Below, in pieces: positions 1-64,000 of a DNA stretch of 64,000 bases. Each line of letters opens with the position of its first letter. The stretch's first letter is position 1. Source of the stretch: Candidatus Sulfopaludibacter sp. SbA3. GTDB lineage: Bacteria > Acidobacteriota > Terriglobia > Bryobacterales > Bryobacteraceae. The stretch is from NCBI GenBank assembly GCA_945890485.1, contig CAMDCN010000002.1, positions 248,001 to 312,000 of the forward strand, given 5' to 3'. The position numbers and the translations under genes were made by a program. The notes under the pieces are model-generated. The model did no database searches. It was not told the origin of the DNA and saw nothing but the letters and a program-made list of their open reading frames with translations.

Positions 1-684
1 GCGACGAAGACGTATTGGATCTCGCTGGGGGCGCTGGGCAAGCTGATCGACATCTGCAAGTCGGAGGGCATCACCGAGCTGATGATGGCCGGGCAGGTGA
101 AGCATGCGTCGATTTTCTCGTCGATTGCTCCGGACTGGCGGTTGGCGAAACTGCTGTTTACGCTGAAGGAAAAGAACACGGAAGCGCTGATTGGCGGGGT
201 GGCGGGGGTGTTGGCGGCGGAAGGCATCCGGCTCGTCGATTCGACTCTGCTGCTGAAGCCGTTGCTGGCCGGCGAAGGGGTGCTGACCAAGCGGAAGCCG
301 AACTCCGATGAGGAGAAAGAGGTGCGCTACGGCAGGCGGATCGCCGCGGCGCTGGCGGAGTTTGATGTGGGCCAGTCGGTGGTGATCAGCAACCGCGCTT
401 GCGTGGCGCTGGAGGCGATGGAGGGTACGGACGCGATGCTCCGCCGGGCCGCGTCGTTTTCAAATGGGCATCCGCTGCGGCTGATTAAGTCGTCCCGCCG
501 CCGCCAGCACATGCTTTTCGATGTGCCTGTCGCCGGACTCGGCACCATTGCGACCATGCGGGAGACGAACGCCACCATCCTCGCCTGCGACGCCGGCCGC
601 ACGCTGCTGCTGGACAAGAACGAAATGATCGCGCAGGCCAACGCCGCCGGCATCTGCATAGTAGGCTACAAAACAGATGAGTAA
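1..684 (+). CDS. lpxI: LpxI-type UDP-2,3-diacylglucosamine diphosphatase, 5'-truncated
   Basis: The frame is open from base 1, so the N-terminus lies outside the window; 227 residues are present against roughly 270-280 for the family. LpxI hydrolyses UDP-2,3-diacylglucosamine to lipid X at the cytoplasmic face of the inner membrane, in lipid A synthesis. The C-terminal DUF1009 domain is clear: GRRIA...DVGQSVV, then the signature EGTDAMLRRA carrying the catalytic-type Asp, then FDVPVAGLGTI and a closing LACDAGRTLLLDK...GICIVGY. An internal ATG at 82 is not the start, because homologous sequence continues upstream. The stop overlaps the next gene by 8 bases, so the two are translationally coupled. 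Confidence 0.9.
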   Translation, partial: ATKTYWISLGALGKLIDICKSEGITELMMAGQVKHASIFSSIAPDWRLAKLLFTLKEKNTEALIGGVAGVLAAEGIRLVDSTLLLKPLLAGEGVLTKRKPNSDEEKEVRYGRRIAAALAEFDVGQSVVISNRACVALEAMEGTDAMLRRAASFSNGHPLRLIKSSRRRQHMLFDVPVAGLGTIATMRETNATILACDAGRTLLLDKNEMIAQANAAGICIVGYKTDE

Positions 685-1639
685 ACTTCGAATTGCCGTC
701 GTCGGCGCGGGCGCCTTCGGCCGCAATCATATGCGGGTGATCCGTTCCCTGCCGAACGCAGAGCTCGCCGCGATTTGCGATGCCGACGCCGACCGGGCGA
801 ATGCCGCGGCGGGTGAGTTCGAGACCCGCGCGCTGCCGCTGGCTGAACTTGCCGGGGCCGTGGATGCGGCCATCGTGGCCGTGCCGACGTCCGTGCATGC
901 GGAGGTGGGCTGCGCGTTGCTGGAGGCCGGCATTGACGTGCTCGTCGAAAAGCCGATTGCCCCGACGCTGGCCGAGGCTGACGCGCTGATCGACGCCGCC
1001 GCACGGAATGGGCGCATTCTGCAGGTGGGGCATCTGGAGCGATTCAATCCAGCCATTGCGGCGCTTTCCGAGCGCATCAGTGTTCCGTTGTTTTTTGAGA
1101 TCCACCGGCTGAGCATGTTCACGCCTAGGGCGCTGGACGTCGACGTCGTGCTCGACCTGATGATCCACGATATCGACATTCTCTTGGCGCTCACCGGCAA
1201 GATGCCGGAGGAGGTCCGGGCGGCCGGCATCTCGATTCTGTCCGAGAAGGTGGATATCGCCAATGTCCGGCTCGCCTTCCCGGGAGGCTGCGTGGCCAAC
1301 GTCACCGCCAGCCGCGTCTACACCGAGCGCGTGCGCAAAATGCGTCTCTTCCAGCCGCATCAATACATTTCGCTCGACTATCACAAGCAGGAGGCCGTCG
1401 CGTTCTCCGTCTCCGGCGACCGGCAGATCGGCTACGACCCGTTCCGCATCACGAAAGCGGAGCCGCTGGCGCTGGAACTGGCTCATTTCGTCGATTGTGT
1501 AACCGGCCGGACCACTCCCCGCGTCGATGGTGCAGAGGCCCGCAAAGCGCTATCCGTCTCGCTCGACATCCTGCACCATATTGATGTCCATGCCCGCACG
1601 ATCAATGCCACGCTAGCCGCGCACCAGATTCAACCGTGA
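677..1639 (+). CDS. Gfo/Idh/MocA family oxidoreductase of the lipid A operon
   Basis: 320 residues. The N-terminal Rossmann fold has VVGAGAFG at 8-15 and the family EKP motif at 91-93; the C-terminal domain carries LMIHDIDILL with His164, Asp165 and Asp167 in the usual active-site position. It is therefore an NAD(P)-dependent sugar or nucleotide-sugar dehydrogenase, cytosolic with no signal peptide. It starts inside the lpxI stop and ends inside the next start, so it belongs to the same operon. In other bacteria a Gfo/Idh/MocA enzyme (GnnA) oxidises UDP-GlcNAc at C3 to make diamino-sugar lipid A; this could be such an enzyme, but no GnnB aminotransferase is visible here, so the substrate is inferred only from position. 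Confidence 0.8.
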   Translation: MSKLRIAVVGAGAFGRNHMRVIRSLPNAELAAICDADADRANAAAGEFETRALPLAELAGAVDAAIVAVPTSVHAEVGCALLEAGIDVLVEKPIAPTLAEADALIDAAARNGRILQVGHLERFNPAIAALSERISVPLFFEIHRLSMFTPRALDVDVVLDLMIHDIDILLALTGKMPEEVRAAGISILSEKVDIANVRLAFPGGCVANVTASRVYTERVRKMRLFQPHQYISLDYHKQEAVAFSVSGDRQIGYDPFRITKAEPLALELAHFVDCVTGRTTPRVDGAEARKALSVSLDILHHIDVHARTINATLAAHQIQP

Positions 1640-2694
1640 TTGTTCCACCCGATTCGAGGCCGCTCCAGAACGAGCTACCCACGCTCTATGGGGTCGACTC
1701 GCGTCTGGAGCCGCGTCCTTGGGGCAGGATTGCCGGTGCTTCGGTTGGGCTGCACCTGATTTTGGCCTTTCTCATGCGCGACGTGCCGATCTTCGAGGCC
1801 CGCTCCGCCCGGCTCTACGAACAGCAGGTCGCCCGCAATGTGACGCCGCTGTATATGCCGAATCTTGAGCCGACGCAGATCGATCCGAATAAGAACAAGA
1901 TCAATCGGACGTTTGACGAGAACAGCCTGAAGCCGCGGCCGAACATTCAGATTCCGCAGGGGCAGCCTTCCACTACGCGCGCTGCCGCCCGGATCCCCGC
2001 GCCGGTGACGGGCCAGCCGGAACCGGCGCGCCTGCCGGAGCCGCCGAAGATTGAAGCCGAGACCAAACAGACCAAGGTGATCGCGCCGGGCGCCGTCGGC
2101 CTTCCCTCCGCGCCGCCGCCGCCGGAGAAGCCGAAGATTCAGTTCGAGTCCATCGGTTCGATGACGGCATCTGGCGTCAGCCCCGGATCCGGCGCCGGCA
2201 CCGTGCCGCTGCCCCCTTCGCGCTCCATCAGCGAAGTATCGCGGAATACGAACCGCACGGGAGGCGGGATCGTCGTTGGCGACAGCGCGGGCGAAGGGAT
2301 TGGCGGCGTAGGGCCTGGCATGAATCTGCCGCCGTCACCCGGCCGCACCGGGAGCAACCTGGAGCTGCTCAGCGACCCGATGGGTGTCGATTTCCGGCCG
2401 TACCTGATTCGGATCCTGGCCGCCGTGCGCCGAAACTGGCAAGCGGTGATTCCCGAAAGCGCCCGGATGGGCCAGCGCGGCAGAGTAGTAGTTCAATTTG
2501 CCGTAGACCGGGATGGAAAGGTTCCGAAGCTGGTGATTGCCGCGCCCTCCGGAGCACCGCCGCTGGATCGGGCGGCGGTTGCCGGCATCAGCGCCTCGAA
2601 CCCCTTTCCCCCGCTGCCCGCCGAGTTTAAGGGCGAGCAGATTCGGCTGCAGTTTACGTTCACGTACAACCAGCAGAATAGCGGGATTCGTTAA
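1636..2694 (+). CDS. TonB-like energy transducer / TonB C-terminal domain protein
   Basis: 352 residues from a GTG start whose GTGA overlaps the preceding stop by 4 bases. There is one N-terminal membrane segment at about 31-48, then a long Pro/Ala/Gly-rich linker (about 85-255), then a TonB C-terminal fold at about 258-348 with YLIRILAAVRRNW, GRVVVQFAVDRDGKV and the closing LQFTFTYN. Known TonB proteins span the periplasm and pass proton-motive energy to outer-membrane receptors. Its place after lpxI and an oxidoreductase suggests outer-membrane biogenesis or transport. ExbB/ExbD are not nearby, so partner and substrate are unknown. Confidence 0.8.
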   Translation: MIVPPDSRPLQNELPTLYGVDSRLEPRPWGRIAGASVGLHLILAFLMRDVPIFEARSARLYEQQVARNVTPLYMPNLEPTQIDPNKNKINRTFDENSLKPRPNIQIPQGQPSTTRAAARIPAPVTGQPEPARLPEPPKIEAETKQTKVIAPGAVGLPSAPPPPEKPKIQFESIGSMTASGVSPGSGAGTVPLPPSRSISEVSRNTNRTGGGIVVGDSAGEGIGGVGPGMNLPPSPGRTGSNLELLSDPMGVDFRPYLIRILAAVRRNWQAVIPESARMGQRGRVVVQFAVDRDGKVPKLVIAAPSGAPPLDRAAVAGISASNPFPPLPAEFKGEQIRLQFTFTYNQQNSGIR

Positions 2695-2696
2695 GG

Positions 2697-3005
2697 TTAT
2701 TTCTTCTGGCCGTCGTGCTTCTGGTGGGCGAGGTCGCGGCTGATGTTGTCCTGCCGCTGCTCAATGCGTGCACGCTCAGCCGCGGTCAAGCCGCCTCCGT
2801 CCTTGCGGTCCTGCCGGATCTTCTGGTTCAGATTGGCCTGGCGTGCTTTCAGCCGCGCGGCTTCTTTGTTGGTCAATTCGCCTGACCGGATGCCCTGGTT
2901 GGTGCGGGCGGCCTGCCGGTCTTTCCGGTTCTCGATGCGCTGCGCCAGGCTCCCGGTGCTTCCGAGGGCCAGCGCGAAGGTAACTGCCAAAAGTAGGGGT
3001 TTCAT
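2697..3005 (-). CDS. Small secreted basic coiled-coil protein
   Basis: 102 residues with an N-terminal signal peptide (about 1-21, cleavage near SLAQ). The mature part is highly charged and rich in Arg, Lys, Gln and Asn, with repeating RxxRQxxLNxxIRxDR-type helices, so it is probably an extended helical periplasmic protein. Proteins with this pattern (IRSGELT...EAARLxxRQAxLNxxI) recur in Acidobacteria and some Proteobacteria, but no function is known to me. It is convergent with the TonB-like gene, with 2 bases between the stops, and reads away from the small membrane protein at 3063. Confidence 0.65.
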   Translation of the reverse strand: MKPLLLAVTFALALGSTGSLAQRIENRKDRQAARTNQGIRSGELTNKEAARLKARQANLNQKIRQDRKDGGGLTAAERARIEQRQDNISRDLAHQKHDGQKK

Positions 3006-3062
3006 AGCTGTCGGTCTAAACTCCTTCTCGGAAAAACAGTTGCGGCAGTATCCTTAAATTTC

Positions 3063-3254
3063 ATGCGAACGAAGTTTCATGTCGCGCTGGTGGCGTATGC
3101 CTTGCTGGCCGCGTTGGCGGCATTGACCTTAGAGGAATCGCGGATTCGCGCCGCGGTGCTGGTGCTGCTGGGCGCGCTGGCCGTTAAGACGTGGATCGCC
3201 GAGATGCAGCACCGGCAAGCAGAGAGAGAACGTCTGTCCGGCGAGCAAGACTAG
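3063..3254 (+). CDS. Small two-helix membrane protein
   Basis: 63 residues, unrecognised. Two hydrophobic stretches (about 7-22 and 28-45) separated by a short charged turn (EESRIR) are followed by a charged tail with HRQAERERL. It is probably an integral inner-membrane miniprotein. The ATG at 3063 has no strong ribosome binding site. It is divergent from the small secreted protein, with 57 bases between the starts, so the two may share a promoter region. Coding status rests on length, the membrane-like pattern and the absence of a better frame. Confidence 0.5.
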   Translation: MRTKFHVALVAYALLAALAALTLEESRIRAAVLVLLGALAVKTWIAEMQHRQAERERLSGEQD

Positions 3255-3711
3255 TCCTTTAGTACAAGAAATACCCCCATTTGCGTACTCCCGTGCCCCT
3301 CCTCGGGCGCATTTTTCTAAGGCGAAATTCCTCCTCTAAGGCAGCACTCTTACGCGCAGGTTAAACCCGCCTTAGCTGTTACGATCGCCTTAGTCAACGC
3401 AATAGCGGCTCTAGAAGTACTAGGCTGTTCCGCTCTGAAACTCCAAGGTTCCGTTCTGGCATTCGCTCAGCGGAATCCCGTTTCAAAACGGAACACGCGC
3501 GGCCCGAAGGCTGGTTTTGCGCGTTGGCTCCCGGGCGGCGATCTGCGCCCATAAATCCAACATTGTCAATTGTTTGGCTTCGATTCCCATGAGCACCTTA
3601 CCTTCTTCTCCTCGCGCTGCTTCGGAATGGTTCGACGGATGCATTAGTTCAAGCATCCCGCTGGCACCCCAGCGGAACCCAAAGCCCGATACACCGCCTG
3701 AGGAAAGATCG
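3255..3711 (+). promoter_or_regulatory. Long leader of the sigma factor gene with CTAAGGC repeats
   Basis: 457 bases without a convincing gene. It holds four copies of one motif: CTAAGGC direct at 3317 and 3336, and its complement GCCTTAG ending at 3375 and 3393. The spacing within each pair is 18-19 bases, about two helical turns. Further down, TTCCGTTCT...GCGGAA and TTTCAAAACGGAA are short dyads. The sigma reading frame is open back to 3517, but the composition changes upstream of 3712 and no start there has a ribosome binding site, so this is treated as leader. A GAGGAAAG ribosome binding site at about 3700-3707 precedes the ATG. Confidence 0.4.
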
Positions 3712-4482
3712 ATGACCACTGCCGCTGCTCCCGCCAAGTCCCGCTCGACGGTTAAGCCGAACAAGAACGCCAAACGGGATGCCATCATCCTGGAGCACCT
3801 CCCGCTCGTGAAGGCCATTGCCGTGCGCGTCCACGAGAACCTTCCGGTTCACGTAGACCTCGACGACCTCGTCCACGCCGGCATCCTTGGCCTGTTCGAC
3901 GCCGCCACGAAGTTCGACGACCAGAAAATGGTCTCATTTTCCAGCTACGCCAAGCATCGCATCAAGGGCGCGATCCTCGATAGCTTGCGGCAGTTGGATT
4001 GGGCCAGCCGCGATCTGCGCCGCCGTCACAAGCAGATTGAGAACGTCACCCGCGAATTGACGGGCGAACTGCAGCGGTCGCCATCCGAGGCGGAGCTTGC
4101 CAACCGCATGGGCGTAGAAGTGGATCGTTGGCGCGCCATGGTTCTCGACCTGCGCAACGTCGGTCTTATCTCCGCCTCCACGCGCCCCGCCGAGCAGGAA
4201 GACATGCCGGCCCCCGACTTTCCGGCGAAGCCCGAAAGCCAACCGGACCGCATGTGCGCCCATGAAGAGCTTCGCGGCGTACTCTCGACGGCGATGAAGA
4301 CGCTACCCGAGCGCTACCAGAAGGTCGTCTTCCTCTACTACTCGAACGAAATGACGATGAAAGAGATCGGAGGGATGCTCGGCATCAATGAGAGCCGGGT
4401 TTCCCAGATCCACAAGACGGCCCTCGAGAAAATGGCGAACGTCCTGCAGGAAGCCGGTATCCGTTCCAGCCGCGCGTTCTAA
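3712..4482 (+). CDS. FliA/WhiG-family RNA polymerase sigma factor (sigma-70 family)
   Basis: 256 residues from the ATG at 3712, chosen for its AGGAAAG ribosome binding site; upstream in-frame starts lack one. Region 2 is clear (HLPLVKAIAVRVHENLP, then DLDDLVHAGILGLFDAATKFD and FSSYAKHRIKGAILDSLR), region 3 follows (DLRRRHKQIENVTRELT...PSEAELANRMG), and region 4 is LPERYQKVVFLYYSNEMTMKEIG...ESRVSQIHKTAL. That layout is the flagellar/general-stress class (FliA, WhiG, SigB-like). No flagellar genes are in view, so the regulon cannot be named. It is convergent with sppA, 8 bases apart. Confidence 0.88.
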   Translation: MTTAAAPAKSRSTVKPNKNAKRDAIILEHLPLVKAIAVRVHENLPVHVDLDDLVHAGILGLFDAATKFDDQKMVSFSSYAKHRIKGAILDSLRQLDWASRDLRRRHKQIENVTRELTGELQRSPSEAELANRMGVEVDRWRAMVLDLRNVGLISASTRPAEQEDMPAPDFPAKPESQPDRMCAHEELRGVLSTAMKTLPERYQKVVFLYYSNEMTMKEIGGMLGINESRVSQIHKTALEKMANVLQEAGIRSSRAF

Positions 4483-4490
4483 GAGGTTCC

Positions 4491-6218
4491 CTACCGGACG
4501 GTAATCCGGTAAGGCATCAGTTTCATCATGCCACCCTGTTGTAGCAGTTCCAGTGGCAGCCCGCCGGTGAGCTCCCGAATTGCCGCCCGCGTCATGCGCA
4601 TCTCCACCGACGGGGCATTCTGGCTCAAAAGTTGTTCCAACAGTGTCCGCTTCTGCGGGTAAACCACCACGCGAACCTTCTCGTCCTTGGCGATTTTCGC
4701 GCGGTCCTTCACCATCGCGACGGCCTTGTCCAGCCCTCCGAGTTCATCCACCAGCGCCCTGTCCTTCGCCTGGCTCCCCAACCAAACCCGTCCCTGTGCC
4801 AGCTCGTGGATCTCTGCGAACGTCTTCTTCCGGCTCTCGGCCACGATGCCGACAAACGACTTGTAGACCTCGTCGACCCCTTCCCGCAACTTCTTGCGGC
4901 CGCCGGGAGTCAGTTCGTAGTATTCGGAATCGATCGCTGCGTTCTCGCCGCGCTGAATCAGCTCTTTGGTCAAGCCCAGCTTGTCATACAGGCCTTTCAG
5001 ATTCACCTTTCCGTAAATGACGCCAATGGAGCCAGTTATCGTATTCGAGTACGCCAGAACCGGATCGCCCGTCATCGAAATGTAGTACCCGCCGGAGGCC
5101 GCCACGTCCGACATCGAAATCACGAGCGGCTTCTTTTTGCTCAGGAGCTTCACCTCGCGCAGAATCTCGTCGGAAGCCACCGCATCGCCACCCGGAGAAT
5201 CCACCCGGAGGATTACGCCTTTGATCGACTCGTTGTCGGCCACCTCGCGCAAGACCTTCACGGAGTTCGCTACCGTAATCGACTCGTCCTCGCCAAAGGC
5301 ATTCCCGCTGGAACTACCCCGGATAATCGTGCCGTCGGTGACGATGATCGCCACTTTGCTCTTCCCTTCATTGCTGCCGGACCGCAGATAGTCCCGCAGG
5401 GCCACCTTCTTCACCTCGGCCCCACCGATCGCCTTTTTCACTTCGTCGAAGAACTGATCTTCGTACAGAACCGCGTCGGCCAACTTCAGCTTCACGGCCT
5501 GTTCAGCCAGGAACGGTCCCTGGTCAATTGCCGCCTTGGCCTCCTCCACGCTCATCTTCCGGGCGCCGCTGATGGTTTCGAGCAGATGGCCGTAGAGCCC
5601 ATCAATCACCGAGTTCAACACCTCCCGGGTCTCCGGAGTCATGCCCGTCCGGGTGTAGGTATCGAGCGCATCCTTATACTTTCCCGCGTGCTCGGCCTCC
5701 ATCTTGGCGCCGATCTTATCCAAAGCGCCCTTGAAGTAAGTCATTTCCGCGCGGACGCCCTTCATATCGAGCATGTCTTCCGGCACCAGATAGATCTTGT
5801 CCGCCGCCGTCGCCAGATAATACTCCGGCGTCCGTGGCGCCCGCAGATACACGAGAAGCGGCTTACCCGACTTCTTGAACTCGAGTAAGTCGCCCCGCAA
5901 CTCCTGCAGCTTCGCCCAACCTACGGCCATATTCCGCGGCATCAGCACGACGGCCTTGATCTTCGGATCCACGGCCGCCCGCTGCAGACTCTGCCAGATA
6001 TCGATCACCGTCGCCGGTGGGGCTTCCTGCACGAACGGAATCCCCATATCGAGCGGCGCCTTTTCGGGGATCTCCCCTTCCAGGCGCAGCACGAGCGTCG
6101 CATCCTTCGCCACTGTCGGCTTCTGATCGCCCAGTTTCGCCATCGCCAGCACGGCAATCAACACAAACATGCCCGCCAGCGCCAAGCCGACCACTAACCC
6201 GATCAGAAATTTTTTCAT
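4491..6218 (-). CDS. sppA: Signal peptide peptidase SppA, 67K type
   Basis: 575 residues with an N-terminal membrane anchor (about 5-27). Two tandem S49 peptidase domains follow, as in E. coli SppA: the N-terminal one supplies the general base Lys (Lys182 in GKYKDALDTY) and the C-terminal one the nucleophile Ser375 in DVAASGGYYIS, with the substrate strand RVDSPGGDAVAS at about 339-349. SppA degrades cleaved signal peptides in the membrane from the periplasmic side. The gene lies 3 bases downstream of the sugar isomerase on the same strand, so the two are probably co-transcribed; I see no functional link between them. Confidence 0.92.
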   Translation of the reverse strand: MKKFLIGLVVGLALAGMFVLIAVLAMAKLGDQKPTVAKDATLVLRLEGEIPEKAPLDMGIPFVQEAPPATVIDIWQSLQRAAVDPKIKAVVLMPRNMAVGWAKLQELRGDLLEFKKSGKPLLVYLRAPRTPEYYLATAADKIYLVPEDMLDMKGVRAEMTYFKGALDKIGAKMEAEHAGKYKDALDTYTRTGMTPETREVLNSVIDGLYGHLLETISGARKMSVEEAKAAIDQGPFLAEQAVKLKLADAVLYEDQFFDEVKKAIGGAEVKKVALRDYLRSGSNEGKSKVAIIVTDGTIIRGSSSGNAFGEDESITVANSVKVLREVADNESIKGVILRVDSPGGDAVASDEILREVKLLSKKKPLVISMSDVAASGGYYISMTGDPVLAYSNTITGSIGVIYGKVNLKGLYDKLGLTKELIQRGENAAIDSEYYELTPGGRKKLREGVDEVYKSFVGIVAESRKKTFAEIHELAQGRVWLGSQAKDRALVDELGGLDKAVAMVKDRAKIAKDEKVRVVVYPQKRTLLEQLLSQNAPSVEMRMTRAAIRELTGGLPLELLQQGGMMKLMPYRITVR

Positions 6219-6221
6219 GAA

Positions 6222-7097
6222 TTACTCGCCGTTCAGAATCAAATCGACCCGGTTACTCACTTCACGAAGGTATTTCGCGTCGCCGCCCGGTAATTCCACT
6301 GTCGCATAGCTCGAGAACCCGATCTCGCCCAGCGCCTTATGCACTTCCTTCCAATCGAGGTCACCTTCGCGCAAATCGACGAACTCCGGTACCCGTTTCC
6401 GGATCAGCGCGTTGTTCTGATTCTTGAAGTCCTTGAAATGGACCTTCGCAATGCGTTTGCCCAGCGTCCGGATCCAGTCCTGCGGGTAGCCGTAGAGCAA
6501 AATATTGCCGACGTCGAAGTAGGCCGCCACGTAGGGGCTCTTAAACTGGTCCACATACTGCGCGAACTCCATCGGTGAAAGCAGGAACTTGTTCCACACG
6601 TTCTCGATACAGATCTTCACCTTCAACTTCTCGGCCAGCGGGATCAGCTTTTTCACCTGCACGACGCTGCGCGCGTAGGCATCGCTGTAACGGACATTCT
6701 CGTTCACCACGGCTGGCACCAGCAGCACGGTATCGGCGCCCCAGGCCGCGGCATTGTGCAGACTGGTTTCCATGCCCTTCATGCTGGTATCCACCGCGGC
6801 CGGGTCCGGCGACGATAGCGGATAGTTCCAGTGCGCCATGTTCATGACCGAGTGAATCTTCACCCCGGTCTTCTCGGACGCCTTCCGGATGGCATCCACT
6901 TCGGCCGGATCCTCCGTGGTACGCCCTTCCACCGCGTCGAAGCCCACGTCCTTGGCCATCTGGAACCTTTCTTCATAGGTCAGCTTCGAGGGGAGCATAT
7001 TAATTAGCACCCCCTTCTTGATGGGCAGCCGATTGGCCGCCGCCAGAGGAGTCGCAGCAAGGGCCGCGGATGCGCTAAGGAGTGTTCGCCGGGTCAT
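6222..7097 (-). CDS. Tat-exported sugar phosphate isomerase/epimerase-like TIM barrel protein
   Basis: 291 residues from the ATG at 7097, chosen because it begins a twin-arginine signal (MTRRTLLSASAALAATPLAAA); the frame stays open to an ATG at 7157 that would bury the signal and overlap the divergent gene. The xylose isomerase-like barrel has VGFDAVEGRT, the metal-ligand segment KVKICIENVWNKFL, VAAYFDVGN, and HFKDFK near the end, so Glu, Asp and His ligands appear present. This family interconverts keto and aldo sugars or handles 3-keto sugars; periplasmic copies are abundant in Solibacteres and Planctomycetes. The substrate is unknown. DUF6807 diverges from it. Confidence 0.8.
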   Translation of the reverse strand: MTRRTLLSASAALAATPLAAANRLPIKKGVLINMLPSKLTYEERFQMAKDVGFDAVEGRTTEDPAEVDAIRKASEKTGVKIHSVMNMAHWNYPLSSPDPAAVDTSMKGMETSLHNAAAWGADTVLLVPAVVNENVRYSDAYARSVVQVKKLIPLAEKLKVKICIENVWNKFLLSPMEFAQYVDQFKSPYVAAYFDVGNILLYGYPQDWIRTLGKRIAKVHFKDFKNQNNALIRKRVPEFVDLREGDLDWKEVHKALGEIGFSSYATVELPGGDAKYLREVSNRVDLILNGE

Positions 7098-7142
7098 GCC
7101 ACGATGATATCGCTTCTCCATTCGGTCCTCACCTGTGATCCA

Positions 7143-8099
7143 ATGGCGGTGATGCACTTCCGGATTGGTATCCTCGCCCTGGCCTTGGCAACGGCCGCTT
7201 TCTCACAGGTAAAGCTGAAGCAAACCTCCGATCGAATCTCCGTTGAGATCGACGGCAAGCCCTTCACCGAATTTTTTGTCGGTTCCGACGTTCCGAAGCC
7301 CTATCTCCACCCCCTTCGCGCCGCCAGCGGCAAAGTCGTCACGCGCTCCTTCCCGATGGACGTCGTCGAAGGCGAGGCGAAGGACCACCCGCACCACCGC
7401 GGCCTGTGGTTCACCCACGGCCTGGTGAATCAATACGACTTCTGGGCCAATGAGAAGAACCAGAAGGGCGCCGGGACCAATGGCCGGGGCGTCGTCATCA
7501 CCCGCCGTATCACCGATGTGAAGAGCGGCAAGAAGACCGGCACCATCGGCTCCGCGTTTTCATGGCAGGATCTGAAGGGCGTCACGCTCCTCGAAGAGAC
7601 CCGGACGATGGTATTCCACTCGCACCCGACAGAACGCTGGATCGACTTCGACATCACGCTTACCGCCGCCGCCCCGGTCACCTTTGGAGATACCAAGGAA
7701 GGCACCTTCGCCATCCGCCTGACTACCGACCTCGAAGAGAAGCACACCGGCAAAATGCGCACGGCCGATGGCAAGATCGGCGAGAAGGCCGTATGGGGCA
7801 AGCGTTCGCCCTGGGTCGACTACGCCGGCACCGTCGGCGGCGAAGCCCTCGGAGTCGCCATCTTCGACCATCCGACCAACCCCCGCCACCCCACCTACTG
7901 GCACTCCCGCTCTTATGGCCTGTTCGCGGCGAACCCCTTCGGCGTCCATGACTTTGAGAACGACAAGACAAAGAGCGGCGACCTAAAACTGGCCACCGGT
8001 GAGAAGCTCCGGTTCCGCTATCGCGTGGTGATCCACCCGGGCGATGCCGACGCCGCCAAACTCGGCGACAACTACAAGAAGTGGTCCTCGTCTAAATAA
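7143..8099 (+). CDS. Secreted DUF6807 (PmoA-like family) protein
   Basis: About 318 residues from the ATG at 7143 (ATG 7152 is equally possible); both give a signal peptide (ILALALATAAFS). The rest matches the DUF6807 family: FTEFFVGSDVPKPYLHPLR, the signature DHPHHRGLWFTHG, then DFWANEK and a late GDKIRF-like LATGEKLRFRYRVVIHPGDAD. The old family name, methane oxygenase PmoA, is misleading; members are secreted proteins in polysaccharide-degrading bacteria and probably act on carbohydrates. It is divergent from a Tat sugar isomerase, which fits that reading, and its stop touches the czcA stop with no gap. Confidence 0.75.
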   Translation: MAVMHFRIGILALALATAAFSQVKLKQTSDRISVEIDGKPFTEFFVGSDVPKPYLHPLRAASGKVVTRSFPMDVVEGEAKDHPHHRGLWFTHGLVNQYDFWANEKNQKGAGTNGRGVVITRRITDVKSGKKTGTIGSAFSWQDLKGVTLLEETRTMVFHSHPTERWIDFDITLTAAAPVTFGDTKEGTFAIRLTTDLEEKHTGKMRTADGKIGEKAVWGKRSPWVDYAGTVGGEALGVAIFDHPTNPRHPTYWHSRSYGLFAANPFGVHDFENDKTKSGDLKLATGEKLRFRYRVVIHPGDADAAKLGDNYKKWSSSK

Positions 8100-11000
8100 T
8101 TACGCCCGCTTCCGGAACCAGCCGTACATCGCCGGAAGCAGGAACAACGTCAACACGGTGGACGAAGCCAGTCCACCGATCACTACCGTCGCCAGCGGGC
8201 GCTGCACCTCAGAGCCCGCTGACGTCGAAAGAGCCATCGGCAGAAAGCCCAAGGCTGCCACCAGAGCCGTCATCAGTACCGGCCGCAACCGTGCCGCCGC
8301 CCCCGCCCGGATGGCGTGTTCCACATCCCCGCCACTCTCTTCGAGCAGCCGGTTGATCTGGCTCACCATCACGATCCCGTTCAGCACTGCGACCCCGAAC
8401 AGCGCGATGAAACCGATCGACGCCGATAGGTTCAGGTTCATCTCGCGCAGCCACAGCGCCGCCACCCCGCCCACCAACGCGAACGGAACATTGGCCAGGA
8501 TCAGCATCGCCTGGCGGAACGAGTTGAACGTCAGGTAGAGCAGGCCGAAGATCAACGCGAGCGAGGCCGGCAGTACCAGCGCCAGGCGTTTCGTCGCACG
8601 TTCCTGATTCTCGAACTGTCCGCCCCAGTCGACGAAGTAGCCGGCGGGCACCGGCATCGCCGCCTCCACCTTTTGCTTGGCTTCCGCGACAAAGCTGCCG
8701 AGGTCCCGGCCGCGCACGTTCGATTGAACAACGATTCGCCGCTGCCCATTCTCCCGGTTAATCATCTCCGGCCCGCGCGCCACGCTTACCTTCGCCACCT
8801 GTCCCAACGTCACCCGCTCGCCCCCAGGCGCGCGCATCCGAATCTGGTTCAGCGCGTCCGGCGTCCGGCGATACTCTTCCGGCAGCTTGATCACGATCGG
8901 GAAACGCCGCTGGCCTTCGATCAGTTCGGAAACATGCTGGCCGCTGACGGCCGACTCCACCACGGCTCGCACATCCGAGACGTTCATGCCGTAGCGAGCG
9001 AGCGCGACGACGTCCGGCTCCACGCGGAGTTCAGCGGTCCCGGAAATCACTTCCATCTGCGTATCCGCCGCGCCGGGCGTCTGCTCCAGCGCGCGCAGCG
9101 CTTTCTGCGCCAACTGCTCCAGCATCTCCGGATTCTCGCCGAAGATCTTCACGGCCACGTCCGCCTTGATGCCGGAGATCGTCTCGTCGAGCCGCATTGC
9201 CATCGGCTGGGTGAAGTTGTAAGCCACGCCCGGCACGGCTTGCAGCCGCTCATCGAGCTTGGCGATCAGGCCTTCCTTGGTCTTCGCCGTGGTCCACTGC
9301 TCCACCGGCTTCAACAGAATATAGACGTCGCCTTCGCTGATGCTCATCGCGTCCAGCGCCAGGTCGCTGCGGCCCAGCTTGGTCACAACGCCGGTCACTT
9401 CCGGGAACGTCATCACGACCTTCTCCACCTGTGTGCTCAGCGCCACGGACTCACTCAGCGAGATTCCCGGCAGCTTCTTGGACTGAATCAGAATGGAGCC
9501 CTCTTCGAGGCGCGGCATAAACTCCGTGCCGATTAACGCGAGGGAGCTGATCGCGGTGATGGCCAACAGTGCGCCAAAGGCCACCGTCAAATACCGGTGG
9601 TGCAGCACAAAGTCCAGGATGCGCGAGTAGATCCGGCGAGCCTTTTCAAACCAGCCCTCTTCCGAATGCGGCTTCACCCCACCGGCCAGGACGAAACTGG
9701 CGAGTACGGGCATGGCGACCAGCGCCAGCACCAGGCTGCCCAGCAGTGCGGAACACACCGTCACGGCCATCGGCCGGAAGAGCCGCCCCTCCAGCCCTTC
9801 GAGGAAGAAGAGCGGCAGGTAGACGGCGATGATGATGCCCACCGCGAACACGATGGGCCGCGCCACGTCCTGCGCGGCGTGGCGAAGGGTGTCGATGACG
9901 GACTCATGCTCGCGCAGCGCCAGCCGGGCCACCGCGCTCTCCATCATCACGACGGCGCCGTCGACGATCATGCCGAAGTCCACCGCGCCCAGGCTCATCA
10001 GGTTGGCCGAGATGCCAAAGTAGCGCATGCCGATGAACCCGATCAGCATCGAGAGCGGAATCACCAACGCGACGAGCAGCGCCGCCCGCACATTGCCCAG
10101 GAAAACGAGCAGGACCAGGATCACGAGCACCCCGGCCTCGGTCAGGTTGCGCGTTACCGTGGAGATCGTCCGATTGATCACTTCGCTTTGGTCGTAGAAC
10201 GGCACCAGCTTCACGCTCTCCGGCACTCGGATCTGCGCCAACCGCTGCTTGACCCGTTCGATCACGTTCCGGCCGTTCTCGCCCTTTAGCATCACGGCGA
10301 CGCCGCCCACCGTTTCGCCCTTGCCATCCCGCGAGATCGCGCCCTGCCGCTGCATCCCGCCGGTCTTGATCTGCGCCACACTGCCCAGCAACACTGGCGT
10401 TCCGGCCATCGTCTTCAGCACAATCTTGCTGAGGTTCTCCCGCTGCTGCACGCGGCCCAAGCCGATAATCGTGTACTGCTCGGAGGCGTGTTCAATGTAG
10501 CCGCCGCCGAAGTTTTCGTTGTTCTCGGTGATCCGGTCAAAAACGTCCTTGACGGTCAGCCCGTACTGTTCGAGCGCCCGTGGGTCCACCTCCACCTGCA
10601 CCTGCTCGGTTTCTCCGCCCCACGAGTCCACTTCGTTGATGCCGCGCACGCTGCGCAACTGTGGCTTGATCTGCCACTCCTGCAGCGTCTTGCGGGCAAG
10701 CGGCGACATCTTGTCGGTCTCGACGGTGTATTGGTACACCTCGCCGAACACGGTCGCCATCGGGCCTAGCCCCGGCTCCAAACCCTTCGGCAAGCGCGTC
10801 CGCACCTCCTGCAGCCGCTCATTGATGAACTGCCGGGCCACCAGGGTGTTCACGTCGTCTTCGAACATCACGGTGACGATAGAGAGGCCGAACTTCGATA
10901 CGCTGCGGACACCGTTGTTCCGCGGGATGCCCAGCAACGTCGTTTCGATCGGGTAGCTGACCATCTGCTCCACTTCGGCAGCGGCCATGGCCGGGCACTC

Positions 11001-11150
11001 GGTGATGACGCTTACCTGATTGTTCGTCAGGTCGGGGAAGGCTTCAATGGGAATTTCGGTGAGGCAGTACAGGCCGTATCCGGTGACGGCCAACAGGAAC
11101 CCCAGCACCAGCAGGCGGTTCCGCAGGGCAAAGTCGATGAGAGCCGCCAC
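8100..11150 (-). CDS. CzcA/CusA-family heavy-metal efflux RND pump
   Basis: 1016 residues from a GTG start. It is the inner-membrane proton/substrate antiporter of a tripartite heavy-metal exporter. It shows the RND layout: TM1 at about 10-28, the porter domain, TM2-6 from about 335, a second porter domain and a C-terminal membrane block. The motif VDFGMIVDGAVVMME in TM4 is the DFGxxxDGAVxxxE form typical of CzcA/CnrA (Zn, Co, Ni) rather than the form in CusA (Cu, Ag), so divalent cations are the likelier cargo. It starts 2 bases after the adaptor gene stop, in the order outer-membrane channel, adaptor, pump. Confidence 0.92.
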   Translation of the reverse strand: MAALIDFALRNRLLVLGFLLAVTGYGLYCLTEIPIEAFPDLTNNQVSVITECPAMAAAEVEQMVSYPIETTLLGIPRNNGVRSVSKFGLSIVTVMFEDDVNTLVARQFINERLQEVRTRLPKGLEPGLGPMATVFGEVYQYTVETDKMSPLARKTLQEWQIKPQLRSVRGINEVDSWGGETEQVQVEVDPRALEQYGLTVKDVFDRITENNENFGGGYIEHASEQYTIIGLGRVQQRENLSKIVLKTMAGTPVLLGSVAQIKTGGMQRQGAISRDGKGETVGGVAVMLKGENGRNVIERVKQRLAQIRVPESVKLVPFYDQSEVINRTISTVTRNLTEAGVLVILVLLVFLGNVRAALLVALVIPLSMLIGFIGMRYFGISANLMSLGAVDFGMIVDGAVVMMESAVARLALREHESVIDTLRHAAQDVARPIVFAVGIIIAVYLPLFFLEGLEGRLFRPMAVTVCSALLGSLVLALVAMPVLASFVLAGGVKPHSEEGWFEKARRIYSRILDFVLHHRYLTVAFGALLAITAISSLALIGTEFMPRLEEGSILIQSKKLPGISLSESVALSTQVEKVVMTFPEVTGVVTKLGRSDLALDAMSISEGDVYILLKPVEQWTTAKTKEGLIAKLDERLQAVPGVAYNFTQPMAMRLDETISGIKADVAVKIFGENPEMLEQLAQKALRALEQTPGAADTQMEVISGTAELRVEPDVVALARYGMNVSDVRAVVESAVSGQHVSELIEGQRRFPIVIKLPEEYRRTPDALNQIRMRAPGGERVTLGQVAKVSVARGPEMINRENGQRRIVVQSNVRGRDLGSFVAEAKQKVEAAMPVPAGYFVDWGGQFENQERATKRLALVLPASLALIFGLLYLTFNSFRQAMLILANVPFALVGGVAALWLREMNLNLSASIGFIALFGVAVLNGIVMVSQINRLLEESGGDVEHAIRAGAAARLRPVLMTALVAALGFLPMALSTSAGSEVQRPLATVVIGGLASSTVLTLFLLPAMYGWFRKRA

Positions 11151-11152
11151 GT

Positions 11153-12361
11153 CTATTCCTCCGCCAGCGACGACTTGAACATCTGCGATTTCAAAACGAA
11201 CCCACCGCGGCTGACGACGCGCTCACCCGCCGCGAGGCCTTCGAGAACCTCGACATTGGCTCCTTGAATCCGACCCGTCCGCACTGGCCGCACGGCGTAC
11301 TTCCCATCGCCTTTGTCGATGAACACCACGGCCTGTCCGTTCAGATCCTGCAGGGCCGACTGCGGCATGAAGAGAGCGTCCTCCGCCCCACCAGCCGCTA
11401 TCTCCGCCACGCCGTACATCTCCGGTCGCAGCTTCTGCCCCGGGTTGGCGAGCACTATTCTTACGGGCACCGTCCGTGTCTCGGCGTCCAACTGGTCGCC
11501 GAGCCGCGCGATCCGGCCGGAGAAGAGTTCGTCCGGATAGGCCTGCACGCGCACCGCCGCAGTCATCCCCACTTTCACTTTCCCGAGCAGATCCTCGGGC
11601 AACGCGGCGATCATCCACAGCGTCGATAGGTCGCTCACTTCCAGCACCATGTCCGCAGCCTTCAACACGGCGCCGACGGAGGTGTCACGTTTAGTCACCA
11701 CGCCGCCGTTGCGCGACTTCACCGGCACCAAGTCTTCTTCATGGATGAATTCGCCCGGTTTGTGGTCGGGGTGGTCGTCAGCCGGTACATCGAGAAACTC
11801 CACCAGATGCACCCGCGTCCGTTCGAGTTCGATTTCCGCGTTCTTCACCACCGACACCGCATCCCGCAGTTGCGACTCGGCGTGCTCGGTCTGTTCGAGT
11901 GAGGCGGCCTTCAGTTCGTAGAGCCGCTTCAGGCGGTCCCGCGTTCGTTCGGCGAAGCTGCGCTGCGACTGCGCCTTGGCCAGGTCGGTCTTCGCCCGTT
12001 GATATTCGCTGCGCGCTTCGTGAACTTCGTGCGAATGCATCTGCGCAACGGTCTGGCCTGCGCTGATGCGATCGCCGACATTGGCCATTAGCTTTAGAAC
12101 GCGCCCGTCGACGAAGGAGTCGACGTGCCAAGTGCGTTCTTCGTTTACGGTCAGCCTTCCGTTCGCTCGCAGCACGGCCGGCTGGCTCCGCGTCTCCACC
12201 GCCACCGAGACGATGTTGCCGCTCTTCACCATGGCCGCGTCCAGGTTCACTTCGCCGGGGGCGCGTTTCTCTTCGGCTTTGGCTGGTTCCGGCGGCGGCT
12301 TCGGCGCCTCTTTCGTGCAGCCCGCCAGGCCTAGCATTGCCACCAGCCACAGATACCTCAT
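11153..12361 (-). CDS. CzcB/CusB-type RND periplasmic adaptor lipoprotein
   Basis: 402 residues. The N-terminus is a lipoprotein signal with lipobox LAGC at Cys15, so it is anchored in a membrane facing the periplasm. Then come a barrel-sandwich lipoyl half (VGDRISAGQTVAQMHSHEVHEA), a long coiled-coil hairpin (about 115-185), the second lipoyl half (VVTKRDTSVGAVLKAADMVLEVSDL) and the membrane-proximal beta barrel. A His/Asp-rich insert DVPADDHPDHKPGEF near 190 may bind metal, as in some CzcB proteins; that is inference. Its ATGA start overlaps the outer-membrane protein stop by 4 bases. Confidence 0.9.
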   Translation of the reverse strand: MRYLWLVAMLGLAGCTKEAPKPPPEPAKAEEKRAPGEVNLDAAMVKSGNIVSVAVETRSQPAVLRANGRLTVNEERTWHVDSFVDGRVLKLMANVGDRISAGQTVAQMHSHEVHEARSEYQRAKTDLAKAQSQRSFAERTRDRLKRLYELKAASLEQTEHAESQLRDAVSVVKNAEIELERTRVHLVEFLDVPADDHPDHKPGEFIHEEDLVPVKSRNGGVVTKRDTSVGAVLKAADMVLEVSDLSTLWMIAALPEDLLGKVKVGMTAAVRVQAYPDELFSGRIARLGDQLDAETRTVPVRIVLANPGQKLRPEMYGVAEIAAGGAEDALFMPQSALQDLNGQAVVFIDKGDGKYAVRPVRTGRIQGANVEVLEGLAAGERVVSRGGFVLKSQMFKSSLAEE

Positions 12362-13566
12362 TGGTTCGCTCCCATCGCCGTCTCCAGGTTTGCCACGGCC
12401 AATCGATACTCCACCAGCGCCTGTACGAAGACCAGTTGGGTTTCGAGTTGCAGACGTTGAGCGTCGAGCAGGCGCAGCAGGTCGGTACCGCCTTCGCGAT
12501 AGGCCGCCTCCGCAATCCGCGCCGTTTCAGCGGCTTGCTGGCGCAGCGGCCCCAGCGTTTCGTCCACCTGCTTGCGGCGCATTCGCACTTCGATTTCCGC
12601 TGTCTTCAACTCAGCTTTCACCAGCGCTTCGCCGGCCTTTAAATCGCTTTCCGCCACGCGGATCTCCGCCACCGCCGCTGCCACGTTGCCCTGGTTTCGA
12701 TTGCTGAAAGGGAGGTCGATCTGCAGGCCGACCAACGCCGTTTCCTGGCCCATCGTGTGCTTGTAACCACCCAGAACGTCGTAGTTCGGCCGGGCCTGCG
12801 CTACTTGCACCTGTTGATTCGCCCGGGCCGCCGCAATCACGCGCCGGGCCACGGCCAGTTCGCCGCGGTCGTTCAGCGCCTTCTCGGCGTCCGCCACCGG
12901 CGCTGTCACCACCGCTTCCAGAGTGTCCTCCAACTCCACCGCGCCGAATTCGTTCCGCCCGATCTCCCGGAGCAGCGAAATTTTGGCTCGCTCCGCAGCC
13001 AGGTCAGCGTTGTTCGCCGCCAGCGCGAAGCGCTCGGCCTCCAGGCGCACCCGGATCAAGTCGGCTTCCGCCATCGCGCCTTCGCGGACGCGAATTTCGT
13101 GATACTGGACGATTTGCGCGAACGTCCGGCGGGTTTCGTCATAGACGCGGCGCGCCCGGTCAGCGCCGATGGCGGCCCACCATGCCTGCTTCACACGGGC
13201 AATCAGTTGCTGCCGCAGCAGCAGCCGGGCGCTTTCGGCCACTTGGCGGTTGACGCTCGCCAGCTCGGTACGGTGCTGTCGTTTCTTAGCCGTTTCGATC
13301 GTTTGCTGCACCCAGACGAAGTTGTCCGTATCCCGGGCGTAGTTGAAGGGCCCTTGCCAACTGCCACGCAGGTTCTCGATTTGAAAGGCGAGTTTCGGAT
13401 TGGGCCGCAGCGCCGCCTGTTCGAGGAGGCCCTGCGCCGTGGAAATGCGACCGTCCGCGGCGGCGAGCAAAGGGTGCCGTTCCGCTGTCTCGGCGATGGC
13501 TTGCGCCAGAGACAGAGGCTCACCCCAACAGATCGTAGTGGTAAAGAGCAGGACGAAGGCGCGCAA
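12358..13566 (-). CDS. CzcC-type TolC-family outer-membrane efflux protein
   Basis: 402 residues from a TTG start, the only start that places the signal peptide (RAFVLLFTTTICWG) correctly. The body has the two long helical repeats of the outer-membrane efflux protein family (AIAETAERHPLLAAADGRI...; GELAVARRVIAAARANQQVQVAQARPNYDVLGGYKHTMGQ). It forms the outer-membrane exit duct of the metal exporter and is the first gene of the czcCBA-like operon. The promoter should lie in the 103-base gap shared with the divergent DUF1549 gene, where the palindrome CGCCTTAGGCG sits at 13595-13605. Confidence 0.88.
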   Translation of the reverse strand: MRAFVLLFTTTICWGEPLSLAQAIAETAERHPLLAAADGRISTAQGLLEQAALRPNPKLAFQIENLRGSWQGPFNYARDTDNFVWVQQTIETAKKRQHRTELASVNRQVAESARLLLRQQLIARVKQAWWAAIGADRARRVYDETRRTFAQIVQYHEIRVREGAMAEADLIRVRLEAERFALAANNADLAAERAKISLLREIGRNEFGAVELEDTLEAVVTAPVADAEKALNDRGELAVARRVIAAARANQQVQVAQARPNYDVLGGYKHTMGQETALVGLQIDLPFSNRNQGNVAAAVAEIRVAESDLKAGEALVKAELKTAEIEVRMRRKQVDETLGPLRQQAAETARIAEAAYREGGTDLLRLLDAQRLQLETQLVFVQALVEYRLAVANLETAMGANQ

Positions 13567-13594
13567 TGTCCCGATCTTACCAAACCGTTAAAAT

Positions 13595-13605
13595 CGCCTT
13601 AGGCG
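13595..13605. promoter_or_regulatory. CGCCTTAGGCG palindrome between divergent promoters
   Basis: An 11-base dyad in the 103-base gap between the metal-efflux operon and the DUF1549 gene. Its core, GCCTTAGGC, contains the same GCCTTAG/CTAAGGC heptamer found four times upstream of the sigma factor at 3317-3393. This could be an operator for a dimeric regulator, for example a metal sensor of the efflux operon. No regulator gene is adjacent, so the role is only suggested. Confidence 0.3.
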
Positions 13606-13669
13606 GAGAAACTCCTGGCCGCGTTCCGGGTTCGGACCCCTAGACTGAGTAGTAGACGGGGATTTCCGT

Positions 13670-15577
13670 ATGAAGCGAATGCACTGGGCCACGGCCCTTC
13701 TTTTCACCACCGCCCTTTCGGCGCAAGAGACTGAAGATCATCTTAGCGTCGAACACGCCGAATGCAGCTACTTCGGCCCCCAGGGGATGAAACTGCGGGC
13801 GGACCGCAGCAACGCAGCGCGAGTCGGCCGGTTGGGCCAGGAGACAGCCGCCATCGCCGCGCTGCTAAGCCGGAGCGCTGGTCCCAGCCGTGCCGCCGAC
13901 GGTTCAAGCGACAACCTGGTGGACCGCAATATTTTTGGCGTTCTGCGGGAGAAGGGAATCACCCCCGCCGCGCGGGCGAATGATTATGAGTTCCTGCGTC
14001 GCGTCAGTCTGGATTTGACCGGCCGCGTCCCGACTGCCGACCGGCTCACCGCCTTCGTCGCCGATGCGGACCCGAACAAGCGGGCGAAGGTGATCGATGA
14101 GCTGCTGGCTGCCCCGGAGTGGGTGGACAAATGGACGATGTTTTTCGGCGATCTGTACCGCAACACCGACATCGTGCGCGCCACCAACACGAATCGGTTC
14201 GCTGACGGGAGAGAGGCCTTCTACCGCTGGATCCACTACGCACTGAGTTCCAACACCCCGTACAGCCAGATGGCAACGGAGTTGATCAGCACCCAGGGGC
14301 AGAACTCGTTTGAACGGGGTGAGCTCAACTGGCAGGTCGGAAACCGGGTCACGAACGGCCCCGCACAGGATATGTACGACCAGATGGCCTCGGCAACAGC
14401 GGATACGTTTCTGGGCGTGAGCCACTTCAACTGCATCATGTGCCATAACGGCCGGGGGCACGTCGATACGCTCTCCCTGTGGGGCCGCAGCGCCTCCCGC
14501 GCCCAGGCTTACGGCTTCGCGGCATACTTCTCGCAAACCGCTCTCGCCCTGGTTCGGTCCACTCCTGGCGTGAATTACTACTACTGGAACGTCAATTTCA
14601 ATCCTCGGGGCTCGTATACGCTGGGCACCACGACGGGCAACCGCCCGGCGCGGACGCAGTTCGGCACTAGCCGCACGGTAGCGCCAGAGTATCCATTTAC
14701 GGCGGAAGCAGCCGCGCCCGTCGCTGCCGGCGAGAACTGGCGGGAGGCGGCCGCCCGCAGCGTCGTAAACGATCCCTTATTTGCCAAGGCCACCGTGAAC
14801 TATCTGTGGCGAGAGTTGATGGTCCGCGGCCTGGTGGAACCGGTGAATCAGTTGGATCCCGCCCGCCTGGATCCCGACAATCCGCCGCCGGATCCGTGGA
14901 CGCTGCAGCCGACCAACGCCCGCCTGCTCAAGGAACTGGGCGAGTTCTTCGCCGCGAACAACTTCGATTTGAAGGCGGTGATGCGGCTGATCACGAACTC
15001 GGAAGCTTATCAGCTCTCGGCCCGCTATGATGGCGAATGGAACCCGTCGTGGGATACGCTGCACGCCCGGCGCCTGGTTCGGCGACTGAGCGCTGAGGAG
15101 GTACACGACGCGATCGCGCAGACAAGCAACGTCCCGGCGAGGATCACCTTCGGGATCAATTCGAACGACCGGACGCTGACGCGCACAGTGAACTGGGCGA
15201 TGCAGACCCCGGCGCCCAACGCCCGTGGCGGTTCGGCCGGCTTCCTGAATATCTTCTACCCCGGCGACCGCGAGGATAACGAGCGCCGCCGCGATGGCTC
15301 CGATCAGCAGGCGTTGGCCCTGATGAACAACAACTTCGTCATGACCCGCACTCGCGCCTCCGGCGCCGGACCCAACGCCAGCCTCCTTCGCCAAGTGCAG
15401 AATCTGGATGAGCGGCAAATGGTGGATACGCTTTTCCTGACGGTGCTCTCCCGCTATCCCGATGAGACCGAACGCGCGGCCGCCATCAGCGCCCTCGCGA
15501 ACGGCAACCGCGGCCAGCAGGCGGAAAACCTCCTGTGGACCCTCTATAACAAAGTGGATTTCACGTTCAACTACTAA
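13670..15577 (+). CDS. Secreted DUF1549/DUF1553 protein with a CxxCH motif
   Basis: 635 residues with a signal peptide (WATALLFTTALSAQ). DUF1549 spans about 83-290: DRNIFGVLREKGITPAARANDYEFLRRVSLDLTGRVPTADRL, EWVDKWTMFFGDLY, and then the conserved CIMCH (Cys255, Cys258, His259), which looks like a haem c or metal site. DUF1553 covers about 345-620, including the typical LARRLVRRLSAEEVHDAI. Such proteins are always paired with a DUF1501 protein in Planctomycetes and Solibacteres, and the partner follows here within 10 bases. Their biochemical role is not established. There is no separate cytochrome domain at the N-terminus, unlike many relatives. Confidence 0.85.
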   Translation: MKRMHWATALLFTTALSAQETEDHLSVEHAECSYFGPQGMKLRADRSNAARVGRLGQETAAIAALLSRSAGPSRAADGSSDNLVDRNIFGVLREKGITPAARANDYEFLRRVSLDLTGRVPTADRLTAFVADADPNKRAKVIDELLAAPEWVDKWTMFFGDLYRNTDIVRATNTNRFADGREAFYRWIHYALSSNTPYSQMATELISTQGQNSFERGELNWQVGNRVTNGPAQDMYDQMASATADTFLGVSHFNCIMCHNGRGHVDTLSLWGRSASRAQAYGFAAYFSQTALALVRSTPGVNYYYWNVNFNPRGSYTLGTTTGNRPARTQFGTSRTVAPEYPFTAEAAAPVAAGENWREAAARSVVNDPLFAKATVNYLWRELMVRGLVEPVNQLDPARLDPDNPPPDPWTLQPTNARLLKELGEFFAANNFDLKAVMRLITNSEAYQLSARYDGEWNPSWDTLHARRLVRRLSAEEVHDAIAQTSNVPARITFGINSNDRTLTRTVNWAMQTPAPNARGGSAGFLNIFYPGDREDNERRRDGSDQQALALMNNNFVMTRTRASGAGPNASLLRQVQNLDERQMVDTLFLTVLSRYPDETERAAAISALANGNRGQQAENLLWTLYNKVDFTFNY

Positions 15578-15581
15578 GGAG
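15576..15581 (+). promoter_or_regulatory. Ribosome binding site fixing the DUF1501 start
   Basis: AAGGAG sits 6 bases upstream of the ATG at 15588 and overlaps the stop codon (TAA, 15575-15577) of the preceding gene. It favours this ATG over the in-frame upstream start at 15462, and implies translational coupling of the DUF1549 and DUF1501 proteins. Confidence 0.7.
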
Positions 15582-15587
15582 CCCGCC

Positions 15588-16946
15588 ATGATCCCATCCC
15601 ATCCTCATATCCCCTTCTTCCGCCGCCCGTTCGCCTCCCGCCGCGAATTCTTCCGCCTGCTTGGTGCTGGGGTCTCGGGTTCGTTTTTGGCCGGCAACGC
15701 TCAGGCTGAGCTCATTCGGAGTCTGGACGTAACGACGAAGAACACGGCCAAGAACGTCATCTTCATCCTGCTCACCGGCGCGCCGTCCCACGTCGACACG
15801 TTCGATTTCAAGTTCCTCGAAGGCACAACGCCCACGGCGTTTCAGCCGGAGACGATCAACGGCCTGCAGTTCAATACCGGCGTGTTCCCGAAGATTGCCG
15901 CACAGTTGGACGATATCGCCATCGTGCGGAGTGTCCGGGCGTGGGCCGCTCAGCATACGCTGTCGCAGACCTGGGTGCAGATCGGCCGCAGCCCGGCCGC
16001 CGTGCTGGGCGATATTGCGCCGAATATTGGTTCCATCGTCGCGATCGAAAAACGGCCGGAGCGGACGCCCGGTCAACTGTTCCCAACGTTCCTGGCTTTG
16101 AACGCTGACAATGCCGTTGGCTCCGGCTATCTGCCCGCGACCTATGAGCCGTTCAAGACCGCGCCGAACACGAACGGTTTGGCCAATACGACCAACCCCG
16201 ACGGCGTGACCCGGTTCAATGCCAAGTACGACCTGCTCGAAAGCCTCGATACGCCGCTGCGGGTGAACTCCCCGTACGCGGAGGTGATGGAGGATTACGG
16301 CGACTTCTACAAATCGGCCCGGGGACTGATGTACAACCCGACCGTCGACCAGGCGTTCAAGTATACGGCGGCCGATAGCGTCCGCTACGGCGGCACGGCG
16401 TTTGGCAATGCCTTGCTGACGGCCAAGCAGGTTTTGGCGGCGAACTCCGGGACGCGGTATATCCAGGTGACGCTCGGCGGATGGGATATGCATTCGGGCA
16501 TTTATGCGGCTGCGGGCAACAGCATGTTTACCTTGGGGCGGACGCTCGACAACGGCTATGCGACGCTGATTGCCGATTTGAAGGCCGCGGGTTTGCTCGA
16601 CGAGACGCTGGTGGTGATGATGGGCGAGTTTGGCCGGACGGTGGGCGCGTTGAACGATCAGGCGGGCCGGGATCATTACACGCAGCAGTTCGCGGTGTTT
16701 GCGGGCGGGGGCGTGAAGGGTGGCCGGGCGATTGGCGAAACGGACGCGCAGGGCGCGCGGACGACGGAGTTTGGCTGGTCGGAGGAGCGGGATATCCGGA
16801 TGGAGGATATCGAGGCGACGATCTACTCGGCGTTGGGGATCAACTGGACGAATGTGCGGTATGACGATCCGTTTGGCCGGGGGTTTGAGTACGTGCCGTA
16901 CGCGAGTGAAGGGTTGTATAAGCCGATCCACGAGTTGTGGGGCTAA
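15588..16946 (+). CDS. DUF1501 (sulfatase-like) protein with a Tat-type leader
   Basis: 452 residues from the ATG at 15588. The leader SRREFFRLLGAGVSGSFLAG looks like a twin-arginine signal. The body is DUF1501: KNVIFILLTGAPSHVDTFDFK near the start, HTLSQTWVQIGRSP, the late VMMGEFGRTVGALNDQAGRDHYTQQF, and GGVKGGRAIGETDAQG. Members have an alkaline phosphatase/sulfatase-like fold with probable metal ligands (His and Asp in these motifs) and are exported folded by Tat. It is encoded directly after its customary DUF1549/DUF1553 partner. The substrate is unknown. Confidence 0.87.
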   Translation: MIPSHPHIPFFRRPFASRREFFRLLGAGVSGSFLAGNAQAELIRSLDVTTKNTAKNVIFILLTGAPSHVDTFDFKFLEGTTPTAFQPETINGLQFNTGVFPKIAAQLDDIAIVRSVRAWAAQHTLSQTWVQIGRSPAAVLGDIAPNIGSIVAIEKRPERTPGQLFPTFLALNADNAVGSGYLPATYEPFKTAPNTNGLANTTNPDGVTRFNAKYDLLESLDTPLRVNSPYAEVMEDYGDFYKSARGLMYNPTVDQAFKYTAADSVRYGGTAFGNALLTAKQVLAANSGTRYIQVTLGGWDMHSGIYAAAGNSMFTLGRTLDNGYATLIADLKAAGLLDETLVVMMGEFGRTVGALNDQAGRDHYTQQFAVFAGGGVKGGRAIGETDAQGARTTEFGWSEERDIRMEDIEATIYSALGINWTNVRYDDPFGRGFEYVPYASEGLYKPIHELWG

Positions 16947-16957
16947 AATCGAAGGAG

Positions 16958-17221
16958 ATGACCCGCGTCCAACTTCGCTACCAGCTTCTGAAACCGATTG
17001 ACGAGGCTCTGATGAAGAGCATCAACAATGCGCATGCCATCTACGGCATTGAGCAGATTAAACTGCAGCCCTCGCTGGACGAGATTCTGGTGGAGTACGA
17101 CGCTTCGCGGCTGTCGATCGACAAGGTGGAGAACAACCTGAACCGGGCGGGGATTCCGGCGACGCGGATTGTCCCGGCGCCGCCTGAGCCGCCCGCACCC
17201 CCGGCGGCGCCGCCGGCGTAG
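16958..17221 (+). CDS. Small ferredoxin-fold-like protein with a Pro/Ala tail
   Basis: 87 residues from the ATG at 16958, or 94 from the GTG at 16937, which would overlap the DUF1501 gene; GAAGGAG lies right against the ATG, too close to be a good site for it. The core (LRYQLLKPIDEALMKSINNAHAIYG..., then LDEILVEYDASRLSIDKVENNLNRAGIP) has a beta-alpha-beta-beta-alpha-beta rhythm like small HMA/ACT-type domains, without the CxxC metal motif. The tail is nearly all Pro and Ala. It is co-directional with the DUF1549/DUF1501 pair, so it may belong to that operon. Function unknown. Confidence 0.55.
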   Translation: MTRVQLRYQLLKPIDEALMKSINNAHAIYGIEQIKLQPSLDEILVEYDASRLSIDKVENNLNRAGIPATRIVPAPPEPPAPPAAPPA

Positions 17222-17617
17222 AATGCCCCGGCTTCTGGCGGAGGAGCAAATTGTCGAGTGTCTTTCTGAGGCACTCCTGGCTTTCTGAGGCACTCTTGGA
17301 TCGATGCGCGATCTGCCCAGTCGCACTGTATCCGATGCACTCTGTTGTTGTTCGTTCGACAGCGAACCCATAAGTCGAGCGGCGCGTTCCTCTCGGTGTC
17401 CCGCGAACTCATCCTGCGGGAGGCAGTCGCTCCGAGGGCTATACTCTGCTGGACACCCTGCCCGATCGGCAACTGCGCCTAGTGGGCATTCGGCTGTTCG
17501 ACGAGTATCGCGACGGACATCTGGGAAGCAACACCTTGAGGGCAAGGCTGGCCGGATTCCATGTCCGGTATCTCAGCCCCACCGATCTCCGCACGCTCGC
17601 AGCGTCGGCAGGTAGCC
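17222..17617. other. Gene-poor gap with a possible decayed reading frame
   Basis: 396 bases with no gene I can defend. A tandem repeat lies at 17262-17299. On the plus strand a frame from about 17370 to the TGA near 17658 reads, in part, DRQLRLVGIRLFDEYRDGHLG and ARLAGFHVRYLSPTDL, which looks more protein-like than its neighbours. It lacks a credible start and runs antisense into the NIPSNAP gene, so it may be the tail of a decayed gene. Nothing here matches a transposase or RNA gene that I recognise. Confidence 0.35.
17262..17299. repeat. Two-copy 19-base tandem repeat
   Basis: CTTTCTGAGGCACTCCTGG (17262-17280) is followed immediately by CTTTCTGAGGCACTCTTGG (17281-17299), one mismatch in 19. 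It lies between the small protein gene and the possible decayed frame. Two copies are too few to call an array. Confidence 0.8.
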
Positions 17618-18271
17618 TTATCGCACCGGCGAGTACGCCGCCGCGCGCCAAAGGGTGATCTCCATCCATTGCGAGATCTGGCCGCCGCGCTCGACGCTCT
17701 CGGCCCGCACCTGGTGCCATTCCGGATCGGCCATGAACGCGGCCCAAGCCCGCTCCCGCTCGCCGAGATCGGCAAACGGCGTGACGTACACCAAATTGGG
17801 TAGATGCTTGCCCGCCAACGTGCTGCTGTAGAGCACCGGCCGGATCCCCAGCCGGTGGAAGATCCCGATCTCCGGCCCGGCGAAGCGTTCGTGCAGTAGC
17901 TCCAACTGCGGCCACGACGGCGAATGGTATAGCCGCATCTCAAAGATCCGGCCCTTCTCGCCGCCACCCAGCTCCAACTCCGGCGAGTAGCTCGTCGGCT
18001 GGAGCAGCGTCACCGAAGAGTCGGCCGTCGCGGGGGCCTCTACGCGGCTGTCAAGCCACTCCTGCACCGAGCCGTATCCACGGATGGTCGCCACCTGCGG
18101 CATCTGCGACGCTACGACCGCATCCAGCACCATCGCCGGACCTGGATGGGCCGGCAACCAAGTCTCCTGAATCCACTGGTGCACCGACGGACCCTGCGGA
18201 CCCTGGTGCAACACGAACTGCTCCAGCACATAAAGCTGGGTCTTCTGATTTGGCGAAGTTTGGCTAAGCAC
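17618..18271 (-). CDS. NIPSNAP family protein (two ferredoxin-like domains)
   Basis: 217 residues from a GTG at 18271. Two NIPSNAP-type halves are visible: QLYVLEQFVLHQGPQG...HQWIQETWLPA at about 11-45, and IFEMRLYHSPSWPQLELLHERFAGPEIGIFHRLGI from about 107, ending in the signature AAFMADPEWHQVRAES at about 183-198. The fold is a dimeric alpha-beta barrel related to antibiotic biosynthesis monooxygenases; the bacterial role is not known. There is no signal peptide. Its start is only 22 bases from the divergent YncE-phosphoesterase start, so the two share a promoter region. Confidence 0.82.
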   Translation of the reverse strand: MLSQTSPNQKTQLYVLEQFVLHQGPQGPSVHQWIQETWLPAHPGPAMVLDAVVASQMPQVATIRGYGSVQEWLDSRVEAPATADSSVTLLQPTSYSPELELGGGEKGRIFEMRLYHSPSWPQLELLHERFAGPEIGIFHRLGIRPVLYSSTLAGKHLPNLVYVTPFADLGERERAWAAFMADPEWHQVRAESVERGGQISQWMEITLWRAAAYSPVR

Positions 18272-18293
18272 GATAATAATTGAGATTACCTCT

Positions 18294-20966
18294 ATGCGCG
18301 CCGCAATTGGATTTCTCCTGCCCCTCGCTCTCCTTGCGGCCGACTACCGCACGCCCGCCGGAACCCGCCCCGCCGTTCGCCGGCCCGGCGGCGAGACCGT
18401 CCTGCCCGGTGGCCGCATGCTCGCGCCCCTCGGCCGGCAGTTCCAAACCGGCCCCGGCATTTGGGGCCTCGCTGTCTCTCCGGACGGCCGACGTGTGGTC
18501 TCCGCCGATGGCGGGCCCAATCGTTACTCGCTCACCGTACTTGACCAAGGAGCGGGGACCTATCGGATCCGCAGCATCGAGGCGCTTGGTTCCCGGCCGA
18601 AGCCGGAGGACGACGACGACGAGTTCCGCAGCGTCTTCATGGGCCTGGCGTTTGAGAACAACAACGAGATCTGGGCGAGCGAAGGCAACTCCGGCCGCGT
18701 GCGGCTGGTGGATATCGGCAGCGGCAAACCAAAGCAGATCTTTGAGTTGAACGGCAATGGCTTCGCCGACTCGTACTCTGGCGACCTCGCCCTCGACGCT
18801 GCCCGCAACCTGCTCTACGTCGTCGACCAGGCCAATTTCCGGGTCGTGATCTTCGATACGAAGAGGAAGCGAATGATGGGTTCGTTTCGTACAGGACGGC
18901 TTCCATTTGCAATCGCGCTATCGCCGGACGCCCGCCGCGCTTACGTCACCAATATCGGCATGTTTGAATACAGCGCCGTCCCCGGCGCCGATGCCAAGCA
19001 GGCGCGGCTGACCGGCCTGCCGTTCCCGGCCTTCGGCTTCCCGAGCGCGGAAGCGGAGCAGGGCGCTATGCGGCAGAACGCCGCCGGAGCGCCGGTGTCC
19101 GTGCCCGGTCTCGGCAGCCCGAACGTGAAGGAGGCGAATTCGCTGACGGTGGTGGATGTCGCCGACGCGGCCGCGCCGAAGGTGCTGCAGTTTATCCCCA
19201 CCGGCAAGCCGTTCGGCAAAGGGATCAACGGCGGATCCAGCCCCAGCGGCGTGCTCGCGCACGGCGACCATGTGTATGTCGCCAATGGCCACAACGACTC
19301 GATTACGGTGATCAACGCGAAGACGTTGGCGGTGGAGCGGGAGATTGAGATCCGCATTCCGGGGCTTGAATCGCTGCGCGGGGTGCTGCCGACGGGGATG
19401 GCCATCCAGGGCGACCAGTTGTTGGTGGCTGAGTCCGGGATAAATGCCATCGGCGTGATCGATCTGAAGCAGCAGAAGCATATCGCCCATCTGCCGGCGG
19501 GCTGGTTCCCCACGCGCGTGGTCGTGCGCGACGCCGTCGTCCACGTCGGCAACGCGAAGGGCCATGGCACTGGACCCAACGCTTCCATGACGAAGGCGTT
19601 TGACCGGAGTTTCAACGCCGAACTGCGGCGCGGTACCGTCTCCGTGTATCCCTTCCCGGCGGCGAACGAGTTCGCCAAGCATACGGCGAAGGTGATGCAA
19701 CTCAATGGCTTCGTTCCGCAGAAGGCCGAGGCGCCGGCGCTGCCGAAGGAGATCCGCTACGTCGTCGTGATCGTGAAAGAGAATCGGACGTTCGACGAGG
19801 TTTTCGGCGACGTAGTGACGGCCTCGAACGGCGCGGTGAACTCGGCGTGGGATCTGGCGCGTTTAGGGCAGTACGCCATTGTCCAATCCGAACGCGGGAC
19901 GCTGCAGAACCGGGCGGAACTGCGGAACATCGCCGTGACGCCGAACCACCGGTCTTTGATCGACCGCTACGCGTTCTCTGACAACTTCTATGCCGATTCG
20001 GAGGTCTCTGTTGATGGCCACCATTGGATCGCCGGCTCCTATCCGAACGCCTGGACCGAGTCGACGTTGATGGCGGCTTATGGTGGGCAGAAGAACTTCC
20101 GGTTCCCCACGGCGGCGCCCGGGCGGCTGCTCTTTACAGGCAGCAACTCTTCGGTGCATCCGGAGGAGCAGTTGGAAGCCGGGGCGATTTGGCACCACCT
20201 CGACAAGCACAACATCCGCTTCCGGAACTTTGGCGAAGGGTTCGAGTTGGCTGGGGCCGATGAGGGGGAAGGCTTGAAACCCACCGGGGCTCGCTATCTG
20301 ACGAATGTGCCGATGCCGGATCCGCTCTATCGGAACACGTCGCGCGAGTACCCGAACTACAACACGAACATCCCGGACCAGTTCCGCGCCACGCAATTCA
20401 TCAAGGAGGCCGAGCGCCTCTACATCGAAGGCAACGAGGAGTTCCCCCGGTTCCTGTTTATCCATTTGCCGAACGATCACATGGCGAAGCCGCGGCCAGA
20501 GGACGGATACCCCTACCAAGCTTCATACGTTGCCGATAACGACATCGCGCTCGGCCGGATTATGGAGTTCCTTTCGAAGAGCCCGTGGTGGAAGCAGATG
20601 GCCGTGCTGATTACCGAGGACGACGCGCAGGGCGGTGTCGACCACGTCGACTCGCACCGCACGGTGATGATGGTGGCCAGTCCGTACGCCAAGAAGAACT
20701 ACGTTTCGAAGGTCAACACGAGTTTCCCCGGGCTGTTGAAGACGGCCTTCCGCTTGTTGGGATTGCCTCCGCTGAACTTGTACGATGCGGCCGCGGCCGA
20801 CCTTTCCGACTGCTTCTCGGGCGCCAACCCGGACTTTGCCCCCTACAAGCTGCTTCCCGTCCGTCCCGAATTGTTCGACCCGGCCAAGGCGCGGGAGCCG
20901 CTCGATCCCAAGCCGGGACCCAAAATGGATGATCCTCGCGCGCTGAAAGAGCTACAGAAGCCGTAA
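18294..20966 (+). CDS. Secreted YncE-like beta-propeller fused to a PLC-type phosphoesterase
   Basis: 890 residues with a signal peptide (IGFLLPLALLAA). Residues of about 45-450 are beta-propeller repeats (GLAVSPDGRRVVSADG, VVDQANFRVVIFDT, LSPDARRAYVTNIG, VYVANGHNDSITVINAKT). From about 485 the phosphoesterase domain of the PF04185 type begins with VVVIVKENRTFDEVFGD, and continues through NHRSLIDRYAFSDNFYADSEVSVDGHHW, FLFIHLPNDHM and LITEDDAQGGVDHVDSHRT, which carry the usual metal ligands. It probably hydrolyses phosphate esters or phospholipids in the periplasm or outside. A second copy of this architecture lies at 28895-31153. Confidence 0.85.
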   Translation: MRAAIGFLLPLALLAADYRTPAGTRPAVRRPGGETVLPGGRMLAPLGRQFQTGPGIWGLAVSPDGRRVVSADGGPNRYSLTVLDQGAGTYRIRSIEALGSRPKPEDDDDEFRSVFMGLAFENNNEIWASEGNSGRVRLVDIGSGKPKQIFELNGNGFADSYSGDLALDAARNLLYVVDQANFRVVIFDTKRKRMMGSFRTGRLPFAIALSPDARRAYVTNIGMFEYSAVPGADAKQARLTGLPFPAFGFPSAEAEQGAMRQNAAGAPVSVPGLGSPNVKEANSLTVVDVADAAAPKVLQFIPTGKPFGKGINGGSSPSGVLAHGDHVYVANGHNDSITVINAKTLAVEREIEIRIPGLESLRGVLPTGMAIQGDQLLVAESGINAIGVIDLKQQKHIAHLPAGWFPTRVVVRDAVVHVGNAKGHGTGPNASMTKAFDRSFNAELRRGTVSVYPFPAANEFAKHTAKVMQLNGFVPQKAEAPALPKEIRYVVVIVKENRTFDEVFGDVVTASNGAVNSAWDLARLGQYAIVQSERGTLQNRAELRNIAVTPNHRSLIDRYAFSDNFYADSEVSVDGHHWIAGSYPNAWTESTLMAAYGGQKNFRFPTAAPGRLLFTGSNSSVHPEEQLEAGAIWHHLDKHNIRFRNFGEGFELAGADEGEGLKPTGARYLTNVPMPDPLYRNTSREYPNYNTNIPDQFRATQFIKEAERLYIEGNEEFPRFLFIHLPNDHMAKPRPEDGYPYQASYVADNDIALGRIMEFLSKSPWWKQMAVLITEDDAQGGVDHVDSHRTVMMVASPYAKKNYVSKVNTSFPGLLKTAFRLLGLPPLNLYDAAAADLSDCFSGANPDFAPYKLLPVRPELFDPAKAREPLDPKPGPKMDDPRALKELQKP

Positions 20967-21021
20967 GCGATTCATTCGCAAAGAGTTGCGAATTGGCCCG
21001 ACGGTTGCAATCGAACAATGC

Positions 21022-21672
21022 ATGAAAGCTTTGTTTGCGATCGCAATCGCAATTTCCCCCTGTTTTGCGCTGACGATCACTCCGGATGGCTCGCTTCCCG
21101 CGATCCATCAACGGATTGATCTTTCCCTGGATGGCATTTCTACTTCTTACTATGCCGGCGAGATCGGCGTCCGGTTCGATGATGGCTCACCCGCACTCCT
21201 CTTCTGCGCCGACCCGTTGATTTGGCTTCGCAATGAAGCGGTGGCCGTGACGGCGGTTCCTTCCGGTTCGTTTTCGTATGGCCCGCGTCTGGCTTGGCTG
21301 CTGCAGAACTACAGCGGCGGCATTACGGCGGGCTGGGAGGCGGCGGCGCTGCAGTTCACCGCCTGGGAGATCGTGCTGGACAACGGCGACGGCTTCACGG
21401 CGGGACGGATGCAGGCGCGGTCGTCGACCGATGCCAGCGTGCTGACGCTGGCCAACACGATGTTGGCGGCGAGCGCGGGGCAGTCCGCTGCCGGAGTTAG
21501 CTTCTACGTTCCGGAGCTGGGCTCGAGCTATTCGCAGACTTTGTTCGGCTTCAGCCCGGCGGCCGCGCAGGTGGTCAACGAGACGCCGGAACCGGGTTCG
21601 CTGCTGTTGCTGGGTGGTGGACTGTTTCTGGTTGGGGTATGGCGGCGAGGAGGAACCGGCCGGTCAAAATGA
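21022..21672 (+). CDS. PEP-CTERM sorted surface protein with thioester-domain hallmarks
   Basis: 216 residues from the ATG at 21022 (an upstream TTG at 20986 would spoil the signal). Signal peptide about 1-17. The C-terminal tripartite signal TPEPGSLLLLGGG...VGVWRRGG (189-212) marks it for PEP-CTERM/exosortase processing. In between, LFCADP (Cys62) and ALQFTAWEI (Gln111) match the two halves of internal Cys-Gln thioester domains, in the ΦQxxΦW pattern, so it may bind host or mineral surfaces covalently. Other PEP-CTERM proteins share WEAAALQxxxWEI. It overlaps the MFS gene tail to tail by 98 bases. No exosortase gene is visible here. Confidence 0.75.
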   Translation: MKALFAIAIAISPCFALTITPDGSLPAIHQRIDLSLDGISTSYYAGEIGVRFDDGSPALLFCADPLIWLRNEAVAVTAVPSGSFSYGPRLAWLLQNYSGGITAGWEAAALQFTAWEIVLDNGDGFTAGRMQARSSTDASVLTLANTMLAASAGQSAAGVSFYVPELGSSYSQTLFGFSPAAAQVVNETPEPGSLLLLGGGLFLVGVWRRGGTGRSK

Positions 21673-22786
21673 ACCCGAAGGTGAAGAGCAGCGGGACCGT
21701 GTAGCTGCCGGTGGCCGACCACAGGAGGGTCAGGAGCGAGGGAAACCACGTCTGACCCACCACGTTCACCGGCACGATAATCCCTAATACTCGCGGGAGC
21801 GAGCGGCTGCCGAAGTGCTCGGCAGCCAGGATGGGGAGGAGAAGCGAATCGACGCTCATGCCGAGTCCGAAAATCAACGCGAAGAGATAGGGAATTTTGT
21901 CCGGCGCCCAATCGAGGACCAGCAGCAGCGGCATGGACCCGGCCATAAGGGCGAACGCGATGGTGAGGACGGGGCGTTTCGGAAAACGGTCGACACTCCA
22001 GGCGAAGAGGAAGCGGCCGATGGAACCGGTGAGCAACATGAGCAGGACGGTGAAGCCGAAGACCGCGTCGAGACGGGACTGGGAGGGGTAGCCAGTCTCG
22101 AGCAGGATCAGCTTCAGATGCTGGCTGATGCCGCCGACGCCGGCGATGGAGATGGTCGTGCCCGTGAGCAGCAGCCAGAAGCTGCGGTTGCGGGGAAAGG
22201 GCGCGGGGGCGGAGGCGGGAGAGTGATCCGGTTCGGTCGCCGGAAGGCCCCAATGGGAGAGCGGCACGGCGAGCGCGACCAGTGCGCCGAGGAAGAGCAG
22301 CGCGGTCTGGAAGCCGAAGGCTTGGGTTAAGGGACGAGCGAGAGCGGCGACGGAGAGGGCGCCGAGAAAGCTGATGCCGAAGTAGGCTACGGCCAGCGCC
22401 GCGCCGCGCTTCTCGGCGAACAGATGGGTCAATAGGATCTGGTGGGCGAGCGGGCCAGCGAAGGTCCAGCCGGCCATGTAGAGGACCCAGAGCGCGTAAT
22501 AGGCCAGGATGTTGGGCGGCATGAGCCCGAAGCCGGCGAGGGAGGCCGCGACGAGGACCGAGCCACCCGTGATGGAATCCCGGGGGGAGAGGCGGCGGAC
22601 GTAGAGCGGGCCTAGCGCGAGGGTAACCAGGGTACCGAGGGGCAGACCCAACATGATGGCGGAGCGGGACCACCCGTAGCTGGTTTCCCAGTAGTCGTAG
22701 AAGTACGGAATGGCGTAGTAGGGCAAGCCGACGGTGAGGCCAAGGAGGACGGACGAGATTAGCGCGACGCGCCACGGGCTGTTCAT
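21575..22786 (-). CDS. Major facilitator superfamily transporter
   Basis: 403 residues with about 12 hydrophobic helices in two halves joined by the loop at about 190-205 (PATEPDHSPASAPAPFPR). It resembles the monocarboxylate/oxalate-type MFS group (PYYAIPYFYDYWETSYGWSRSAIMLGLPLG). It is co-directional with the ROK kinase and overlaps its stop by 4 bases, suggesting uptake of a sugar or related compound that is then phosphorylated, under the divergent LysR regulator. The last 98 bases lie antisense to the PEP-CTERM gene, and the final 20 residues are hydrophilic and low in conservation value. Confidence 0.83.
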   Translation of the reverse strand: MNSPWRVALISSVLLGLTVGLPYYAIPYFYDYWETSYGWSRSAIMLGLPLGTLVTLALGPLYVRRLSPRDSITGGSVLVAASLAGFGLMPPNILAYYALWVLYMAGWTFAGPLAHQILLTHLFAEKRGAALAVAYFGISFLGALSVAALARPLTQAFGFQTALLFLGALVALAVPLSHWGLPATEPDHSPASAPAPFPRNRSFWLLLTGTTISIAGVGGISQHLKLILLETGYPSQSRLDAVFGFTVLLMLLTGSIGRFLFAWSVDRFPKRPVLTIAFALMAGSMPLLLVLDWAPDKIPYLFALIFGLGMSVDSLLLPILAAEHFGSRSLPRVLGIIVPVNVVGQTWFPSLLTLLWSATGSYTVPLLFTFGFILTGRFLLAAIPQPETVHHPATAANPVPASR

Positions 22787-23580
22787 GCGCTGCGACCCGC
22801 GAGGAGTGCTCCGCGCGCGACGATCAGTTCCGGCTGCGGGGCGAGTTCGACGCGGCAGGCGGAACGAAGCGCCGGGAGGGCGCGGCGGTCGACGGTGGAG
22901 AGCGCGGCGGTGAGGTAGCCGCGATAGGAGAGGGTGCCGCCGTAGAGGCCGATGCGTTCCGGGCGGAAGAGGTTGATGAGGGTGGCCAGGCCGGCTCCGA
23001 AGGCATCGCCGGCGGCGCGGACGGCGGCGACAGCAGCGGGGTCGTGGCGGCTGAGGCGTTCCGAGAGTTCGGCGGCGGTGAGTTCCAGACGGGCGAGGAG
23101 GGCGACGCCGGAGGCGGCATCGTCGAGGGTGCCTTGGGGGCCATAAGGGATGTAGCCGAGTTCGGTGGCGGGGATGCGGCGGCCGGCAACTTGAATGGCG
23201 GCGGCGATGGCCGTGCCGGAACCGACGATGGCGAGGGTCGAGTCCGGAGCGGCGTTGGCGGCGTAAGCGGTGAGCGCGGCCTGGCCATCATTCAAGACCG
23301 CGGCGGCGGTGGGGCGCCAGCCGTTGCAGAGCGGGAGGACGTCGCAGGGGCCGATGGTTCCATCGGCGGCCACGAGGCCGGGGACGGCGATGCCGTAGCT
23401 GACTTCGGCGGGAGCGAGTTCGGCGAGGACGGTGGCCAAGTGGGCGTTGAAGTCATCCGGCGTGAAGCCGGGGCCGGTGGGGAACTTCCAGGTCCGTTGG
23501 CCCGCGGGGGTTTCGGCGAGAATGAGCAGCTTGGTGCCGCCGAGGTCGATGCCGAGAGAGAGTGGGGCCATAATTTTCAT
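22783..23580 (-). CDS. ROK-family sugar kinase-like protein
   Basis: 265 residues from the ATG at 23580. The phosphate-binding loop is LGIDLGGTKLLIL at about 8-20, the second ATP motif is VGSGTAIAAAIQVAGR near 120, and the closing part has ERIGLYGGTLSYRG. ROK proteins phosphorylate hexoses or amino sugars, or act as repressors; this one lacks an N-terminal helix-turn-helix, so a kinase is likelier. The zinc-binding CxCGxxGC motif of typical ROK kinases is absent, and it is short for the family (about 300), so activity is less certain. It heads the operon with the MFS transporter. Confidence 0.75.
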   Translation of the reverse strand: MKIMAPLSLGIDLGGTKLLILAETPAGQRTWKFPTGPGFTPDDFNAHLATVLAELAPAEVSYGIAVPGLVAADGTIGPCDVLPLCNGWRPTAAAVLNDGQAALTAYAANAAPDSTLAIVGSGTAIAAAIQVAGRRIPATELGYIPYGPQGTLDDAASGVALLARLELTAAELSERLSRHDPAAVAAVRAAGDAFGAGLATLINLFRPERIGLYGGTLSYRGYLTAALSTVDRRALPALRSACRVELAPQPELIVARGALLAGRSA

Positions 23581-23642
23581 TGTCCGGGTGGTGGGTGATA
23601 GCGTCCAATGCGCTGGCGAGTTTGTTTCGATAACCTTTTGTT

Positions 23643-24533
23643 ATGACGGCACTCGATCTCGACGACTTGCGAGCCGTGGCGGCGCTGGCGGAGCAAGGGC
23701 ACTTCGGCAGGGCGGCCGAGCGGCTGGGCGTATCGCAGCCCGCGTTGACGAAGCGGATCCGGCTGGCGGAGGAGCGCATTGGCGGGCGGCTGTTCGAACG
23801 GCTGGCGCGGGGCGTGCGGCTGACGGCGGCTGGAACGGTGTTAGTGGAGAGGGCTCGGTTGGTGCTGGCCGAGGCGGAGGAAGCCGAGGCGAGGACGCGC
23901 GGCGTGCTGCGGGGGACGAGCGGGGAACTGCGGATTGGCGCGGGGTTGACGACGCTGTTCGCCGGGCTGCCGGAGGTGTTGGGCGCCTTCCACCGGCGGT
24001 TTCCGGAGGTGCGGTTGACGGTGCGCGACATGGCGAGCGGCGAGCAGGCGGAGGCATTGCGGAACTGCGAGCTGGACGTGGGATTTCTGCGATTGGACGC
24101 GGTGGGCCCGGGTCTGGAGGTGGAGGCGATGCGTCGGGAGGAGCTGCGGCTGGTGGCTTCGGCGAAGAGTCCGCGGAGCCGGCGGGCGCTGTGGGAGAGC
24201 CCGTTCGTGATGTTGACGCGGAGCGCTTCGCCGACCTTCCATGACCACGTGATGGCGACGTGCCGGGCGGTTGGCGTGACGCCGCGCGTGGGGCAGGAAA
24301 CGAACCAGTTGCTGACGGCGTTGGCGCTGGTGCAGGCGGGAATTGGGGTGAGCCTGGTGCCGGGGTCGGTGGCGGCGATGGGGATTGCGGGGTTGCGGAT
24401 GGTGGAGGTGGGCGTGGCGGAGGCGGCGTGGACGGTGGCGATGGCGTGGCGCAGGGAGGCGGTGGAGGGGACGCCGCTGCGCCACTTTTTAGGGTTGGCG
24501 CGGCGGCACTGGGTTAATGAAGCTGGGCGATGA
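23643..24533 (+). CDS. LysR-type transcriptional regulator
   Basis: 296 residues. The winged helix-turn-helix is typical: LRAVAALAEQGHFGRAAERLGVSQPALTKRIRLAEERIGGRLFER at about 9-54. The co-inducer domain (LRIGAGLTTLFAGLPEVLGAFHRRFPEVRL...) is complete to GIGVSLVPGS. It diverges from the ROK/MFS operon with 62 bases between starts, the classic arrangement for control of a divergent operon, so ROK/MFS are its likely targets. Its 3' end overlaps the 182-residue membrane protein gene by 20 bases tail to tail. The gene has very high third-position GC. Confidence 0.87.
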   Translation: MTALDLDDLRAVAALAEQGHFGRAAERLGVSQPALTKRIRLAEERIGGRLFERLARGVRLTAAGTVLVERARLVLAEAEEAEARTRGVLRGTSGELRIGAGLTTLFAGLPEVLGAFHRRFPEVRLTVRDMASGEQAEALRNCELDVGFLRLDAVGPGLEVEAMRREELRLVASAKSPRSRRALWESPFVMLTRSASPTFHDHVMATCRAVGVTPRVGQETNQLLTALALVQAGIGVSLVPGSVAAMGIAGLRMVEVGVAEAAWTVAMAWRREAVEGTPLRHFLGLARRHWVNEAGR

Positions 24534-25062
24534 CGCGCTGCAGGTGATCGCGTTGGGGGAGCAGTTGGCCGCGCCGGTACCAGATGCGGAAGGCGTTGCC
24601 GAGGTAGACGGCGGCGAGCATGATGCTGAGGCTGAGCACGGCGTTGCCGTTCATTTTGCCGGCGCCGTGGAGTTGATAAAGCAGCACGGCGAATAGCGGG
24701 ACGGTGAGGGCGGCGTAGAGGCCGAGCGTTTTCTGGCTGGCGAGTTCCTGGTCGACTTCGCGGAGGGTGAGTTGGAGGGCGTCGGCGACCGCTTCCGTGG
24801 ATTGGCGCCAGGCCTCGCGGAGGTGGAGTTGGCGGCGGATGAGGATGGCCAGGACTCCGAGCGCGAGCAGCGGAAGCGCCAGGGTGAGCGGAGAGAATGA
24901 GGCGTTGGCGATGGCGACGCCGGTGGCGGCCAGAGTGTTTACCGTGGCGAGGCCGAGGATGAGGAAGCGGCCGCGATGGGTGCGGCGCGCGCGACGGGCG
25001 AGCTCGGCCGGGGTGGGGGCGGCCTGGTTGCGCCAGGCGGCTTCGTAGGATTCGAGGTTCAT
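24514..25062 (-). CDS. Membrane protein coupled to an ECF sigma factor, possible anti-sigma factor
   Basis: 182 residues, unrecognised. The N-terminus is a hydrophilic helix (MNLESYEAAWRNQ) followed by a basic patch, two membrane helices (about 32-72), a helical soluble segment (about 73-105) and two more membrane helices (about 110-160). The gene starts inside the sigma factor stop (4-base overlap), which is how anti-sigma factors are usually encoded. However, no zinc-type HxxxCxxC motif is present, so the anti-sigma role rests on position only. Confidence 0.6.
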   Translation of the reverse strand: MNLESYEAAWRNQAAPTPAELARRARRTHRGRFLILGLATVNTLAATGVAIANASFSPLTLALPLLALGVLAILIRRQLHLREAWRQSTEAVADALQLTLREVDQELASQKTLGLYAALTVPLFAVLLYQLHGAGKMNGNAVLSLSIMLAAVYLGNAFRIWYRRGQLLPQRDHLQRVIAQLH

Positions 25063-25520
25063 GTGAGCATCTCCTTGAGGCGTTGGCGGAGCCGCGTGAG
25101 GCGGGCTCCGATGTTGGTTTCGGTGAGGCCGAGGACCTGCGCGATTTCGGCGTAGGTGAGGCCGTCGAGATGGAGCAGGATGAGAGAGCGATCGAGCTCG
25201 GGAAGTTGGGCGATGGCGGCGTAGAGTTGATCGAGTTGGTCCGTGTCCCGGGTGGGGGCGGGGAGGTCGGATAGCGGGACGTGGGTGCGGCGGGTGCGGG
25301 TCCAGTTGAGGGCGCGGTTGAGGGCGACGCGGTAGATGAAGGTTTGGGGCTTGGCTTCGGCGCGGTAGAAGGGGAGGGCGTCCCAGAGGGCGAGGAGGAG
25401 GTCCTGGTGGAGGTCGCCGCGATCGGTGGGGGTTGCGTAGGCGCGCGCGATTTTGTGGAGGATGGCGCCGTGTTGGAGGAGCCAGGCTTCGAAGGTCGCG
25501 AGTCGGGAGGGAGTGGGCAC
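25059..25520 (-). CDS. ECF-type RNA polymerase sigma factor
   Basis: 153 residues. Region 2 is DLHQDLLLALWDALPFYRAEAKPQTFIYRVALNRALNWTR and region 4 is LDQLYAAIAQLPELDRSLILLHLDGLTYAEIAQVLGLTETNIGARLTRLRQRLKEML, with a short linker, so both DNA-binding parts are intact. It is slightly short for the family. It is coupled to the membrane protein gene at 24514. The target promoters cannot be read from the window. Confidence 0.88.
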   Translation of the reverse strand: MPTPSRLATFEAWLLQHGAILHKIARAYATPTDRGDLHQDLLLALWDALPFYRAEAKPQTFIYRVALNRALNWTRTRRTHVPLSDLPAPTRDTDQLDQLYAAIAQLPELDRSLILLHLDGLTYAEIAQVLGLTETNIGARLTRLRQRLKEMLT

Positions 25521-25580
25521 GTTCGCAGGATTAGGAACGGGCGGGGGGCGATTCCTTACACGGCTGTACGATTTCAGTGT

Positions 25581-26018
25581 ATGGCGGGTCTGGATAACGA
25601 GCCGGGGTGCGGTGGTGCGGCGCTATCGGGAGTTTGCGGGGCAGTTTCGGATTCCGGCGGCGGACATTGTGGCGATGGAGGCCGGGACTCCGACACATCT
25701 GGTTTTGCTCCGAGTGATTGCGTGGGCCGAGGACGCGGCTTGCGTGGACCCGCCCACGGAGTTTATTCAGGAAGAAGGGCGCGGGCGGCGCGGACGCTGC
25801 GGTGGGCGTTGTTGCACTATGGGCAGGGGGATCGGATTCGGCGGCGGATTGTGAGGATGCTGATTACGGGGATTGTGCCGCACGAGTTTCGGGAGTATTC
25901 GAAGTTGTTGCGACGGGTGGGGTTGGAGGAGTGGGGTCCGGTGATTGAGCGGGAGGCTCCGGTGGAGGACCCGTGGGTGGCGCGTTATGTGCGGTATCTT
26001 CGTCTCCACGCGAAGTAG
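25581..26018 (+). pseudogene. Frameshifted small gene of unknown family
   Basis: Two protein-like segments lie in different frames. From about 25560 to 25785 one frame reads RRYREFAGQFRIPAADIVAM, then THLVLLRVIAWAED and CVDPPTEFIQEE. From about 25780 another frame continues as RTLRWALLHYGQGDRIRRR, ITGIVPHEFREYSKLL and EEWGPVIEREAPVEDPW to a TAG at 26018. The switch falls in GC-rich sequence near 25775-25795. The ATG at 25581 belongs to the second frame and its early part is low-quality Gly/Ser-rich. Either the gene is broken or the assembly has an indel. No family is recognised. It overlaps the membrane protein gene by 34 bases at the 3' end. Confidence 0.4.
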
Positions 26019-26956
26019 ACAATCGGGGAGAGGAGGCCGAGGAGGAGTAGGGAGAGGGCCCAAGCGCGGTCGGCGTTGCCTTCCCAATGGGAGTGGACGC
26101 CAATGTAACCGAGAAGCCCGGCGAGGGCGGCGGGCCAGAGGGTGAGGAGCAGGCCCTGCCCGCGCGGGAGAAGCTCCTTGATCACTATCGCACCCACCAG
26201 CATAGGGGCCAGATGAGAGAGATAGTACGCGCCTTGTACCCATTCCTCGAAGCCGGCCGGGGGTATGAGCGCCCAACCAAACCCCAGGAACAATTTCGAG
26301 ACGCCGAGCAGATTCCAGCCGGCAGCGCGGGCCGCCGTGGCGGCCGCAAAGGAAGTGACCATCGGTAGGGCGAGGCCGAGGAGTCCCGTCACCCAGATGG
26401 TTTTCGCTCCGGGCTTATTTTTGCCGATCAGCCAGGCGATGGCGACTGCGGGCGCGGCGGCAACGAAGGGCTCCACGATGAAGAGTTCGTCCCATGGCGG
26501 GAATGGCATTCGGAAACTATGAGCGGCTGCGACGAGTCCTTCGCGCTTGTCATAGAGGGCCCACAGGAGCAACACGAACGCGAGAGCGAGGAGCAACAGG
26601 GCAAGGATACGACGAAGCGGAGCGATGGCCGCGGCGGTCAGGATGCCCAAGATGACAAAGTACGGAGTGTAGTTCCAGAATCGAAACGCCAGAAGGCCGA
26701 TCACCAGGAGATTGCCCAGGATGATCCAAAGACCCAGGCCGGTGGCCAGCCACTGGGGCGGGCGCCAATGGGCGGCGAGGGTGGCGGGGCCGACGTGGCA
26801 GATGAGTGTGGCGGCCGCGGCGGCAAGGCTCAGTTGCAGGGCGAAGTCTTGCGGAGCGCCGTAAGCGGTTACGCGGTCCCAGACCGGATAGTTCAGGAAC
26901 AGCAGCGCTTCCAGGACGACCAGGAGCGAGATGTTGGCTGGCGCGGGGGAGATCAT
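25985..26956 (-). CDS. Polytopic membrane protein of unknown function
   Basis: 323 residues from the ATG at 26956; an upstream in-frame start would run into the nitrilase gene. About nine to ten hydrophobic helices fill most of the length, with one soluble loop containing DKREGLVAAAHSFRMPFPPWDELFIVEP at about 160-188. It reads like an acidobacterial integral membrane protein without a named family. One base separates its start from the nitrilase stop, so the two are probably co-transcribed. The protein ends in a basic tail (FAWRRRYRT). Confidence 0.6.
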   Translation of the reverse strand: MISPAPANISLLVVLEALLFLNYPVWDRVTAYGAPQDFALQLSLAAAAATLICHVGPATLAAHWRPPQWLATGLGLWIILGNLLVIGLLAFRFWNYTPYFVILGILTAAAIAPLRRILALLLLALAFVLLLWALYDKREGLVAAAHSFRMPFPPWDELFIVEPFVAAAPAVAIAWLIGKNKPGAKTIWVTGLLGLALPMVTSFAAATAARAAGWNLLGVSKLFLGFGWALIPPAGFEEWVQGAYYLSHLAPMLVGAIVIKELLPRGQGLLLTLWPAALAGLLGYIGVHSHWEGNADRAWALSLLLLGLLSPIVYFAWRRRYRT

Positions 26957-26957
26957 G

Positions 26958-27707
26958 TTACTCGACGGGCCGGTACCGGCGGGCGAGGAGGCCGGTGGCT
27001 TGGGCAATATTGAGGTCGGCGATTAGCAGGCCGGGTTCTCCGGAGGGATTGCTGGCAATCACGGTGCCGTCCGGAGCGGCGACGGCGGAGTGGGTCGGCG
27101 CACCGGGGAAGGCGTAGTTGACCGTGGCGAAGTAGCAGGTGTTCTCCGCGGCGCGGCAAGCGACGGCGCTTTGATGGAAGGAGGCCGCGGGACTAGGGGC
27201 GTGGTACTGCTGATGGAAGACCACCTGCGCGCCGCGTCGGGCGGCCCAGCGGACCGTCTCCGGGTAGCGCCAGCCTTCGTGGCAGATCGTGACGCCAAAG
27301 GTGAGCGGGCCGGCGTGGAAGAGTCGACGGCCGGCGGCGGGCGTATAGAGGCCCTCTTCGGAGGGATCGATTTGCACCTTGTCCTGGAAGCCGGCGCGGG
27401 TGCCGTCAGGATTCAGGACGAGCGCCGTGGCGTAGAGGGCGTCGGCTTCGAGGCGTTCGGTGCCGAGGATGACGGTGAGATTCGCGCGGCGGGCCGCTGT
27501 GGCGAGGGTGGTCCAGGCGGATTCGAGGAACTGGGGGTCGGGAGGGGGAACGGGGCGGGAGGGGTCGCGGTAGCCGGGAAGATAGCATTCGGGAAAGCAG
27601 AGGACGCGGGCTTCGGCTTGGGCAGCTTGGGCGATGGCTTGCTCGGAGAGAGTGACGGATTCGGCCGGGGTGGCGGGGAACGGTAGGGTCGCGAGTGCGA
27701 TACGCAT
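26958..27707 (-). CDS. Carbon-nitrogen hydrolase (nitrilase superfamily)
   Basis: 249 residues, cytosolic. The catalytic triad is visible: Glu40 in LCFPECYLPGY, Lys110 in GFQDKVQIDPSEEGLY and Cys142 in GVTICHEGWRYPE. The closing segment has the expected NYAFPGAPTHSAVAAPDGTVIA. The family hydrolyses amides or nitriles; the short form without extra domains resembles omega-amidase/predicted amidohydrolases rather than true nitrilases. It lies 1 base upstream of the membrane protein gene. A strong hairpin at 27730-27754 separates it from the pseudopilin gene upstream. Confidence 0.85.
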   Translation of the reverse strand: MRIALATLPFPATPAESVTLSEQAIAQAAQAEARVLCFPECYLPGYRDPSRPVPPPDPQFLESAWTTLATAARRANLTVILGTERLEADALYATALVLNPDGTRAGFQDKVQIDPSEEGLYTPAAGRRLFHAGPLTFGVTICHEGWRYPETVRWAARRGAQVVFHQQYHAPSPAASFHQSAVACRAAENTCYFATVNYAFPGAPTHSAVAAPDGTVIASNPSGEPGLLIADLNIAQATGLLARRYRPVE

Positions 27708-27729
27708 ATCCTGGACTTCAGTGTAAAGC

Positions 27730-27754
27730 GGGACGGCCGTGGGGCGGCCGTCCC
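27730..27754 (-). terminator. Strong hairpin after the pseudopilin gene
   Basis: GGGACGGCCG (27730-27739), loop TGGGG, CGGCCGTCCC (27745-27754): a perfect 10-base stem 10 bases past the pseudopilin stop. No clear T-run follows on the minus strand, so termination may be Rho-assisted, or the hairpin may protect the 3' end. Confidence 0.6.
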
Positions 27755-27764
27755 GTGAAGGGGG

Positions 27765-28796
27765 TTACTGGAAGACGATGCGAACACCGATGCCAAGAGC
27801 TTCGGCCCCGAGAGGACTGAGAAGGGAGGCGGGCAAGCCAGCGATCCCTCGCAGGTAGGCGAGCACGGCCGCTTCCTCCGCGGGCCGGTTGTTCTGCTCC
27901 CTCGCCAGGTCGGCGGCCGTCAGAAACCGGCCATGAAAGTCCGCCGTGGCGGGGTCGGGGATGAAGTAGGCGGTGAGAGGAATCAGTCTGCTGTAGTTGA
28001 AACTGAAGATCTCCGTGGGCACTGTATCGCGTTGGATTCCAGGCCGTGATGTCCATTGTTCCCCATAGGCGCCGAGCTGCAATTCGGCATTGATGGTCTT
28101 CCAAACGCCGCCCAGGATGGAGCCGAGGGTCGCGTCATTCGCGGAGAGGCGGGCGATGCCTCGGTCAATGGAACCGAACGAAACGTGGCCGTCTGGCCCG
28201 CTGAGGGCCTGGAACGCTTCGTTGACGGCGCCCGGGCGGGTCAACGCGGGGAGGATGGCGCGGGTGAGTTGGGTGCGCTCCTCGTTGGAGGCGAGCAGGC
28301 CGACGATTTGAGCGATGGCGGAGACGGTTTCGGCTTCGACTCGGACGAACATGGCGGCGCGGGCTTGGTCGGCTCCGGGCGCAGGGGACCACGCGATGGT
28401 CAGCTTGCCGTCCGGGGTGCCGGTGGCGCGGGCGATCTCCGAACCGGTGACTCCGGGGAGCGGATTCATGGCGATGGTCCAACTGCGGCTGTCGGCTTGG
28501 TAGGACGAAGCCTTGAAGCCGTCGACATCACCGTTGGCGGGGAGGCCAGCAGCCAGTAGTGCGGCCGATAAAGTCGGCGGATACGTGCGGTTCTGCGTGT
28601 GATAGTTGTGCGCCGCCAAGCTCATCTGTTTGAGGTTGTTGGTGCAGGCGGCTTTGGCCGCGGCCTCGCGGACCTTCTGGACGGCGGGGAGCAGCAAGCT
28701 CATGAGGACGGCGGCCGTCGAGATGACAACGAGCAGTTCGATGAGGGTGAAGCCGGATTCGCGCGAAGTGCGGCCGGTTTTTGCAATTGTGTTCAT
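27765..28796 (-). CDS. Type II/IV pseudopilin-like protein with prepilin cleavage motif
   Basis: 343 residues. The prepilin signal is [13 protein letters not shown], with cleavage expected after Gly15 and Glu at mature position 5, followed by a hydrophobic helix and then [25 protein letters not shown], the DUF1559-like stretch typical of Planctomycetes and Acidobacteria. At 343 residues it is long for a pilin. An AGGAG ribosome binding site at 28804-28808 sits 7 bases upstream of the ATG. A PilD peptidase and assembly ATPase are not in view, so it must use genes elsewhere. It stands alone, flanked by 98 bases upstream and a hairpin downstream. Confidence 0.82.
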
Positions 28797-28894
28797 GGTA
28801 ATTCTCCTGTGGAACCGGGGCGGTAATTCGGGATTCCGCTGGTCTCACCGGCATAGGGTGAGATTCGATGGAGAATTCCGTCAGGAGAATTTGC

Positions 28895-31153
28895 CTACAA
28901 CGGCGAAAGGAAGGCCGCGCGAGTCGGAGGCGGGGGCGGCGTGCCGCGGAGGGCTTTCCAAAGGATGGCCGTCAGTACGTCGTCGTCGATGCGGTCGGGC
29001 GCCGAGAAGTCGAGACTGGCGGCGACGGCCGGGCGAGGCGGGTTCTTCGTATCGAGGGAGACGCGAGGAGCCTCTGCCGTATAGGGCCGAATGTCTGGGT
29101 TCGCGGAGAAGGCGGGAAACATCACGCTGGCCGTCGCGTCGTAATGGGTGAGGGGCGGGAGCTTCAGCAGCATCTCCATCGTCCGCAGCATGGAGGTGGT
29201 GTTGTAGAACGAATGGTCGATCGCGGCCCGGCGGGTGTAGGGGCTGATGATGTAAGCCGGAGAGCGGTGGGAGTCGACATGGTCAGGGCCGTTCTGGGCG
29301 TCATCCTCCAGCACGAAGATGGCGGTGTGGGGCCAGGCGGGGGACTTCGAAATCGCTTCGACGATGCGGCCGAGCGCGACGTCATTGTCGGCCATGGAGG
29401 CGTTCGGTGTCAGCTTGCCGGGCGAGGTGCCCCAGGTATGGTCATTGGGCAGGACCATGACGGTGAGCTGCGGCAGGGTGCCGGTGCGTTCGAGCTCCTC
29501 GATGAAGATGCGGGCGCGTTCAACGTCGGGGAAGTCGGGGTTGTAGCCGGCGTAGAGCGGGTTCGTATGCGGGAGAAGTTCGGGATCGGAGATGCTGGCG
29601 ACCATGGGCTCTCCGGGTTTGGCGCCGGGGCGATTGGCGACGAAGAAGCCGAAGTTGCGGAAGGAGAGACCGGCGCGGAGGGCGGCGGTCCAGAGGTAAC
29701 CGCCGGGGGTGTCGTTAATCGGCTTGGGTGCGGGGCGGGTGCGGCCGGCGTAGGCGGCGGGCCAGGCGCGCATCACGGCGGGAGGGGTAATGGCGGCGGA
29801 AGACCACATCCATCCCTCCGAGGACACGTCGGCGTTGACGTAGAAGTTGTCGAAGAGGACGAACTCGCGGGCGAGCTTGTGGTGGTTGGGGGTGATGTTT
29901 TCCGGGAAGAGGCAGAGCGAGGAGTCGCCATTGCCGGAGGGCATGTCGCCGAGAACCTGATCGTAAGTACGGTTCTCCTTCATGATGTAGACGACGTGGC
30001 GGATGGGAGGTAGGGGGCCAGCGGGGACCGGGGTGATGGCGGGCGTGAGCTTGGCGTAGGCCTGGGAGTGCTTCTGGAGGGCAGCAGGGGTGAGGTTGGT
30101 CAACAGGCGGGCGGAGCCGAGTTGGATGAGGGGCGTGTATTGGATGGGGGAGGGCGGCTGGGGGGTCATGGTGCGGTGCACCGTGGGGTTGGGGCCCTGG
30201 GGATTGGGATAGGAGCGTTCTCCTTTGCCGTTGAGGACGAGGAGGCCGCGGTTGGGAAGGGGAAGGGCGAAGGTGGGGTACCAGGCGGTGGGGAGGTAGG
30301 CAGATAGCCGGCGGCGGACGACATCATAGACCGCGATCGAGTTGGCATCGGAGCAGGTGATGTAGAGGCGGTTGGTGGCGGGGTCGGCGGTGACGGAGGT
30401 TGGGCTGAGGCCGACGGGCCACGTGGGGGAGGGAGCAAGGTTGAGCCGCTCGACCGGCTTGGGTTGAGCGGGCTCTTCGAGCGAGAGGATGTCGAGATGG
30501 TTCGAAAGCGAGGCGGTAACGTAGAGGCGGTCCTTATGCACGGCGAGGGAGGAAGGACCGCGGGAGAGGGGAACGGTGGTGACGGGCGTGAGGTTGGGGA
30601 GGCTGAAGACGTGGAGAGAGGCGGGTTCGTGGCTGAGAACGTAGAGATGGTTCTGGTGGAAGAGGGCGCGGGTAGGCCGGGGAACGGCGAGGCGGCGGGC
30701 TTCGACTCCGGTGGCGGAATTGACGAGGACGACGGTGTCGCCGAGGGTGTGGGTGAGGGCCAGGAGTCCGTCCCGGTGGGCGACGGTGGAGACGTGGCCG
30801 GTGGGGGCTGGGATGGTCTTTTCGAGGGTGAGCTGGTGGGTGGGGGAGAGCGTGACGACGGCCAGCCCGGCGGCGTGACCGAGGGGGACATAGGCACGGC
30901 GGGAGGCGGGGTCGAAGGCGAAGTCGATGCCGGCCTCAGGGAGGGGCAGGGAGTGGACGATCTTGCGGGAAGCGAGGTGGAGGACGGCTAGGGACGGCGG
31001 TTTGAAACCCGAATGGAGCAGCAGAGCGTGCTGATTGCCGGGCAAGAGCTGCGCGTGGACGGGGAACGTGTCGACCGGAATCTCGACACCGGCTGGATCG
31101 AGGCGCCAGCCGGTGGGAAGTGTGACGGCAGCCAGAAGAAGAGTGAGAAGCAT
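28895..31153 (-). CDS. Second secreted YncE-like propeller fused to a phosphoesterase
   Basis: 752 residues with a signal peptide (MLLTLLLAAVTLPTG). Beta-propeller repeats fill about 25-330 (LAVVTLSPTHQLTL, VLVNSATGVEARRLAVP, TNRLYITCSDANSIAVYDVVR). The PF04185-type phosphoesterase follows from about 385: HVVYIMKENRTYDQVLGDMP, NITPNHHKLAREFVLFDNFYVNADVSSEGW, TVMVLPNDHTWG and FVLEDDAQNGPDHVDSHRS, so the metal ligands look intact. It begins 6 bases after the TonB-dependent receptor stop, which suggests it acts on a substrate taken up or sensed by that receptor. It is diverged from the copy at 18294 and about 140 residues shorter. Confidence 0.83.
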   Translation of the reverse strand: MLLTLLLAAVTLPTGWRLDPAGVEIPVDTFPVHAQLLPGNQHALLLHSGFKPPSLAVLHLASRKIVHSLPLPEAGIDFAFDPASRRAYVPLGHAAGLAVVTLSPTHQLTLEKTIPAPTGHVSTVAHRDGLLALTHTLGDTVVLVNSATGVEARRLAVPRPTRALFHQNHLYVLSHEPASLHVFSLPNLTPVTTVPLSRGPSSLAVHKDRLYVTASLSNHLDILSLEEPAQPKPVERLNLAPSPTWPVGLSPTSVTADPATNRLYITCSDANSIAVYDVVRRRLSAYLPTAWYPTFALPLPNRGLLVLNGKGERSYPNPQGPNPTVHRTMTPQPPSPIQYTPLIQLGSARLLTNLTPAALQKHSQAYAKLTPAITPVPAGPLPPIRHVVYIMKENRTYDQVLGDMPSGNGDSSLCLFPENITPNHHKLAREFVLFDNFYVNADVSSEGWMWSSAAITPPAVMRAWPAAYAGRTRPAPKPINDTPGGYLWTAALRAGLSFRNFGFFVANRPGAKPGEPMVASISDPELLPHTNPLYAGYNPDFPDVERARIFIEELERTGTLPQLTVMVLPNDHTWGTSPGKLTPNASMADNDVALGRIVEAISKSPAWPHTAIFVLEDDAQNGPDHVDSHRSPAYIISPYTRRAAIDHSFYNTTSMLRTMEMLLKLPPLTHYDATASVMFPAFSANPDIRPYTAEAPRVSLDTKNPPRPAVAASLDFSAPDRIDDDVLTAILWKALRGTPPPPPTRAAFLSPL

Positions 31154-31159
31154 GGTGAC

Positions 31160-34100
31160 CTAGAAAGCGTATCGGACGCCGAACTGAATTACGCGGGCCG
31201 ACTTCTGCCCGGTGATGCGACCGAAGTTGACGCTGGTAAGGTCCGTGATGGGATTGTTGAGTTGGCGGCGGTTGGGGGCATTGAACCAATCGGTGCGGAA
31301 CTCGAAGAATTGGCTTTCTTTGATCCGGATGCGTTTGGCGAGGGAGATGTCTTCGTTCGAGAATCCGAAGCCGCGGACATAGGGCAGGACCGGGCCGAGG
31401 TTGCCGAAGGTGAAGGGCGCCGGGGTGGCGAACGCTGCCCGGTTCAGTCGCAGATCGCCGCGGTCGCCGCTGAGGGCGTTGAACGGATTGAAATCGCCGT
31501 GGCTGGTGGGGAGCATGGGATCGACGCCGGCCACGAGATTGGGACGGAGGGTGCCGTTAAAGAGGGGCAGGCCGTTGGGAATGGTGATGGAGAGCGGGGA
31601 GCCGCTCTCATAAGTGAAGATGCCCGAGAGGGACCAGCCGCCAAGGATCCAAGAAGCGGGGCCGTTGGTCAGGAAGGCCTTACCGGGGCCGAAGGGGAGG
31701 TCGTAGGCGACGCTGCCGATGAAGCGGTTAGGGATGTCGGAGCTGGTGACGGCACGTTCGACGCGGCGGTCCGCGACGTCCTGCAAGGTTCCCGTGCCGA
31801 TGACGTCGGAGATGAACTTGGAACGGGTGTAGGAGCCGAGCAGCGCCAGGCCGTTCGAGAAGCGCTGCTCGTACTTGAAGAGCAGCGCGTGGTAGGACGA
31901 GCTACCGGAGGGAGAGTCCCGATAGGTGATCCCTTGGAACTGCGGATACGGACGAAGGGCCTGGGCCAGGGTGCCGGTGAAGCCGGGGTAAGGCGAGCGA
32001 TAGCCAGCGGCGGCTACGGCGGCGTCGCCGATGGGCCGGCGCAGAAGGTCACCGAGCGAGAGGTAGCGAGAGGGTACCTGGTTCAGGTTCTCGAGCGTGG
32101 AGTTCGGGATATGGCGGCCTTGCGTCGAGACCCAACCGAGTTCGAGGGAGGCCGACTTGATGCGATGCTGGACGCTGACTTGAAACTGGTTGGTGTGGGA
32201 GAGGCGGCCGGAGCCGTTGACCGCATCCGGATTGACGTAGCTGGCGGCGCGGTTGTTGACGAGGGTGGGAGTGACGAACGGCGGCTGCACGGCGACGCCG
32301 GCGGGCCAACCACGGTCCAGATAGAAGGCGGGGGTGGCTCCACCGTCGAGACTCGACAGGGTGATGTTCGACGAGAAGCCTTCGGTGTTCACGTTGACGA
32401 TGCGGGGCGCGTAGAAGATGCCGAAGCCGGCGCGGAGGACGGTATTCGAGAGGAGTTGGTAAGAGAGACCGCCGCGGGGGCCCCAGCCGCCGTAGAAGTT
32501 GTTGATGAACTTGCGGGAACCGGACCGGCCAGTGCCTTCGCCGTCGAAGATGGCGATGCCGGGCAGGTTGCCGGCGGCAGGGTTCGGGGCGTTGAGGTCA
32601 AGGCTGGACGTGTTGCCGTTGTGGTCATAGAAGGGGACCTGGATGTCGTAGCGGAGACCGAGGTTCAGGGTGAGGCGGTTCGAGAATTTCCAATCGTCCT
32701 GGGCGTAGAAGGCGTAGGACTGAGAGCGGCCGAGCAGGGGGAGGCCGAACTGCATGTTGGCGGTGGAGGGAGCGCCGAGGAGAAGCGAGGCAAACGAATG
32801 GCCAGTGGCTGCCGTGCCGGGTTGGCCGGTGGTGAAGGGCGAGAAGGTATAGGTGCCGTTCTGGTTGCCCAGGGTTTGGGTGTTGTCTTCGAGCCAGTCG
32901 TAGCGGAAGCCGAATTTGAAGTTGTGGCGGCCGGTGGTCCAAGATGTCGCGTTCTGGAAGTTGAAGTTGTTGGAGCCGACGGTGCGATCGACGTTCTCAC
33001 CGATCATGGAGAGGCCTTGGCCGGCGAAGCGGAGGGCCGGAAAACCGGGGCCATAAGCGCCAGGGACCTGGTAGGAGAGGGCGGGCGTTTGCAGGAAGAG
33101 GCTGAACCAGTTGACGTAGCCGAAGGTGGTTTTGTTGAGAAGGTTGGGGCGGACGATGAAGTCGTGGTTAAGGGTGATCTGGGGGGCGTAGGGTTTGTCG
33201 AAGAAGCCTTCGAGGCGTTCGGCGTAGGGGCCGTTGAAGTTGTCGCGGACGTTCCAGGAGGGGCGGCCGGAAGCAGTCAGGATGTGGCGGTCGTTGAAGC
33301 GGTGATCGAATTTGAGAAGGAAGACGGTCATCTTCTCGATGTTGCGTTGGGCGCCGACGAAGTTGTTTTCGGCAGTGGGAAGGTTGGGAGCGGGGATGGC
33401 GCCGAGGGCGGCGCGGGCGAAGGCCGTGATGCGATCGGAGGGGATGCGATTGCCGGGGAACTGCAGGCGGGGTTGGCCGGCGCCGCCGGTGGCGGGATCG
33501 AAGATAGGCTGGGCGAAGGCGCTGAAATCGCCGCCGCGCATGGGGGCGGTGGCGATGGTGCGGGTGACGCCTTGCGGCTGGTTGATACGGCGGAAGACGG
33601 TGAGATCGGTGAAGAAGAAGGTGCGGTTCTTCCCGTTGTAGAGCTTCGGGATCAGCACGGGACCGCCGAGGTTGAGAGCACCTTCACCCTGGCGCGTGAT
33701 GTCGGCGATACGGGCGTTGAAGCGGCGGGCATCGAAGACGTTGTTGCGAAGGAGGAACTCGGCGTTGCCATGGAACTCGTTGGTGCCGGACTTGGTGGTC
33801 ATGATGACGACGCCGGAGGAGGTGCGGCCGAACTCGGCGGGCGCGATGGCGGTTTCAACGCGGAACTCGCTGACGCTGGTCATGGACGGGCGGATGGAGA
33901 AGGGGGAGGCGATGCCGCCGCGGTAGTTGTTAGTGACGCCATCGACAAGGACTTCGGTGGTGTGCTGGCGGCCACCGGTGATGATGACGTTGAAGTTGCC
34001 GACGTTGCCGCCGACACCGGGAACGAGGCGGACGAAGGAGAGGACGTCACGATTGGTGCCGGAAAGCTGGAAGGGGACCTTGTCGAGCAGGGAGCGGTTA

Positions 34101-34504
34101 ACGACGGTGCCGAGGGAGGAGGTTTCGGTTTGGAGGAGGGGGAGCTCGGCGGTGACCGAGACACTTTCGGAGACGGCGCCGACCTGGAGAGAGATGTTGA
34201 GGCGGGTGACGGAAGCGGTTTCGACGCGGAGGTCTTCGAGGAGGGAACGGCGGAAACCGGGGGCTTCGACGGCGAGGGAATAGGCGCCGATGCGGACGCT
34301 AGGGAAGGAGAAGACGCCGGCGGAAGTGGTGGTGGAGCGGATTTCGTCGTTGGTGGCGGTGTTCTTGAGGAGGACGGAAGCGTTGGCGACGGCGGCGCTG
34401 GAGGGGTCCAGGACGAGGCCAGTAACGGAGCCGGCGGAGCCCTGGGCGAGAAGGGCGGCAGGAAGGAGAGCGAACAGGAGGAGGCGGTTCGACGGGGAGT
34501 GCAT
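31160..34504 (-). CDS. TonB-dependent receptor with carboxypeptidase-like regulatory domain (Oar-like)
   Basis: 1114 residues. Signal peptide about 1-20; a carboxypeptidase-like beta-sandwich at about 24-110 (GSVTGLVLDPSSAAVANASVLLKN...GVFSFPSVRIGAYSLAVEAPGFRR); a plug at about 115-235; then a long beta barrel ending in ARVIQFGVRYAF with the usual terminal Phe. It should import or secrete a large substrate across the outer membrane with TonB energy. This giant group is expanded in Solibacteres, and no substrate can be assigned. It sits between ApbE (34 bases upstream) and a phosphoesterase (6 bases downstream). Its antisense strand is open for 1172 codons, which I read as a GC-skew artefact. 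Confidence 0.87.
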   Translation of the reverse strand: MHSPSNRLLLFALLPAALLAQGSAGSVTGLVLDPSSAAVANASVLLKNTATNDEIRSTTTSAGVFSFPSVRIGAYSLAVEAPGFRRSLLEDLRVETASVTRLNISLQVGAVSESVSVTAELPLLQTETSSLGTVVNRSLLDKVPFQLSGTNRDVLSFVRLVPGVGGNVGNFNVIITGGRQHTTEVLVDGVTNNYRGGIASPFSIRPSMTSVSEFRVETAIAPAEFGRTSSGVVIMTTKSGTNEFHGNAEFLLRNNVFDARRFNARIADITRQGEGALNLGGPVLIPKLYNGKNRTFFFTDLTVFRRINQPQGVTRTIATAPMRGGDFSAFAQPIFDPATGGAGQPRLQFPGNRIPSDRITAFARAALGAIPAPNLPTAENNFVGAQRNIEKMTVFLLKFDHRFNDRHILTASGRPSWNVRDNFNGPYAERLEGFFDKPYAPQITLNHDFIVRPNLLNKTTFGYVNWFSLFLQTPALSYQVPGAYGPGFPALRFAGQGLSMIGENVDRTVGSNNFNFQNATSWTTGRHNFKFGFRYDWLEDNTQTLGNQNGTYTFSPFTTGQPGTAATGHSFASLLLGAPSTANMQFGLPLLGRSQSYAFYAQDDWKFSNRLTLNLGLRYDIQVPFYDHNGNTSSLDLNAPNPAAGNLPGIAIFDGEGTGRSGSRKFINNFYGGWGPRGGLSYQLLSNTVLRAGFGIFYAPRIVNVNTEGFSSNITLSSLDGGATPAFYLDRGWPAGVAVQPPFVTPTLVNNRAASYVNPDAVNGSGRLSHTNQFQVSVQHRIKSASLELGWVSTQGRHIPNSTLENLNQVPSRYLSLGDLLRRPIGDAAVAAAGYRSPYPGFTGTLAQALRPYPQFQGITYRDSPSGSSSYHALLFKYEQRFSNGLALLGSYTRSKFISDVIGTGTLQDVADRRVERAVTSSDIPNRFIGSVAYDLPFGPGKAFLTNGPASWILGGWSLSGIFTYESGSPLSITIPNGLPLFNGTLRPNLVAGVDPMLPTSHGDFNPFNALSGDRGDLRLNRAAFATPAPFTFGNLGPVLPYVRGFGFSNEDISLAKRIRIKESQFFEFRTDWFNAPNRRQLNNPITDLTSVNFGRITGQKSARVIQFGVRYAF

Positions 34505-34538
34505 GCGCCGAGGTTAGCGAGCACAGGTTAAGGAACGA

Positions 34539-35414
34539 TCAGAATTGGTTGAATTCCTGATGACGGAATAAATAGGCGCGGGTCTTGCGGTAGTGGCGGG
34601 TGAGGCTGGGGTCGCCGGTGACGCAGATGGCGGTATCGAGGGCATCGGCGATCAGACCCGTTGGCGCGATGACGCTGACTTGGCGCGGCGTCGACAGGGG
34701 GCGACGGGTGCGGGGATCGAGGATGTGGGAGTAGCGTTGGCCGTCGATGATGGTGTACTGCTCGGCGTCGCCGGCGGTGGAGACGGCGGCGTGCTTGAGC
34801 GTGAAGACGCGGCCGGCGGCTTGGACGCGCCAACCGCGTTGGCCGGGGGGAGGCGCGCCGCAGACGATGTCGCCGCTGATGGCGATGAGGGCGCGGGGGA
34901 GGCCAAGGGCGTGCAGCGCTTCGTCGGCGATATAGCCCTTGCCGAGTCCGCCGGCGTCGAGCCGGATGCCGGGGTCGTCGAGCCAGGCGGTGTTGCCCTT
35001 CAGGTGAAGATGCTGGTAGCCGGACGGAAGGTCGGCGGGCGGGAAGGTTTTGGCTTTGCGCCAGTGGCGGATGAGGGCTCCGGCGGTGATGTCGAAGGCG
35101 CCTTGGGTTCGTTGCGCTACTTGCTGGGCAGTGTGGAGAACGCGGGCGAGCTCGGGGGAGACTTGGCGGGGGGTGGTGGAGATCTGATTGAGTTCGGAGT
35201 GGGGGAGATAGTCCGAAAGAATTTCGTTCAGCGCGGTGATGCGGGCATAGGCTCGGCGGAAAGCGGCGCGGGCCTCGTCGACATTCCGGGCGTAGGCCGT
35301 GATGCCGACGAGAGTGCCGAGGTGCGGCTCCACCGCTTCGAACCGTTCGAGCGCCGGGGCGGCGCTACTCGCGCTCGACGCCGTTATTCCAATAACGAAA
35401 CATCTGCGCAGCAC
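34539..35414 (-). CDS. apbE: FAD:protein FMN transferase (ApbE)
   Basis: 291 residues. The signature motifs are present: LNEILSDYLPHSELNQI, RLDAGGLGKGYIADEA, IAISGDIVCGAPPPG and the closing AVSTAGDAEQYTIIDGQRYSHILDPRT, which binds FAD and Mg. ApbE attaches FMN to Thr or Ser of periplasmic flavoproteins. The N-terminus (MLRRCFVIGITASSASSAA) is a weak signal peptide. The start at 35414 overlaps the cytochrome-FGE gene by 50 bases; no later ATG keeps the N-terminal domain intact. No flavinylated target (Nqr/Rnf-like) is recognised in the window. Confidence 0.85.
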   Translation of the reverse strand: MLRRCFVIGITASSASSAAPALERFEAVEPHLGTLVGITAYARNVDEARAAFRRAYARITALNEILSDYLPHSELNQISTTPRQVSPELARVLHTAQQVAQRTQGAFDITAGALIRHWRKAKTFPPADLPSGYQHLHLKGNTAWLDDPGIRLDAGGLGKGYIADEALHALGLPRALIAISGDIVCGAPPPGQRGWRVQAAGRVFTLKHAAVSTAGDAEQYTIIDGQRYSHILDPRTRRPLSTPRQVSVIAPTGLIADALDTAICVTGDPSLTRHYRKTRAYLFRHQEFNQF

Positions 35415-36585
35415 TGGGAACCTTCAGCGGACGGACAAGGCGGAAGCCGAGGAACTGTGCATCCGTGAGATACCAGATGGACTTGGGCAACTGCGGATCC
35501 TGCATCTTCCACTGCGGATCGGACCAGATGCGCTGGCCGCAGCCGAGCTTTTCGGCCGGGTCGGACCAGGCGCCGCCCTTGGCGACGTGCGGATACGGTT
35601 TGGTCGAGACGATGTAGCCTTCGGGCGGGAGCGGCTTGCCGTAGGCCTTTTCGTCGTACTGGTCGAGGGTCCATTCGGCGACGTTGCCGAGCATGTCGTA
35701 GATGCCGAGCTTGTTCGGCTTCTTCTTCGCGACCTGCTCGTACTTCTCGGGGGCGTTGTCGGTGTACCAGGAGCGTTCGTTGATGGGCGTCGCTTCGGTG
35801 TCGCCGAGGCGGCAGGCGTGTTCCCATTCGGCTTCGGTGGGCAGGCGGTAGAACTGGCCCGTCTTCGCCGAGAGCCATTGGGCGTACTTGTTGGCCGCGT
35901 GCTGGGTCATCGAGATGGCGGGGTAGCCGTTGATGCCCATGCCGAACGACATTTCGACGTACGGCTTGGTGGGCCGGGAGATGGCTTCGACAACGGGGTT
36001 TTCGCCGCGGACCTCGTTGGCGAGATTCTGGAACATGAAGAGGCGGTACTCGTCCCAGGTGACTTCGTGCGAAGCCATCCAGAACGGCGCGACCTTCGCA
36101 TCGCCGGGGACGGGCACCATTTCAAACTCGACGGTGGAGTTCGGGATGGTGCGCTTGTACGGCTTGAGTTCGGTGGCCTGCTCCATTTTGGGGTGGATGC
36201 GGGCCACGAGGGCCTGGTCGTCCTTGATCTTCTGGATCGGCACCTTCAGGGTAAGCGTTTCGGGCCAGGGGGCTCCGGCGGCGATCCAGGCTTTCAGGAT
36301 GGCTCGCTGAGCGGGTGGGATCTGTTGCCCGCCGGGGGGCATGGCCATGGACGTGCCGGGAGCTAGCTCCGTGGTGCTATAGAGCAAAGATTTGGCGGGG
36401 TCGCCGGGGACCAGCGCCGGCCCGCGCGTGCCGCCTTTGAGGGCGGCGGCGCGGGTGTGGAGCCGGAGGCCGGAGAGGCCTTTTTCGGCTCCGTGGCAGG
36501 AGAGGCACTGCTGCTCCAGAACCTGGCCAAACTCGGGCGTTTGCGCGAAGGCGAGGAGCGGGAGAAAGTAGAGACTGAAGCGCAT
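35365..36585 (-). CDS. Secreted c-type-cytochrome/FGE-sulfatase domain fusion protein
   Basis: 406 residues from the ATG at 36585, whose TAATG overlaps the oxidoreductase stop; the frame stays open upstream to 36954 but that part is antisense to nothing sensible. Signal peptide about 1-15. A short haem region has CLSCH at 27-31 with the PSCyt1-type GLRLHTRAAALKGGTRGPALVPGDPAKS. From about 145 comes the formylglycine-generating-enzyme fold (FWMASHEVTWDEYRLF, YRLPTEAEWEHACRLG, LGNVAEWTLDQYDEKAYG). The catalytic Cys pair of true FGE is not complete: only one Cys remains, in KLGCGQRI. It is therefore probably not a sulfatase activator. Confidence 0.78.
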   Translation of the reverse strand: MRFSLYFLPLLAFAQTPEFGQVLEQQCLSCHGAEKGLSGLRLHTRAAALKGGTRGPALVPGDPAKSLLYSTTELAPGTSMAMPPGGQQIPPAQRAILKAWIAAGAPWPETLTLKVPIQKIKDDQALVARIHPKMEQATELKPYKRTIPNSTVEFEMVPVPGDAKVAPFWMASHEVTWDEYRLFMFQNLANEVRGENPVVEAISRPTKPYVEMSFGMGINGYPAISMTQHAANKYAQWLSAKTGQFYRLPTEAEWEHACRLGDTEATPINERSWYTDNAPEKYEQVAKKKPNKLGIYDMLGNVAEWTLDQYDEKAYGKPLPPEGYIVSTKPYPHVAKGGAWSDPAEKLGCGQRIWSDPQWKMQDPQLPKSIWYLTDAQFLGFRLVRPLKVPSAAQMFRYWNNGVERE

Positions 36586-37850
36586 TAGACGAATTTGGTA
36601 CGGCCGGGGAGCGGCATGGGTTCGTTCTGTACGGTACCGGACCATTCGACCTTGTCCGGGAAGATTTTGTGCTGCGAGGCCATGAGCTGCTCCCAGGTGA
36701 TCTGCTGGCCGGTGTAAGCGGCCATGCGGCCCATGATGCCGAGGAGCGTCGAGGTACACATGCGTTCGCCGTCGTTGAGCGGGGCGCCTTTGCGGATGCC
36801 GGCGAACAGGTCGTCGTGCTCCTTTTGGTACATGTCGTACTTCTGGCCGGAGAAGGTCCAGGGGTTCTGGCCGACGATGCGGGGATTGGGGCCACGGCCA
36901 ATGATGGCCTGGCCTTTGGTGCCCATGATGTAGTCGGCGTTTTCGTTGTAGCAACCTTCCATTTGGCGGTTGGAGACGAAGGCGCGGACGTTATTGGGAT
37001 AGAGGTAGTTGACCGAGAAATGGTCGTAGATGTTGCCGCCTTCGGCCGGAATCTGGCGGCCGCCGGTGGCGACGCAGGAGACGGGGGGCTGGTCGTTGAA
37101 GGCCCAAGCGACTTTGTCGACGGTGTGGATGGCCTGTTCGACGAGCGAATCGCCGCAGAGCCATTGGAAGTTGTACCAGTTGCGGATCTGCCATTCGACG
37201 TCGGACATGCCGGCGGGCCGGGTGTCGGCGGGGGGCATGGGCTTCACCGGATTGGTGTAGTAGGTGCCGTAGTAGGAGACGATGTCGCCGATGGCGCCGC
37301 CCTTGATCTTGTCGAAGGTTTCGACGATGTAGTTGGAATAGCGCCAGCAGAAGCCGGCGACGAGGGAGAGGTTTTTCTCCTTCGCCATCTTCGAGGTTTC
37401 CATGACGTGGCGGATGCCGGGGACGTCAACGGCCATGGGCTTTTCGCAGAAGACGTGCTTGCCCTTCTCGATGGCGTAGCGGAGCTGGGAGGGACGGAAG
37501 CCGGGAGGGGTGGCGAGGAGGACGACGTCGACGTCGGAGTTGATGAGCTTTTCGTAGGCGTCTAGGCCGACAAACATGTTGGCCTTTTCGACCTTGACCT
37601 TGTCGCCGTGGATTTTCTTCAGGCGGTCGACGGATTCGTCGATGCGTTCCTGGAACACGTCGGCCATGACGGTGAGGTTGGCGAAGTCATCGGCCTTGAG
37701 GGCTTGGGAGGCGGCGCCGGTGCCGCGGCCGCCGCAGCCGACGAGGCCGACTTTGATGGCCTTCGAGCCTTGCATGGCGGAGAGGACGGCGGGGGCGCCG
37801 AGGATGAGGGCTCCGGACTTCAAGAAATCACGGCGAGGGTTCTGTTCCAT
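36585..37850 (-). CDS. Tat-exported Gfo/Idh/MocA family oxidoreductase
   Basis: 421 residues from the ATG at 37850. A twin-arginine leader (RRDFLKSGALILGAPAVLSA) is followed by the Rossmann motif VGLVGCGGRGTGAA, the family EKPMAV and the C-terminal DLFAGIRKGAPLNDGERMCTSTL. It resembles the large Solibacteres/Planctomycetes group related to glycosidases or inositol/glucose 3-dehydrogenases acting in the periplasm. It is first in a minus-strand run that continues through the cytochrome-FGE protein, ApbE, the TonB receptor and the phosphoesterase. It is divergent from the SDR gene with 70 bases between. Confidence 0.85.
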   Translation of the reverse strand: MEQNPRRDFLKSGALILGAPAVLSAMQGSKAIKVGLVGCGGRGTGAASQALKADDFANLTVMADVFQERIDESVDRLKKIHGDKVKVEKANMFVGLDAYEKLINSDVDVVLLATPPGFRPSQLRYAIEKGKHVFCEKPMAVDVPGIRHVMETSKMAKEKNLSLVAGFCWRYSNYIVETFDKIKGGAIGDIVSYYGTYYTNPVKPMPPADTRPAGMSDVEWQIRNWYNFQWLCGDSLVEQAIHTVDKVAWAFNDQPPVSCVATGGRQIPAEGGNIYDHFSVNYLYPNNVRAFVSNRQMEGCYNENADYIMGTKGQAIIGRGPNPRIVGQNPWTFSGQKYDMYQKEHDDLFAGIRKGAPLNDGERMCTSTLLGIMGRMAAYTGQQITWEQLMASQHKIFPDKVEWSGTVQNEPMPLPGRTKFV

Positions 37851-37920
37851 ATGGACTAGGATATACCCGCTGTCAGGAGGCCGGGTACGGCGGGACGAGC
37901 GATATACTGCTGGGAGAGTT

Positions 37921-38697
37921 ATGGCAAAGAATTTCATGGATTTGACAGGCCGCGTGGCGGTCGTGATGGGCGGGACGTCGGGAATCGGCGCCGTGCTGGC
38001 GGTTGGATTAGCCGAGGCCGGAGCGACGGTGGTGCCAACCGGCCGGCGCGAGGCGGAACTGAATACCGTCTGCGGGCAGATTGAAGCGCTGGGCGGCAAG
38101 ACGCTGCGGCAGATGTGCGACGTGCAGAAGCGGGAATCGATCGACGCGCTGCGCGACGCCGTGGTGGCAAAGTTCGGCCGGGTGGACATTTTGTTGAATG
38201 TCGCCGGGATGACCTTCCGCAAGAAGACCGTGCAGGTGGAAGAGGCCGAGTGGAACCGGCTGATGGACGTGAACGTGACCGGCACGTTGCGCGCTTGCCA
38301 AAGCTTTTATGAGCCGCTGAAGGCGCACGGCGTCGGGCGCGTGATCAACATCGCCTCGCTGAGTTCGTACGTCGGGCTGTTGGAAGTGACGGCCTACGCC
38401 ACGTCGAAGGCCGCGGTGCTGCAGTTGACGCGGCAGTTGGCTGTCGAATGGGCGAAGGAAGGCATCAACGTGAACGCGATCGCGCCGGGCGTATTCCGCA
38501 CCGAGTTGAACGCCGCGCTGCTGGATGGCACCGAGCGCGGCAAGGAGTTCCTGATGCGGACGCCGATGAAACGGTTCGGACAGCGGCAGGAGCTCTTGGG
38601 CGCGGCGCTGTTATTGGCTTCCGACGCGGCGAGCTACATTACCGGGCAGTGCATCGCGGTGGACGGCGGATTCCTGGCGAGCGGCGTCAACCAATAG
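37921..38697 (+). CDS. Short-chain dehydrogenase/reductase (SDR)
   Basis: 258 residues from the ATG at 37921; the frame is open upstream, but only this start gives a normal N-terminus. The cofactor loop is VVMGGTSGIG at about 14-23, LNVAG is at about 92-96, and the catalytic Ser plus YATSK (Tyr and Lys) lie at about 146-164. The C-terminus GQCIAVDGGFLASG is classical. Gluconate 5-dehydrogenase and 3-oxoacyl reductase types both fit; pairing with a divergent Gfo/Idh/MocA enzyme favours sugar or sugar-acid metabolism. Confidence 0.87.
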   Translation: MAKNFMDLTGRVAVVMGGTSGIGAVLAVGLAEAGATVVPTGRREAELNTVCGQIEALGGKTLRQMCDVQKRESIDALRDAVVAKFGRVDILLNVAGMTFRKKTVQVEEAEWNRLMDVNVTGTLRACQSFYEPLKAHGVGRVINIASLSSYVGLLEVTAYATSKAAVLQLTRQLAVEWAKEGINVNAIAPGVFRTELNAALLDGTERGKEFLMRTPMKRFGQRQELLGAALLLASDAASYITGQCIAVDGGFLASGVNQ

Positions 38698-38712
38698 CAA
38701 AACAGTGCGGAC

Positions 38713-38747
38713 GTCGGCCGGTGAGCGCATCGAGTTCACCGGCCGAC
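38713..38747. terminator. Perfect 12-base-stem hairpin between convergent genes
   Basis: GTCGGCCGGTGA (38713-38724), an 11-base loop, then TCACCGGCCGAC (38736-38747). It sits 15 bases past the SDR stop, within the 137-base gap before the MOSC stop at 38835. There is no T-run on either side, so it is a bidirectional hairpin terminator or transcript-end stabiliser rather than a classical intrinsic terminator. Confidence 0.6.
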
Positions 38748-38834
38748 GGCGCGTATTGAGCTGGCCGTGAGTTCTTCGCCGGGCCCGCGGCATGGGCCTC
38801 GCCGACAGCGGTGAGCAGGTTGCTGACGGCAGGG

Positions 38835-39458
38835 TCAGAACCGGCGGCCTAGTTCGTGTTTCCAACTCGCGGAGAGCTCGGCGAGTCCGCAAAGCGCCTG
38901 GGCTAAGGCGGCGTTGGACTTTTCGGCGTGCATCACCTGGTTGGCGCGAGCGACCGTCCAATCGGGATGGGGGCGGGTCAGCAGGCTGACTTCATCGCCG
39001 GGGGAAACGGGGCCTTCCGTGAGCACACGGTGGTACCAGCCGGTGCGGCCGGTTTCGATCATCTGAACTACCAGGTCTTTGATGCCCCACCGCTTCGCCT
39101 GTTTCCAGCAGGGTTGGCGGGGCTGGCTGATCTGGAGCGTCAGCGTCTCGCCGAAGCGCCAGGTATCGCCGACACAAACGGTGGCCTCGTCGAGACCAAG
39201 GATCGTTAGATTCTCACCGAGCGCGCCGCCGGTCCAATCGGGATTGCCGGTCTCCTGACGCCAGAGCGGATACTGGGCGGCGGAACCGGCCAGCACGGCT
39301 TTGTCAATTCCGCCGTGGTTCTTCGTATTCGCGAACTCATCGCCGGCGAGGCCGAGAGAATGGACAAACACCGGGCCCGGCACCTGATATTTGTAGGTGG
39401 CGGTGGTCCAATCCCCAAGGTCCTGCACTTGACCGATCTGAACGGATTCGACTCGCAT
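38835..39458 (-). CDS. MOSC domain protein (YiiM-like)
   Basis: 207 residues from the ATG at 39458. The MOSC beta barrel is clear: GLAGDEFANTKNHGGIDKAVLAG, GALGENLTILGLDEATVCVGDTW and the signature QPRQPCWKQAKRWG with the conserved Cys. The tail WTVARANQVMHAEK matches the YiiM-type C-terminal extension. These proteins bind molybdenum cofactor and reduce N-hydroxylated compounds. It is convergent with the SDR and divergent from tatA with 118 bases between the starts. Confidence 0.83.
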   Translation of the reverse strand: MRVESVQIGQVQDLGDWTTATYKYQVPGPVFVHSLGLAGDEFANTKNHGGIDKAVLAGSAAQYPLWRQETGNPDWTGGALGENLTILGLDEATVCVGDTWRFGETLTLQISQPRQPCWKQAKRWGIKDLVVQMIETGRTGWYHRVLTEGPVSPGDEVSLLTRPHPDWTVARANQVMHAEKSNAALAQALCGLAELSASWKHELGRRF

Positions 39459-39576
39459 AGCTCTTCGGATCAGTTTAGCGGAGAGCAGGCGATGGCCGGG
39501 GAAAGCCTCGGTCGCGGGGTACCCTGTGATAGACTGAAGCAGAATTCTCATTCCTCAAGGGAGGTAACACCAATCC

Positions 39577-40047
39577 ATGGGCTCGCTCGGCACTCAGGAG
39601 ATGATCCTGATTTTCATCCTGGCCCTGCTGGTTTTCGGTCCTAAGAAGTTACCGGAATTGGGCAGGACAGTGGCGAAAGCGATGGGCGAATTCCGGCGGG
39701 CATCGTCGGAGTTGCGGTCTACGTTTGAGCGCGAAATGAACTCCTTGGAGCGGGATAACGGATCGATGAAGGAGCTGAACGAGCTCCGGGATGTAACGCG
39801 TGAGTTCCAGAACGAGATCACGAACTACGACGACTCGTCTTATTACGACTACGGGGAATCGACCCCGCAGTTGACAGATTCCACCGCAACCTCTTCAACC
39901 ACGGTAAGCGCATCCGCACCTCAGGGCGCTGAACAGACCACTTTAGTTGAGACACCGGCCGACATCGCCGCCGAACCCATCCCGGAGACTCCGTTGGTGG
40001 TAAAAGCGGCCGAAGGCACCGTGTCGCAAAACTCAGTGGCTAGTTAG
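39577..40047 (+). CDS. tatA: Sec-independent translocase TatA/TatB family protein
   Basis: 156 residues. The short N-terminal membrane helix (MILIFILALLVFGPKKLPELG, Phe-Gly hinge at 20-21) and the amphipathic helix to about 55 are typical. The ribosome binding site AGGGAGGT lies at 39558-39565, 11 bases from the ATG. Unlike most TatA, the tail is long (about 80 extra residues), acidic and Thr/Ser-rich, with a Tyr/Asp patch YDDSSYYDYGE at 84-94. With tatC 15 bases downstream it serves the many Tat substrates in this window. Whether it acts as TatA or TatB cannot be told from sequence. Confidence 0.9.
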   Translation: MGSLGTQEMILIFILALLVFGPKKLPELGRTVAKAMGEFRRASSELRSTFEREMNSLERDNGSMKELNELRDVTREFQNEITNYDDSSYYDYGESTPQLTDSTATSSTTVSASAPQGAEQTTLVETPADIAAEPIPETPLVVKAAEGTVSQNSVAS

Positions 40048-40062
40048 TCAACACCGTACTAT

Positions 40063-41250
40063 ATGTCATCGGAAGAGCAGAAGGGGCCCGTCCCCGACAG
40101 TGAACTTGTGCCGGTAGAACCGGAAAGCACCCCGGTCGCGAAGACCGACGAGGACCCCTCTGCGTCCGAGGAGACGCACGTCTCCCATGAGCAAACGACG
40201 GATGCTGACCACGATTCCCATTATTATGATGGGTATACGTACGATGACCCGTACTCGCAGGTAGACAATACGCCGGCCACAACCACGGCCGTGACTGCCC
40301 CGCTGGTGCCCGCTTCTTCGGGGGGCGGCACGACCCCGCCTCCGTCCTCCACGCCCGATGAGGAGGACGAAGACGACGACGGCATGCTCCGGATGAGCTT
40401 CCTCGAACACCTCGAGGAGTTGCGGAGCCGGTTGATCAAAGCGCTGGGCGGCGTAGCCGTGGCGTTTTTGCTGTCGATGATTTTCGCCAATGAGATCTGG
40501 AAAGCGATCTCCGACCCGGCCGCCGAAGCTTTGGCGCGGCTGGGCTACCCCCCAACGCTGAAGCAGTTGAGCCCGACCGACGCCTTCACCGTCATCTGGA
40601 TGAAGGTTCCGCTCCTCACAGCGACGTTCCTATCCTCCCCGTGGATTCTCTATCAGGTTTGGTCGTTCATCTCGCCGGGCTTGTACAAGAAAGAGCGCCG
40701 ATTCGCGGCCCCCTTTATCCTCTGCACCGCCGGCCTGTTCGTGTTGGGTGGCTTGTTCGCCTACTTTGTTGCCTTCCGGTTCGGCCTCGAGTTCCTGCTC
40801 GGCATGGGCAAGGACATCAATGTAGAGCCCGCGATCAACCTGGTCGATTACTTCGATCTGTTCGTGAACGTTTCGTTGGGCATCGGGCTGGTCTTCGAAA
40901 TGCCGGTTGCGGTGTTTTTCCTGACGTTCCTGCGGATTACGACGGCGAAATTCCTACTCGCGAATTCCCGGTACGCGATTCTGATCATCGTCATCCTGGC
41001 CGCCGTCGTGACGCCGACGCCGGACATCTTCAACCTGATGATCTTCTCCGTGCCGATGGTGTTCCTCTACTTCGTAGGGGTGTTTGCGAGCTACCTGCTC
41101 GAACTCCGCCGGAACGATGAGAGCTTCCCGTGGGCGTCGGTGCTGGTGATTGTGGCTTCTTTGCTGCTGGTCATCGCCGGACTTTTGTGGGTCGCCGTAT
41201 CGCGGTATGGCTATAAACTGGTCCCAGCCTGGCCCTTCCTGTTGCGGTGA
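40063..41250 (+). CDS. tatC: Sec-independent translocase TatC with a long acidic N-terminal extension
   Basis: 395 residues. The TatC core begins at about 111 (MSFLEHLEELRSRLIKAL, the signal-peptide recognition motif) and has six membrane helices, including PWILYQVWSFISPGLYKKERRF and VVTPTPDIFN. The core is preceded by about 108 acidic, Pro/Ser/Thr-rich residues that normal TatC proteins lack, with a Tyr/Asp patch HDSHYYDGYTYDDPYS at about 50-65 and a poly-acidic run just before the core. It forms the receptor of the Tat export machine in the inner membrane, next to TatA. Confidence 0.92.
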   Translation: MSSEEQKGPVPDSELVPVEPESTPVAKTDEDPSASEETHVSHEQTTDADHDSHYYDGYTYDDPYSQVDNTPATTTAVTAPLVPASSGGGTTPPPSSTPDEEDEDDDGMLRMSFLEHLEELRSRLIKALGGVAVAFLLSMIFANEIWKAISDPAAEALARLGYPPTLKQLSPTDAFTVIWMKVPLLTATFLSSPWILYQVWSFISPGLYKKERRFAAPFILCTAGLFVLGGLFAYFVAFRFGLEFLLGMGKDINVEPAINLVDYFDLFVNVSLGIGLVFEMPVAVFFLTFLRITTAKFLLANSRYAILIIVILAAVVTPTPDIFNLMIFSVPMVFLYFVGVFASYLLELRRNDESFPWASVLVIVASLLLVIAGLLWVAVSRYGYKLVPAWPFLLR

Positions 41251-41364
41251 ATTAACCCCTCCGATTAGTACTAAATCGTTCTAAAACAAGTACTTTCCGG
41301 CCATGTAAATTCATTAAAGCCGGGTTATCCTGCAAGGGAGTCGCCTTCGCCGCGGTGCACCCTG

Positions 41365-41571
41365 ATGGACCTATATCAAGCAATCCAAGAGCTGTACGAG
41401 GAGAAGCGCCGCCTCGACCAAGCCATCGCGGCGCTGGAGAGCCAAGGGATTGCCCCGGTGCCGCCCGTGCGACGCCGGGGCCGGAAATCGATGAACGACG
41501 CGGAGCGAAAGCAGGTCTCCGAGCGGATGCGGAAATACTGGGAGAGCCGAAGGGAACCAACCGACGGCTAG
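41365..41571 (+). CDS. Small basic protein, possible nucleic-acid binder
   Basis: 68 residues. An N-terminal helix (MDLYQAIQELYEEKRRLDQAIAALE) is followed by a Pro/Arg linker (PPVRRRGRKSM) and a second charged helix (DAERKQVSERMRKYWESRR). Proteins with the same RRRGRKSM...ERxQVSERMRxYW pattern are frequent in Acidobacteria and look like small DNA- or RNA-binding or antitoxin-like proteins, but I know of no tested function. Its TAG overlaps the methyltransferase TAG in the other strand (CTAG). Confidence 0.6.
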   Translation: MDLYQAIQELYEEKRRLDQAIAALESQGIAPVPPVRRRGRKSMNDAERKQVSERMRKYWESRREPTDG

Positions 41572-42233
41572 CGCTTAAAGAACCAGAGCCAAAAATACTG
41601 TTCGCCTGCTCCGTGCCGGTAGCGCGGTTCGAAACCGCAGCGTTCCGCCATGGCAACCGCCTGCTCATCGGAGAACGGCACACCCAGCCAAGTATCGTCC
41701 GGCGTCGTATTGAGGGTGACATCGCCCTGAACCTGGAACTTGAAAAGAGCGCCGGGGCGGAGCAGTCGCGAGACCTCGCGGACGTAGTTTTCAATCACTT
41801 CCCGGCTCGGGATGTGCTGGAAAACGATCGTTGAGAAAGCAAAATCGAACTCGGCCACCGGCACTACCGTCAGGTCAGTTCCGTTGTTCTGATATACGTG
41901 GGCGTGCGGGAACTTCGCTAGGGCCGCGGTGGCCTGGGCGACCATTTCCGGGCTGATGTCAACGGCATGCACCTCGCCGAACAGGCCGGCGAGTGCGCGG
42001 GTAACCCGTGCGGCTCCGCACCCGATTTCCAGGACACGCATCGCCTTCGGGTCCTTCCCCTGGCAGATGTTGGTCATGTCGGTGAGAATCTCTTCGGCTA
42101 CGGTCCGCTCGCCGGACTGGAAGAACTCGTCGTCCGTCCAATTCTGGTTGGCGGTATTGACGTAGTAGCGGGCGTTTTCGCGAGCGCGGGCGTCCCATTC
42201 GGCCCGCATTTTCGAGAGGATGTTATCAGCCAT
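41568..42233 (-). CDS. Class I SAM-dependent methyltransferase
   Basis: 221 residues. The SAM-binding motifs are present: VLEIGCGAARVTRAL (motif I), VHAVDISPEMVAQA and FDFAFSTIVFQHIPSREVI. It is a stand-alone methyltransferase domain (type 11/12-like) with no visible partner, so substrate unknown. It reads away from the tRNA gene and ends on the CTAG shared with the small basic protein. Confidence 0.82.
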   Translation of the reverse strand: MADNILSKMRAEWDARARENARYYVNTANQNWTDDEFFQSGERTVAEEILTDMTNICQGKDPKAMRVLEIGCGAARVTRALAGLFGEVHAVDISPEMVAQATAALAKFPHAHVYQNNGTDLTVVPVAEFDFAFSTIVFQHIPSREVIENYVREVSRLLRPGALFKFQVQGDVTLNTTPDDTWLGVPFSDEQAVAMAERCGFEPRYRHGAGEQYFWLWFFKR

Positions 42234-42277
42234 CGGAAAAGTTTATTGTACCCTGCCCACGACGGCCCACTCTTTTG

Positions 42278-42283
42278 TATACT
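42278..42283 (+). promoter_or_regulatory. Putative -10 box of the tRNA gene
   Basis: TATACT sits 14 bases upstream of the tRNA 5' end, at the right place for a transcript starting near 42290. No good -35 box at standard spacing was found. Confidence 0.4.
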
Positions 42284-42297
42284 GGTAAAAGTCGCGT

Positions 42298-42373
42298 GGG
42301 CGACTAGCTCAGTTGGGAGAGCACCACGTTCGCATCGTGGGGGTCGTGGGTTCGAGTCCCATGTCGTCCACCA
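42298..42373 (+). tRNA. tRNA-Ala (anticodon CGC)
   Basis: 76 bases with an encoded CCA end. The acceptor stem GGGCGAC/GTCGTCC has the G3:U70 wobble pair that identifies alanine tRNAs. The D arm is GCTC...GAGC, the anticodon stem is CCACG/CGTGG with loop TTCGCAT giving CGC, which reads GCG alanine codons, and the T arm is GTGGG TTCGAGT CCCAT. It lies 18 bases upstream of dcd and may be co-transcribed with it. Confidence 0.95.
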
Positions 42374-42391
42374 AAATCCTCCGGCATTGAC

Positions 42392-42976
42392 ATGGTCCTT
42401 TCGGACATCGATATTAAGCGCTACATGGCGGAGGGCAAGATCCGGATTGAACCGGAACTGCCAGCGGAACAGTATGGATCCTGTTCGGTAGATTTTCGTC
42501 TCGGCAACGAATTTAGCGTCTTCGAGCATTCGCGCTTTGCCTTTATCGATCCGCGTGATCGAGGGGCGATTCAGGACATGATGCGGACGATCATCGTCCC
42601 GCCGGGCGAGCCTTTCATTTTGCAGCCACGCGACTTCTGCCTGGCGATTACGGAAGAGCGCCTCGACTTGGCCGATGACGTTCTAGGGCGCCTGGAAGGT
42701 CGATCGAGCCTGGGGCGCATTGGCATTATCGTTCACGGGACGGCCGGCTTGTTCGATCCGGGTTGGACCGGAAAGGCTACGCTGGAGCTGTCGAACCTGG
42801 GCCGCGTTCCCGTGGCGCTATATCCGGGCATGCGGATCTGCTCGTTTACGTTTGAACAGCTGACGACACCTGTTTCCGTGCCCTACCGGGCCAAGCCGGG
42901 GAACAAGTACTCGGGCCAGACCAGCCCTTTGGCCTCAAGACTTTCCGGAGAAGTAAGCAAAGTTAACGAGCCGTAG
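42392..42976 (+). CDS. dcd: dCTP deaminase
   Basis: 194 residues, full length. It converts dCTP to dUTP (or to dUMP in bifunctional forms) for thymidylate synthesis. The dUTPase-like fold shows SCSVDFRLGNEF near 30, LGRLEGRSSLGRIGIIVHGTAGLFDPGW, then KATLELSNLGRVPVALYPGMRICSFTFEQL, containing the catalytic Glu of the LEL motif, and the closing GNKYSGQTSP that caps the nucleotide. The extended acidic tail SGEVSKVNEP is unremarkable. Confidence 0.92.
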   Translation: MVLSDIDIKRYMAEGKIRIEPELPAEQYGSCSVDFRLGNEFSVFEHSRFAFIDPRDRGAIQDMMRTIIVPPGEPFILQPRDFCLAITEERLDLADDVLGRLEGRSSLGRIGIIVHGTAGLFDPGWTGKATLELSNLGRVPVALYPGMRICSFTFEQLTTPVSVPYRAKPGNKYSGQTSPLASRLSGEVSKVNEP

Positions 42977-43025
42977 CCGCAGGTTTTCCTCATACGAATA
43001 GTCCAGTGGCCGATACCCCATTTTA

Positions 43026-45050
43026 GTGATGGGTCCTCCGTTCGTCGATATCGCTTTGACTTTGGGTGTTCTCCTGCTGCTGCTGGCCGGAGTTGGATAT
43101 TCGCGGCTGCGCCGGCACCTTTTGAAACAGACGCGCCTCCTGGAGGACGCGCTCGCCGCCGAACGCAATGCCCGCGAACGCTACGGGGAGATCTTTGCGA
43201 ACGCCAGCGATGTGATTCTGCAAATGAATCTGGATGGCCGTGTGGTGGCGGCCAATCGCGCGGCGGACCAAATGTTGGCCAAGGACGGGGCGAGCCTGGG
43301 AAGTCAGTTCGTAGAAGAGCTTTTCGCCACGGATGATCCCGGTTGGTATTTCGATACCCTTGACGAGGTCCGGCGCTCTGGCGCGGTGCGCGTGGAGCGG
43401 GAACTGATCAGCCCAGAGGGCGAACGGCTCACCCTCGAATTGAACTGCCGCATGCGGGCGGACAACGGCTTTGAGACCGGACTGTTGGCGATTGGCCGCG
43501 ACATTACCCAGCGGATCCGATTGCAGCAGGAGATGGAGCGCGCCAGGCTGGCGGCGGAGTCCAACGCGTTGGCGAAGAGTATCTTTCTCGCCAACATGAG
43601 TCACGAGATCCGCACGCCGATGAACGGAATCCTTGGCATGACCCGCTTGCTGCTCGAAACTCCGCTGAACCTGGAGCAACGCGATCAGGCATCGACGATT
43701 CAGCACTCGGCCGAAGCACTCCTGGCGATTCTAAACGACATTCTGGACCTGAGCCGGATTGAGGCCGGCAAGCTGGAGCTGTTGAAAGAGAGCTTCGACT
43801 TGCAGGCTGTATTCGAAGAGGTGATGGAGCTGCTCGCGCCAATCGCCCGCACTAAGGATCGGGAGTTTCTTTTCGACTTCCCGCCGGGCTTGCCGTCTCA
43901 CTACTTTGGTGACCCCGGACGATTGCGCCAGATCGTGCTGAATCTGGTGGGTAATGCGCTGAAGTTTACCGAGCAAGGGTTTGTCGAGATCCGGGTGACC
44001 GGGATGCCGAATGAGCTGTTCTGCGAACTGCTGATCGAAGTGGAAGACTCCGGCATCGGTATGACCAATGCCCAGGCAGCTCGCTTGTTCCAGCCGTTTG
44101 AGCAAGCGGAACCGGGCACGCAGCGGCAGTTTGGAGGCACTGGACTGGGATTGGCGCTATCGAAAAAGATCGTCGATGCGATGGGCGGCGAGATTGGCGT
44201 CCGCAGCTCCCCGGGGGCTGGGTCAGTGTTCTGGGTGATCGTCCGGCTGGGCGTCGATCGTGCCGCCCGGACTCAATTCGTTCCCCGGCTGCCCGGCGTG
44301 CGGGTATGGTGGGACATTGAGTCGCCACGCCTGGGGCAGGTCATCGGGCGGTGGCTTTCCGCTCACGGAGCGATCCGGACGGAGATTGCGCCGGAGCTCT
44401 GGATTGCCGATCTCCCCGTGATTCCGGCCCCAGGTCTGCGAAGTGCGCGACGGTTGCTCTTGAGCCGCGACCCGAGTCCCTTGGTGGGACAGGCGGCCGA
44501 GCACCTTGGATTTCAGGCCTGGCTTCGGCAACCCATCCGGCAACGCGAGTTAGTGGAGACGTTGCTCGCACTTCGCCTGTCTACGCCGGTCGCTGCGATT
44601 CTCGGTCCGGGCGCACTGCGCAAGCAGAACGATTTCGTGCCCATCCCGGCGAGCCTCAAAGGCCTCCGCATTCTATTGGCCGAGGACAACCGCGTGAATC
44701 AGAAGGTCGTCACCGGCATTCTGAAACGCACCGGCTGCACGTTTACCTTGGTGGAGAATGGCGCGCTAGCCCTGGATGCCATGCAGCGGAACGACTTCGA
44801 TGTGGTGTTGATGGATTGCCACATGCCGGTTATGGACGGCTTCACGGCCGCCCGGCGCATCCGCGGCTTGAATGGCCCCGCGGGCAGCGTCCCGATTGTG
44901 GCGTTGACAGCCGGGGCCTTGGCAGAGGACCGGGACCGCTGCGGCGAGGCTGGCATGGATCACTTTCTGGCGAAACCGTTCCGAGCCGAAGACCTGCTGA
45001 ACTTGCTGATGGCGCTGCAACCCTGCTCCAGCCCAGCTGCTTTGCGATGA
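43026..45050 (+). CDS. Hybrid sensor histidine kinase/response regulator with a degenerate middle receiver
   Basis: 674 residues from GTG 43026 (ATG 43029 is equally good). One membrane helix at about 8-25, a PAS domain at about 50-165, the HisKA phospho-acceptor His193 (ANMSHEIRTPMNG), and an HATPase with N310, DSGIGM and GGTGLGLA. Residues of about 424-520 look like a receiver domain whose acidic pair and Lys are not conserved (WWDIES; WIADLPV; WLRQP). A normal receiver follows with AEDN at 552-555, Asp597 in LMDCHMP and KPF near 647. It is a BarA/TorS-like hybrid without an Hpt domain. It has no adjacent response regulator. Confidence 0.87.
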   Translation: MMGPPFVDIALTLGVLLLLLAGVGYSRLRRHLLKQTRLLEDALAAERNARERYGEIFANASDVILQMNLDGRVVAANRAADQMLAKDGASLGSQFVEELFATDDPGWYFDTLDEVRRSGAVRVERELISPEGERLTLELNCRMRADNGFETGLLAIGRDITQRIRLQQEMERARLAAESNALAKSIFLANMSHEIRTPMNGILGMTRLLLETPLNLEQRDQASTIQHSAEALLAILNDILDLSRIEAGKLELLKESFDLQAVFEEVMELLAPIARTKDREFLFDFPPGLPSHYFGDPGRLRQIVLNLVGNALKFTEQGFVEIRVTGMPNELFCELLIEVEDSGIGMTNAQAARLFQPFEQAEPGTQRQFGGTGLGLALSKKIVDAMGGEIGVRSSPGAGSVFWVIVRLGVDRAARTQFVPRLPGVRVWWDIESPRLGQVIGRWLSAHGAIRTEIAPELWIADLPVIPAPGLRSARRLLLSRDPSPLVGQAAEHLGFQAWLRQPIRQRELVETLLALRLSTPVAAILGPGALRKQNDFVPIPASLKGLRILLAEDNRVNQKVVTGILKRTGCTFTLVENGALALDAMQRNDFDVVLMDCHMPVMDGFTAARRIRGLNGPAGSVPIVALTAGALAEDRDRCGEAGMDHFLAKPFRAEDLLNLLMALQPCSSPAALR

Positions 45051-45057
45051 TCGGGGG

Positions 45058-45258
45058 ATGCCCTACATCAATCTCCAGATCACCCAAGGCGCCACGCGGG
45101 AACAGAAGGAACGGATTGTCTCCGAGTTCACCAGCACGCTGGCGCGCGTCTTGAATAAGCGGCCCGAGCATACCCATATCGTGATCCAAGAGGTCGCCGA
45201 GGAGAATTGGGGCTTTGCCGGGATGCTGACTGACGACTTCCGGAAGTCGCAGAGCTAA
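45058..45258 (+). CDS. 4-oxalocrotonate tautomerase-family protein
   Basis: 66 residues, the normal size. Pro2, exposed when Met is removed, is the catalytic base (MPYINLQITQG). The helix GATREQKERIVSEFTSTLARVL and the strand HTHIVIQEVAEENWGFAG match the family. The enzyme isomerises unsaturated oxo-acids; the biological substrate is unknown. It begins 7 bases after the histidine kinase stop. Confidence 0.85.
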   Translation: MPYINLQITQGATREQKERIVSEFTSTLARVLNKRPEHTHIVIQEVAEENWGFAGMLTDDFRKSQS

Positions 45259-45299
45259 CCCGATTGCTCCGCCCGGCGGCCCGGCGTATGATACGGCCC

Positions 45300-46292
45300 A
45301 TGAAACTGTCCTATGCTCTGCTCCCCCTGCTCGCCTGGTCCGCGAACGCACAGGAGCCCGCCGGCTGGTATCCGCACGAAGGCAGCCGCCTCGAATACCG
45401 CGTCGGCATCCGCTTTGGCGAGGAGCCCGACACCATGCCGGATGGCTGGAAATTCGGCCGGGTCTCTGCTGTCGCCGTCGACGCGGCGGGCGAGGTTTAC
45501 GTTTACCAGCGGGGGAAGAAGGCGGATCCGATTGTCGTCTTCGATGCCAAGGGCAAGTATCTGCGCTCGTGGGGGAAAGGCCTCTTCGGCAATCCGCACG
45601 GCCTGCGGGTGGATCCGAAGGGGAAGGTCTGGGTGACCGACAACGGCGACCATCAGGTGATGCGGTTTTCCCGCGACGGCAAACTGGAGCTAACCCTGGG
45701 AATCAAGAAGCAGCCCGGCACCACGCCCGAGACGTTCAACCGGCCTACCGATGTCGCCTTCTCGCCGGACGGAAACCATGTCTACGTGAGTGACGGCTAC
45801 GGCAACGCCCGGGTGGTGCGCTTTTCCTACGATGGCAAGTACGAACTCACTTGGGGAAAGCCCGGCAAGGGTCCGGGCCAGTTCAACACCGTCCACAATC
45901 TGGCCGTCGACAGCGCCGGCGATGTCTACGTGAGCGACCGAGAGAACAATCGCATCCAGATCTTTTCGGCCGACGGCAAGTTCCGCCGCATGTGGAAGCA
46001 CTTGGGCGCCACGCAAGGTATCTTCATTACGCCCAAGGACGAGGTTTGGGTGGTCACCCATCGGGACAATATTGAGAATCTCACCTACGACACCCTGGCC
46101 GGACGCATCATGCGCGTCGACCGGAAGTCCGGCAAGATCCTGGGGGCGATGGAGTCCCCTGGGCATTGGATCTGCGTCACGCCAGACAACCTGATCTTCA
46201 TTGGCAGCCTCACGGGAAACGTCTTCCGCTGGTACCCCGGCTGGCTGAGCAAGGGGCTAGGCCCGGACGAGGGGCTCTCCCCGCAGAAGTAG
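45300..46292 (+). CDS. Secreted NHL-repeat/peptidylglycine amidating lyase-like beta-propeller
   Basis: 330 residues from the ATG at 45300, which gives a signal peptide (YALLPLLAWSANAQ); the in-frame upstream ATG at 45264 does not. Five or six NHL repeats are visible: GRVSAVAVDAAGEVYVYQRG, GNPHGLRVDPKGKVWVTDNGDHQVMRFS, NRPTDVAFSPDGNHVYVSDGYGNARVVRFS, NTVHNLAVDSAGDVYVSDRENNRIQIF. The domain forms a six-bladed propeller as in peptidyl-alpha-hydroxyglycine lyase, but a bacterial lyase role is unproven. Stop codons are nearly back to back with the outer-membrane efflux gene on the other strand. Confidence 0.8.
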   Translation: MKLSYALLPLLAWSANAQEPAGWYPHEGSRLEYRVGIRFGEEPDTMPDGWKFGRVSAVAVDAAGEVYVYQRGKKADPIVVFDAKGKYLRSWGKGLFGNPHGLRVDPKGKVWVTDNGDHQVMRFSRDGKLELTLGIKKQPGTTPETFNRPTDVAFSPDGNHVYVSDGYGNARVVRFSYDGKYELTWGKPGKGPGQFNTVHNLAVDSAGDVYVSDRENNRIQIFSADGKFRRMWKHLGATQGIFITPKDEVWVVTHRDNIENLTYDTLAGRIMRVDRKSGKILGAMESPGHWICVTPDNLIFIGSLTGNVFRWYPGWLSKGLGPDEGLSPQK

Positions 46293-46293
46293 C

Positions 46294-47613
46294 CTACGGC
46301 TGTGGCCACCCGCCCGCCAACGCCTTGAACAGCGCTACCGATTCAACGAACGCCTGCGTCCGCGCCGTCGACCGCTGAAACTCGGCGTCCAGCGCGGCCC
46401 GCTCCGCATCCAGCACCGCCAGGAAATCCGTCAATCCCGCGCGTTGCAAGTCGGCCGCAAGATCGAGCGAACGCCGCGCGGAATCCACCGCCTCCGCCAA
46501 CTTCGCCTCCCTTTCCTGCTGCCGCTGCACGGCGGCCAACGCATTCGCCGCCTCCTCCAGCGCTGATACAATCTCCTGCCGGTAGGCTAGGCGCTCCTGC
46601 TCCACGCGGGAATCCTGCGCCGCGATGTTGGCCTTGATGCGACCCATGTTGAAGAGCGGCAACTGCACCTGCGGGCCCAGATTGAAGAAGTTGCCTCCGC
46701 CGAACGATAGGTTGCTGAAAGCCGTGCCCTGCCGCCCAACCAGCCCGTTCAGTGTGATCTTCGGGTAGAGATCGGTGCGGGCCTGCTTCAGCCGGGCCAT
46801 CGCGGCAGTCAACCGCATCTCGGCCGCGCGCACGTCCGGACGCCGCTTGAGCAGTTCGCTCGAGTAGGTTCCGGCTACGTTCGGCATTGCCGGGGCGGGG
46901 GCCGGGGCCACTTGATAGGAGGCGTCCTCGGTCAGCAGCGCCAGCCGATGGCGATGGGCGGCGAGCTCACTTTCGAGCGGCGGTACGGCCGCCTCGGTGG
47001 TCGCCAACAGCGTCCGCTGCCGTTCAATATCGAGTTGCGAGGCAAGGCCCGCGCGGGTCCGTTCCTCCGTCAGCCCCAGCAGATCTTTCTGCGCCGCGAC
47101 GTTCCGCCGCGTAATCGCCAAGCGCTCCTCAATACCGCGAAGTTCGAGATAGTAGCGGGCGGCCTCGGCGGTAACCGTGATCAGCAGATCCTCGCGCCGC
47201 TCCTGCGCGGCCAGCACGTCGGCCCGAGCGGCCGCGACACCGGCACGGTTCGATCCGAAGAGATCCATCTCCCAACGCATATCCAGACCGCCCTGAAGAA
47301 TACCCGTCTCAAATGGCGCGACGAACGAACCCGTGGGCTGCTGGCCGGACGGCGTCGGGATCCGTGCCACGCCCTGCGTGAAGCCGCCGCGGAGTCGCTG
47401 CCCGCCGCCAGTGAAGTTGATGTCCGGCCCTAGCTTGCTCCGCGACTGCCCCGTCACCGCGCGGGCTTCGGCAATGCGTTCCGCCGCCGTCAGCAGATCG
47501 AGATTTCGCGCGGCCACCGTCTCGACCAAGCGGTTGAGTTCAGGATCCTGATAGACCGTCCACCAGCCCGCCGGATCGATGGCGAGGGCGCAAAGGAGTA
47601 GCGTCGCGAGCAT
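46294..47613 (-). CDS. NodT/OprM-type outer-membrane efflux protein
   Basis: 439 residues from the ATG at 47613; the frame is open further upstream but that would overlap the adaptor gene. Signal peptide MLATLLLCALA. The outer-membrane factor repeats include NLDLLTAAERIAEARAVTGQSRSKLGPDI and RRPDVRAAEMRLTAAMARLKQARTDLYPKITLNG, the typical OprM signature. It is last in a four-gene minus-strand operon (permease, ATPase, adaptor, outer-membrane duct) and should form the exit channel of that ABC exporter. Confidence 0.87.
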   Translation of the reverse strand: MLATLLLCALAIDPAGWWTVYQDPELNRLVETVAARNLDLLTAAERIAEARAVTGQSRSKLGPDINFTGGGQRLRGGFTQGVARIPTPSGQQPTGSFVAPFETGILQGGLDMRWEMDLFGSNRAGVAAARADVLAAQERREDLLITVTAEAARYYLELRGIEERLAITRRNVAAQKDLLGLTEERTRAGLASQLDIERQRTLLATTEAAVPPLESELAAHRHRLALLTEDASYQVAPAPAPAMPNVAGTYSSELLKRRPDVRAAEMRLTAAMARLKQARTDLYPKITLNGLVGRQGTAFSNLSFGGGNFFNLGPQVQLPLFNMGRIKANIAAQDSRVEQERLAYRQEIVSALEEAANALAAVQRQQEREAKLAEAVDSARRSLDLAADLQRAGLTDFLAVLDAERAALDAEFQRSTARTQAFVESVALFKALAGGWPQP

Positions 47614-47614
47614 C

Positions 47615-48667
47615 TTAATGCGCCTCTTCCTGGGCCTGGATCGATAGGTCCATCTGCTGCCCGGGATAAAGCTGCGCCCCTTTCGGCAGCGCATAGATCG
47701 CCTGCAGCACCCGGGTATCCACGCGCTCCGTCGCGTCGCCGGTCAGGTTCTTTTTCGGCACGACGTACGGCTCCACCCGGACGAAAGTCAACTCATACTT
47801 CAGTTGCGAATTGCCCCGGACCGACGCACTGGCCTCGGTGCCCGGGGCGAAACGCCAGGCCTCTTTCTCGTCAATATCTGCCCGCAGGTGCAGTTGATCC
47901 ACGCGGCCCATCAGGATCAACGGCTGCGCCAGGGTCCCGCTGGCCGCGTACTCGCCCGGCCGCACTTTGCACTGCAGAATCTTCCCGCTGATGGGAGCCG
48001 TCACCCGCAGCCTCTCCAAGTCGGTCTGAATCCGCGCCACCTGCGCCTGCGCCTGCCGCAGCTCAGCCCGCGCCACTTCCAGATCCGGCTTCCACGTGCC
48101 GGCCAACAGGAGCTTCATATTCGATTCCGCCTGCCGCACCCGCGCCGCCGCGCTCTCCACCGCACGGCGCCGCCGCAGCAGATCCTCCTCTTTGATGGCC
48201 CGCCGGTCTTTTACGGATTCCATCAGACGGAGCTGCAATGCGGCGTCTTCCAGTTGGGCCTTCGCTTCATCGATTCGCGATTGCGCCGGCGGAATTTCCT
48301 CCGGCCGCGGCGATGCTTCCAACTTGGCGAGTTTCGATTGCGCCAGCGCGACCGCCGATTCCCGCAGGGCTAACTCCGCTCGCAGATCCCGGTCGTCGAG
48401 GGAGAAGAGCAGTTGCCCGGCCTGCACGGAGTCCCCCGCTTTGACGGCGACCCGCGTCACCAAGCCCGGCACCGGAAGGCTAACGGCAATATTCTCACTT
48501 GCCGCCTCCACCAAGCCGACAGCGCCGAGTTGGTTGGCGTAGGCCGCCACTGGTGGTGGGGACGGGGGTTCGGCGTGGACCACTTTGGGTGTGGCGCGGT
48601 TCGTCGAGATTACGGCGAACGCAAGGGCAAGCATGGCAAGCACTGGCATTCCGTAGCGGACTAGCAT
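47615..48667 (-). CDS. HlyD/DevB-type membrane fusion adaptor of an ABC exporter
   Basis: 350 residues. One N-terminal membrane helix (PVLAMLALAFAVIS), a lipoyl half (LVTRVAVKAGDSVQAGQLLFSLDDRDLRAEL), a coiled-coil hairpin of about 95-205 and the returning lipoyl strand (LRVTAPISGKILQCKVRPGEYA), then a beta-barrel part (LHLRADIDEKEAWRF). It bridges the ATP-driven inner-membrane exporter and the outer-membrane channel. It overlaps the ATPase stop by 7 bases and its own stop lies 1 base before the channel gene start. Confidence 0.86.
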   Translation of the reverse strand: MLVRYGMPVLAMLALAFAVISTNRATPKVVHAEPPSPPPVAAYANQLGAVGLVEAASENIAVSLPVPGLVTRVAVKAGDSVQAGQLLFSLDDRDLRAELALRESAVALAQSKLAKLEASPRPEEIPPAQSRIDEAKAQLEDAALQLRLMESVKDRRAIKEEDLLRRRRAVESAAARVRQAESNMKLLLAGTWKPDLEVARAELRQAQAQVARIQTDLERLRVTAPISGKILQCKVRPGEYAASGTLAQPLILMGRVDQLHLRADIDEKEAWRFAPGTEASASVRGNSQLKYELTFVRVEPYVVPKKNLTGDATERVDTRVLQAIYALPKGAQLYPGQQMDLSIQAQEEAH

Positions 48668-49368
48668 GTTGAGACTCCTGAGTTGATTTCAATCTTGTCC
48701 ACCAGGCCGTCGTTCATGTGAGCGATGCGGTCGGCAAAAGAAAAAATGCGGCTATCGTGCGTCACCACCAGCACCGCGCGCCCGGGACGCACGGCCACCT
48801 TCCGCAGGAGCTCCATCACGTGATGGCCGGTCTCGGCATCGAGAGCGGAAGTGGGTTCATCGCAGACGATCAGTTGCGGCTCATGAATCAACGCCCGGGC
48901 AAACGCTACCCGCTGCTGCTGTCCGCCAGAGAGTTGATTCGGCATCGCGCGGGTGCGCGCGGCCAGGCCGAGGTCGTTTAGGATCTCCTCTGCCTTCTCC
49001 ACCGCGGCCTTGCGCTTCCAACCCGCGGCCAGCAACGGAACCGCCGCGTTCTCGGCCGCCGTCAAAGCCGGCAGCAGATTGAACTGTTGGAAAACGAAGC
49101 CCAGGTTCTTGCGGCGGAACTCCACCGCCGCCGAACCCTTTAGCTGAGCGAGCGGCGTCCCCAGTACCCGCAGGTCTCCCTGCGACGGGTTCAACAACCC
49201 GGCAATCACGCTCAGCAGCGTGGTCTTTCCGCAGCCGGACGGGCCAACCAGAAATGTCATCTCTCCGCGCGGCACCTCAAAGTTGACACCCCGCAGCACC
49301 TTCACGGCATCCTCGCCCGCACCAAAGGTCTTGTACAAATCACTGCAGAGAACAGCCGGTTCGATCAT
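48661..49368 (-). CDS. ABC exporter ATP-binding protein (DevA/LolD-like)
   Basis: 235 residues from the ATG at 49368, 4 bases past the permease stop (the in-frame ATG at 49389 would overlap it). Walker A is GPSGCGKTT, the signature is LSGGQQQRVAFARAL, Walker B is LIVCDEPTSAL and the switch His lies in VTHD. The short length and sequence resemble MacB/LolD/DevA-type ATPases, which power export by a mechanotransmission permease. It belongs to the TetR-controlled operon. Confidence 0.9.
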   Translation of the reverse strand: MIEPAVLCSDLYKTFGAGEDAVKVLRGVNFEVPRGEMTFLVGPSGCGKTTLLSVIAGLLNPSQGDLRVLGTPLAQLKGSAAVEFRRKNLGFVFQQFNLLPALTAAENAAVPLLAAGWKRKAAVEKAEEILNDLGLAARTRAMPNQLSGGQQQRVAFARALIHEPQLIVCDEPTSALDAETGHHVMELLRKVAVRPGRAVLVVTHDSRIFSFADRIAHMNDGLVDKIEINSGVSTC

Positions 49369-49372
49369 TGCA

Positions 49373-50512
49373 TTAGCCTCGGAAAACAACCGCGGGTTCG
49401 AGCACGATGACGCGGCGGACGCTGACGGCGCTCGCCAAAAACACGATCAGGAAAACGGCTCCGGCGGTGCCCAGCATGATCTCCGGTAGCATGCGGAAGC
49501 CGCGCAGGTCCAGATTGTCGGCGGTGGCGGCGAAGAAGCCCGCCGTCATCGCGATGCCCAAACCGTAGCCCACAGCCCCCACGATCACTGCCTGCATCAG
49601 AATCATCCCGACGATTCGCCAATCACTCACGCCAATTGCTTTGAGCGCCCCGAACTGCTTCAGGTTCTCCACCGTGAAAAGGTAGAAGGTCTGGCCCGCC
49701 ACCACGGTGCCAACGACCAGCGCGATCACCACCGTGATGCCGAAATTGATCGGAATGCCAGTGTTTTTGATGTAGTACCAGATGGTCTCCCAGCCAAAGG
49801 CATTCCCGGTCATCGCTTTGAGTCCGGTCCGCTCCGTGATTCGCCGGGTCACCTCGGCATCGGTCACGCCCGGCGCCGCCTGCGCCAGCACGAACGAAAG
49901 CTGATTCCGTTCCCGGCCTACCAGGTCCCGGGCCTGCGTGTACTTCGTGTAAACCACCGGCAGATTGACGAAAGGCGCGGACGAATCGATGATGGCGACA
50001 ATCTTTAACGTGTGGTCGTTCAAGTCGAGCGTGCGACCCAATGCGTAGGGCTCGCCGGGGAAGAAGAACCGGTATCCGGTCTCGTCGATGGCGATCGTCT
50101 CCGGGTCGCGAAGGTGCTGCGGATCACCGAGACGGACACTGCGCGGCAGTCCGACTAGCGACGCGTCGTCCAGGCCCATCAGGATGACGCCGCGAAACTT
50201 CCCGTCCTGCGCCTTCGCCCGGGAGGTGCCCTTGAACAGCGGCACCGCCCATTGAACGCCCTCCACGCCCCGGATCCGGTATAGATCCTGATCCGTCAGC
50301 GCCTTTACCTCGTCCAGATATTGCGTCTTTGAGTCCATCACCCAGATGTTCGCGTCGTGGACGTCGTCGATCTGAGAGGCTGTGCGGTTCATCAAGCCGC
50401 AGAAGATCGAAACTTGGTGAGACATCAAGAAAGTCGAGAACGCGATGGCGAAGATCAGTCCCAGGTACTTCGCGCGATCTCCCGTTAACATTTGCCAGGC
50501 GATGTATTTCAT
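49373..50512 (-). CDS. ABC exporter permease (DevC/FtsX family)
   Basis: 379 residues. One N-terminal membrane helix (LGLIFAIAFSTFLMSHQ), a large periplasmic domain of about 45-250 and three C-terminal helices (about 255-370) in the FtsX arrangement. It is the first gene of the efflux operon and starts 18 bases from a perfect palindromic operator at 50531-50547. The whole layout (DevC, DevA, DevB, TolC-like) suggests export of a lipid, glycolipid or small hydrophobic molecule, perhaps a toxic compound sensed by the TetR regulator. Confidence 0.87.
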   Translation of the reverse strand: MKYIAWQMLTGDRAKYLGLIFAIAFSTFLMSHQVSIFCGLMNRTASQIDDVHDANIWVMDSKTQYLDEVKALTDQDLYRIRGVEGVQWAVPLFKGTSRAKAQDGKFRGVILMGLDDASLVGLPRSVRLGDPQHLRDPETIAIDETGYRFFFPGEPYALGRTLDLNDHTLKIVAIIDSSAPFVNLPVVYTKYTQARDLVGRERNQLSFVLAQAAPGVTDAEVTRRITERTGLKAMTGNAFGWETIWYYIKNTGIPINFGITVVIALVVGTVVAGQTFYLFTVENLKQFGALKAIGVSDWRIVGMILMQAVIVGAVGYGLGIAMTAGFFAATADNLDLRGFRMLPEIMLGTAGAVFLIVFLASAVSVRRVIVLEPAVVFRG

Positions 50513-50530
50513 GTGAACCGTATTCCTGAG

Positions 50531-50547
50531 ATTGAACAGTGTTCAAT
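50531..50547. promoter_or_regulatory. TetR operator upstream of the ABC exporter operon
   Basis: ATTGAACAGTGTTCAAT is a perfect 17-base palindrome centred on the G at 50539. It lies 18 bases upstream of the permease start and downstream of the tetR stop. The core TTGAACA-N-GTTCAA recurs in front of tetR at 51185-51201, the expected pattern for one repressor with two target sites. Confidence 0.75.
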
Positions 50548-50562
50548 CGAGATGCAATAAAA

Positions 50563-51183
50563 TTAGCCCCTGCGCTCGACTCCCGCAATGAGGACATCTA
50601 CCAAACGATCCACCAGCCGCGTTTGTTCCACCCAAGGAAACGTGCAAACAACAATTTGCGCCGCCACCAGCCCGTGAGCGGCCACCCAAAGCGCTTGGGC
50701 AAGCTCATTGCCGTCCGGAATCGACGGACGCAGCGCCCCGGATTCGATCGCCTCGCCGCTCAGCATCCGCAGACAACCGAATGTGTCCATGCCCTGCGTC
50801 ATGAACACTTCGAGCACTTTCTCGTTGCCTTCCCATTGCTGGGGCTTCATAAAGAGAAGGCTATAGTGATGCGGATGCTCCAATCCAAAAGCTATATAGG
50901 TGCGGAGGCACCGCCGGAGCCGGTCCATCACCGGAGAATCGTCTTGCCGGATCGCGCTCAGACGCGCTCCGAGGATGGCAAAGGTCTCCGCCACCAGCTC
51001 CGCCAGGATCGACTGCTTATCTTCGAAATAGTGGTACAGAATCCCGGGTGAGCACCCCGCCTTCGTCGCGATGGCCCGAATGGACGTCGCTTCGTATCCG
51101 TTTTGGACGAACAGCGGACGGGCGGCGTCGAGGATGTCTCGGCGGAGCGATTCGCGATACGCGGCGCGGCGTTGCGGGATCAT
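50563..51183 (-). CDS. TetR/AcrR-family repressor of the ABC exporter operon
   Basis: 206 residues. The helix-turn-helix is in RRDILDAARPLFVQNGYEATSIRAIATKAGCSPGILYHYFEDKQSIL at about 14-60, complete with the typical YHYFEDK. The ligand domain follows, with TetR_C-like length. It sits just upstream of the exporter operon on the same strand, with 50 bases between its stop and the permease start. Operator-like palindromes before its own gene and before the permease make it the likely autoregulated repressor of the efflux pump; the inducer is unknown. Confidence 0.88.
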   Translation of the reverse strand: MIPQRRAAYRESLRRDILDAARPLFVQNGYEATSIRAIATKAGCSPGILYHYFEDKQSILAELVAETFAILGARLSAIRQDDSPVMDRLRRCLRTYIAFGLEHPHHYSLLFMKPQQWEGNEKVLEVFMTQGMDTFGCLRMLSGEAIESGALRPSIPDGNELAQALWVAAHGLVAAQIVVCTFPWVEQTRLVDRLVDVLIAGVERRG

Positions 51184-51184
51184 G

Positions 51185-51201
51185 ATTGAACAGCGTTCAA
51201 A
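51185..51201. promoter_or_regulatory. TetR operator upstream of tetR
   Basis: ATTGAACAGCGTTCAAA begins 1 base from the tetR ATG. It shares TTGAACAG-GTTCAA with the site at 50531-50547, differing at one centre position and at the outermost base. Position and match indicate autorepression. Confidence 0.7.
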
Positions 51202-51231
51202 TTAGCAGACTCAAGCAGAAGCCGCAAGGGT

Positions 51232-51531
51232 TCACAGAACTTTGATGGTCAGAGCGACCAGGATGCCGTTCAGACGTTTCATGCCGTCCACGGCCACTTG
51301 GCTCCCCGGCTCGGGCGGCTTCGATAGCGGCTTGCCCTTCGCGTCCAGGAGCTTCGTCTTCTTGTCGACGTCCAGCCGCACGGTTTGGTCCGGCGCGGTT
51401 TCGACGATGATGAACTTCTTGTCGAACGCCTTCAGCGTCCCATCGAAGGTCACCGGCGTTTGCGGCGGCTGGAACTGCGCCGCGGCGGCGCTGACGAAAA
51501 GGCCGAAGCAGACAAGGCGTCGAGAGACCAT
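51232..51531 (-). CDS. Small secreted OB-fold-like protein
   Basis: 99 residues with a signal peptide (RLVCFGLFVSAAAAQ). The mature part alternates short strands (VTFDGTLKAFDKKFIIVETAPDQTVRLDVDKKTKLLD...GSQVAVDGMKRLNGILVALTIKVL), like the DUF5666-type small periplasmic beta barrels. Function unknown. It is preceded on the same strand by the FAD oxidoreductase gene (gap 9 bases), so it may be the last gene of that operon. Confidence 0.6.
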   Translation of the reverse strand: MVSRRLVCFGLFVSAAAAQFQPPQTPVTFDGTLKAFDKKFIIVETAPDQTVRLDVDKKTKLLDAKGKPLSKPPEPGSQVAVDGMKRLNGILVALTIKVL

Positions 51532-51540
51532 CCTCTCAGT

Positions 51541-52893
51541 TTATGCGCTGACGAGCTCACCAGCGGCCGGCACCGCGACCGGGCGGCTGGCCAAGTCGCT
51601 CAGAATGGCGGCGACCGTCTCCGAGGCGATCTCCACCATCGTATTCCACGCGTTCACCCGGGGATAGGCCTGGGCCGTGGTCGCCAGATAGACGTTCCCC
51701 TGCCCGATCCGGCAAGCCGGACGCGTCGACAGGTAGTTCACCGGCCAGACCGGCTCGACATAGGGAGCGCGGAAGACCTTGATCTCTTCCACCAGGCTCT
51801 GGTCGAAATCCGGATACAACGCCTTCAGGGCTTTCTTGGCTTGGAATTCCCAATCGTGGTCGCCCCGATGGAACTCGTTGCTGTCTTTGTGGCAGTAGTT
51901 CATCAGGTACACCAAGTGGCGTCCGTGGGTCTGTTCGAGCGGCACCACCTGCGTGGTCTCCACCAGGCCCTGAAATGGAAAGCCTTCTTTCACGATGGCG
52001 TTCCAGTAGTAGGGTTGCAGGCGCTGCTTCAGAATCAGCACAACGTTCACAACACCCTGATAGGTCAGATTCGCCTGCGGCACCGCTGCCTGCAACGCGC
52101 CCCGCGCAATTCGCTGCAGCAGCGGCATCGGCAGAGTCGAAATCGCTGCCGAAAAGTCTTCCCATTGGCCGTTCGCATTCACGCGGACACCGGAGGCAGT
52201 CTCCTGCAGCCCTTCGACCGGCGTTTTCAGCAGAATCTTCCCGCCCATGGCCGTAATCTTTTCCGCCAGGGCGTCAGCGATGGCACGGTAACCGCCCTCG
52301 ACGTAGCCTTTCACTTCCTTCGCGCCACCCTTCTCGCGGGTCAAGCGGCTCCAGAACCAGTACGCCGGCACGGTCGGGTAGCGATCGCCGAACTTCGAAG
52401 TCAGCAGCGGCAGCCAGAGCTTCTGGAACACGGACACTCCGAAGATCTTCGTCAGCCAATCGGCGGCGGTGACGCCATCCAGAGCGGCCCCGTCCTTGAC
52501 GAATTTGGTGATGTACGCCGCACCAACCGCGGTCCGAATCCGTTCCGGGATGGTCAAGGCGCCGAACCGCAACAGATCAAGCGGGGTGTTAAACGGGTAG
52601 AAGGCATCTTCATATTGGAAGCCCATGCCCGTTTCCTTCCAATGGATCGACGACGCCAGATCGAGCTCTTCGAGCAGCGCCAGCAACGGCGCGTCGGAGT
52701 TCAACATGACGTGGTAGAACTGCTCCATCACCGCACCTTTGTATTCAAAGGTGCCACCGAGACCACCCAGTGCATCGGAGGCTTCAAGAATTGTCGCGCC
52801 CACGCCCTGCTGCAAAAGCCGGTAAGCGGAAACGAGCCCGGAGATACCGCCGCCCAGGATGGCGACTTTCTGATGCGAAGTAAAGGTAGTCAT
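51541..52893 (-). CDS. FAD/NAD(P)-dependent amine-oxidase-like oxidoreductase
   Basis: 450 residues. The FAD-binding motif is VAILGGGISGLVSAYRLLQQGVGATILEASDALGGLGGTF at about 10-48, and the C-terminal FAD contact is GNVYLATTAQAYPRVNAWNTMVE. It resembles the UDP-galactopyranose mutase/protoporphyrinogen oxidase/HpnE group. With the glycosyltransferase 17 bases upstream on the same strand it most likely acts on a glycan or polyprenol-linked sugar; exact chemistry is not evident. Confidence 0.8.
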   Translation of the reverse strand: MTTFTSHQKVAILGGGISGLVSAYRLLQQGVGATILEASDALGGLGGTFEYKGAVMEQFYHVMLNSDAPLLALLEELDLASSIHWKETGMGFQYEDAFYPFNTPLDLLRFGALTIPERIRTAVGAAYITKFVKDGAALDGVTAADWLTKIFGVSVFQKLWLPLLTSKFGDRYPTVPAYWFWSRLTREKGGAKEVKGYVEGGYRAIADALAEKITAMGGKILLKTPVEGLQETASGVRVNANGQWEDFSAAISTLPMPLLQRIARGALQAAVPQANLTYQGVVNVVLILKQRLQPYYWNAIVKEGFPFQGLVETTQVVPLEQTHGRHLVYLMNYCHKDSNEFHRGDHDWEFQAKKALKALYPDFDQSLVEEIKVFRAPYVEPVWPVNYLSTRPACRIGQGNVYLATTAQAYPRVNAWNTMVEIASETVAAILSDLASRPVAVPAAGELVSA

Positions 52894-52910
52894 CGGAGTA
52901 GTCCTTTTCG

Positions 52911-53675
52911 TTATTCGTCAACCGCCAGCCGGCCCCATGCCAACCGCTGTTTCGCCCAACCGGTCAATGCCGCCGAAGTGGCCATTTTCATCAGGGTCAG
53001 GTGACCGAGGATCGAATCCATGATCTTGATCTTCGATTCGCCAAACTGCCGCTTGGCGACCGGCATCGGCACTTCCTTCACGCGGAATCCATTGAGCAGG
53101 CTTTTCACCATGATTTCGGCAACGGCGGAGAAGCCATCCGAGTGAAAGTGGACGCGCTTCACGACGCTGCGGCGATAGGCGCGGTGCATCGGGGTATAGC
53201 TATGGACCGTGTTGCCCAGGATCATTGTGTATAAGCGGGAAGCCGACCGGCTCAGAAAGCCGCGCACCGGATGGCAAGTCGCTTTTTCGCTATCCGGGTG
53301 CCAGGGCGACGCCGTTACCAGGTCAGCGCCGGCCTGCAACATCTCAACCATGGCTGGCAGCGTCTCGGGAGCAAACGTGCAATCGCTATCCATCGTGCAG
53401 ACATAGGGCGAATCGGTGTAGTGGAACCCGGTGCGGATGGCGGCTCCCAAGCCGCGATTGCGACCGTGGTGCACCACCCGGATCCAGTCATAGCGATCCA
53501 TCATCTGGTTTAACACCGCGCCGGTAGCATCCTGCGAACCGTCGTTGACGAAGAGAACTTCCCAGCGGGTCATTAGGCCCGTGGCTCTCATCGTGTCCAG
53601 TCGGGACAGCAGTTGAGGGAGTCCTTCGACTTCGTTATAGCAGGGTACAATCAACGTGACCAATGGGTTGGGCAT
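52911..53675 (-). CDS. Family 2 glycosyltransferase (dolichol-phosphate mannose synthase-like)
   Basis: 254 residues from the ATG at 53675; the open upstream extension to 53795 adds no recognisable sequence. The GT-A fold shows LVTLIVPCYNEVEGLPQLLSRLD, WEVLFVNDGSQDATG, and VCTMDSDCTFAPETL with the metal-binding DSD. Later RKSAS... is replaced by a membrane-proximal GFSAVAEIMVKSL and GESKIKIMDSILGHL. It transfers a sugar to a polyprenyl phosphate, or builds a polysaccharide. It is first in the operon with the FAD oxidoreductase. Confidence 0.84.
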   Translation of the reverse strand: MPNPLVTLIVPCYNEVEGLPQLLSRLDTMRATGLMTRWEVLFVNDGSQDATGAVLNQMMDRYDWIRVVHHGRNRGLGAAIRTGFHYTDSPYVCTMDSDCTFAPETLPAMVEMLQAGADLVTASPWHPDSEKATCHPVRGFLSRSASRLYTMILGNTVHSYTPMHRAYRRSVVKRVHFHSDGFSAVAEIMVKSLLNGFRVKEVPMPVAKRQFGESKIKIMDSILGHLTLMKMATSAALTGWAKQRLAWGRLAVDE

Positions 53676-54091
53676 AGCAGCTTCCAGAGCAGGATTTTGG
53701 GATGACCCAGTTTGGAATTCGAAGAAGTACCAGACACTCGCGCCAGAGTACTTGCGGTACCAGGACACCGATGGAACCTTGGTCCAAATGACCAACTGGT
53801 ACCCGGCTGCTTCCGGCCCCTCCCTCGCGGCACCCTAAACACGAGATATACTTCTGACAAGCGGCCCAGCTGGATGAAGTTAGCAGCAGCGCTGGACTAC
53901 CCCAGAACGGAGTGGCAGCCAGGCGCAGTGAAATCTGAATCACTCTGCCGGCCCCGGACAGAAACCAGGCGGAAATCGTGGAGGCGCAGCCCCCCGCGGA
54001 TCCTCCTAACAGGAAAGAGCAACTCATCCGCGGCGCATTTGGACTCGGTCAAAATCCCGATTCCCGCACCGCTCCAAGGACTAAGAACTAC
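53676..54091. other. Shared divergent promoter region without a gene
   Basis: 416 bases between the glycosyltransferase and the NYN-LOTUS gene. Short dyads cluster at about 53728-53765 (AAGTACC...GTACTT and two GGTACCAG copies), which could be operators for the glycosyltransferase promoter. The open frames here (53712-54152, the glycosyltransferase extension) are not protein-like. An AAGGA at about 54076 is the only candidate ribosome binding site for the NYN gene. Confidence 0.35.
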
Positions 54092-55492
54092 ATGCAAGAA
54101 CGCCAAAACATCGCCGTATTCGTGGACTATGACAACATCGAAATCGGCGTGAAATCGACGTTGCGCCGCGAATTCGACGTGTCGCTCCCTCTCGATGCAC
54201 TGAAAGAACGCGGCGACATCGTCGCCAAGTTTGCTTACGCGAACTGGAGCCGGCAGGAGCCGGCCGTGCGCCAGATGGCGGAAAACGCCGTCCAGATGGT
54301 CCAACGCCTGCCGTCGCCGCGCGGCGACAAAAACGGCGCGGATATCAACCTCGCCCTCGACGCGCTGGAAATGGCCTTCACCCACAAGAATGTGAACGCC
54401 TTCGCCATCATCAGCGGCGACAGCGACTTCATCCCGCTGGTCAACAAGCTGAAGGCCTACGGCAAAACCATTTATATTGTCGGCGGCAAGGCCTTCACTT
54501 CGAACATCCTGCAGCAAAACTGCCACGAGTTCATCAGCTACGAAAGCTTGCTAACCGACGACGTTCGGGTGATCCCGGAACGCAAGTACGTCTCCGCGCC
54601 GCAACGCGACCAGGCACCCCGGTCCGATGCCGGAGCGCCGCCCCCGCCGATTCAGCAACAGCAGCAGCAAGGCGGCGGCGGTTATCGCCGCGGCCGTCCG
54701 CAGCCGCTCGAAGTGGCTCAGGCCATGCCGCTCGTGGAACGCGCCCTCAGCGTCCTGCAGCGCCGCGGCGTCCAGCCGCAGCTCGGCCTGCTGAAGAGCA
54801 CCATGAAGCAGCTCGACCCCAGCTTCAACGAACGCTCCTACGGCGCCAGCGCCTTCTCTGAGTTCATTGACCGGATGAAGAGCGCCGGCTACATCCAGCT
54901 TCACGGAACCGAAGGCCGCTATACGATCGAACTGCTTTCCGGCGCCGCAGCCGCCACCGGGGGCGCCGCGCATAAGAAAGACGATGCTCTGCCGCTCCTT
55001 CGCCAAGTGCTCGATATCTACAAGCTCGATATGGAAGACGGCGCCAGCGCCGAATCCGTCGCCGGCTGGATGAGCAAGATCCATGCCGACTTCGACATGA
55101 AGAAGTACGGCTTCCAGGAGTTCAACGAGTTCCTGAATTTCGCCCAGGACAACTTCATGGTGCGGATGGAACCCGACGAACAGCGCGGGTTAACCGTATT
55201 CCTCGGCGCCGAACTCGTCCCCCAGAGCCCGGAACCCGAGCCGGAACCCGTTCGCGAGATGGCCGCCGGAGCTTCAGCTGCTGAAGTGCTCGCCGAGTCG
55301 CTCGCCGAAGAGTCGGCCACCGAAGCTGCCCCGGCAGCCGAAGCCGCACCCGCTGCCACGGAAGAGGAGAAACCCTCCACCGGCCGCCGCGGCGCCGCCA
55401 CTTCGCGTAAACGCACCAGCACCACCGCAGCCGCTAAGAAGACCGCCACCTCCAGCGTGCGCCGCCCCCGGGCCCGCAAACCGGTGGAATAA
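54092..55492 (+). CDS. NYN-domain RNase-like protein with two OST-HTH/LOTUS domains
   Basis: 466 residues from the ATG at 54092. The NYN domain (about 1-155) has the PIN-type acidic set: Asp12 and Asp14 in VFVDYDNIEIG, Asp84 in NGADINLALDALE and Asp110/Asp112 in IISGDSDF, so it should cut RNA with Mg. After a Gln/Gly linker come two LOTUS-like modules (about 207-285 and 300-370), which bind RNA or G-quadruplexes. The tail (about 375-466) is acidic, then Ala-rich and finally basic (KRTSTTAAAKKTATSSVRRP). It lies 12 bases upstream of ridA in the same direction. Confidence 0.85.
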   Translation: MQERQNIAVFVDYDNIEIGVKSTLRREFDVSLPLDALKERGDIVAKFAYANWSRQEPAVRQMAENAVQMVQRLPSPRGDKNGADINLALDALEMAFTHKNVNAFAIISGDSDFIPLVNKLKAYGKTIYIVGGKAFTSNILQQNCHEFISYESLLTDDVRVIPERKYVSAPQRDQAPRSDAGAPPPPIQQQQQQGGGGYRRGRPQPLEVAQAMPLVERALSVLQRRGVQPQLGLLKSTMKQLDPSFNERSYGASAFSEFIDRMKSAGYIQLHGTEGRYTIELLSGAAAATGGAAHKKDDALPLLRQVLDIYKLDMEDGASAESVAGWMSKIHADFDMKKYGFQEFNEFLNFAQDNFMVRMEPDEQRGLTVFLGAELVPQSPEPEPEPVREMAAGASAAEVLAESLAEESATEAAPAAEAAPAATEEEKPSTGRRGAATSRKRTSTTAAAKKTATSSVRRPRARKPVE

Positions 55493-55504
55493 TCGGAGCC
55501 CCGC

Positions 55505-55891
55505 ATGATCGAACGCTTTCATATCCCCGGCGCGCCTAAGCCCGCCGGGCCCTACTCCCACGCTGTCCGGGCCGGTGACTATATCTATGTCAGCGGCCAA
55601 GGGCCATTCAACACGGAGACCGGCCAGTACGAGATTGGCGACATCCGGCACGAAACCCGCATCGTCATCACGAACATCCAGAAGATCCTCGAAGGCGCCG
55701 GCGCTACCCTCGCCGACGTCGTGAAATGCTCGGTGTTCCTGAAGGACGTGGCCGAATTCAGCGCCATGAACGAGGTGTACGGCGAGTTCTTCGGCGCCGC
55801 CAAGCCGGCTCGGACGACCGTCCAGGCCGTTATGCCCAACCCCGCGATGCACGTCGAAATCGACTGCGTCGCCTATAAACCACTCGCTTAA
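55505..55891 (+). CDS. ridA: RidA-family enamine/imine deaminase
   Basis: 128 residues, the usual length. Arg103 (PARTTVQA) binds the substrate carboxylate, or here perhaps phosphonate, and Glu118 (HVEIDCVAY) completes the catalytic set. RidA hydrolyses reactive imines and enamines to ketones and ammonia. It starts 12 bases after the NYN-LOTUS gene and stops 3 bases before the PhnZ-like gene, so it probably belongs to that transcript. The neighbouring FAD oxidase would make an imine from an aminophosphonate, which would fit a local role; that is inference. Confidence 0.88.
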   Translation: MIERFHIPGAPKPAGPYSHAVRAGDYIYVSGQGPFNTETGQYEIGDIRHETRIVITNIQKILEGAGATLADVVKCSVFLKDVAEFSAMNEVYGEFFGAAKPARTTVQAVMPNPAMHVEIDCVAYKPLA

Positions 55892-55894
55892 CCG

Positions 55895-56476
55895 ATGTCT
55901 CCCGAGCAAATCGCCGATGAGATCATGAACCTCCTGGCCGCCTCGGCCAACGCCGACTACTATGGCGAGGCGGTTTCCCAATTGGCGCATGCGCTGCAGG
56001 CGGCTCAATCCGCTCGCGACGCCAACGCCGATGAAGAGTTGATCCTCGCGGCCTTGCTCCACGACATCGGCCACAACATCAGCGACTCACGAGCCATTCG
56101 CCACGGGGAGGTCGGGGTGATCAACCACGACGACCTCGGCGCCGAATGGCTCGCTGAGCGCGGGTTCTCGCCCCGGCTTCGCACGTTGGTCCGCGGCCAT
56201 GTCGATGCCAAGCGTTACCTGGTTACGACCAACGCCAACTACGCCAAACGGCTCTCCCCCGCCAGCACCGAGACGCTTAAACACCAGGGTGGGCCGATGT
56301 CGATGGAAGAGGCGGCCGCCTACGGCGCGGCGCCCGAGTTAAAGGATTGCCTCCGCTTGCGCAATTGGGACGAACTGGCCAAGGAGCCAGGGCGGCCCGT
56401 CACGCCGATTGAGGCCTATCGCGAAATGATCGTCCGTCACTTGACCGGCACGGCACGCCCCGTCCAGCAGGCGTGA
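55895..56476 (+). CDS. phnZ: PhnZ-like HD-domain mixed-valent di-iron oxygenase
   Basis: 193 residues. It is an HD-domain protein with ALLHDIGHNISD. With a constant two-residue offset, every active-site residue I recall for PhnZ is present: Tyr22, Glu25, His32, His56-Asp57, His60, His78, His102 and Asp159 (PhnZ numbers 24, 27, 34, 58, 59, 62, 80, 104, 161). PhnZ cleaves (R)-2-amino-1-hydroxyethylphosphonate to glycine and phosphate using O2. The PhnY hydroxylase that normally supplies this substrate is not in the window. It follows ridA by 3 bases and overlaps the phosphodiesterase gene tail to tail by 40 bases. Confidence 0.88.
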   Translation: MSPEQIADEIMNLLAASANADYYGEAVSQLAHALQAAQSARDANADEELILAALLHDIGHNISDSRAIRHGEVGVINHDDLGAEWLAERGFSPRLRTLVRGHVDAKRYLVTTNANYAKRLSPASTETLKHQGGPMSMEEAAAYGAAPELKDCLRLRNWDELAKEPGRPVTPIEAYREMIVRHLTGTARPVQQA

Positions 56477-57288
56477 GGCCGTAGGCCCATCAGCGAGAGC
56501 ACCGTTGGCGCCGTATCGAGCGAATAGACGGCCTCCGTCAGCTCCCGGCCCCGCGCTACACCAGGCCCTGCGAGAATCCACGGGACTTCGAGTTCCCGCA
56601 TCGATGGATTGCCGTGCTTCTTCTCCGTGCCGCCATGGTCAGCGACGATCGCGACCACCGTCTGGTCGAGCGGCAGCGCTTCAAGCATCTGCCCAATCAA
56701 ACGGTCCGCCGCCGCCACTGCCTGCAAGTATTCAGGCGACTCCCAGGTCTTATCGTGGCCCGCGTGGTCCACGTCGTCGAGATGCACAAAAAGCAGATCC
56801 GGCTTGTGCTCCTTCCAATACGCGATCGCAGCCGCCATGGCCGCGGGCGAACCTTTTACGTGGCGCGTTTCGTTCGTGGACTCTTTCTCCACCAGGCGGC
56901 CGAAGCCTTGCCAATCATGAATTACCGCCAATTGCGCGTTCGGCCGTTGCGACTTCCATTGGCTGAAAATCGTAGGGAAGATCTTCTCGGGACCGGCGCA
57001 TACCGGCTGAATCGCGTGGTTGAACCGCTCCCATTCGTTCGAATCGACGCCGTGCTGCTCCGGCCCCGCTCCCGCGATGATCGACATCCAATTCGGGCTG
57101 GAGACCGTCGGCAGTACGCCGCGCGCCCGCAAGGTCCATGCCCCTCGCGCCATCAGCTTCTTCAGGTGCGGCACTTCGGCCTTCCGCAGAGCTTCCACGC
57201 TCAACCCGTCGACACCGATGATGACGACGTGCTTCGGAGCGGCGAGTACGATTGCGGCGGAGAATGCGAAGAGCAGCAGATTCTTCAT
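56437..57288 (-). CDS. Secreted alkaline-phosphatase-superfamily phosphodiesterase/NPP-like
   Basis: 283 residues with a signal peptide (MKNLLLFAFSAAIVLAAP). It belongs to the nucleotide pyrophosphatase/phosphodiesterase branch: metal Asp27 in IIGVDGLS, the nucleophile segment LPTVSSPNW, where Ser63 takes the place of the usual Thr, DDVDHAGH at 171-178 and VADHGG with Asp217 and His218. Relatives include phosphonoacetate hydrolase (PhnA) and phosphonate monoesterases, so it could release phosphonates outside the cytoplasm. It lies between the two phosphonate gene runs on the opposite strand and diverges from the transporter gene. Confidence 0.82.
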   Translation of the reverse strand: MKNLLLFAFSAAIVLAAPKHVVIIGVDGLSVEALRKAEVPHLKKLMARGAWTLRARGVLPTVSSPNWMSIIAGAGPEQHGVDSNEWERFNHAIQPVCAGPEKIFPTIFSQWKSQRPNAQLAVIHDWQGFGRLVEKESTNETRHVKGSPAAMAAAIAYWKEHKPDLLFVHLDDVDHAGHDKTWESPEYLQAVAAADRLIGQMLEALPLDQTVVAIVADHGGTEKKHGNPSMRELEVPWILAGPGVARGRELTEAVYSLDTAPTVLSLMGLRPHACWTGRAVPVK

Positions 57289-57334
57289 CGCTTTTCATCA
57301 TCTCGAAATCTAGCGGCGATAAAGTCAAGGTTTG

Positions 57335-58600
57335 ATGACGAATGGGTCAATCCACTCCTGGCGCATCCGCATCTTTGCCATCACCTGGATTGCCTATGCC
57401 GGCTTCTACCTTTGCCGGAAGAATTTTAGCGTCCTCATGCCGCTGCTGCAGCAGCACACCGGCATCACCAAGGACGAATTGGCGACGGCGATTTTCGGCT
57501 ACAGCCTGATGTACTCCATTGGCCAGTTTCTGATGGGCACCCTATCGGATCGCCTCGGCCCCCGGCGCGTCGTCACCACCGGAATGCTGGTGGCCGGCGC
57601 GAGCAGCGTTGTCTTAGCCTTCAACACCGATACCCCGGCCGTCATCGGCCTGCAAGCGATCAACGGCCTGGCGCAGGCCTGCGGCTGGTCCGGCTTGCTG
57701 AAGATTATGTCCGCGTGGTTTGAAGCGCGCAACCGCGGCGTCGTCATGGGCTGGTGGTGTACGAACTACGCCCTCGGTGCATTTCTGGCGACCACCTTCG
57801 CCACCTTCGCGGCCACCAGTTCTCTGCTCTTCTTCCCGAGTTGGCAGCGGGGCGCGTGGATGCCCGGCGCCCTGCTGATGCTGCTCGCCGTCGGCTTCTC
57901 TATCCTCGTTCGCAACGGCCCCGGTTCGACAGAGACCAAGGCCGAATCCAAGCAGAGCCTGACGAAGTTTCTCGGCGTTGCTCGCAGCACCAACATCCGC
58001 GTCATCGCCGGGGCCTATTTCTGCCTGAAGCTGACCCGATATGCCTTCCTCTTCTGGCTGCCGGTTTATCTCACGGAGCGCCTCGGCTTCACCCCGGCCG
58101 AGGCCGGCTACAGCTCCTCGGTCTTCGAGCTTGGCGGCTTCGCTGGAGTGGTTCTGAGCGGCTATCTCTCGGACAAGCTCTTTGGAGGCCGCCGCTTCCC
58201 GGTCGGCGCGCTGATGATGATCGGCCTCGGCTGCGCCTGCCTGCTGCCCACGCTTGCCGGAATCACCGGCACATGGATCATTGTCCCATCCATCGCCCTG
58301 ATTGGATTGCTGAACCTGGGCCCGGACACCCTGCTGGGCGGAGCGGCCGTGCAGGACTCTTCCACGCGCGAAACCGTCGCCACGGCGTCCGGCTTCGTGA
58401 ACGGCACCGGCTCCACGGGCCAGTTTCTCTCTCCCTTCATCGTCGCTGGGGTGGTCCAGCGCTTCGGCTGGGATGCGTTGTTCCTGTTCTTTTTTGGCCT
58501 GTCTGTAGCGGGCGGCTTGCTGCTTACGGTGAAATGGAGCTATCGCGTTCCGGAGGAAGATCCCGATTTATGTCTCAAACCCGCGCAGACGTTGCCGTAG
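57335..58600 (+). CDS. Organophosphate:Pi antiporter (OPA/GlpT-like) family transporter
   Basis: 421 residues from the ATG at 57335 (the TTG one codon upstream is possible). Twelve membrane helices; the N-terminus AITWIAYAGFYLCRKNFSVLMPLLQQ and GQFLMGTLSDRLGPRRVVTTGM are typical of the GlpT/UhpT/PhoP-type family that exchanges phosphate for organophosphates, including aminoethylphosphonate-type carriers. Placed first in the operon with the FAD oxidoreductase and PhnX, it is the likely phosphonate importer. Its stop overlaps the next gene by 31 bases. Confidence 0.84.
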   Translation: MTNGSIHSWRIRIFAITWIAYAGFYLCRKNFSVLMPLLQQHTGITKDELATAIFGYSLMYSIGQFLMGTLSDRLGPRRVVTTGMLVAGASSVVLAFNTDTPAVIGLQAINGLAQACGWSGLLKIMSAWFEARNRGVVMGWWCTNYALGAFLATTFATFAATSSLLFFPSWQRGAWMPGALLMLLAVGFSILVRNGPGSTETKAESKQSLTKFLGVARSTNIRVIAGAYFCLKLTRYAFLFWLPVYLTERLGFTPAEAGYSSSVFELGGFAGVVLSGYLSDKLFGGRRFPVGALMMIGLGCACLLPTLAGITGTWIIVPSIALIGLLNLGPDTLLGGAAVQDSSTRETVATASGFVNGTGSTGQFLSPFIVAGVVQRFGWDALFLFFFGLSVAGGLLLTVKWSYRVPEEDPDLCLKPAQTLP

Positions 58601-59697
58601 TTGGTGGCGGAATTCTGGGCCTCGCCCACGCCTATCATGCGGCCAAGGCGGGCAAGCGCGTCGTCCTGTTTGAACGCTCGCCCCGCGCGATGGGCGCCTC
58701 CATCCGCAACTTTGGCATGGTGTGGCCCGTGGGTCAGCCCGCCGGAAAGATGCACCAGATGGCGATGACCAGCCGGGCCCATTGGCTCGATGTCATCGCA
58801 GCCGCGAAGCTGCCCCACTATCCCACCGGCTCCCTGCACGTTGTCTATCGCGAAGATGAAGCCACCGTCGCGCAGGAGTTCGCGGCGCTGGCTCCGTCGC
58901 AAGGGTTCGACGTCACTTGGTTCACCCCGGCGCAGGTGTTGGAACGTAGCCCCGCCGTGGTGGCGGAAGGCCTGCTCGGCGGGCTCTGGTCTCCCACCGA
59001 AGTGGTCGTTGACCCCCGCGTGACCCTGTGGACCCTGCCCAGCTACCTCTCCGAACAGCTCGGCGTCACGCTGCGCTACAACACCGCCGTCACCAGCATC
59101 GACTTGCCCCGCGTCACCGCCGGTGACGAAACCTGGGAGGTCGATACGGTCTACGTCTGCTGCGGCGACGACTTCCAAACGCTTTATCCCGCCGTCTTCG
59201 CCGATAGCGGCATCACCCGCTGCAAGCTGCAGATGCTGCGCACCGCCGCGCAGCCGAACCAGTGGCAGCTCGGCCCATCGCTGGCCGCCGGCCTGACGCT
59301 GCGTTTCTATAGCTCCTTCGGCCTCTGCCCGTCGCTGCCGAAATTGAAAGCCCGTATCGCCGCCGAAACGCCGGAGTACGACGAATGGGGCATCCACGTG
59401 CTCGTATCCCAAACCGCCGCGGGGGAGATCACCCTTGGCGACACCCACGAGTACGGTCTCGCCGTCGACATTTTCGACAAGCCCGAGCTCGACGACCTGG
59501 TCCTCCGCTATCTCGCCACCTTCGCCCGCTTCCCGGACCAGACCATCATCCAGCGCTGGCACGGCGTCTACGCGAAACATCCGGATCTACCCTACTGCCG
59601 CTTCCAACCGGTCCCCGGCGTCCAGGTGGTCACCGCGCCCGGCGGCAGCGGCATGACACTCTCTTTCGGCCTCGCCGCCGAGACGCTTTCTCTATGA
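58570..59697 (+). CDS. TIGR03364-type FAD-dependent oxidoreductase of phosphonate clusters
   Basis: 375 residues from the ATG at 58570 inside the transporter gene. The FAD motif VAVVGGGILGLAHAYHAAKAG is at about 8-28, and the DAO-like C-terminus is GVQVVTAPGGSGMTLSFGLAAE. This DadA-like family is found beside PhnX in many genomes, and is thought to oxidise (N-methyl-)2-aminoethylphosphonate to phosphonoacetaldehyde, which PhnX then cleaves. Its 3' end overlaps phnX by 4 bases (ATGA), so the two are coupled. I rely on memory for the family assignment and its substrate. Confidence 0.85.
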   Translation: MSQTRADVAVVGGGILGLAHAYHAAKAGKRVVLFERSPRAMGASIRNFGMVWPVGQPAGKMHQMAMTSRAHWLDVIAAAKLPHYPTGSLHVVYREDEATVAQEFAALAPSQGFDVTWFTPAQVLERSPAVVAEGLLGGLWSPTEVVVDPRVTLWTLPSYLSEQLGVTLRYNTAVTSIDLPRVTAGDETWEVDTVYVCCGDDFQTLYPAVFADSGITRCKLQMLRTAAQPNQWQLGPSLAAGLTLRFYSSFGLCPSLPKLKARIAAETPEYDEWGIHVLVSQTAAGEITLGDTHEYGLAVDIFDKPELDDLVLRYLATFARFPDQTIIQRWHGVYAKHPDLPYCRFQPVPGVQVVTAPGGSGMTLSFGLAAETLSL

Positions 59698-60476
59698 TCA
59701 AAGCTCTGATTCTCGATTGGGCCGGCACGACTGTCGACCATGGTTGTCTGGCTCCGGTTATCGTCCTCCAGGAAATCTTCTCTCTGCGCGGCGTCCCGCT
59801 CGAACGGCGCGAAGCCCGCCATCAGATGGGCCTGCTGAAGAAGGACCAGATCCGCGCTATCTGCGCCCTGCCCCGCGTCGCCGAAGCGTGGGCGACTCGC
59901 CACGGCACGCCGCCCGCGGAGAAGGACGTGCAGGCGCTCTTTGAAAGCTTCATCCCCCGGCAACTGAATATCCTCGAACATCACTCGGGCGTCATTGAAG
60001 GGGTCGTCGAGTTCATCGCCGAGTGCCGCCGCCGAGGCATCCACATCGGTTCCACCACCGGCTACACGCGGGAGATGCTCGATGTCGTCATGCGGCGCGC
60101 CGCGCGTGATGGCTACGCCCCGGATGCGAGCGTGACCCCGGACGAAGTCGGCGGCGGCCGCCCCGCGCCGTGGATGGTTTTTCGCAACGCCCAGCTTTTG
60201 AACGTCTACCCGCTCTCGCACTGCGTTAAGATCGGCGACACCCCCAGCGACATCGCTGAAGGCAAGAACGCCGGCATGTGGACCATCGGCCTGACGAGTT
60301 GCGGCAACGAGGTCGGCCTCACCGCCGCTGAGTATGAAGCGCTCTCCTTCGGCGAACGCGCGGCGCGTACTCTCGAAGCCGAACAGACGCTGCGCCGCGG
60401 GCAACCCGACTATCTCGCCGAGCGCCTCGCCGACTGCCTGCCCCTGCTCGACGACATCGCGATGAGAATGGAATAA
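59694..60476 (+). CDS. phnX: Phosphonoacetaldehyde hydrolase (PhnX)
   Basis: 260 residues. A HAD-family phosphonatase: nucleophile Asp8 in LILDWAGTTVDHG, and the cap-domain Lys49 in MGLLKKDQIRA that forms the Schiff base with the aldehyde. Their spacing of 41 residues equals that of the Bacillus cereus enzyme (Asp12/Lys53). VIEGVVEFIAECRRRGIHIGSTTGYTREM and CVKIGDTPSDIAEGKNAGMW complete the HAD motifs. It cleaves phosphonoacetaldehyde to acetaldehyde and phosphate. It overlaps the FAD oxidoreductase by 4 bases and shares TAATG with the next gene. Confidence 0.93.
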   Translation: MIKALILDWAGTTVDHGCLAPVIVLQEIFSLRGVPLERREARHQMGLLKKDQIRAICALPRVAEAWATRHGTPPAEKDVQALFESFIPRQLNILEHHSGVIEGVVEFIAECRRRGIHIGSTTGYTREMLDVVMRRAARDGYAPDASVTPDEVGGGRPAPWMVFRNAQLLNVYPLSHCVKIGDTPSDIAEGKNAGMWTIGLTSCGNEVGLTAAEYEALSFGERAARTLEAEQTLRRGQPDYLAERLADCLPLLDDIAMRME

Positions 60477-61045
60477 TGTCCCCGGCCCTCATCCTCATCG
60501 ATCTGCAGCTTGCCATCGACGACGTTTCCTGGGGCCAACGCAACAACCTCGACGCCGAGAGCAATGTATGCCGCCTGCTGCAACGTTGGCGTTCGGAGCA
60601 GTGGCCGATCTTTCACATTCGTCACGACTCGCGGGAGCCCGGTTCCCTGTACCGTCCCGGTCAACCTCTCCACGCCTTCAAGCCGGAGACGGGTCCGCTG
60701 CCCGGCGAAACGGTGTTGGGCAAAACGACGTGCAGTGCCTTCCTCAGCACCGACCTCGCGGACCGCGTCCGCGGCCTGCCGATGGTCGTCGCCGGGGTCA
60801 TCACCAACAACTCGGTCGAGTCCACCGTCCGCTCCGCGGGTGACCTGGGCTTCGCGGTCATCCTCGCCCACGATGCCTCTTTCACGTTCGCGCGGCGCGA
60901 CTGGTTCGGGGTGGAACGCACCGCCGATGAGGTGCACGCGATGAGCCTGTCGAATTTGGACGGAGAATACTGTAGAGTCTTATCGACAAGCGAGATCCTA
61001 TGCGACGTCGAGACCTACTCTCCCTCATCTCCCTCCCGGCCTTAG
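60476..61045 (+). CDS. Isochorismatase-fold hydrolase with Ser replacing the catalytic Cys
   Basis: 189 residues. The isochorismatase/cysteine hydrolase fold is intact: Asp9 in LILIDLQ, Lys83 in VLGKTTCSAF and the nucleophile elbow GVITNNSVESTVRSAGDLGF. The residue in the nucleophile position is Ser113 (codon TCG at 60812-60814), where amide hydrolases have Cys. True isochorismatases (EntB, PhzD) also lack the Cys, so it may catalyse hydrolysis without a covalent intermediate, or it may be inactive. It is coupled to phnX by TAATG and overlaps the enolase gene by 46 bases. Confidence 0.82.
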   Translation: MSPALILIDLQLAIDDVSWGQRNNLDAESNVCRLLQRWRSEQWPIFHIRHDSREPGSLYRPGQPLHAFKPETGPLPGETVLGKTTCSAFLSTDLADRVRGLPMVVAGVITNNSVESTVRSAGDLGFAVILAHDASFTFARRDWFGVERTADEVHAMSLSNLDGEYCRVLSTSEILCDVETYSPSSPSRP

Positions 61046-62223
61046 GCTGGGCCCAAGAAAAATCGAAGCTTAAGATCACGGGCGTACGCCTCGTGAACGC
61101 GAAGCCGCGAAAGCCGTATCCGGCCTTCAAACCCGCGCCCGGCGCGTGGTCCACTCAGTTCGTCGAGATCGCCAACCCCATGTCGATCTACCCCGAGTAC
61201 AAAGCTCGCCGCGAACTCTTCTTCCCCAACCCCGGCAAGGTGCCGAGCTTCACCGTCGAGATCACCACCGACAAAGGCATCACCGGCTACGGCAACGGTG
61301 GCCCCGGTGGAGGGCCCGTCGTGGTCGATCACTTGGCTAAATTGCTGGTGGGCCGCGACCCGTTCGACATCGAACGGAACTGGGACATCTGCTGGCGCTC
61401 CACGATGAACTACGGCCGCATGGGCGTCACGATGAACGCCATCAGCGGTGTGGACAACGCGATGTGGGACATCGTCGGCAAGGCGCTGAATGTGCCGGTC
61501 TACAAGCTGCTCGGCGGCGAGGCGAAGGACCGCATTCCCGCCTACTGCACCGGCAATGACATTGAGCAGCACATCGAGTTCGGCTATACGAAGCTGAAGC
61601 TCGCCATCCCCCACGGCCCAGCCGACGGCCGCGCCGGCATGAAGGCGAATCTCGCCCTGGTCGAACGCGCCCGCAAAGCCCTCGGCCCGGACGGCGAAAT
61701 CATGCTCGATTGCTGGATGGCCTGGACCGAGCGCTACACGGTGGAGATGGCCGAGATGATGGCGTCTCAGCGCGTCTACTGGATGGAGGAGGTACTGCAG
61801 CCGCACGACTACGCCGGCTTCGGCCGCCTCAACAGCCAGATCAAATCGACGCGGATCGCTACGGGCGAGCATGAGTACGGCCGCTACGGCTTCCGCTACC
61901 TGCTCGAACACAATGGCGCTTCCATCTGGCAGCCGGATCTGAATTGGTGCGGGGGCTTGACCGAGCTACGGCGCATTGGCGCACTCGGCGCAGCCTACGA
62001 CATCCCGGTGATTCCGCACGGTGGCGGCCTGAACGGCTCTTCGCATTTCATCCTGTCGCAGGTGAACTCTCCGTGGGCCGAACTGTTTCTGCCGCCTCCC
62101 GGTGGTCCGAAAGAGGTGTACCAGTTGTTTGAGGAGAACTACAACATCAGCCGCGGTCCGGAAGGGATTTACATGCGGCCGCCCGAGCGTCCCGGCTTCG
62201 GCTGGGACTACGTGGTCAGCTAA
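61000..62223 (+). CDS. Tat-exported enolase-superfamily dehydratase, RhmD-like
   Basis: 407 residues. The leader MRRRDLLSLISLPALGWAQ is a twin-arginine signal. The enolase barrel has the metal ligands Asp237 (MLDCWM), Glu263 (WMEEV) and Glu290 (ATGEHE), and the general base His340 (VIPHGGG), matching the L-rhamnonate dehydratase group (Asp226, Glu252, Glu280, His329 in E. coli RhmD, from memory). It should dehydrate an acid sugar. Export makes it unusual among this otherwise cytosolic group. It overlaps the isochorismatase-fold gene by 46 bases, so it is co-transcribed with phnX, although no phosphonate role is evident. Confidence 0.85.
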   Translation: MRRRDLLSLISLPALGWAQEKSKLKITGVRLVNAKPRKPYPAFKPAPGAWSTQFVEIANPMSIYPEYKARRELFFPNPGKVPSFTVEITTDKGITGYGNGGPGGGPVVVDHLAKLLVGRDPFDIERNWDICWRSTMNYGRMGVTMNAISGVDNAMWDIVGKALNVPVYKLLGGEAKDRIPAYCTGNDIEQHIEFGYTKLKLAIPHGPADGRAGMKANLALVERARKALGPDGEIMLDCWMAWTERYTVEMAEMMASQRVYWMEEVLQPHDYAGFGRLNSQIKSTRIATGEHEYGRYGFRYLLEHNGASIWQPDLNWCGGLTELRRIGALGAAYDIPVIPHGGGLNGSSHFILSQVNSPWAELFLPPPGGPKEVYQLFEENYNISRGPEGIYMRPPERPGFGWDYVVS

Positions 62224-62804
62224 GCCAGCGCCAGTCCCAGTCCGAACAGGACGTGCATCGCAATAGGCCCCGCCAAGCTCCCGGTCTCTTCCCGGAGCTT
62301 GGCGGCGGCTAATCCCAACGCGGTCGACCCGACTACGAGCGCGAGCACCGTCGGCCCCGGCGCCCGCTGCTTCATCAACGTCAAGTACATCGAACCCGCG
62401 AAGAGGCCGCTCGCCAGCACCGGCAGGCTCCAGTCGCCGAGCTTCTGCTTCACCGGCGCCAAGGCCGCCTGCAACCATCCGCGCACGAACACCTCATCGG
62501 CGAAGCCGATGAACGCCCAGAGCCACCAAGGGCCCGGCACCGCGCCGGTCACCCCGACACTAGCTCCGAGGACCACGCTGACAGGCACCATCCAGATCCA
62601 GGGCAGCTTCTTACCCGGTGCGCGTAGGCCGTAGTCGCCGGAACCGGCGAAATACATTCCCGTAGCGAACAGAACGAGAATCGCTCGCGACAGCGCCAAC
62701 TGTTGGTCCACCGGAACCAGGGCCCACCGAGCAGCCTCCGTCGCCATCAAGAGCGCCATCCACGCCGCCGCCACCCCAATACCAACACTATGGAACTGCA
62801 TCAT
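62220..62804 (-). CDS. Degenerate CPBP-family intramembrane protease homologue
   Basis: 194 residues with about six membrane helices. The CPBP (Abi/Rce1-like) layout is visible, but the catalytic motifs are weakened: the first motif reads FADEVFVRGWLQ (Asp-Glu instead of Glu-Glu, although the Arg is kept), the second segment GLFAGSMYL has no His, and the third has IAMHVLFG with the His. Activity is therefore doubtful. Its stop overlaps the enolase stop by 4 bases. It diverges from the EamA transporter. Confidence 0.7.
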   Translation of the reverse strand: MMQFHSVGIGVAAAWMALLMATEAARWALVPVDQQLALSRAILVLFATGMYFAGSGDYGLRAPGKKLPWIWMVPVSVVLGASVGVTGAVPGPWWLWAFIGFADEVFVRGWLQAALAPVKQKLGDWSLPVLASGLFAGSMYLTLMKQRAPGPTVLALVVGSTALGLAAAKLREETGSLAGPIAMHVLFGLGLALA

Positions 62805-62818
62805 TCGATAATAGAGTC

Positions 62819-63688
62819 ATCTCGAACTCGCGAGCCTACTGGCAACTCACATTAACCGCCCTTCTCTGGGGCACCTCCTGGATTTGCGGACGGCTTGTCT
62901 CGGGCGAAGGGGTGCCGGCGGTCTATGGTTCGCTGGGCCGGTTCGGGTTCGGCTCGCTTGGTCTGCTCGTCGTCCTACTCTTTTACCGGCCGTGGCCGGC
63001 ACTGACGGCGCCGCTCTTCTGGCGGCTGAGCGCGATGGGCCTGTTTGGCGTGTTCTTCTACAACATCTGCTTCTTTAATGGGCTGCAGACGGTGCCGGCG
63101 GGCCGCGCGTCGATGGTCGCCTCCATGCAACCGATGTTTGTGTTTCTCTTCTCGGCGCTCGTTTGGGGAGAGAAGGTGACTCCGCTGAAGGTCGGTGGCC
63201 TGCTGGTCAGCTTGGCTGGGGCGGTGCTGGTGCTTTCGCAGGGCGAACCCGGCCGCCTGTTTGCCAAGGGGCTGAACTCGGGCGACCTGTGGATTCTGGG
63301 CTGTGCCGTATCGTGGGTGGTCTATACGCTGCTCGGCCGTACGGTGATGGGAAAGATATCGGCGGTGGCCGCGACGGCGTACTCGACGTGGATCGGCACG
63401 GCGGGGCTGGTGGCTTACGCCGCGCTGCAACCTGTTCCGGAGGCGCCCTGGAGCACGACCGTCTGGCTGGCCTCCGCGTTCCTCGGTCTGGGCGGCACTA
63501 CGTTGGCGTTTCTGCTTTACCTCAAGGGCATTGGACAGATCGGGCCGAGCCGAGCCTCCATCTTCATCAATCTGGTGCCGGTCTTCGGCGTCAGTCTCAG
63601 TTCGCTCTTCCTGGGCGAATCGATCAGCGGGGTGACGCTGCTGGGCGGCGCGATTGTTATCGCTGGGGTCCGGATGTTGAACCGATGA
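62819..63688 (+). CDS. EamA/DMT-family transporter with a probable ATC start
   Basis: About 290 residues, ten membrane helices in two EamA repeats (LTALLWGTSWICGRLVSGEG first; IGPSRASIFINLVPVFGVSLSSLFLGE in the second). The first helix starts at about 62840, upstream of the only conventional start in frame, GTG 62912. No ATG, GTG or TTG lies in frame between the stop at 62663 and 62912. ATC at 62819, giving (M)SNSRAYWQLTLTALLWG, would restore the usual N-terminus. The gene therefore has a non-AUG start, a lost start codon or a sequencing error. EamA proteins export metabolites; the cargo is unknown. The 3' end overlaps tag by 32 bases. Confidence 0.75.
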   Translation: MSNSRAYWQLTLTALLWGTSWICGRLVSGEGVPAVYGSLGRFGFGSLGLLVVLLFYRPWPALTAPLFWRLSAMGLFGVFFYNICFFNGLQTVPAGRASMVASMQPMFVFLFSALVWGEKVTPLKVGGLLVSLAGAVLVLSQGEPGRLFAKGLNSGDLWILGCAVSWVVYTLLGRTVMGKISAVAATAYSTWIGTAGLVAYAALQPVPEAPWSTTVWLASAFLGLGGTTLAFLLYLKGIGQIGPSRASIFINLVPVFGVSLSSLFLGESISGVTLLGGAIVIAGVRMLNR

Positions 63689-64000
63689 TCTGGTGGTACA
63701 CCGGGCAGTCCGGATCGTGCGCGCCGGGCAGGTAGCCGGTGCTGACCAGGAACTCATTCACGATCTCTCCACCCGTGAAGACGAAGGTCTTTTTGAAGAG
63801 CTTCGTCCAGGCGTGACGGTCGAGCGGATGGTGGGCGTCGAGGAAATTACGAAACGAACCCATGGCCTGAATCCGGCGGGCGTTTTCGATGGCGGCGTTT
63901 ACCTTCAGCCGGTTGCGGATAATCCCCGCGTCGGCGAGCAGGCGGGCGCGATCTTGTTCGCCATACGCGGCTACCTTAGCAATGTCGAAATTGTCATAGG
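63657..64000 (-). CDS. tag: DNA-3-methyladenine glycosylase I (Tag), 5'-truncated
   Basis: The frame runs off the window end; about 114 C-terminal residues are visible of roughly 190. The signature is clear: FDIAKVAAYGEQDRARLLADAGIIRNRLKVNAAIENARRI, then WTKLFKKTFVFTGGEIVNEFLVSTGYLPGAHDPDC, ending in the zinc-type His/Cys pair region of Tag. It excises 3-methyladenine from alkylated DNA. The stop lies inside the EamA gene on the other strand. Confidence 0.88.
   Translation of the reverse strand, partial: YDNFDIAKVAAYGEQDRARLLADAGIIRNRLKVNAAIENARRIQAMGSFRNFLDAHHPLDRHAWTKLFKKTFVFTGGEIVNEFLVSTGYLPGAHDPDCPVYHQIIGSTSGPQR

Follow-up and report, generated by a model that had tools for sequence, protein, structure and literature searches.

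The gene cluster at positions 55895 to 60476 of the window (the whole 64,000-nucleotide stretch of DNA that was analysed) is probably an aminophosphonate module for scavenging phosphorus or nitrogen, in which a PbfD–PhnX route operates beside a parallel route through an HD-domain oxygenase. In this module, an OPA-type (AepP-like) transporter would bring aminophosphonates in, perhaps with phosphate going out. A PbfD-family FAD oxidase would deaminate N-methyl-2-aminoethylphosphonate, AEP or both, giving phosphonoacetaldehyde and, as by-products, H2O2 and either methylamine or ammonia; PhnX would split phosphonoacetaldehyde into acetaldehyde and phosphate. As the aldehyde made by the oxidase would pass to PhnX, PhnW would not be needed. 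In parallel, a PhnZ-type HD oxygenase would turn imported, ready-made (R)-1-hydroxy-2-aminoethylphosphonate ((R)-HAEP) into glycine and phosphate, and so occupy the niche that PbfA has in other clusters. We infer that the two routes are used side by side and not in series. The genes of the locus are as follows.

55505..55891, plus strand: RidA-family imine/enamine deaminase (TIGR00004, 120.6 bits, cut-off 106)
55895..56476, plus strand: PhnZ-type HD-domain oxygenase, probable mixed-valent di-iron enzyme (TIGR03276, 202.8 bits, below the cut-off of 214.6)
56437..57288, minus strand: nucleotide-pyrophosphatase/phosphodiesterase-like protein (PF01663, 114.9 bits; NPP 2gsn, E 6e-13)
57332 (TTG) or 57335 (ATG)..58600, plus strand: OPA-family (GlpT/AepP-like) transporter (PF07690, 201.6 bits)
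58570..59697, plus strand: TIGR03364 (HpnW/PbfD-family) FAD-dependent aminophosphonate oxidase (TIGR03364, 418.4 bits, cut-off 285.1)
59694..60476, plus strand: PhnX, phosphonoacetaldehyde hydrolase (TIGR01422, 321.5 bits, cut-off 220)
60476..61045, plus strand: isochorismatase-like hydrolase (PF00857, 85.5 bits)

Profile and PDB matches bear out the four genes named in the preliminary description of this DNA (HD oxygenase, FAD oxidoreductase, PhnX and OPA transporter). Absent from that account is the reverse-strand phosphodiesterase-like gene, which separates the HD gene from that of the transporter and overlaps the HD gene at the 3' ends. Because this gene intervenes, the HD gene is not in an unbroken same-strand run with the other three, and upstream it is spaced 3 nt from the RidA gene. 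Overlaps link the transporter and FAD oxidase genes (31 nt), the FAD oxidase and PhnX genes (4 nt), and the PhnX stop and the start of the isochorismatase-like gene (1 nt).

The HD-domain oxygenase

Judged from its sequence and a structural model, the HD protein is a PhnZ-type oxygenase. It matches PhnZ in the PDB (4mlm) with an E value of 1e-45 and 80 identities in 176 aligned residues. The active-site residues had been described as lying at a constant offset, and this holds for all 12 PhnZ positions that were checked (Y24, E27, H34, H58, D59, H62, H80, H104, K108, S126, Q133 and D161; offset −2). The H...HD...H...H...D di-iron ligands, the YxxE lid and the PhnZ substrate-site residues are thus all found in the window protein. 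The ligand motif and the lid are features of PhnZ-type HD enzymes (PMC8177086). An apparent loss of Tyr24 in the HD proteins of loci L099 and L100 is alignment-dependent, as a wider alignment places a tyrosine there with a one-residue gap. The AlphaFold model (mean pLDDT 95) has HAEP-bound PhnZ (PDB entry 4n71) as its top PDB match, with an rmsd of 1.4 and TM scores of 0.89/0.96. Compared with three relatives from the genus, dN/dS is 0.035–0.059 for the HD gene and spans 0.025–0.091 across the HD, FAD and PhnX genes.

Profile searches, which the preliminary description had put forward as a check on both the FAD and the HD enzyme, succeed for the former and stop short for the latter, whose top NCBIfam model is TIGR03276 (Phn-HD; E 3e-60) at a score below the cut-off. 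No match across 297 genomes of the phylum passes this cut-off (top score 214.1), so that it looks strict for the phylum. The PhnZ fold also serves other substrates, as in GmPhnZ and TmpB (PMC10574752, the part of it that was available), and the HD enzyme could in principle be an oxygenase for another α-hydroxyphosphonate such as hydroxymethylphosphonate or a trimethylated compound. This is improbable, since the TmpB and PhnZ1 models (134 and 113 bits, both under their own cut-offs) fit worse than Phn-HD (203 bits), Foldseek with the HD model ranks PhnZ over TmpB, and TmpB falls apart from the window protein, in the TmpA-associated part of a quick tree whose deep forks are weak, which has a very long branch for row L114 and which was built without G. 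maris PhnZ1 and one HD protein of under 150 residues. We infer (R)-HAEP as the substrate, and it is plausible, as was proposed earlier, that environmental (R)-HAEP feeds the enzyme without PhnY.

The route through phosphonoacetaldehyde

PhnX contains both residues assigned to it previously, the nucleophile Asp8 and the Schiff-base Lys49, which align with their equivalents in solved PhnX chains. PhnX and the FAD oxidase occur together in 26 of 150 genomes of the family, where 42 have PhnX and 30 the oxidase. The available text of PMC10590968 reports phosphonoacetaldehyde as the product that PbfD enzymes make by oxidation of N-methyl-AEP and of AEP, and no oxidation of sarcosine; it proposes PbfD2 as a stand-in for PhnW in Mariniblastus; PbfD and PhnX clusters without PhnW, together with the PbfD reaction, have thus been in print since 2023. 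By analogy, the PbfD and PhnX reactions are the most likely ones for the window cluster, with plain AEP as a possible substrate of its oxidase. The earlier suggestion that the FAD enzyme would supply PhnX in PhnW's stead is supported by these published reactions and by the content of the genome to which the window belongs.

This genome is 97% complete, and a search of it for PhnW and PbfA, called for in the preliminary description, found neither above cut-off. The top TIGR02326 (PhnW) match scores 122 bits, where the cut-off is 401; all eight matches lie below it, and the two best, which were scanned in NCBIfam, fit other aminotransferase models better, though these too at scores under cut-off. 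There is no PbfA match at an E value of 1e-80, and the top PbfA score is 207 against 525 bits among the four of five class-III aminotransferase matches that were scanned in NCBIfam; the fifth is HemL-like by eye and was left out of the scan. The C–P lyase component PhnJ likewise has no match above cut-off in the genome.

The claim that neither PhnW nor PhnY is in view stands genome-wide for PhnW, and for PhnY at the locus, where no 2-oxoglutarate AEP hydroxylase is present among the eight neighbouring genes that were scanned. For PhnY it does not extend to the whole genome, as four PhyH-family genes score over cut-off elsewhere, which makes an unlinked PhnY possible. Such a hydroxylase would feed the HD enzyme in a complete PhnY*/PhnZ route, with AEP divided between the oxidative and the hydrolytic branches, and the conservation of every checked PhnZ residue would fit this. 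We nevertheless consider it unlikely. All four PhyH genes are on contigs other than that of the HD cluster; at an E value of 1e-15 three of them have no NCBIfam match and the fourth is matched, far under cut-off, as an ectoine hydroxylase. A TmpA-like hydroxylase gene is seen at one of 26 HD loci of the family, and competition for AEP would presumably render the FAD/PhnX branch redundant.

The top PDB match of the transporter is GlpT (1pw4, E 4e-31), and its TIGR00881 score of 210 bits lies under the cut-off of 408. AepP is an AEP permease that is related to GlpT and is present in an acidobacterium too (PMC8316502). Relationship to GlpT and co-location with AEP-catabolic genes are both found here, with scores under the OPA model cut-offs; the window transporter appears AepP-like, and aminophosphonate import would be its role.

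Co-occurrence and linkage among relatives

Genome counts give quantitative support to a shared physiological task for the HD oxygenase and the PbfD-family oxidase. Among the 150 family genomes the HD gene occurs in 26 and the FAD gene in 30, with 21 carrying both against 5.2 expected (p 3e-14, kinship ignored). Counted per genus, 12 of 76 genera share the two genes, each of which occurs in 16 (p 8e-8, kinship again ignored). In the genus itself four of six genomes have HD, FAD and PhnX genes, and the other two have none of the three at the limits used. The comparison of gene neighbourhoods proposed in the preliminary description, with locus counts taken from tblastn-seeded gene lists, places the FAD gene within 7 kb of the HD gene at 16 of the family's 26 HD loci, and at each of these 16 the two genes share a strand. 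The gene orders in family loci are HD-OPA-FAD-PhnX, HD-FAD-PhnX, OPA-FAD-PhnX-HD and FAD-PhnX-OPA-HD. In five of the 21 genomes with both genes, these are on separate contigs. Beyond the family, 19 of 80 HD loci contain both genes (11 of the 19 on one strand), these 80 being the best of at least 203 confirmed relatives, and the combination of HD, FAD and PhnX recurs in several phyla.

These data bear on two further explanations. The spacing of 3 nt after RidA and the opposite-strand gene in front of the transporter could mean that the HD gene belongs to a RidA transcript unrelated to PhnX. Such a chance neighbourhood is extremely improbable, and we rejected it on co-occurrence and linkage: besides the HD–FAD statistics, loci L216, L218, L221 and L223 have the HD gene in a single same-strand run with the OPA, FAD and PhnX genes. 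Strong co-occurrence and linkage would also fit FAD and HD enzymes that work one after the other on a single compound, with the oxidase, for instance, making the HD substrate, an option that the accessible part of PMC11203657 raises for Achromobacter. We consider this quite unlikely, as the product reported for PbfD is the substrate of PhnX and sarcosine is not oxidised (PMC10590968, available text). Moreover, FAD and PhnX genes occur without an HD match in genome G195, and the HD match is missing in nine of 30 family genomes with the FAD gene; conversely, five of 26 HD genomes have no FAD match. The parallel arrangement is the one that we retain.

The flanking genes differ in their conservation. 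The phosphodiesterase-like gene, whose product has a signal-peptide-like N-terminus by eye, is retained in all three genus relatives in which the HD locus was read. The RidA-family protein is 96–100% identical in three genus relatives and 91% in the MAG locus L107; beyond these, the one homologue (34% identity) lies some 6.6 kb away from the HD gene, in L150. RidA adjoins HD at no loci other than those of the genus relatives and L107, so that it is probably no general part of the module, and we dropped the idea that it partners the FAD enzyme. The isochorismatase-like gene is fragmented in G443, has 79% identity in L107 and has no match in G407, while the G300 contig ends too near to judge. 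It is not conserved in the genus, was rejected as a core part and probably lies outside the core.

More tentatively, the HD oxygenases of PbfD–PhnX clusters may constitute a hydroxylase-independent PhnZ branch acting on ready-made α-hydroxy aminophosphonates, either (R)-HAEP itself or the N-methylated compound. In several phyla they would have been co-selected with the aminophosphonate oxidase and would do with oxygen what the PbfA lyase does elsewhere; in the genus, an exported phosphodiesterase-like enzyme may in addition free aminophosphonates from lipid or glycan esters. Without PhnW, PbfA or PhnJ above cut-off, this genome is a clean one in which to ask about a PhnZ-like role independent of PhnY*.

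Comparison with known systems

In the oxidative AEP pathway PhnY* is paired with PhnZ. The window protein shares the PhnZ fold and all checked residues, but its cluster contains no recognised hydroxylase gene. PbfA-containing phnWX clusters resemble the window cluster in placing an accessory (R)-HAEP enzyme beside PhnX; PbfA is, however, a PLP lyase that yields phosphonoacetaldehyde, whereas the HD oxygenase would yield glycine by analogy with PhnZ (PMC8154272, 2021). The same study finds PhnZ homologues in phnWX and phnWAY clusters, never alongside PbfA, and already contains the idea that they use ready-made (R)-HAEP. In the family studied here HD and PbfA share no genome against 0.9 expected, which is in the published direction and not significant (p 0.053 within the 42 PhnX genomes).

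Mariniblastus fucicola has a PbfD2–PhnX cluster in a genome without PhnW, and the available text mentions no HD oxygenase in it, unlike the window cluster; its four mentions of PhnZ are all background or references (PMC10590968, 2023). A set of HpnW, PhnX and PhnHD was described in Achromobacter in 2024 (PMC11203657; the following is taken from the accessible part). Its hpnW-phnSXUT, lysR and phnHD genes also combine a TIGR03364 oxidase replacing PhnW with PhnX and a nearby TIGR03276 HD protein, no PhnY* is named, and modelling suggested that PhnHD is fed with (R)-HAEP without PhnY. It differs in its transporter genes, phnSTU, and in a gene for a LysR protein, where the window cluster has the OPA-type transporter and the inserted phosphodiesterase-like gene, and the Achromobacter genomes have phnW elsewhere. 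The combination of both routes, thought unusual in the preliminary description, is thus published, and the locus counts given above also speak against that view. Other bacteria were already known to have these enzymes and to combine them, and the window holds a sound but fairly ordinary case, which adds a family of Acidobacteriota to the range of a phosphonate-scavenging gene set that was described recently.

Layout of the locus and identity of its products

The locus lies in a genome of 7.13 Mb (35 contigs, 97.4% complete) and is arranged as follows:

55505-55891, + strand, RidA
55895-56476, + strand, PhnZ-type HD oxygenase (HD)
56437-57288, - strand, phosphodiesterase-like gene
57332/57335-58600, + strand, OPA-type transporter
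58570-59697, + strand, FAD oxidoreductase (FAD)
59694-60476, + strand, PhnX
60476-61045, + strand, isochorismatase-like gene
61000-62223, + strand, enolase-superfamily gene

The transporter, FAD and PhnX genes almost surely form one operon, since adjoining genes overlap (31 nt between transporter and FAD, 4 nt between FAD and PhnX, 1 nt between PhnX and the isochorismatase-like gene). HD is set apart from these three in the window by the opposite-strand phosphodiesterase-like gene.

NCBIfam and Pfam scans of eight locus proteins, together with active-site residues and a predicted model of HD, confirm the genes named in the preliminary description (HD, FAD, PhnX and an OPA-type transporter). 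Of the two proteins assigned there to phosphonate families, FAD exceeds the TIGR03364 cut-off (418 versus 285 bits) but HD stays under that of TIGR03276 (202.8 versus 214.6 bits; the NCBIfam TmpB and PhnZ1 models score 134 and 113). PhnX passes TIGR01422 (321.5 versus 220 bits), with the PhnX-like model TIGR03351 far behind at 94. The transporter comes closest to OPA models, yet scores below their cut-offs, and GlpT is its best solved relative.

HD is identical to PhnZ at 80 of 176 aligned residues and to TmpB at 60 of 151. All 12 PhnZ positions checked are kept in HD at an offset of -2. PMC8177086 describes the Y24/E27 lid as well as the ligand motif; the remaining positions bear the numbers we take to apply to PhnZ, and their letters agree with the PhnZ sequence in the alignment. 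The predicted model of HD (mean pLDDT 95, 26-row alignment) is best matched by PhnZ bound to 1-hydroxy-2-aminoethylphosphonate (HAEP), and that of FAD has a pLDDT of 91. PhnX aligns with solved PhnX chains and contains D8 and K49, which we take to be the nucleophile and the Schiff-base lysine.

Association of HD, FAD and PhnX

In the window's family (150 genomes), HD occurs in 26 (E 1e-20), FAD in 30 (E 1e-60), PhnX in 42 (E 1e-40) and the PLP lyase PbfA in 5 (over cut-off). The association of HD with FAD proposed for comparison across Acidobacteria is evident both in 21 shared genomes versus 5.2 expected (p 3e-14, relatedness ignored) and in linkage, with FAD at most 7 kb from HD in 16 of the 26 family HD loci read (the window and 25 other genomes). 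PhnX shares 21 genomes with HD (7.3 expected) and 26 with FAD (8.4 expected), and is also present in 14 of the 16 linked loci. HD and FAD are each found in 16 of 76 genera, 12 being common to both (p 8e-8, relatedness ignored). FAD and PbfA meet in one family genome and HD and PbfA in none against an expected 0.9 (not significant; p 0.053 within the 42 PhnX genomes, relatedness ignored). Within the window's genus, four of six genomes have all three genes and the remaining two none of them.

HD and FAD share a strand in all 16 linked family loci, in the orders HD-OPA-FAD-PhnX, HD-FAD-PhnX, OPA-FAD-PhnX-HD and FAD-PhnX-OPA-HD; in 5 of the 21 genomes having both they are on separate contigs. TmpA is present in one of the 26 loci, and seven contain none of the sought genes. 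In one locus (L227, genome G433) FAD, PhnX, transporter, a TmpA-like hydroxylase (43%) and HD form one run, combining three aminophosphonate strategies. Nei-Gojobori dN/dS against three genus relatives is 0.035-0.059 for HD, 0.046-0.091 for FAD, 0.025-0.067 for PhnX and 0.036-0.089 for the transporter, and 0.05-0.11 against the Acidobacteria MAG locus L107.

Across 297 phylum genomes, TIGR03276 matches at E 0.001 in 84, full-length (at least 198 bits) in 4 and at cut-off in none; over-cut-off FAD and PhnX occur in 4 and 7. Control genomes gave weak matches in 3 of 14 (TIGR03276) and 14 of 14 (FAD and PhnX models), none over cut-off. Three phylum genomes have HD and FAD together (hypergeometric p 4e-6; 2e-4 with one of two same-family genomes dropped). 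HD, FAD and PhnX adjoin one another in G275, as do HD, transporter, FAD and a PhnX-like gene in G235; G171 has a transporter adjoining HD and no over-cut-off FAD, and in G195 FAD-PhnX occurs with no match to HD in the genome.

Public genome contigs, scanned with an HD alignment, gave at least 203 confirmed relatives, the best 80 of which were used. FAD homologues, sought within 7 kb by tblastn with four acidobacterial seeds, lie near HD in 19 of these 80 loci, all with PhnX (9) or a PhnX-like gene (10) and 11 with HD and FAD on a common strand. By taxon they are Bacteroidota (7), Alphaproteobacteria (4), Planctomycetota (3), Betaproteobacteria (3), Armatimonadota (1) and Acidobacteria (1, L107). 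FAD homologues with identities close to 35% (e.g. L161, L173) may be other oxidase subgroups. A TmpA-like gene is present in 22 of the 80 and none of the sought genes in 24. When 110 HD proteins are placed in a quick tree, the label for FAD changes 17 times versus 30.4 when shuffled (0 of 500 as low), a clustering inflated by near-copies, and TmpB falls within the TmpA-associated part.

Among the matches listed, the nearest named record is L107, its HD protein being 79% identical. It keeps the window's order of RidA, HD, phosphodiesterase, transporter, FAD and PhnX, and three of its matches (HD, transporter and phosphodiesterase) are broken into two segments apiece, through either frameshifts or assembly errors. 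FAD (TIGR03364) and partial HD hits are separated by about 0.5 kb on an Asticcacaulis plasmid (NZ_AP029026, 253891-255748) and by about 9 kb on a Hymenobacter plasmid (NZ_CP043649, 27918-38682); the presence of both genes on plasmids hints that the module can move.

Possible routes and neighbouring genes

The preliminary description's remark that neither PhnW nor PhnY is in view stands genome-wide for PhnW but not fully for PhnY. In the 97.4%-complete assembly no PhnW is over cut-off (top match 122 versus 401 bits), and the two best PhnW-model proteins fit other aminotransferase models better, all below cut-off. Four of five class-III aminotransferase hits were scanned for PbfA and none passes (top 207 versus 525 bits); the genome has no PbfA match at E 1e-80 and no PhnJ match. 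An unlinked PhnY* (the AEP hydroxylase feeding PhnZ) may exist, because four PhyH-family genes exceed the Pfam cut-off, all on contigs other than the window's. In NCBIfam at E 1e-15, three have no match, and the fourth's match, to ectoine hydroxylase, is far below cut-off. These genes (L187-L190) are the sole candidates seen.

The simplest reading is that two parallel routes would serve different substrates. PbfD-PhnX would act on aminoethylphosphonate (AEP) and its N-methyl form (M1AEP), by analogy with published relatives: PMC10590968 reports that PbfD enzymes turn both into phosphonoacetaldehyde with sarcosine not oxidised and that A. baumannii PbfD carries the TIGR03364 annotation, and it proposes a PhnW-free PbfD2+PhnX pathway for Mariniblastus. 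For HD we infer (R)-HAEP, a natural compound according to PMC8154272, which would arrive ready-made. The transporter probably carries aminophosphonates; PMC8316502 describes AepP, a GlpT-related AEP permease found in an acidobacterium too.

The phosphodiesterase/nucleotide-pyrophosphatase-like protein (56437-57288, - strand) has by eye a signal-peptide-like N-terminus and could release aminophosphonates from esters. Its gene separates HD and transporter in all three genus relatives read and in L107, and is absent from the other family loci read; homologues lie near PhnX/transporter in L104 (48%) and near HD in L126 of Phenylobacterium (43%). The isochorismatase-like gene, coupled to PhnX in the window, looks to be undergoing loss in the genus, as it is fragmented in G443, not found in G407 and full-length in L107 (79% identity); the third relative's contig ends too near to tell. 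The enolase-superfamily protein (61000-62223), also with a signal-like N-terminus by eye, is nearest to the L-rhamnonate dehydratase model (276 versus cut-off 393 bits); two genus relatives have it at 96% and 92% identity, and in the third the contig stops short of the gene.

Comparison with known clusters

Among the matches listed, titles and abstract openings of the open-access literature gave no report of this cluster in Acidobacteria, nor of an assay on the HD enzyme of any such cluster; further prior work is cited as PMC12366243 and PMC10574752. In the survey of PMC8154272, PhnZ homologues occur in 15 of 1,186 phnWX and 24 of 75 phnWAY clusters and never alongside PbfA. According to PMC11203657, Achromobacter has hpnW-phnSXUT with lysR and phnHD (TIGR03276), its phnW lying elsewhere on the chromosome, and O. 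anthropi GPK 3 has a similar cluster with phnW wholly absent; HAEP is by modelling the likeliest PhnHD substrate, and the functions are termed a conundrum. The combination of both routes had been called unusual, a view that does not hold, as it is published for Achromobacter and recurs in the family and in several phyla. The window cluster is a further case of an already known gene set.
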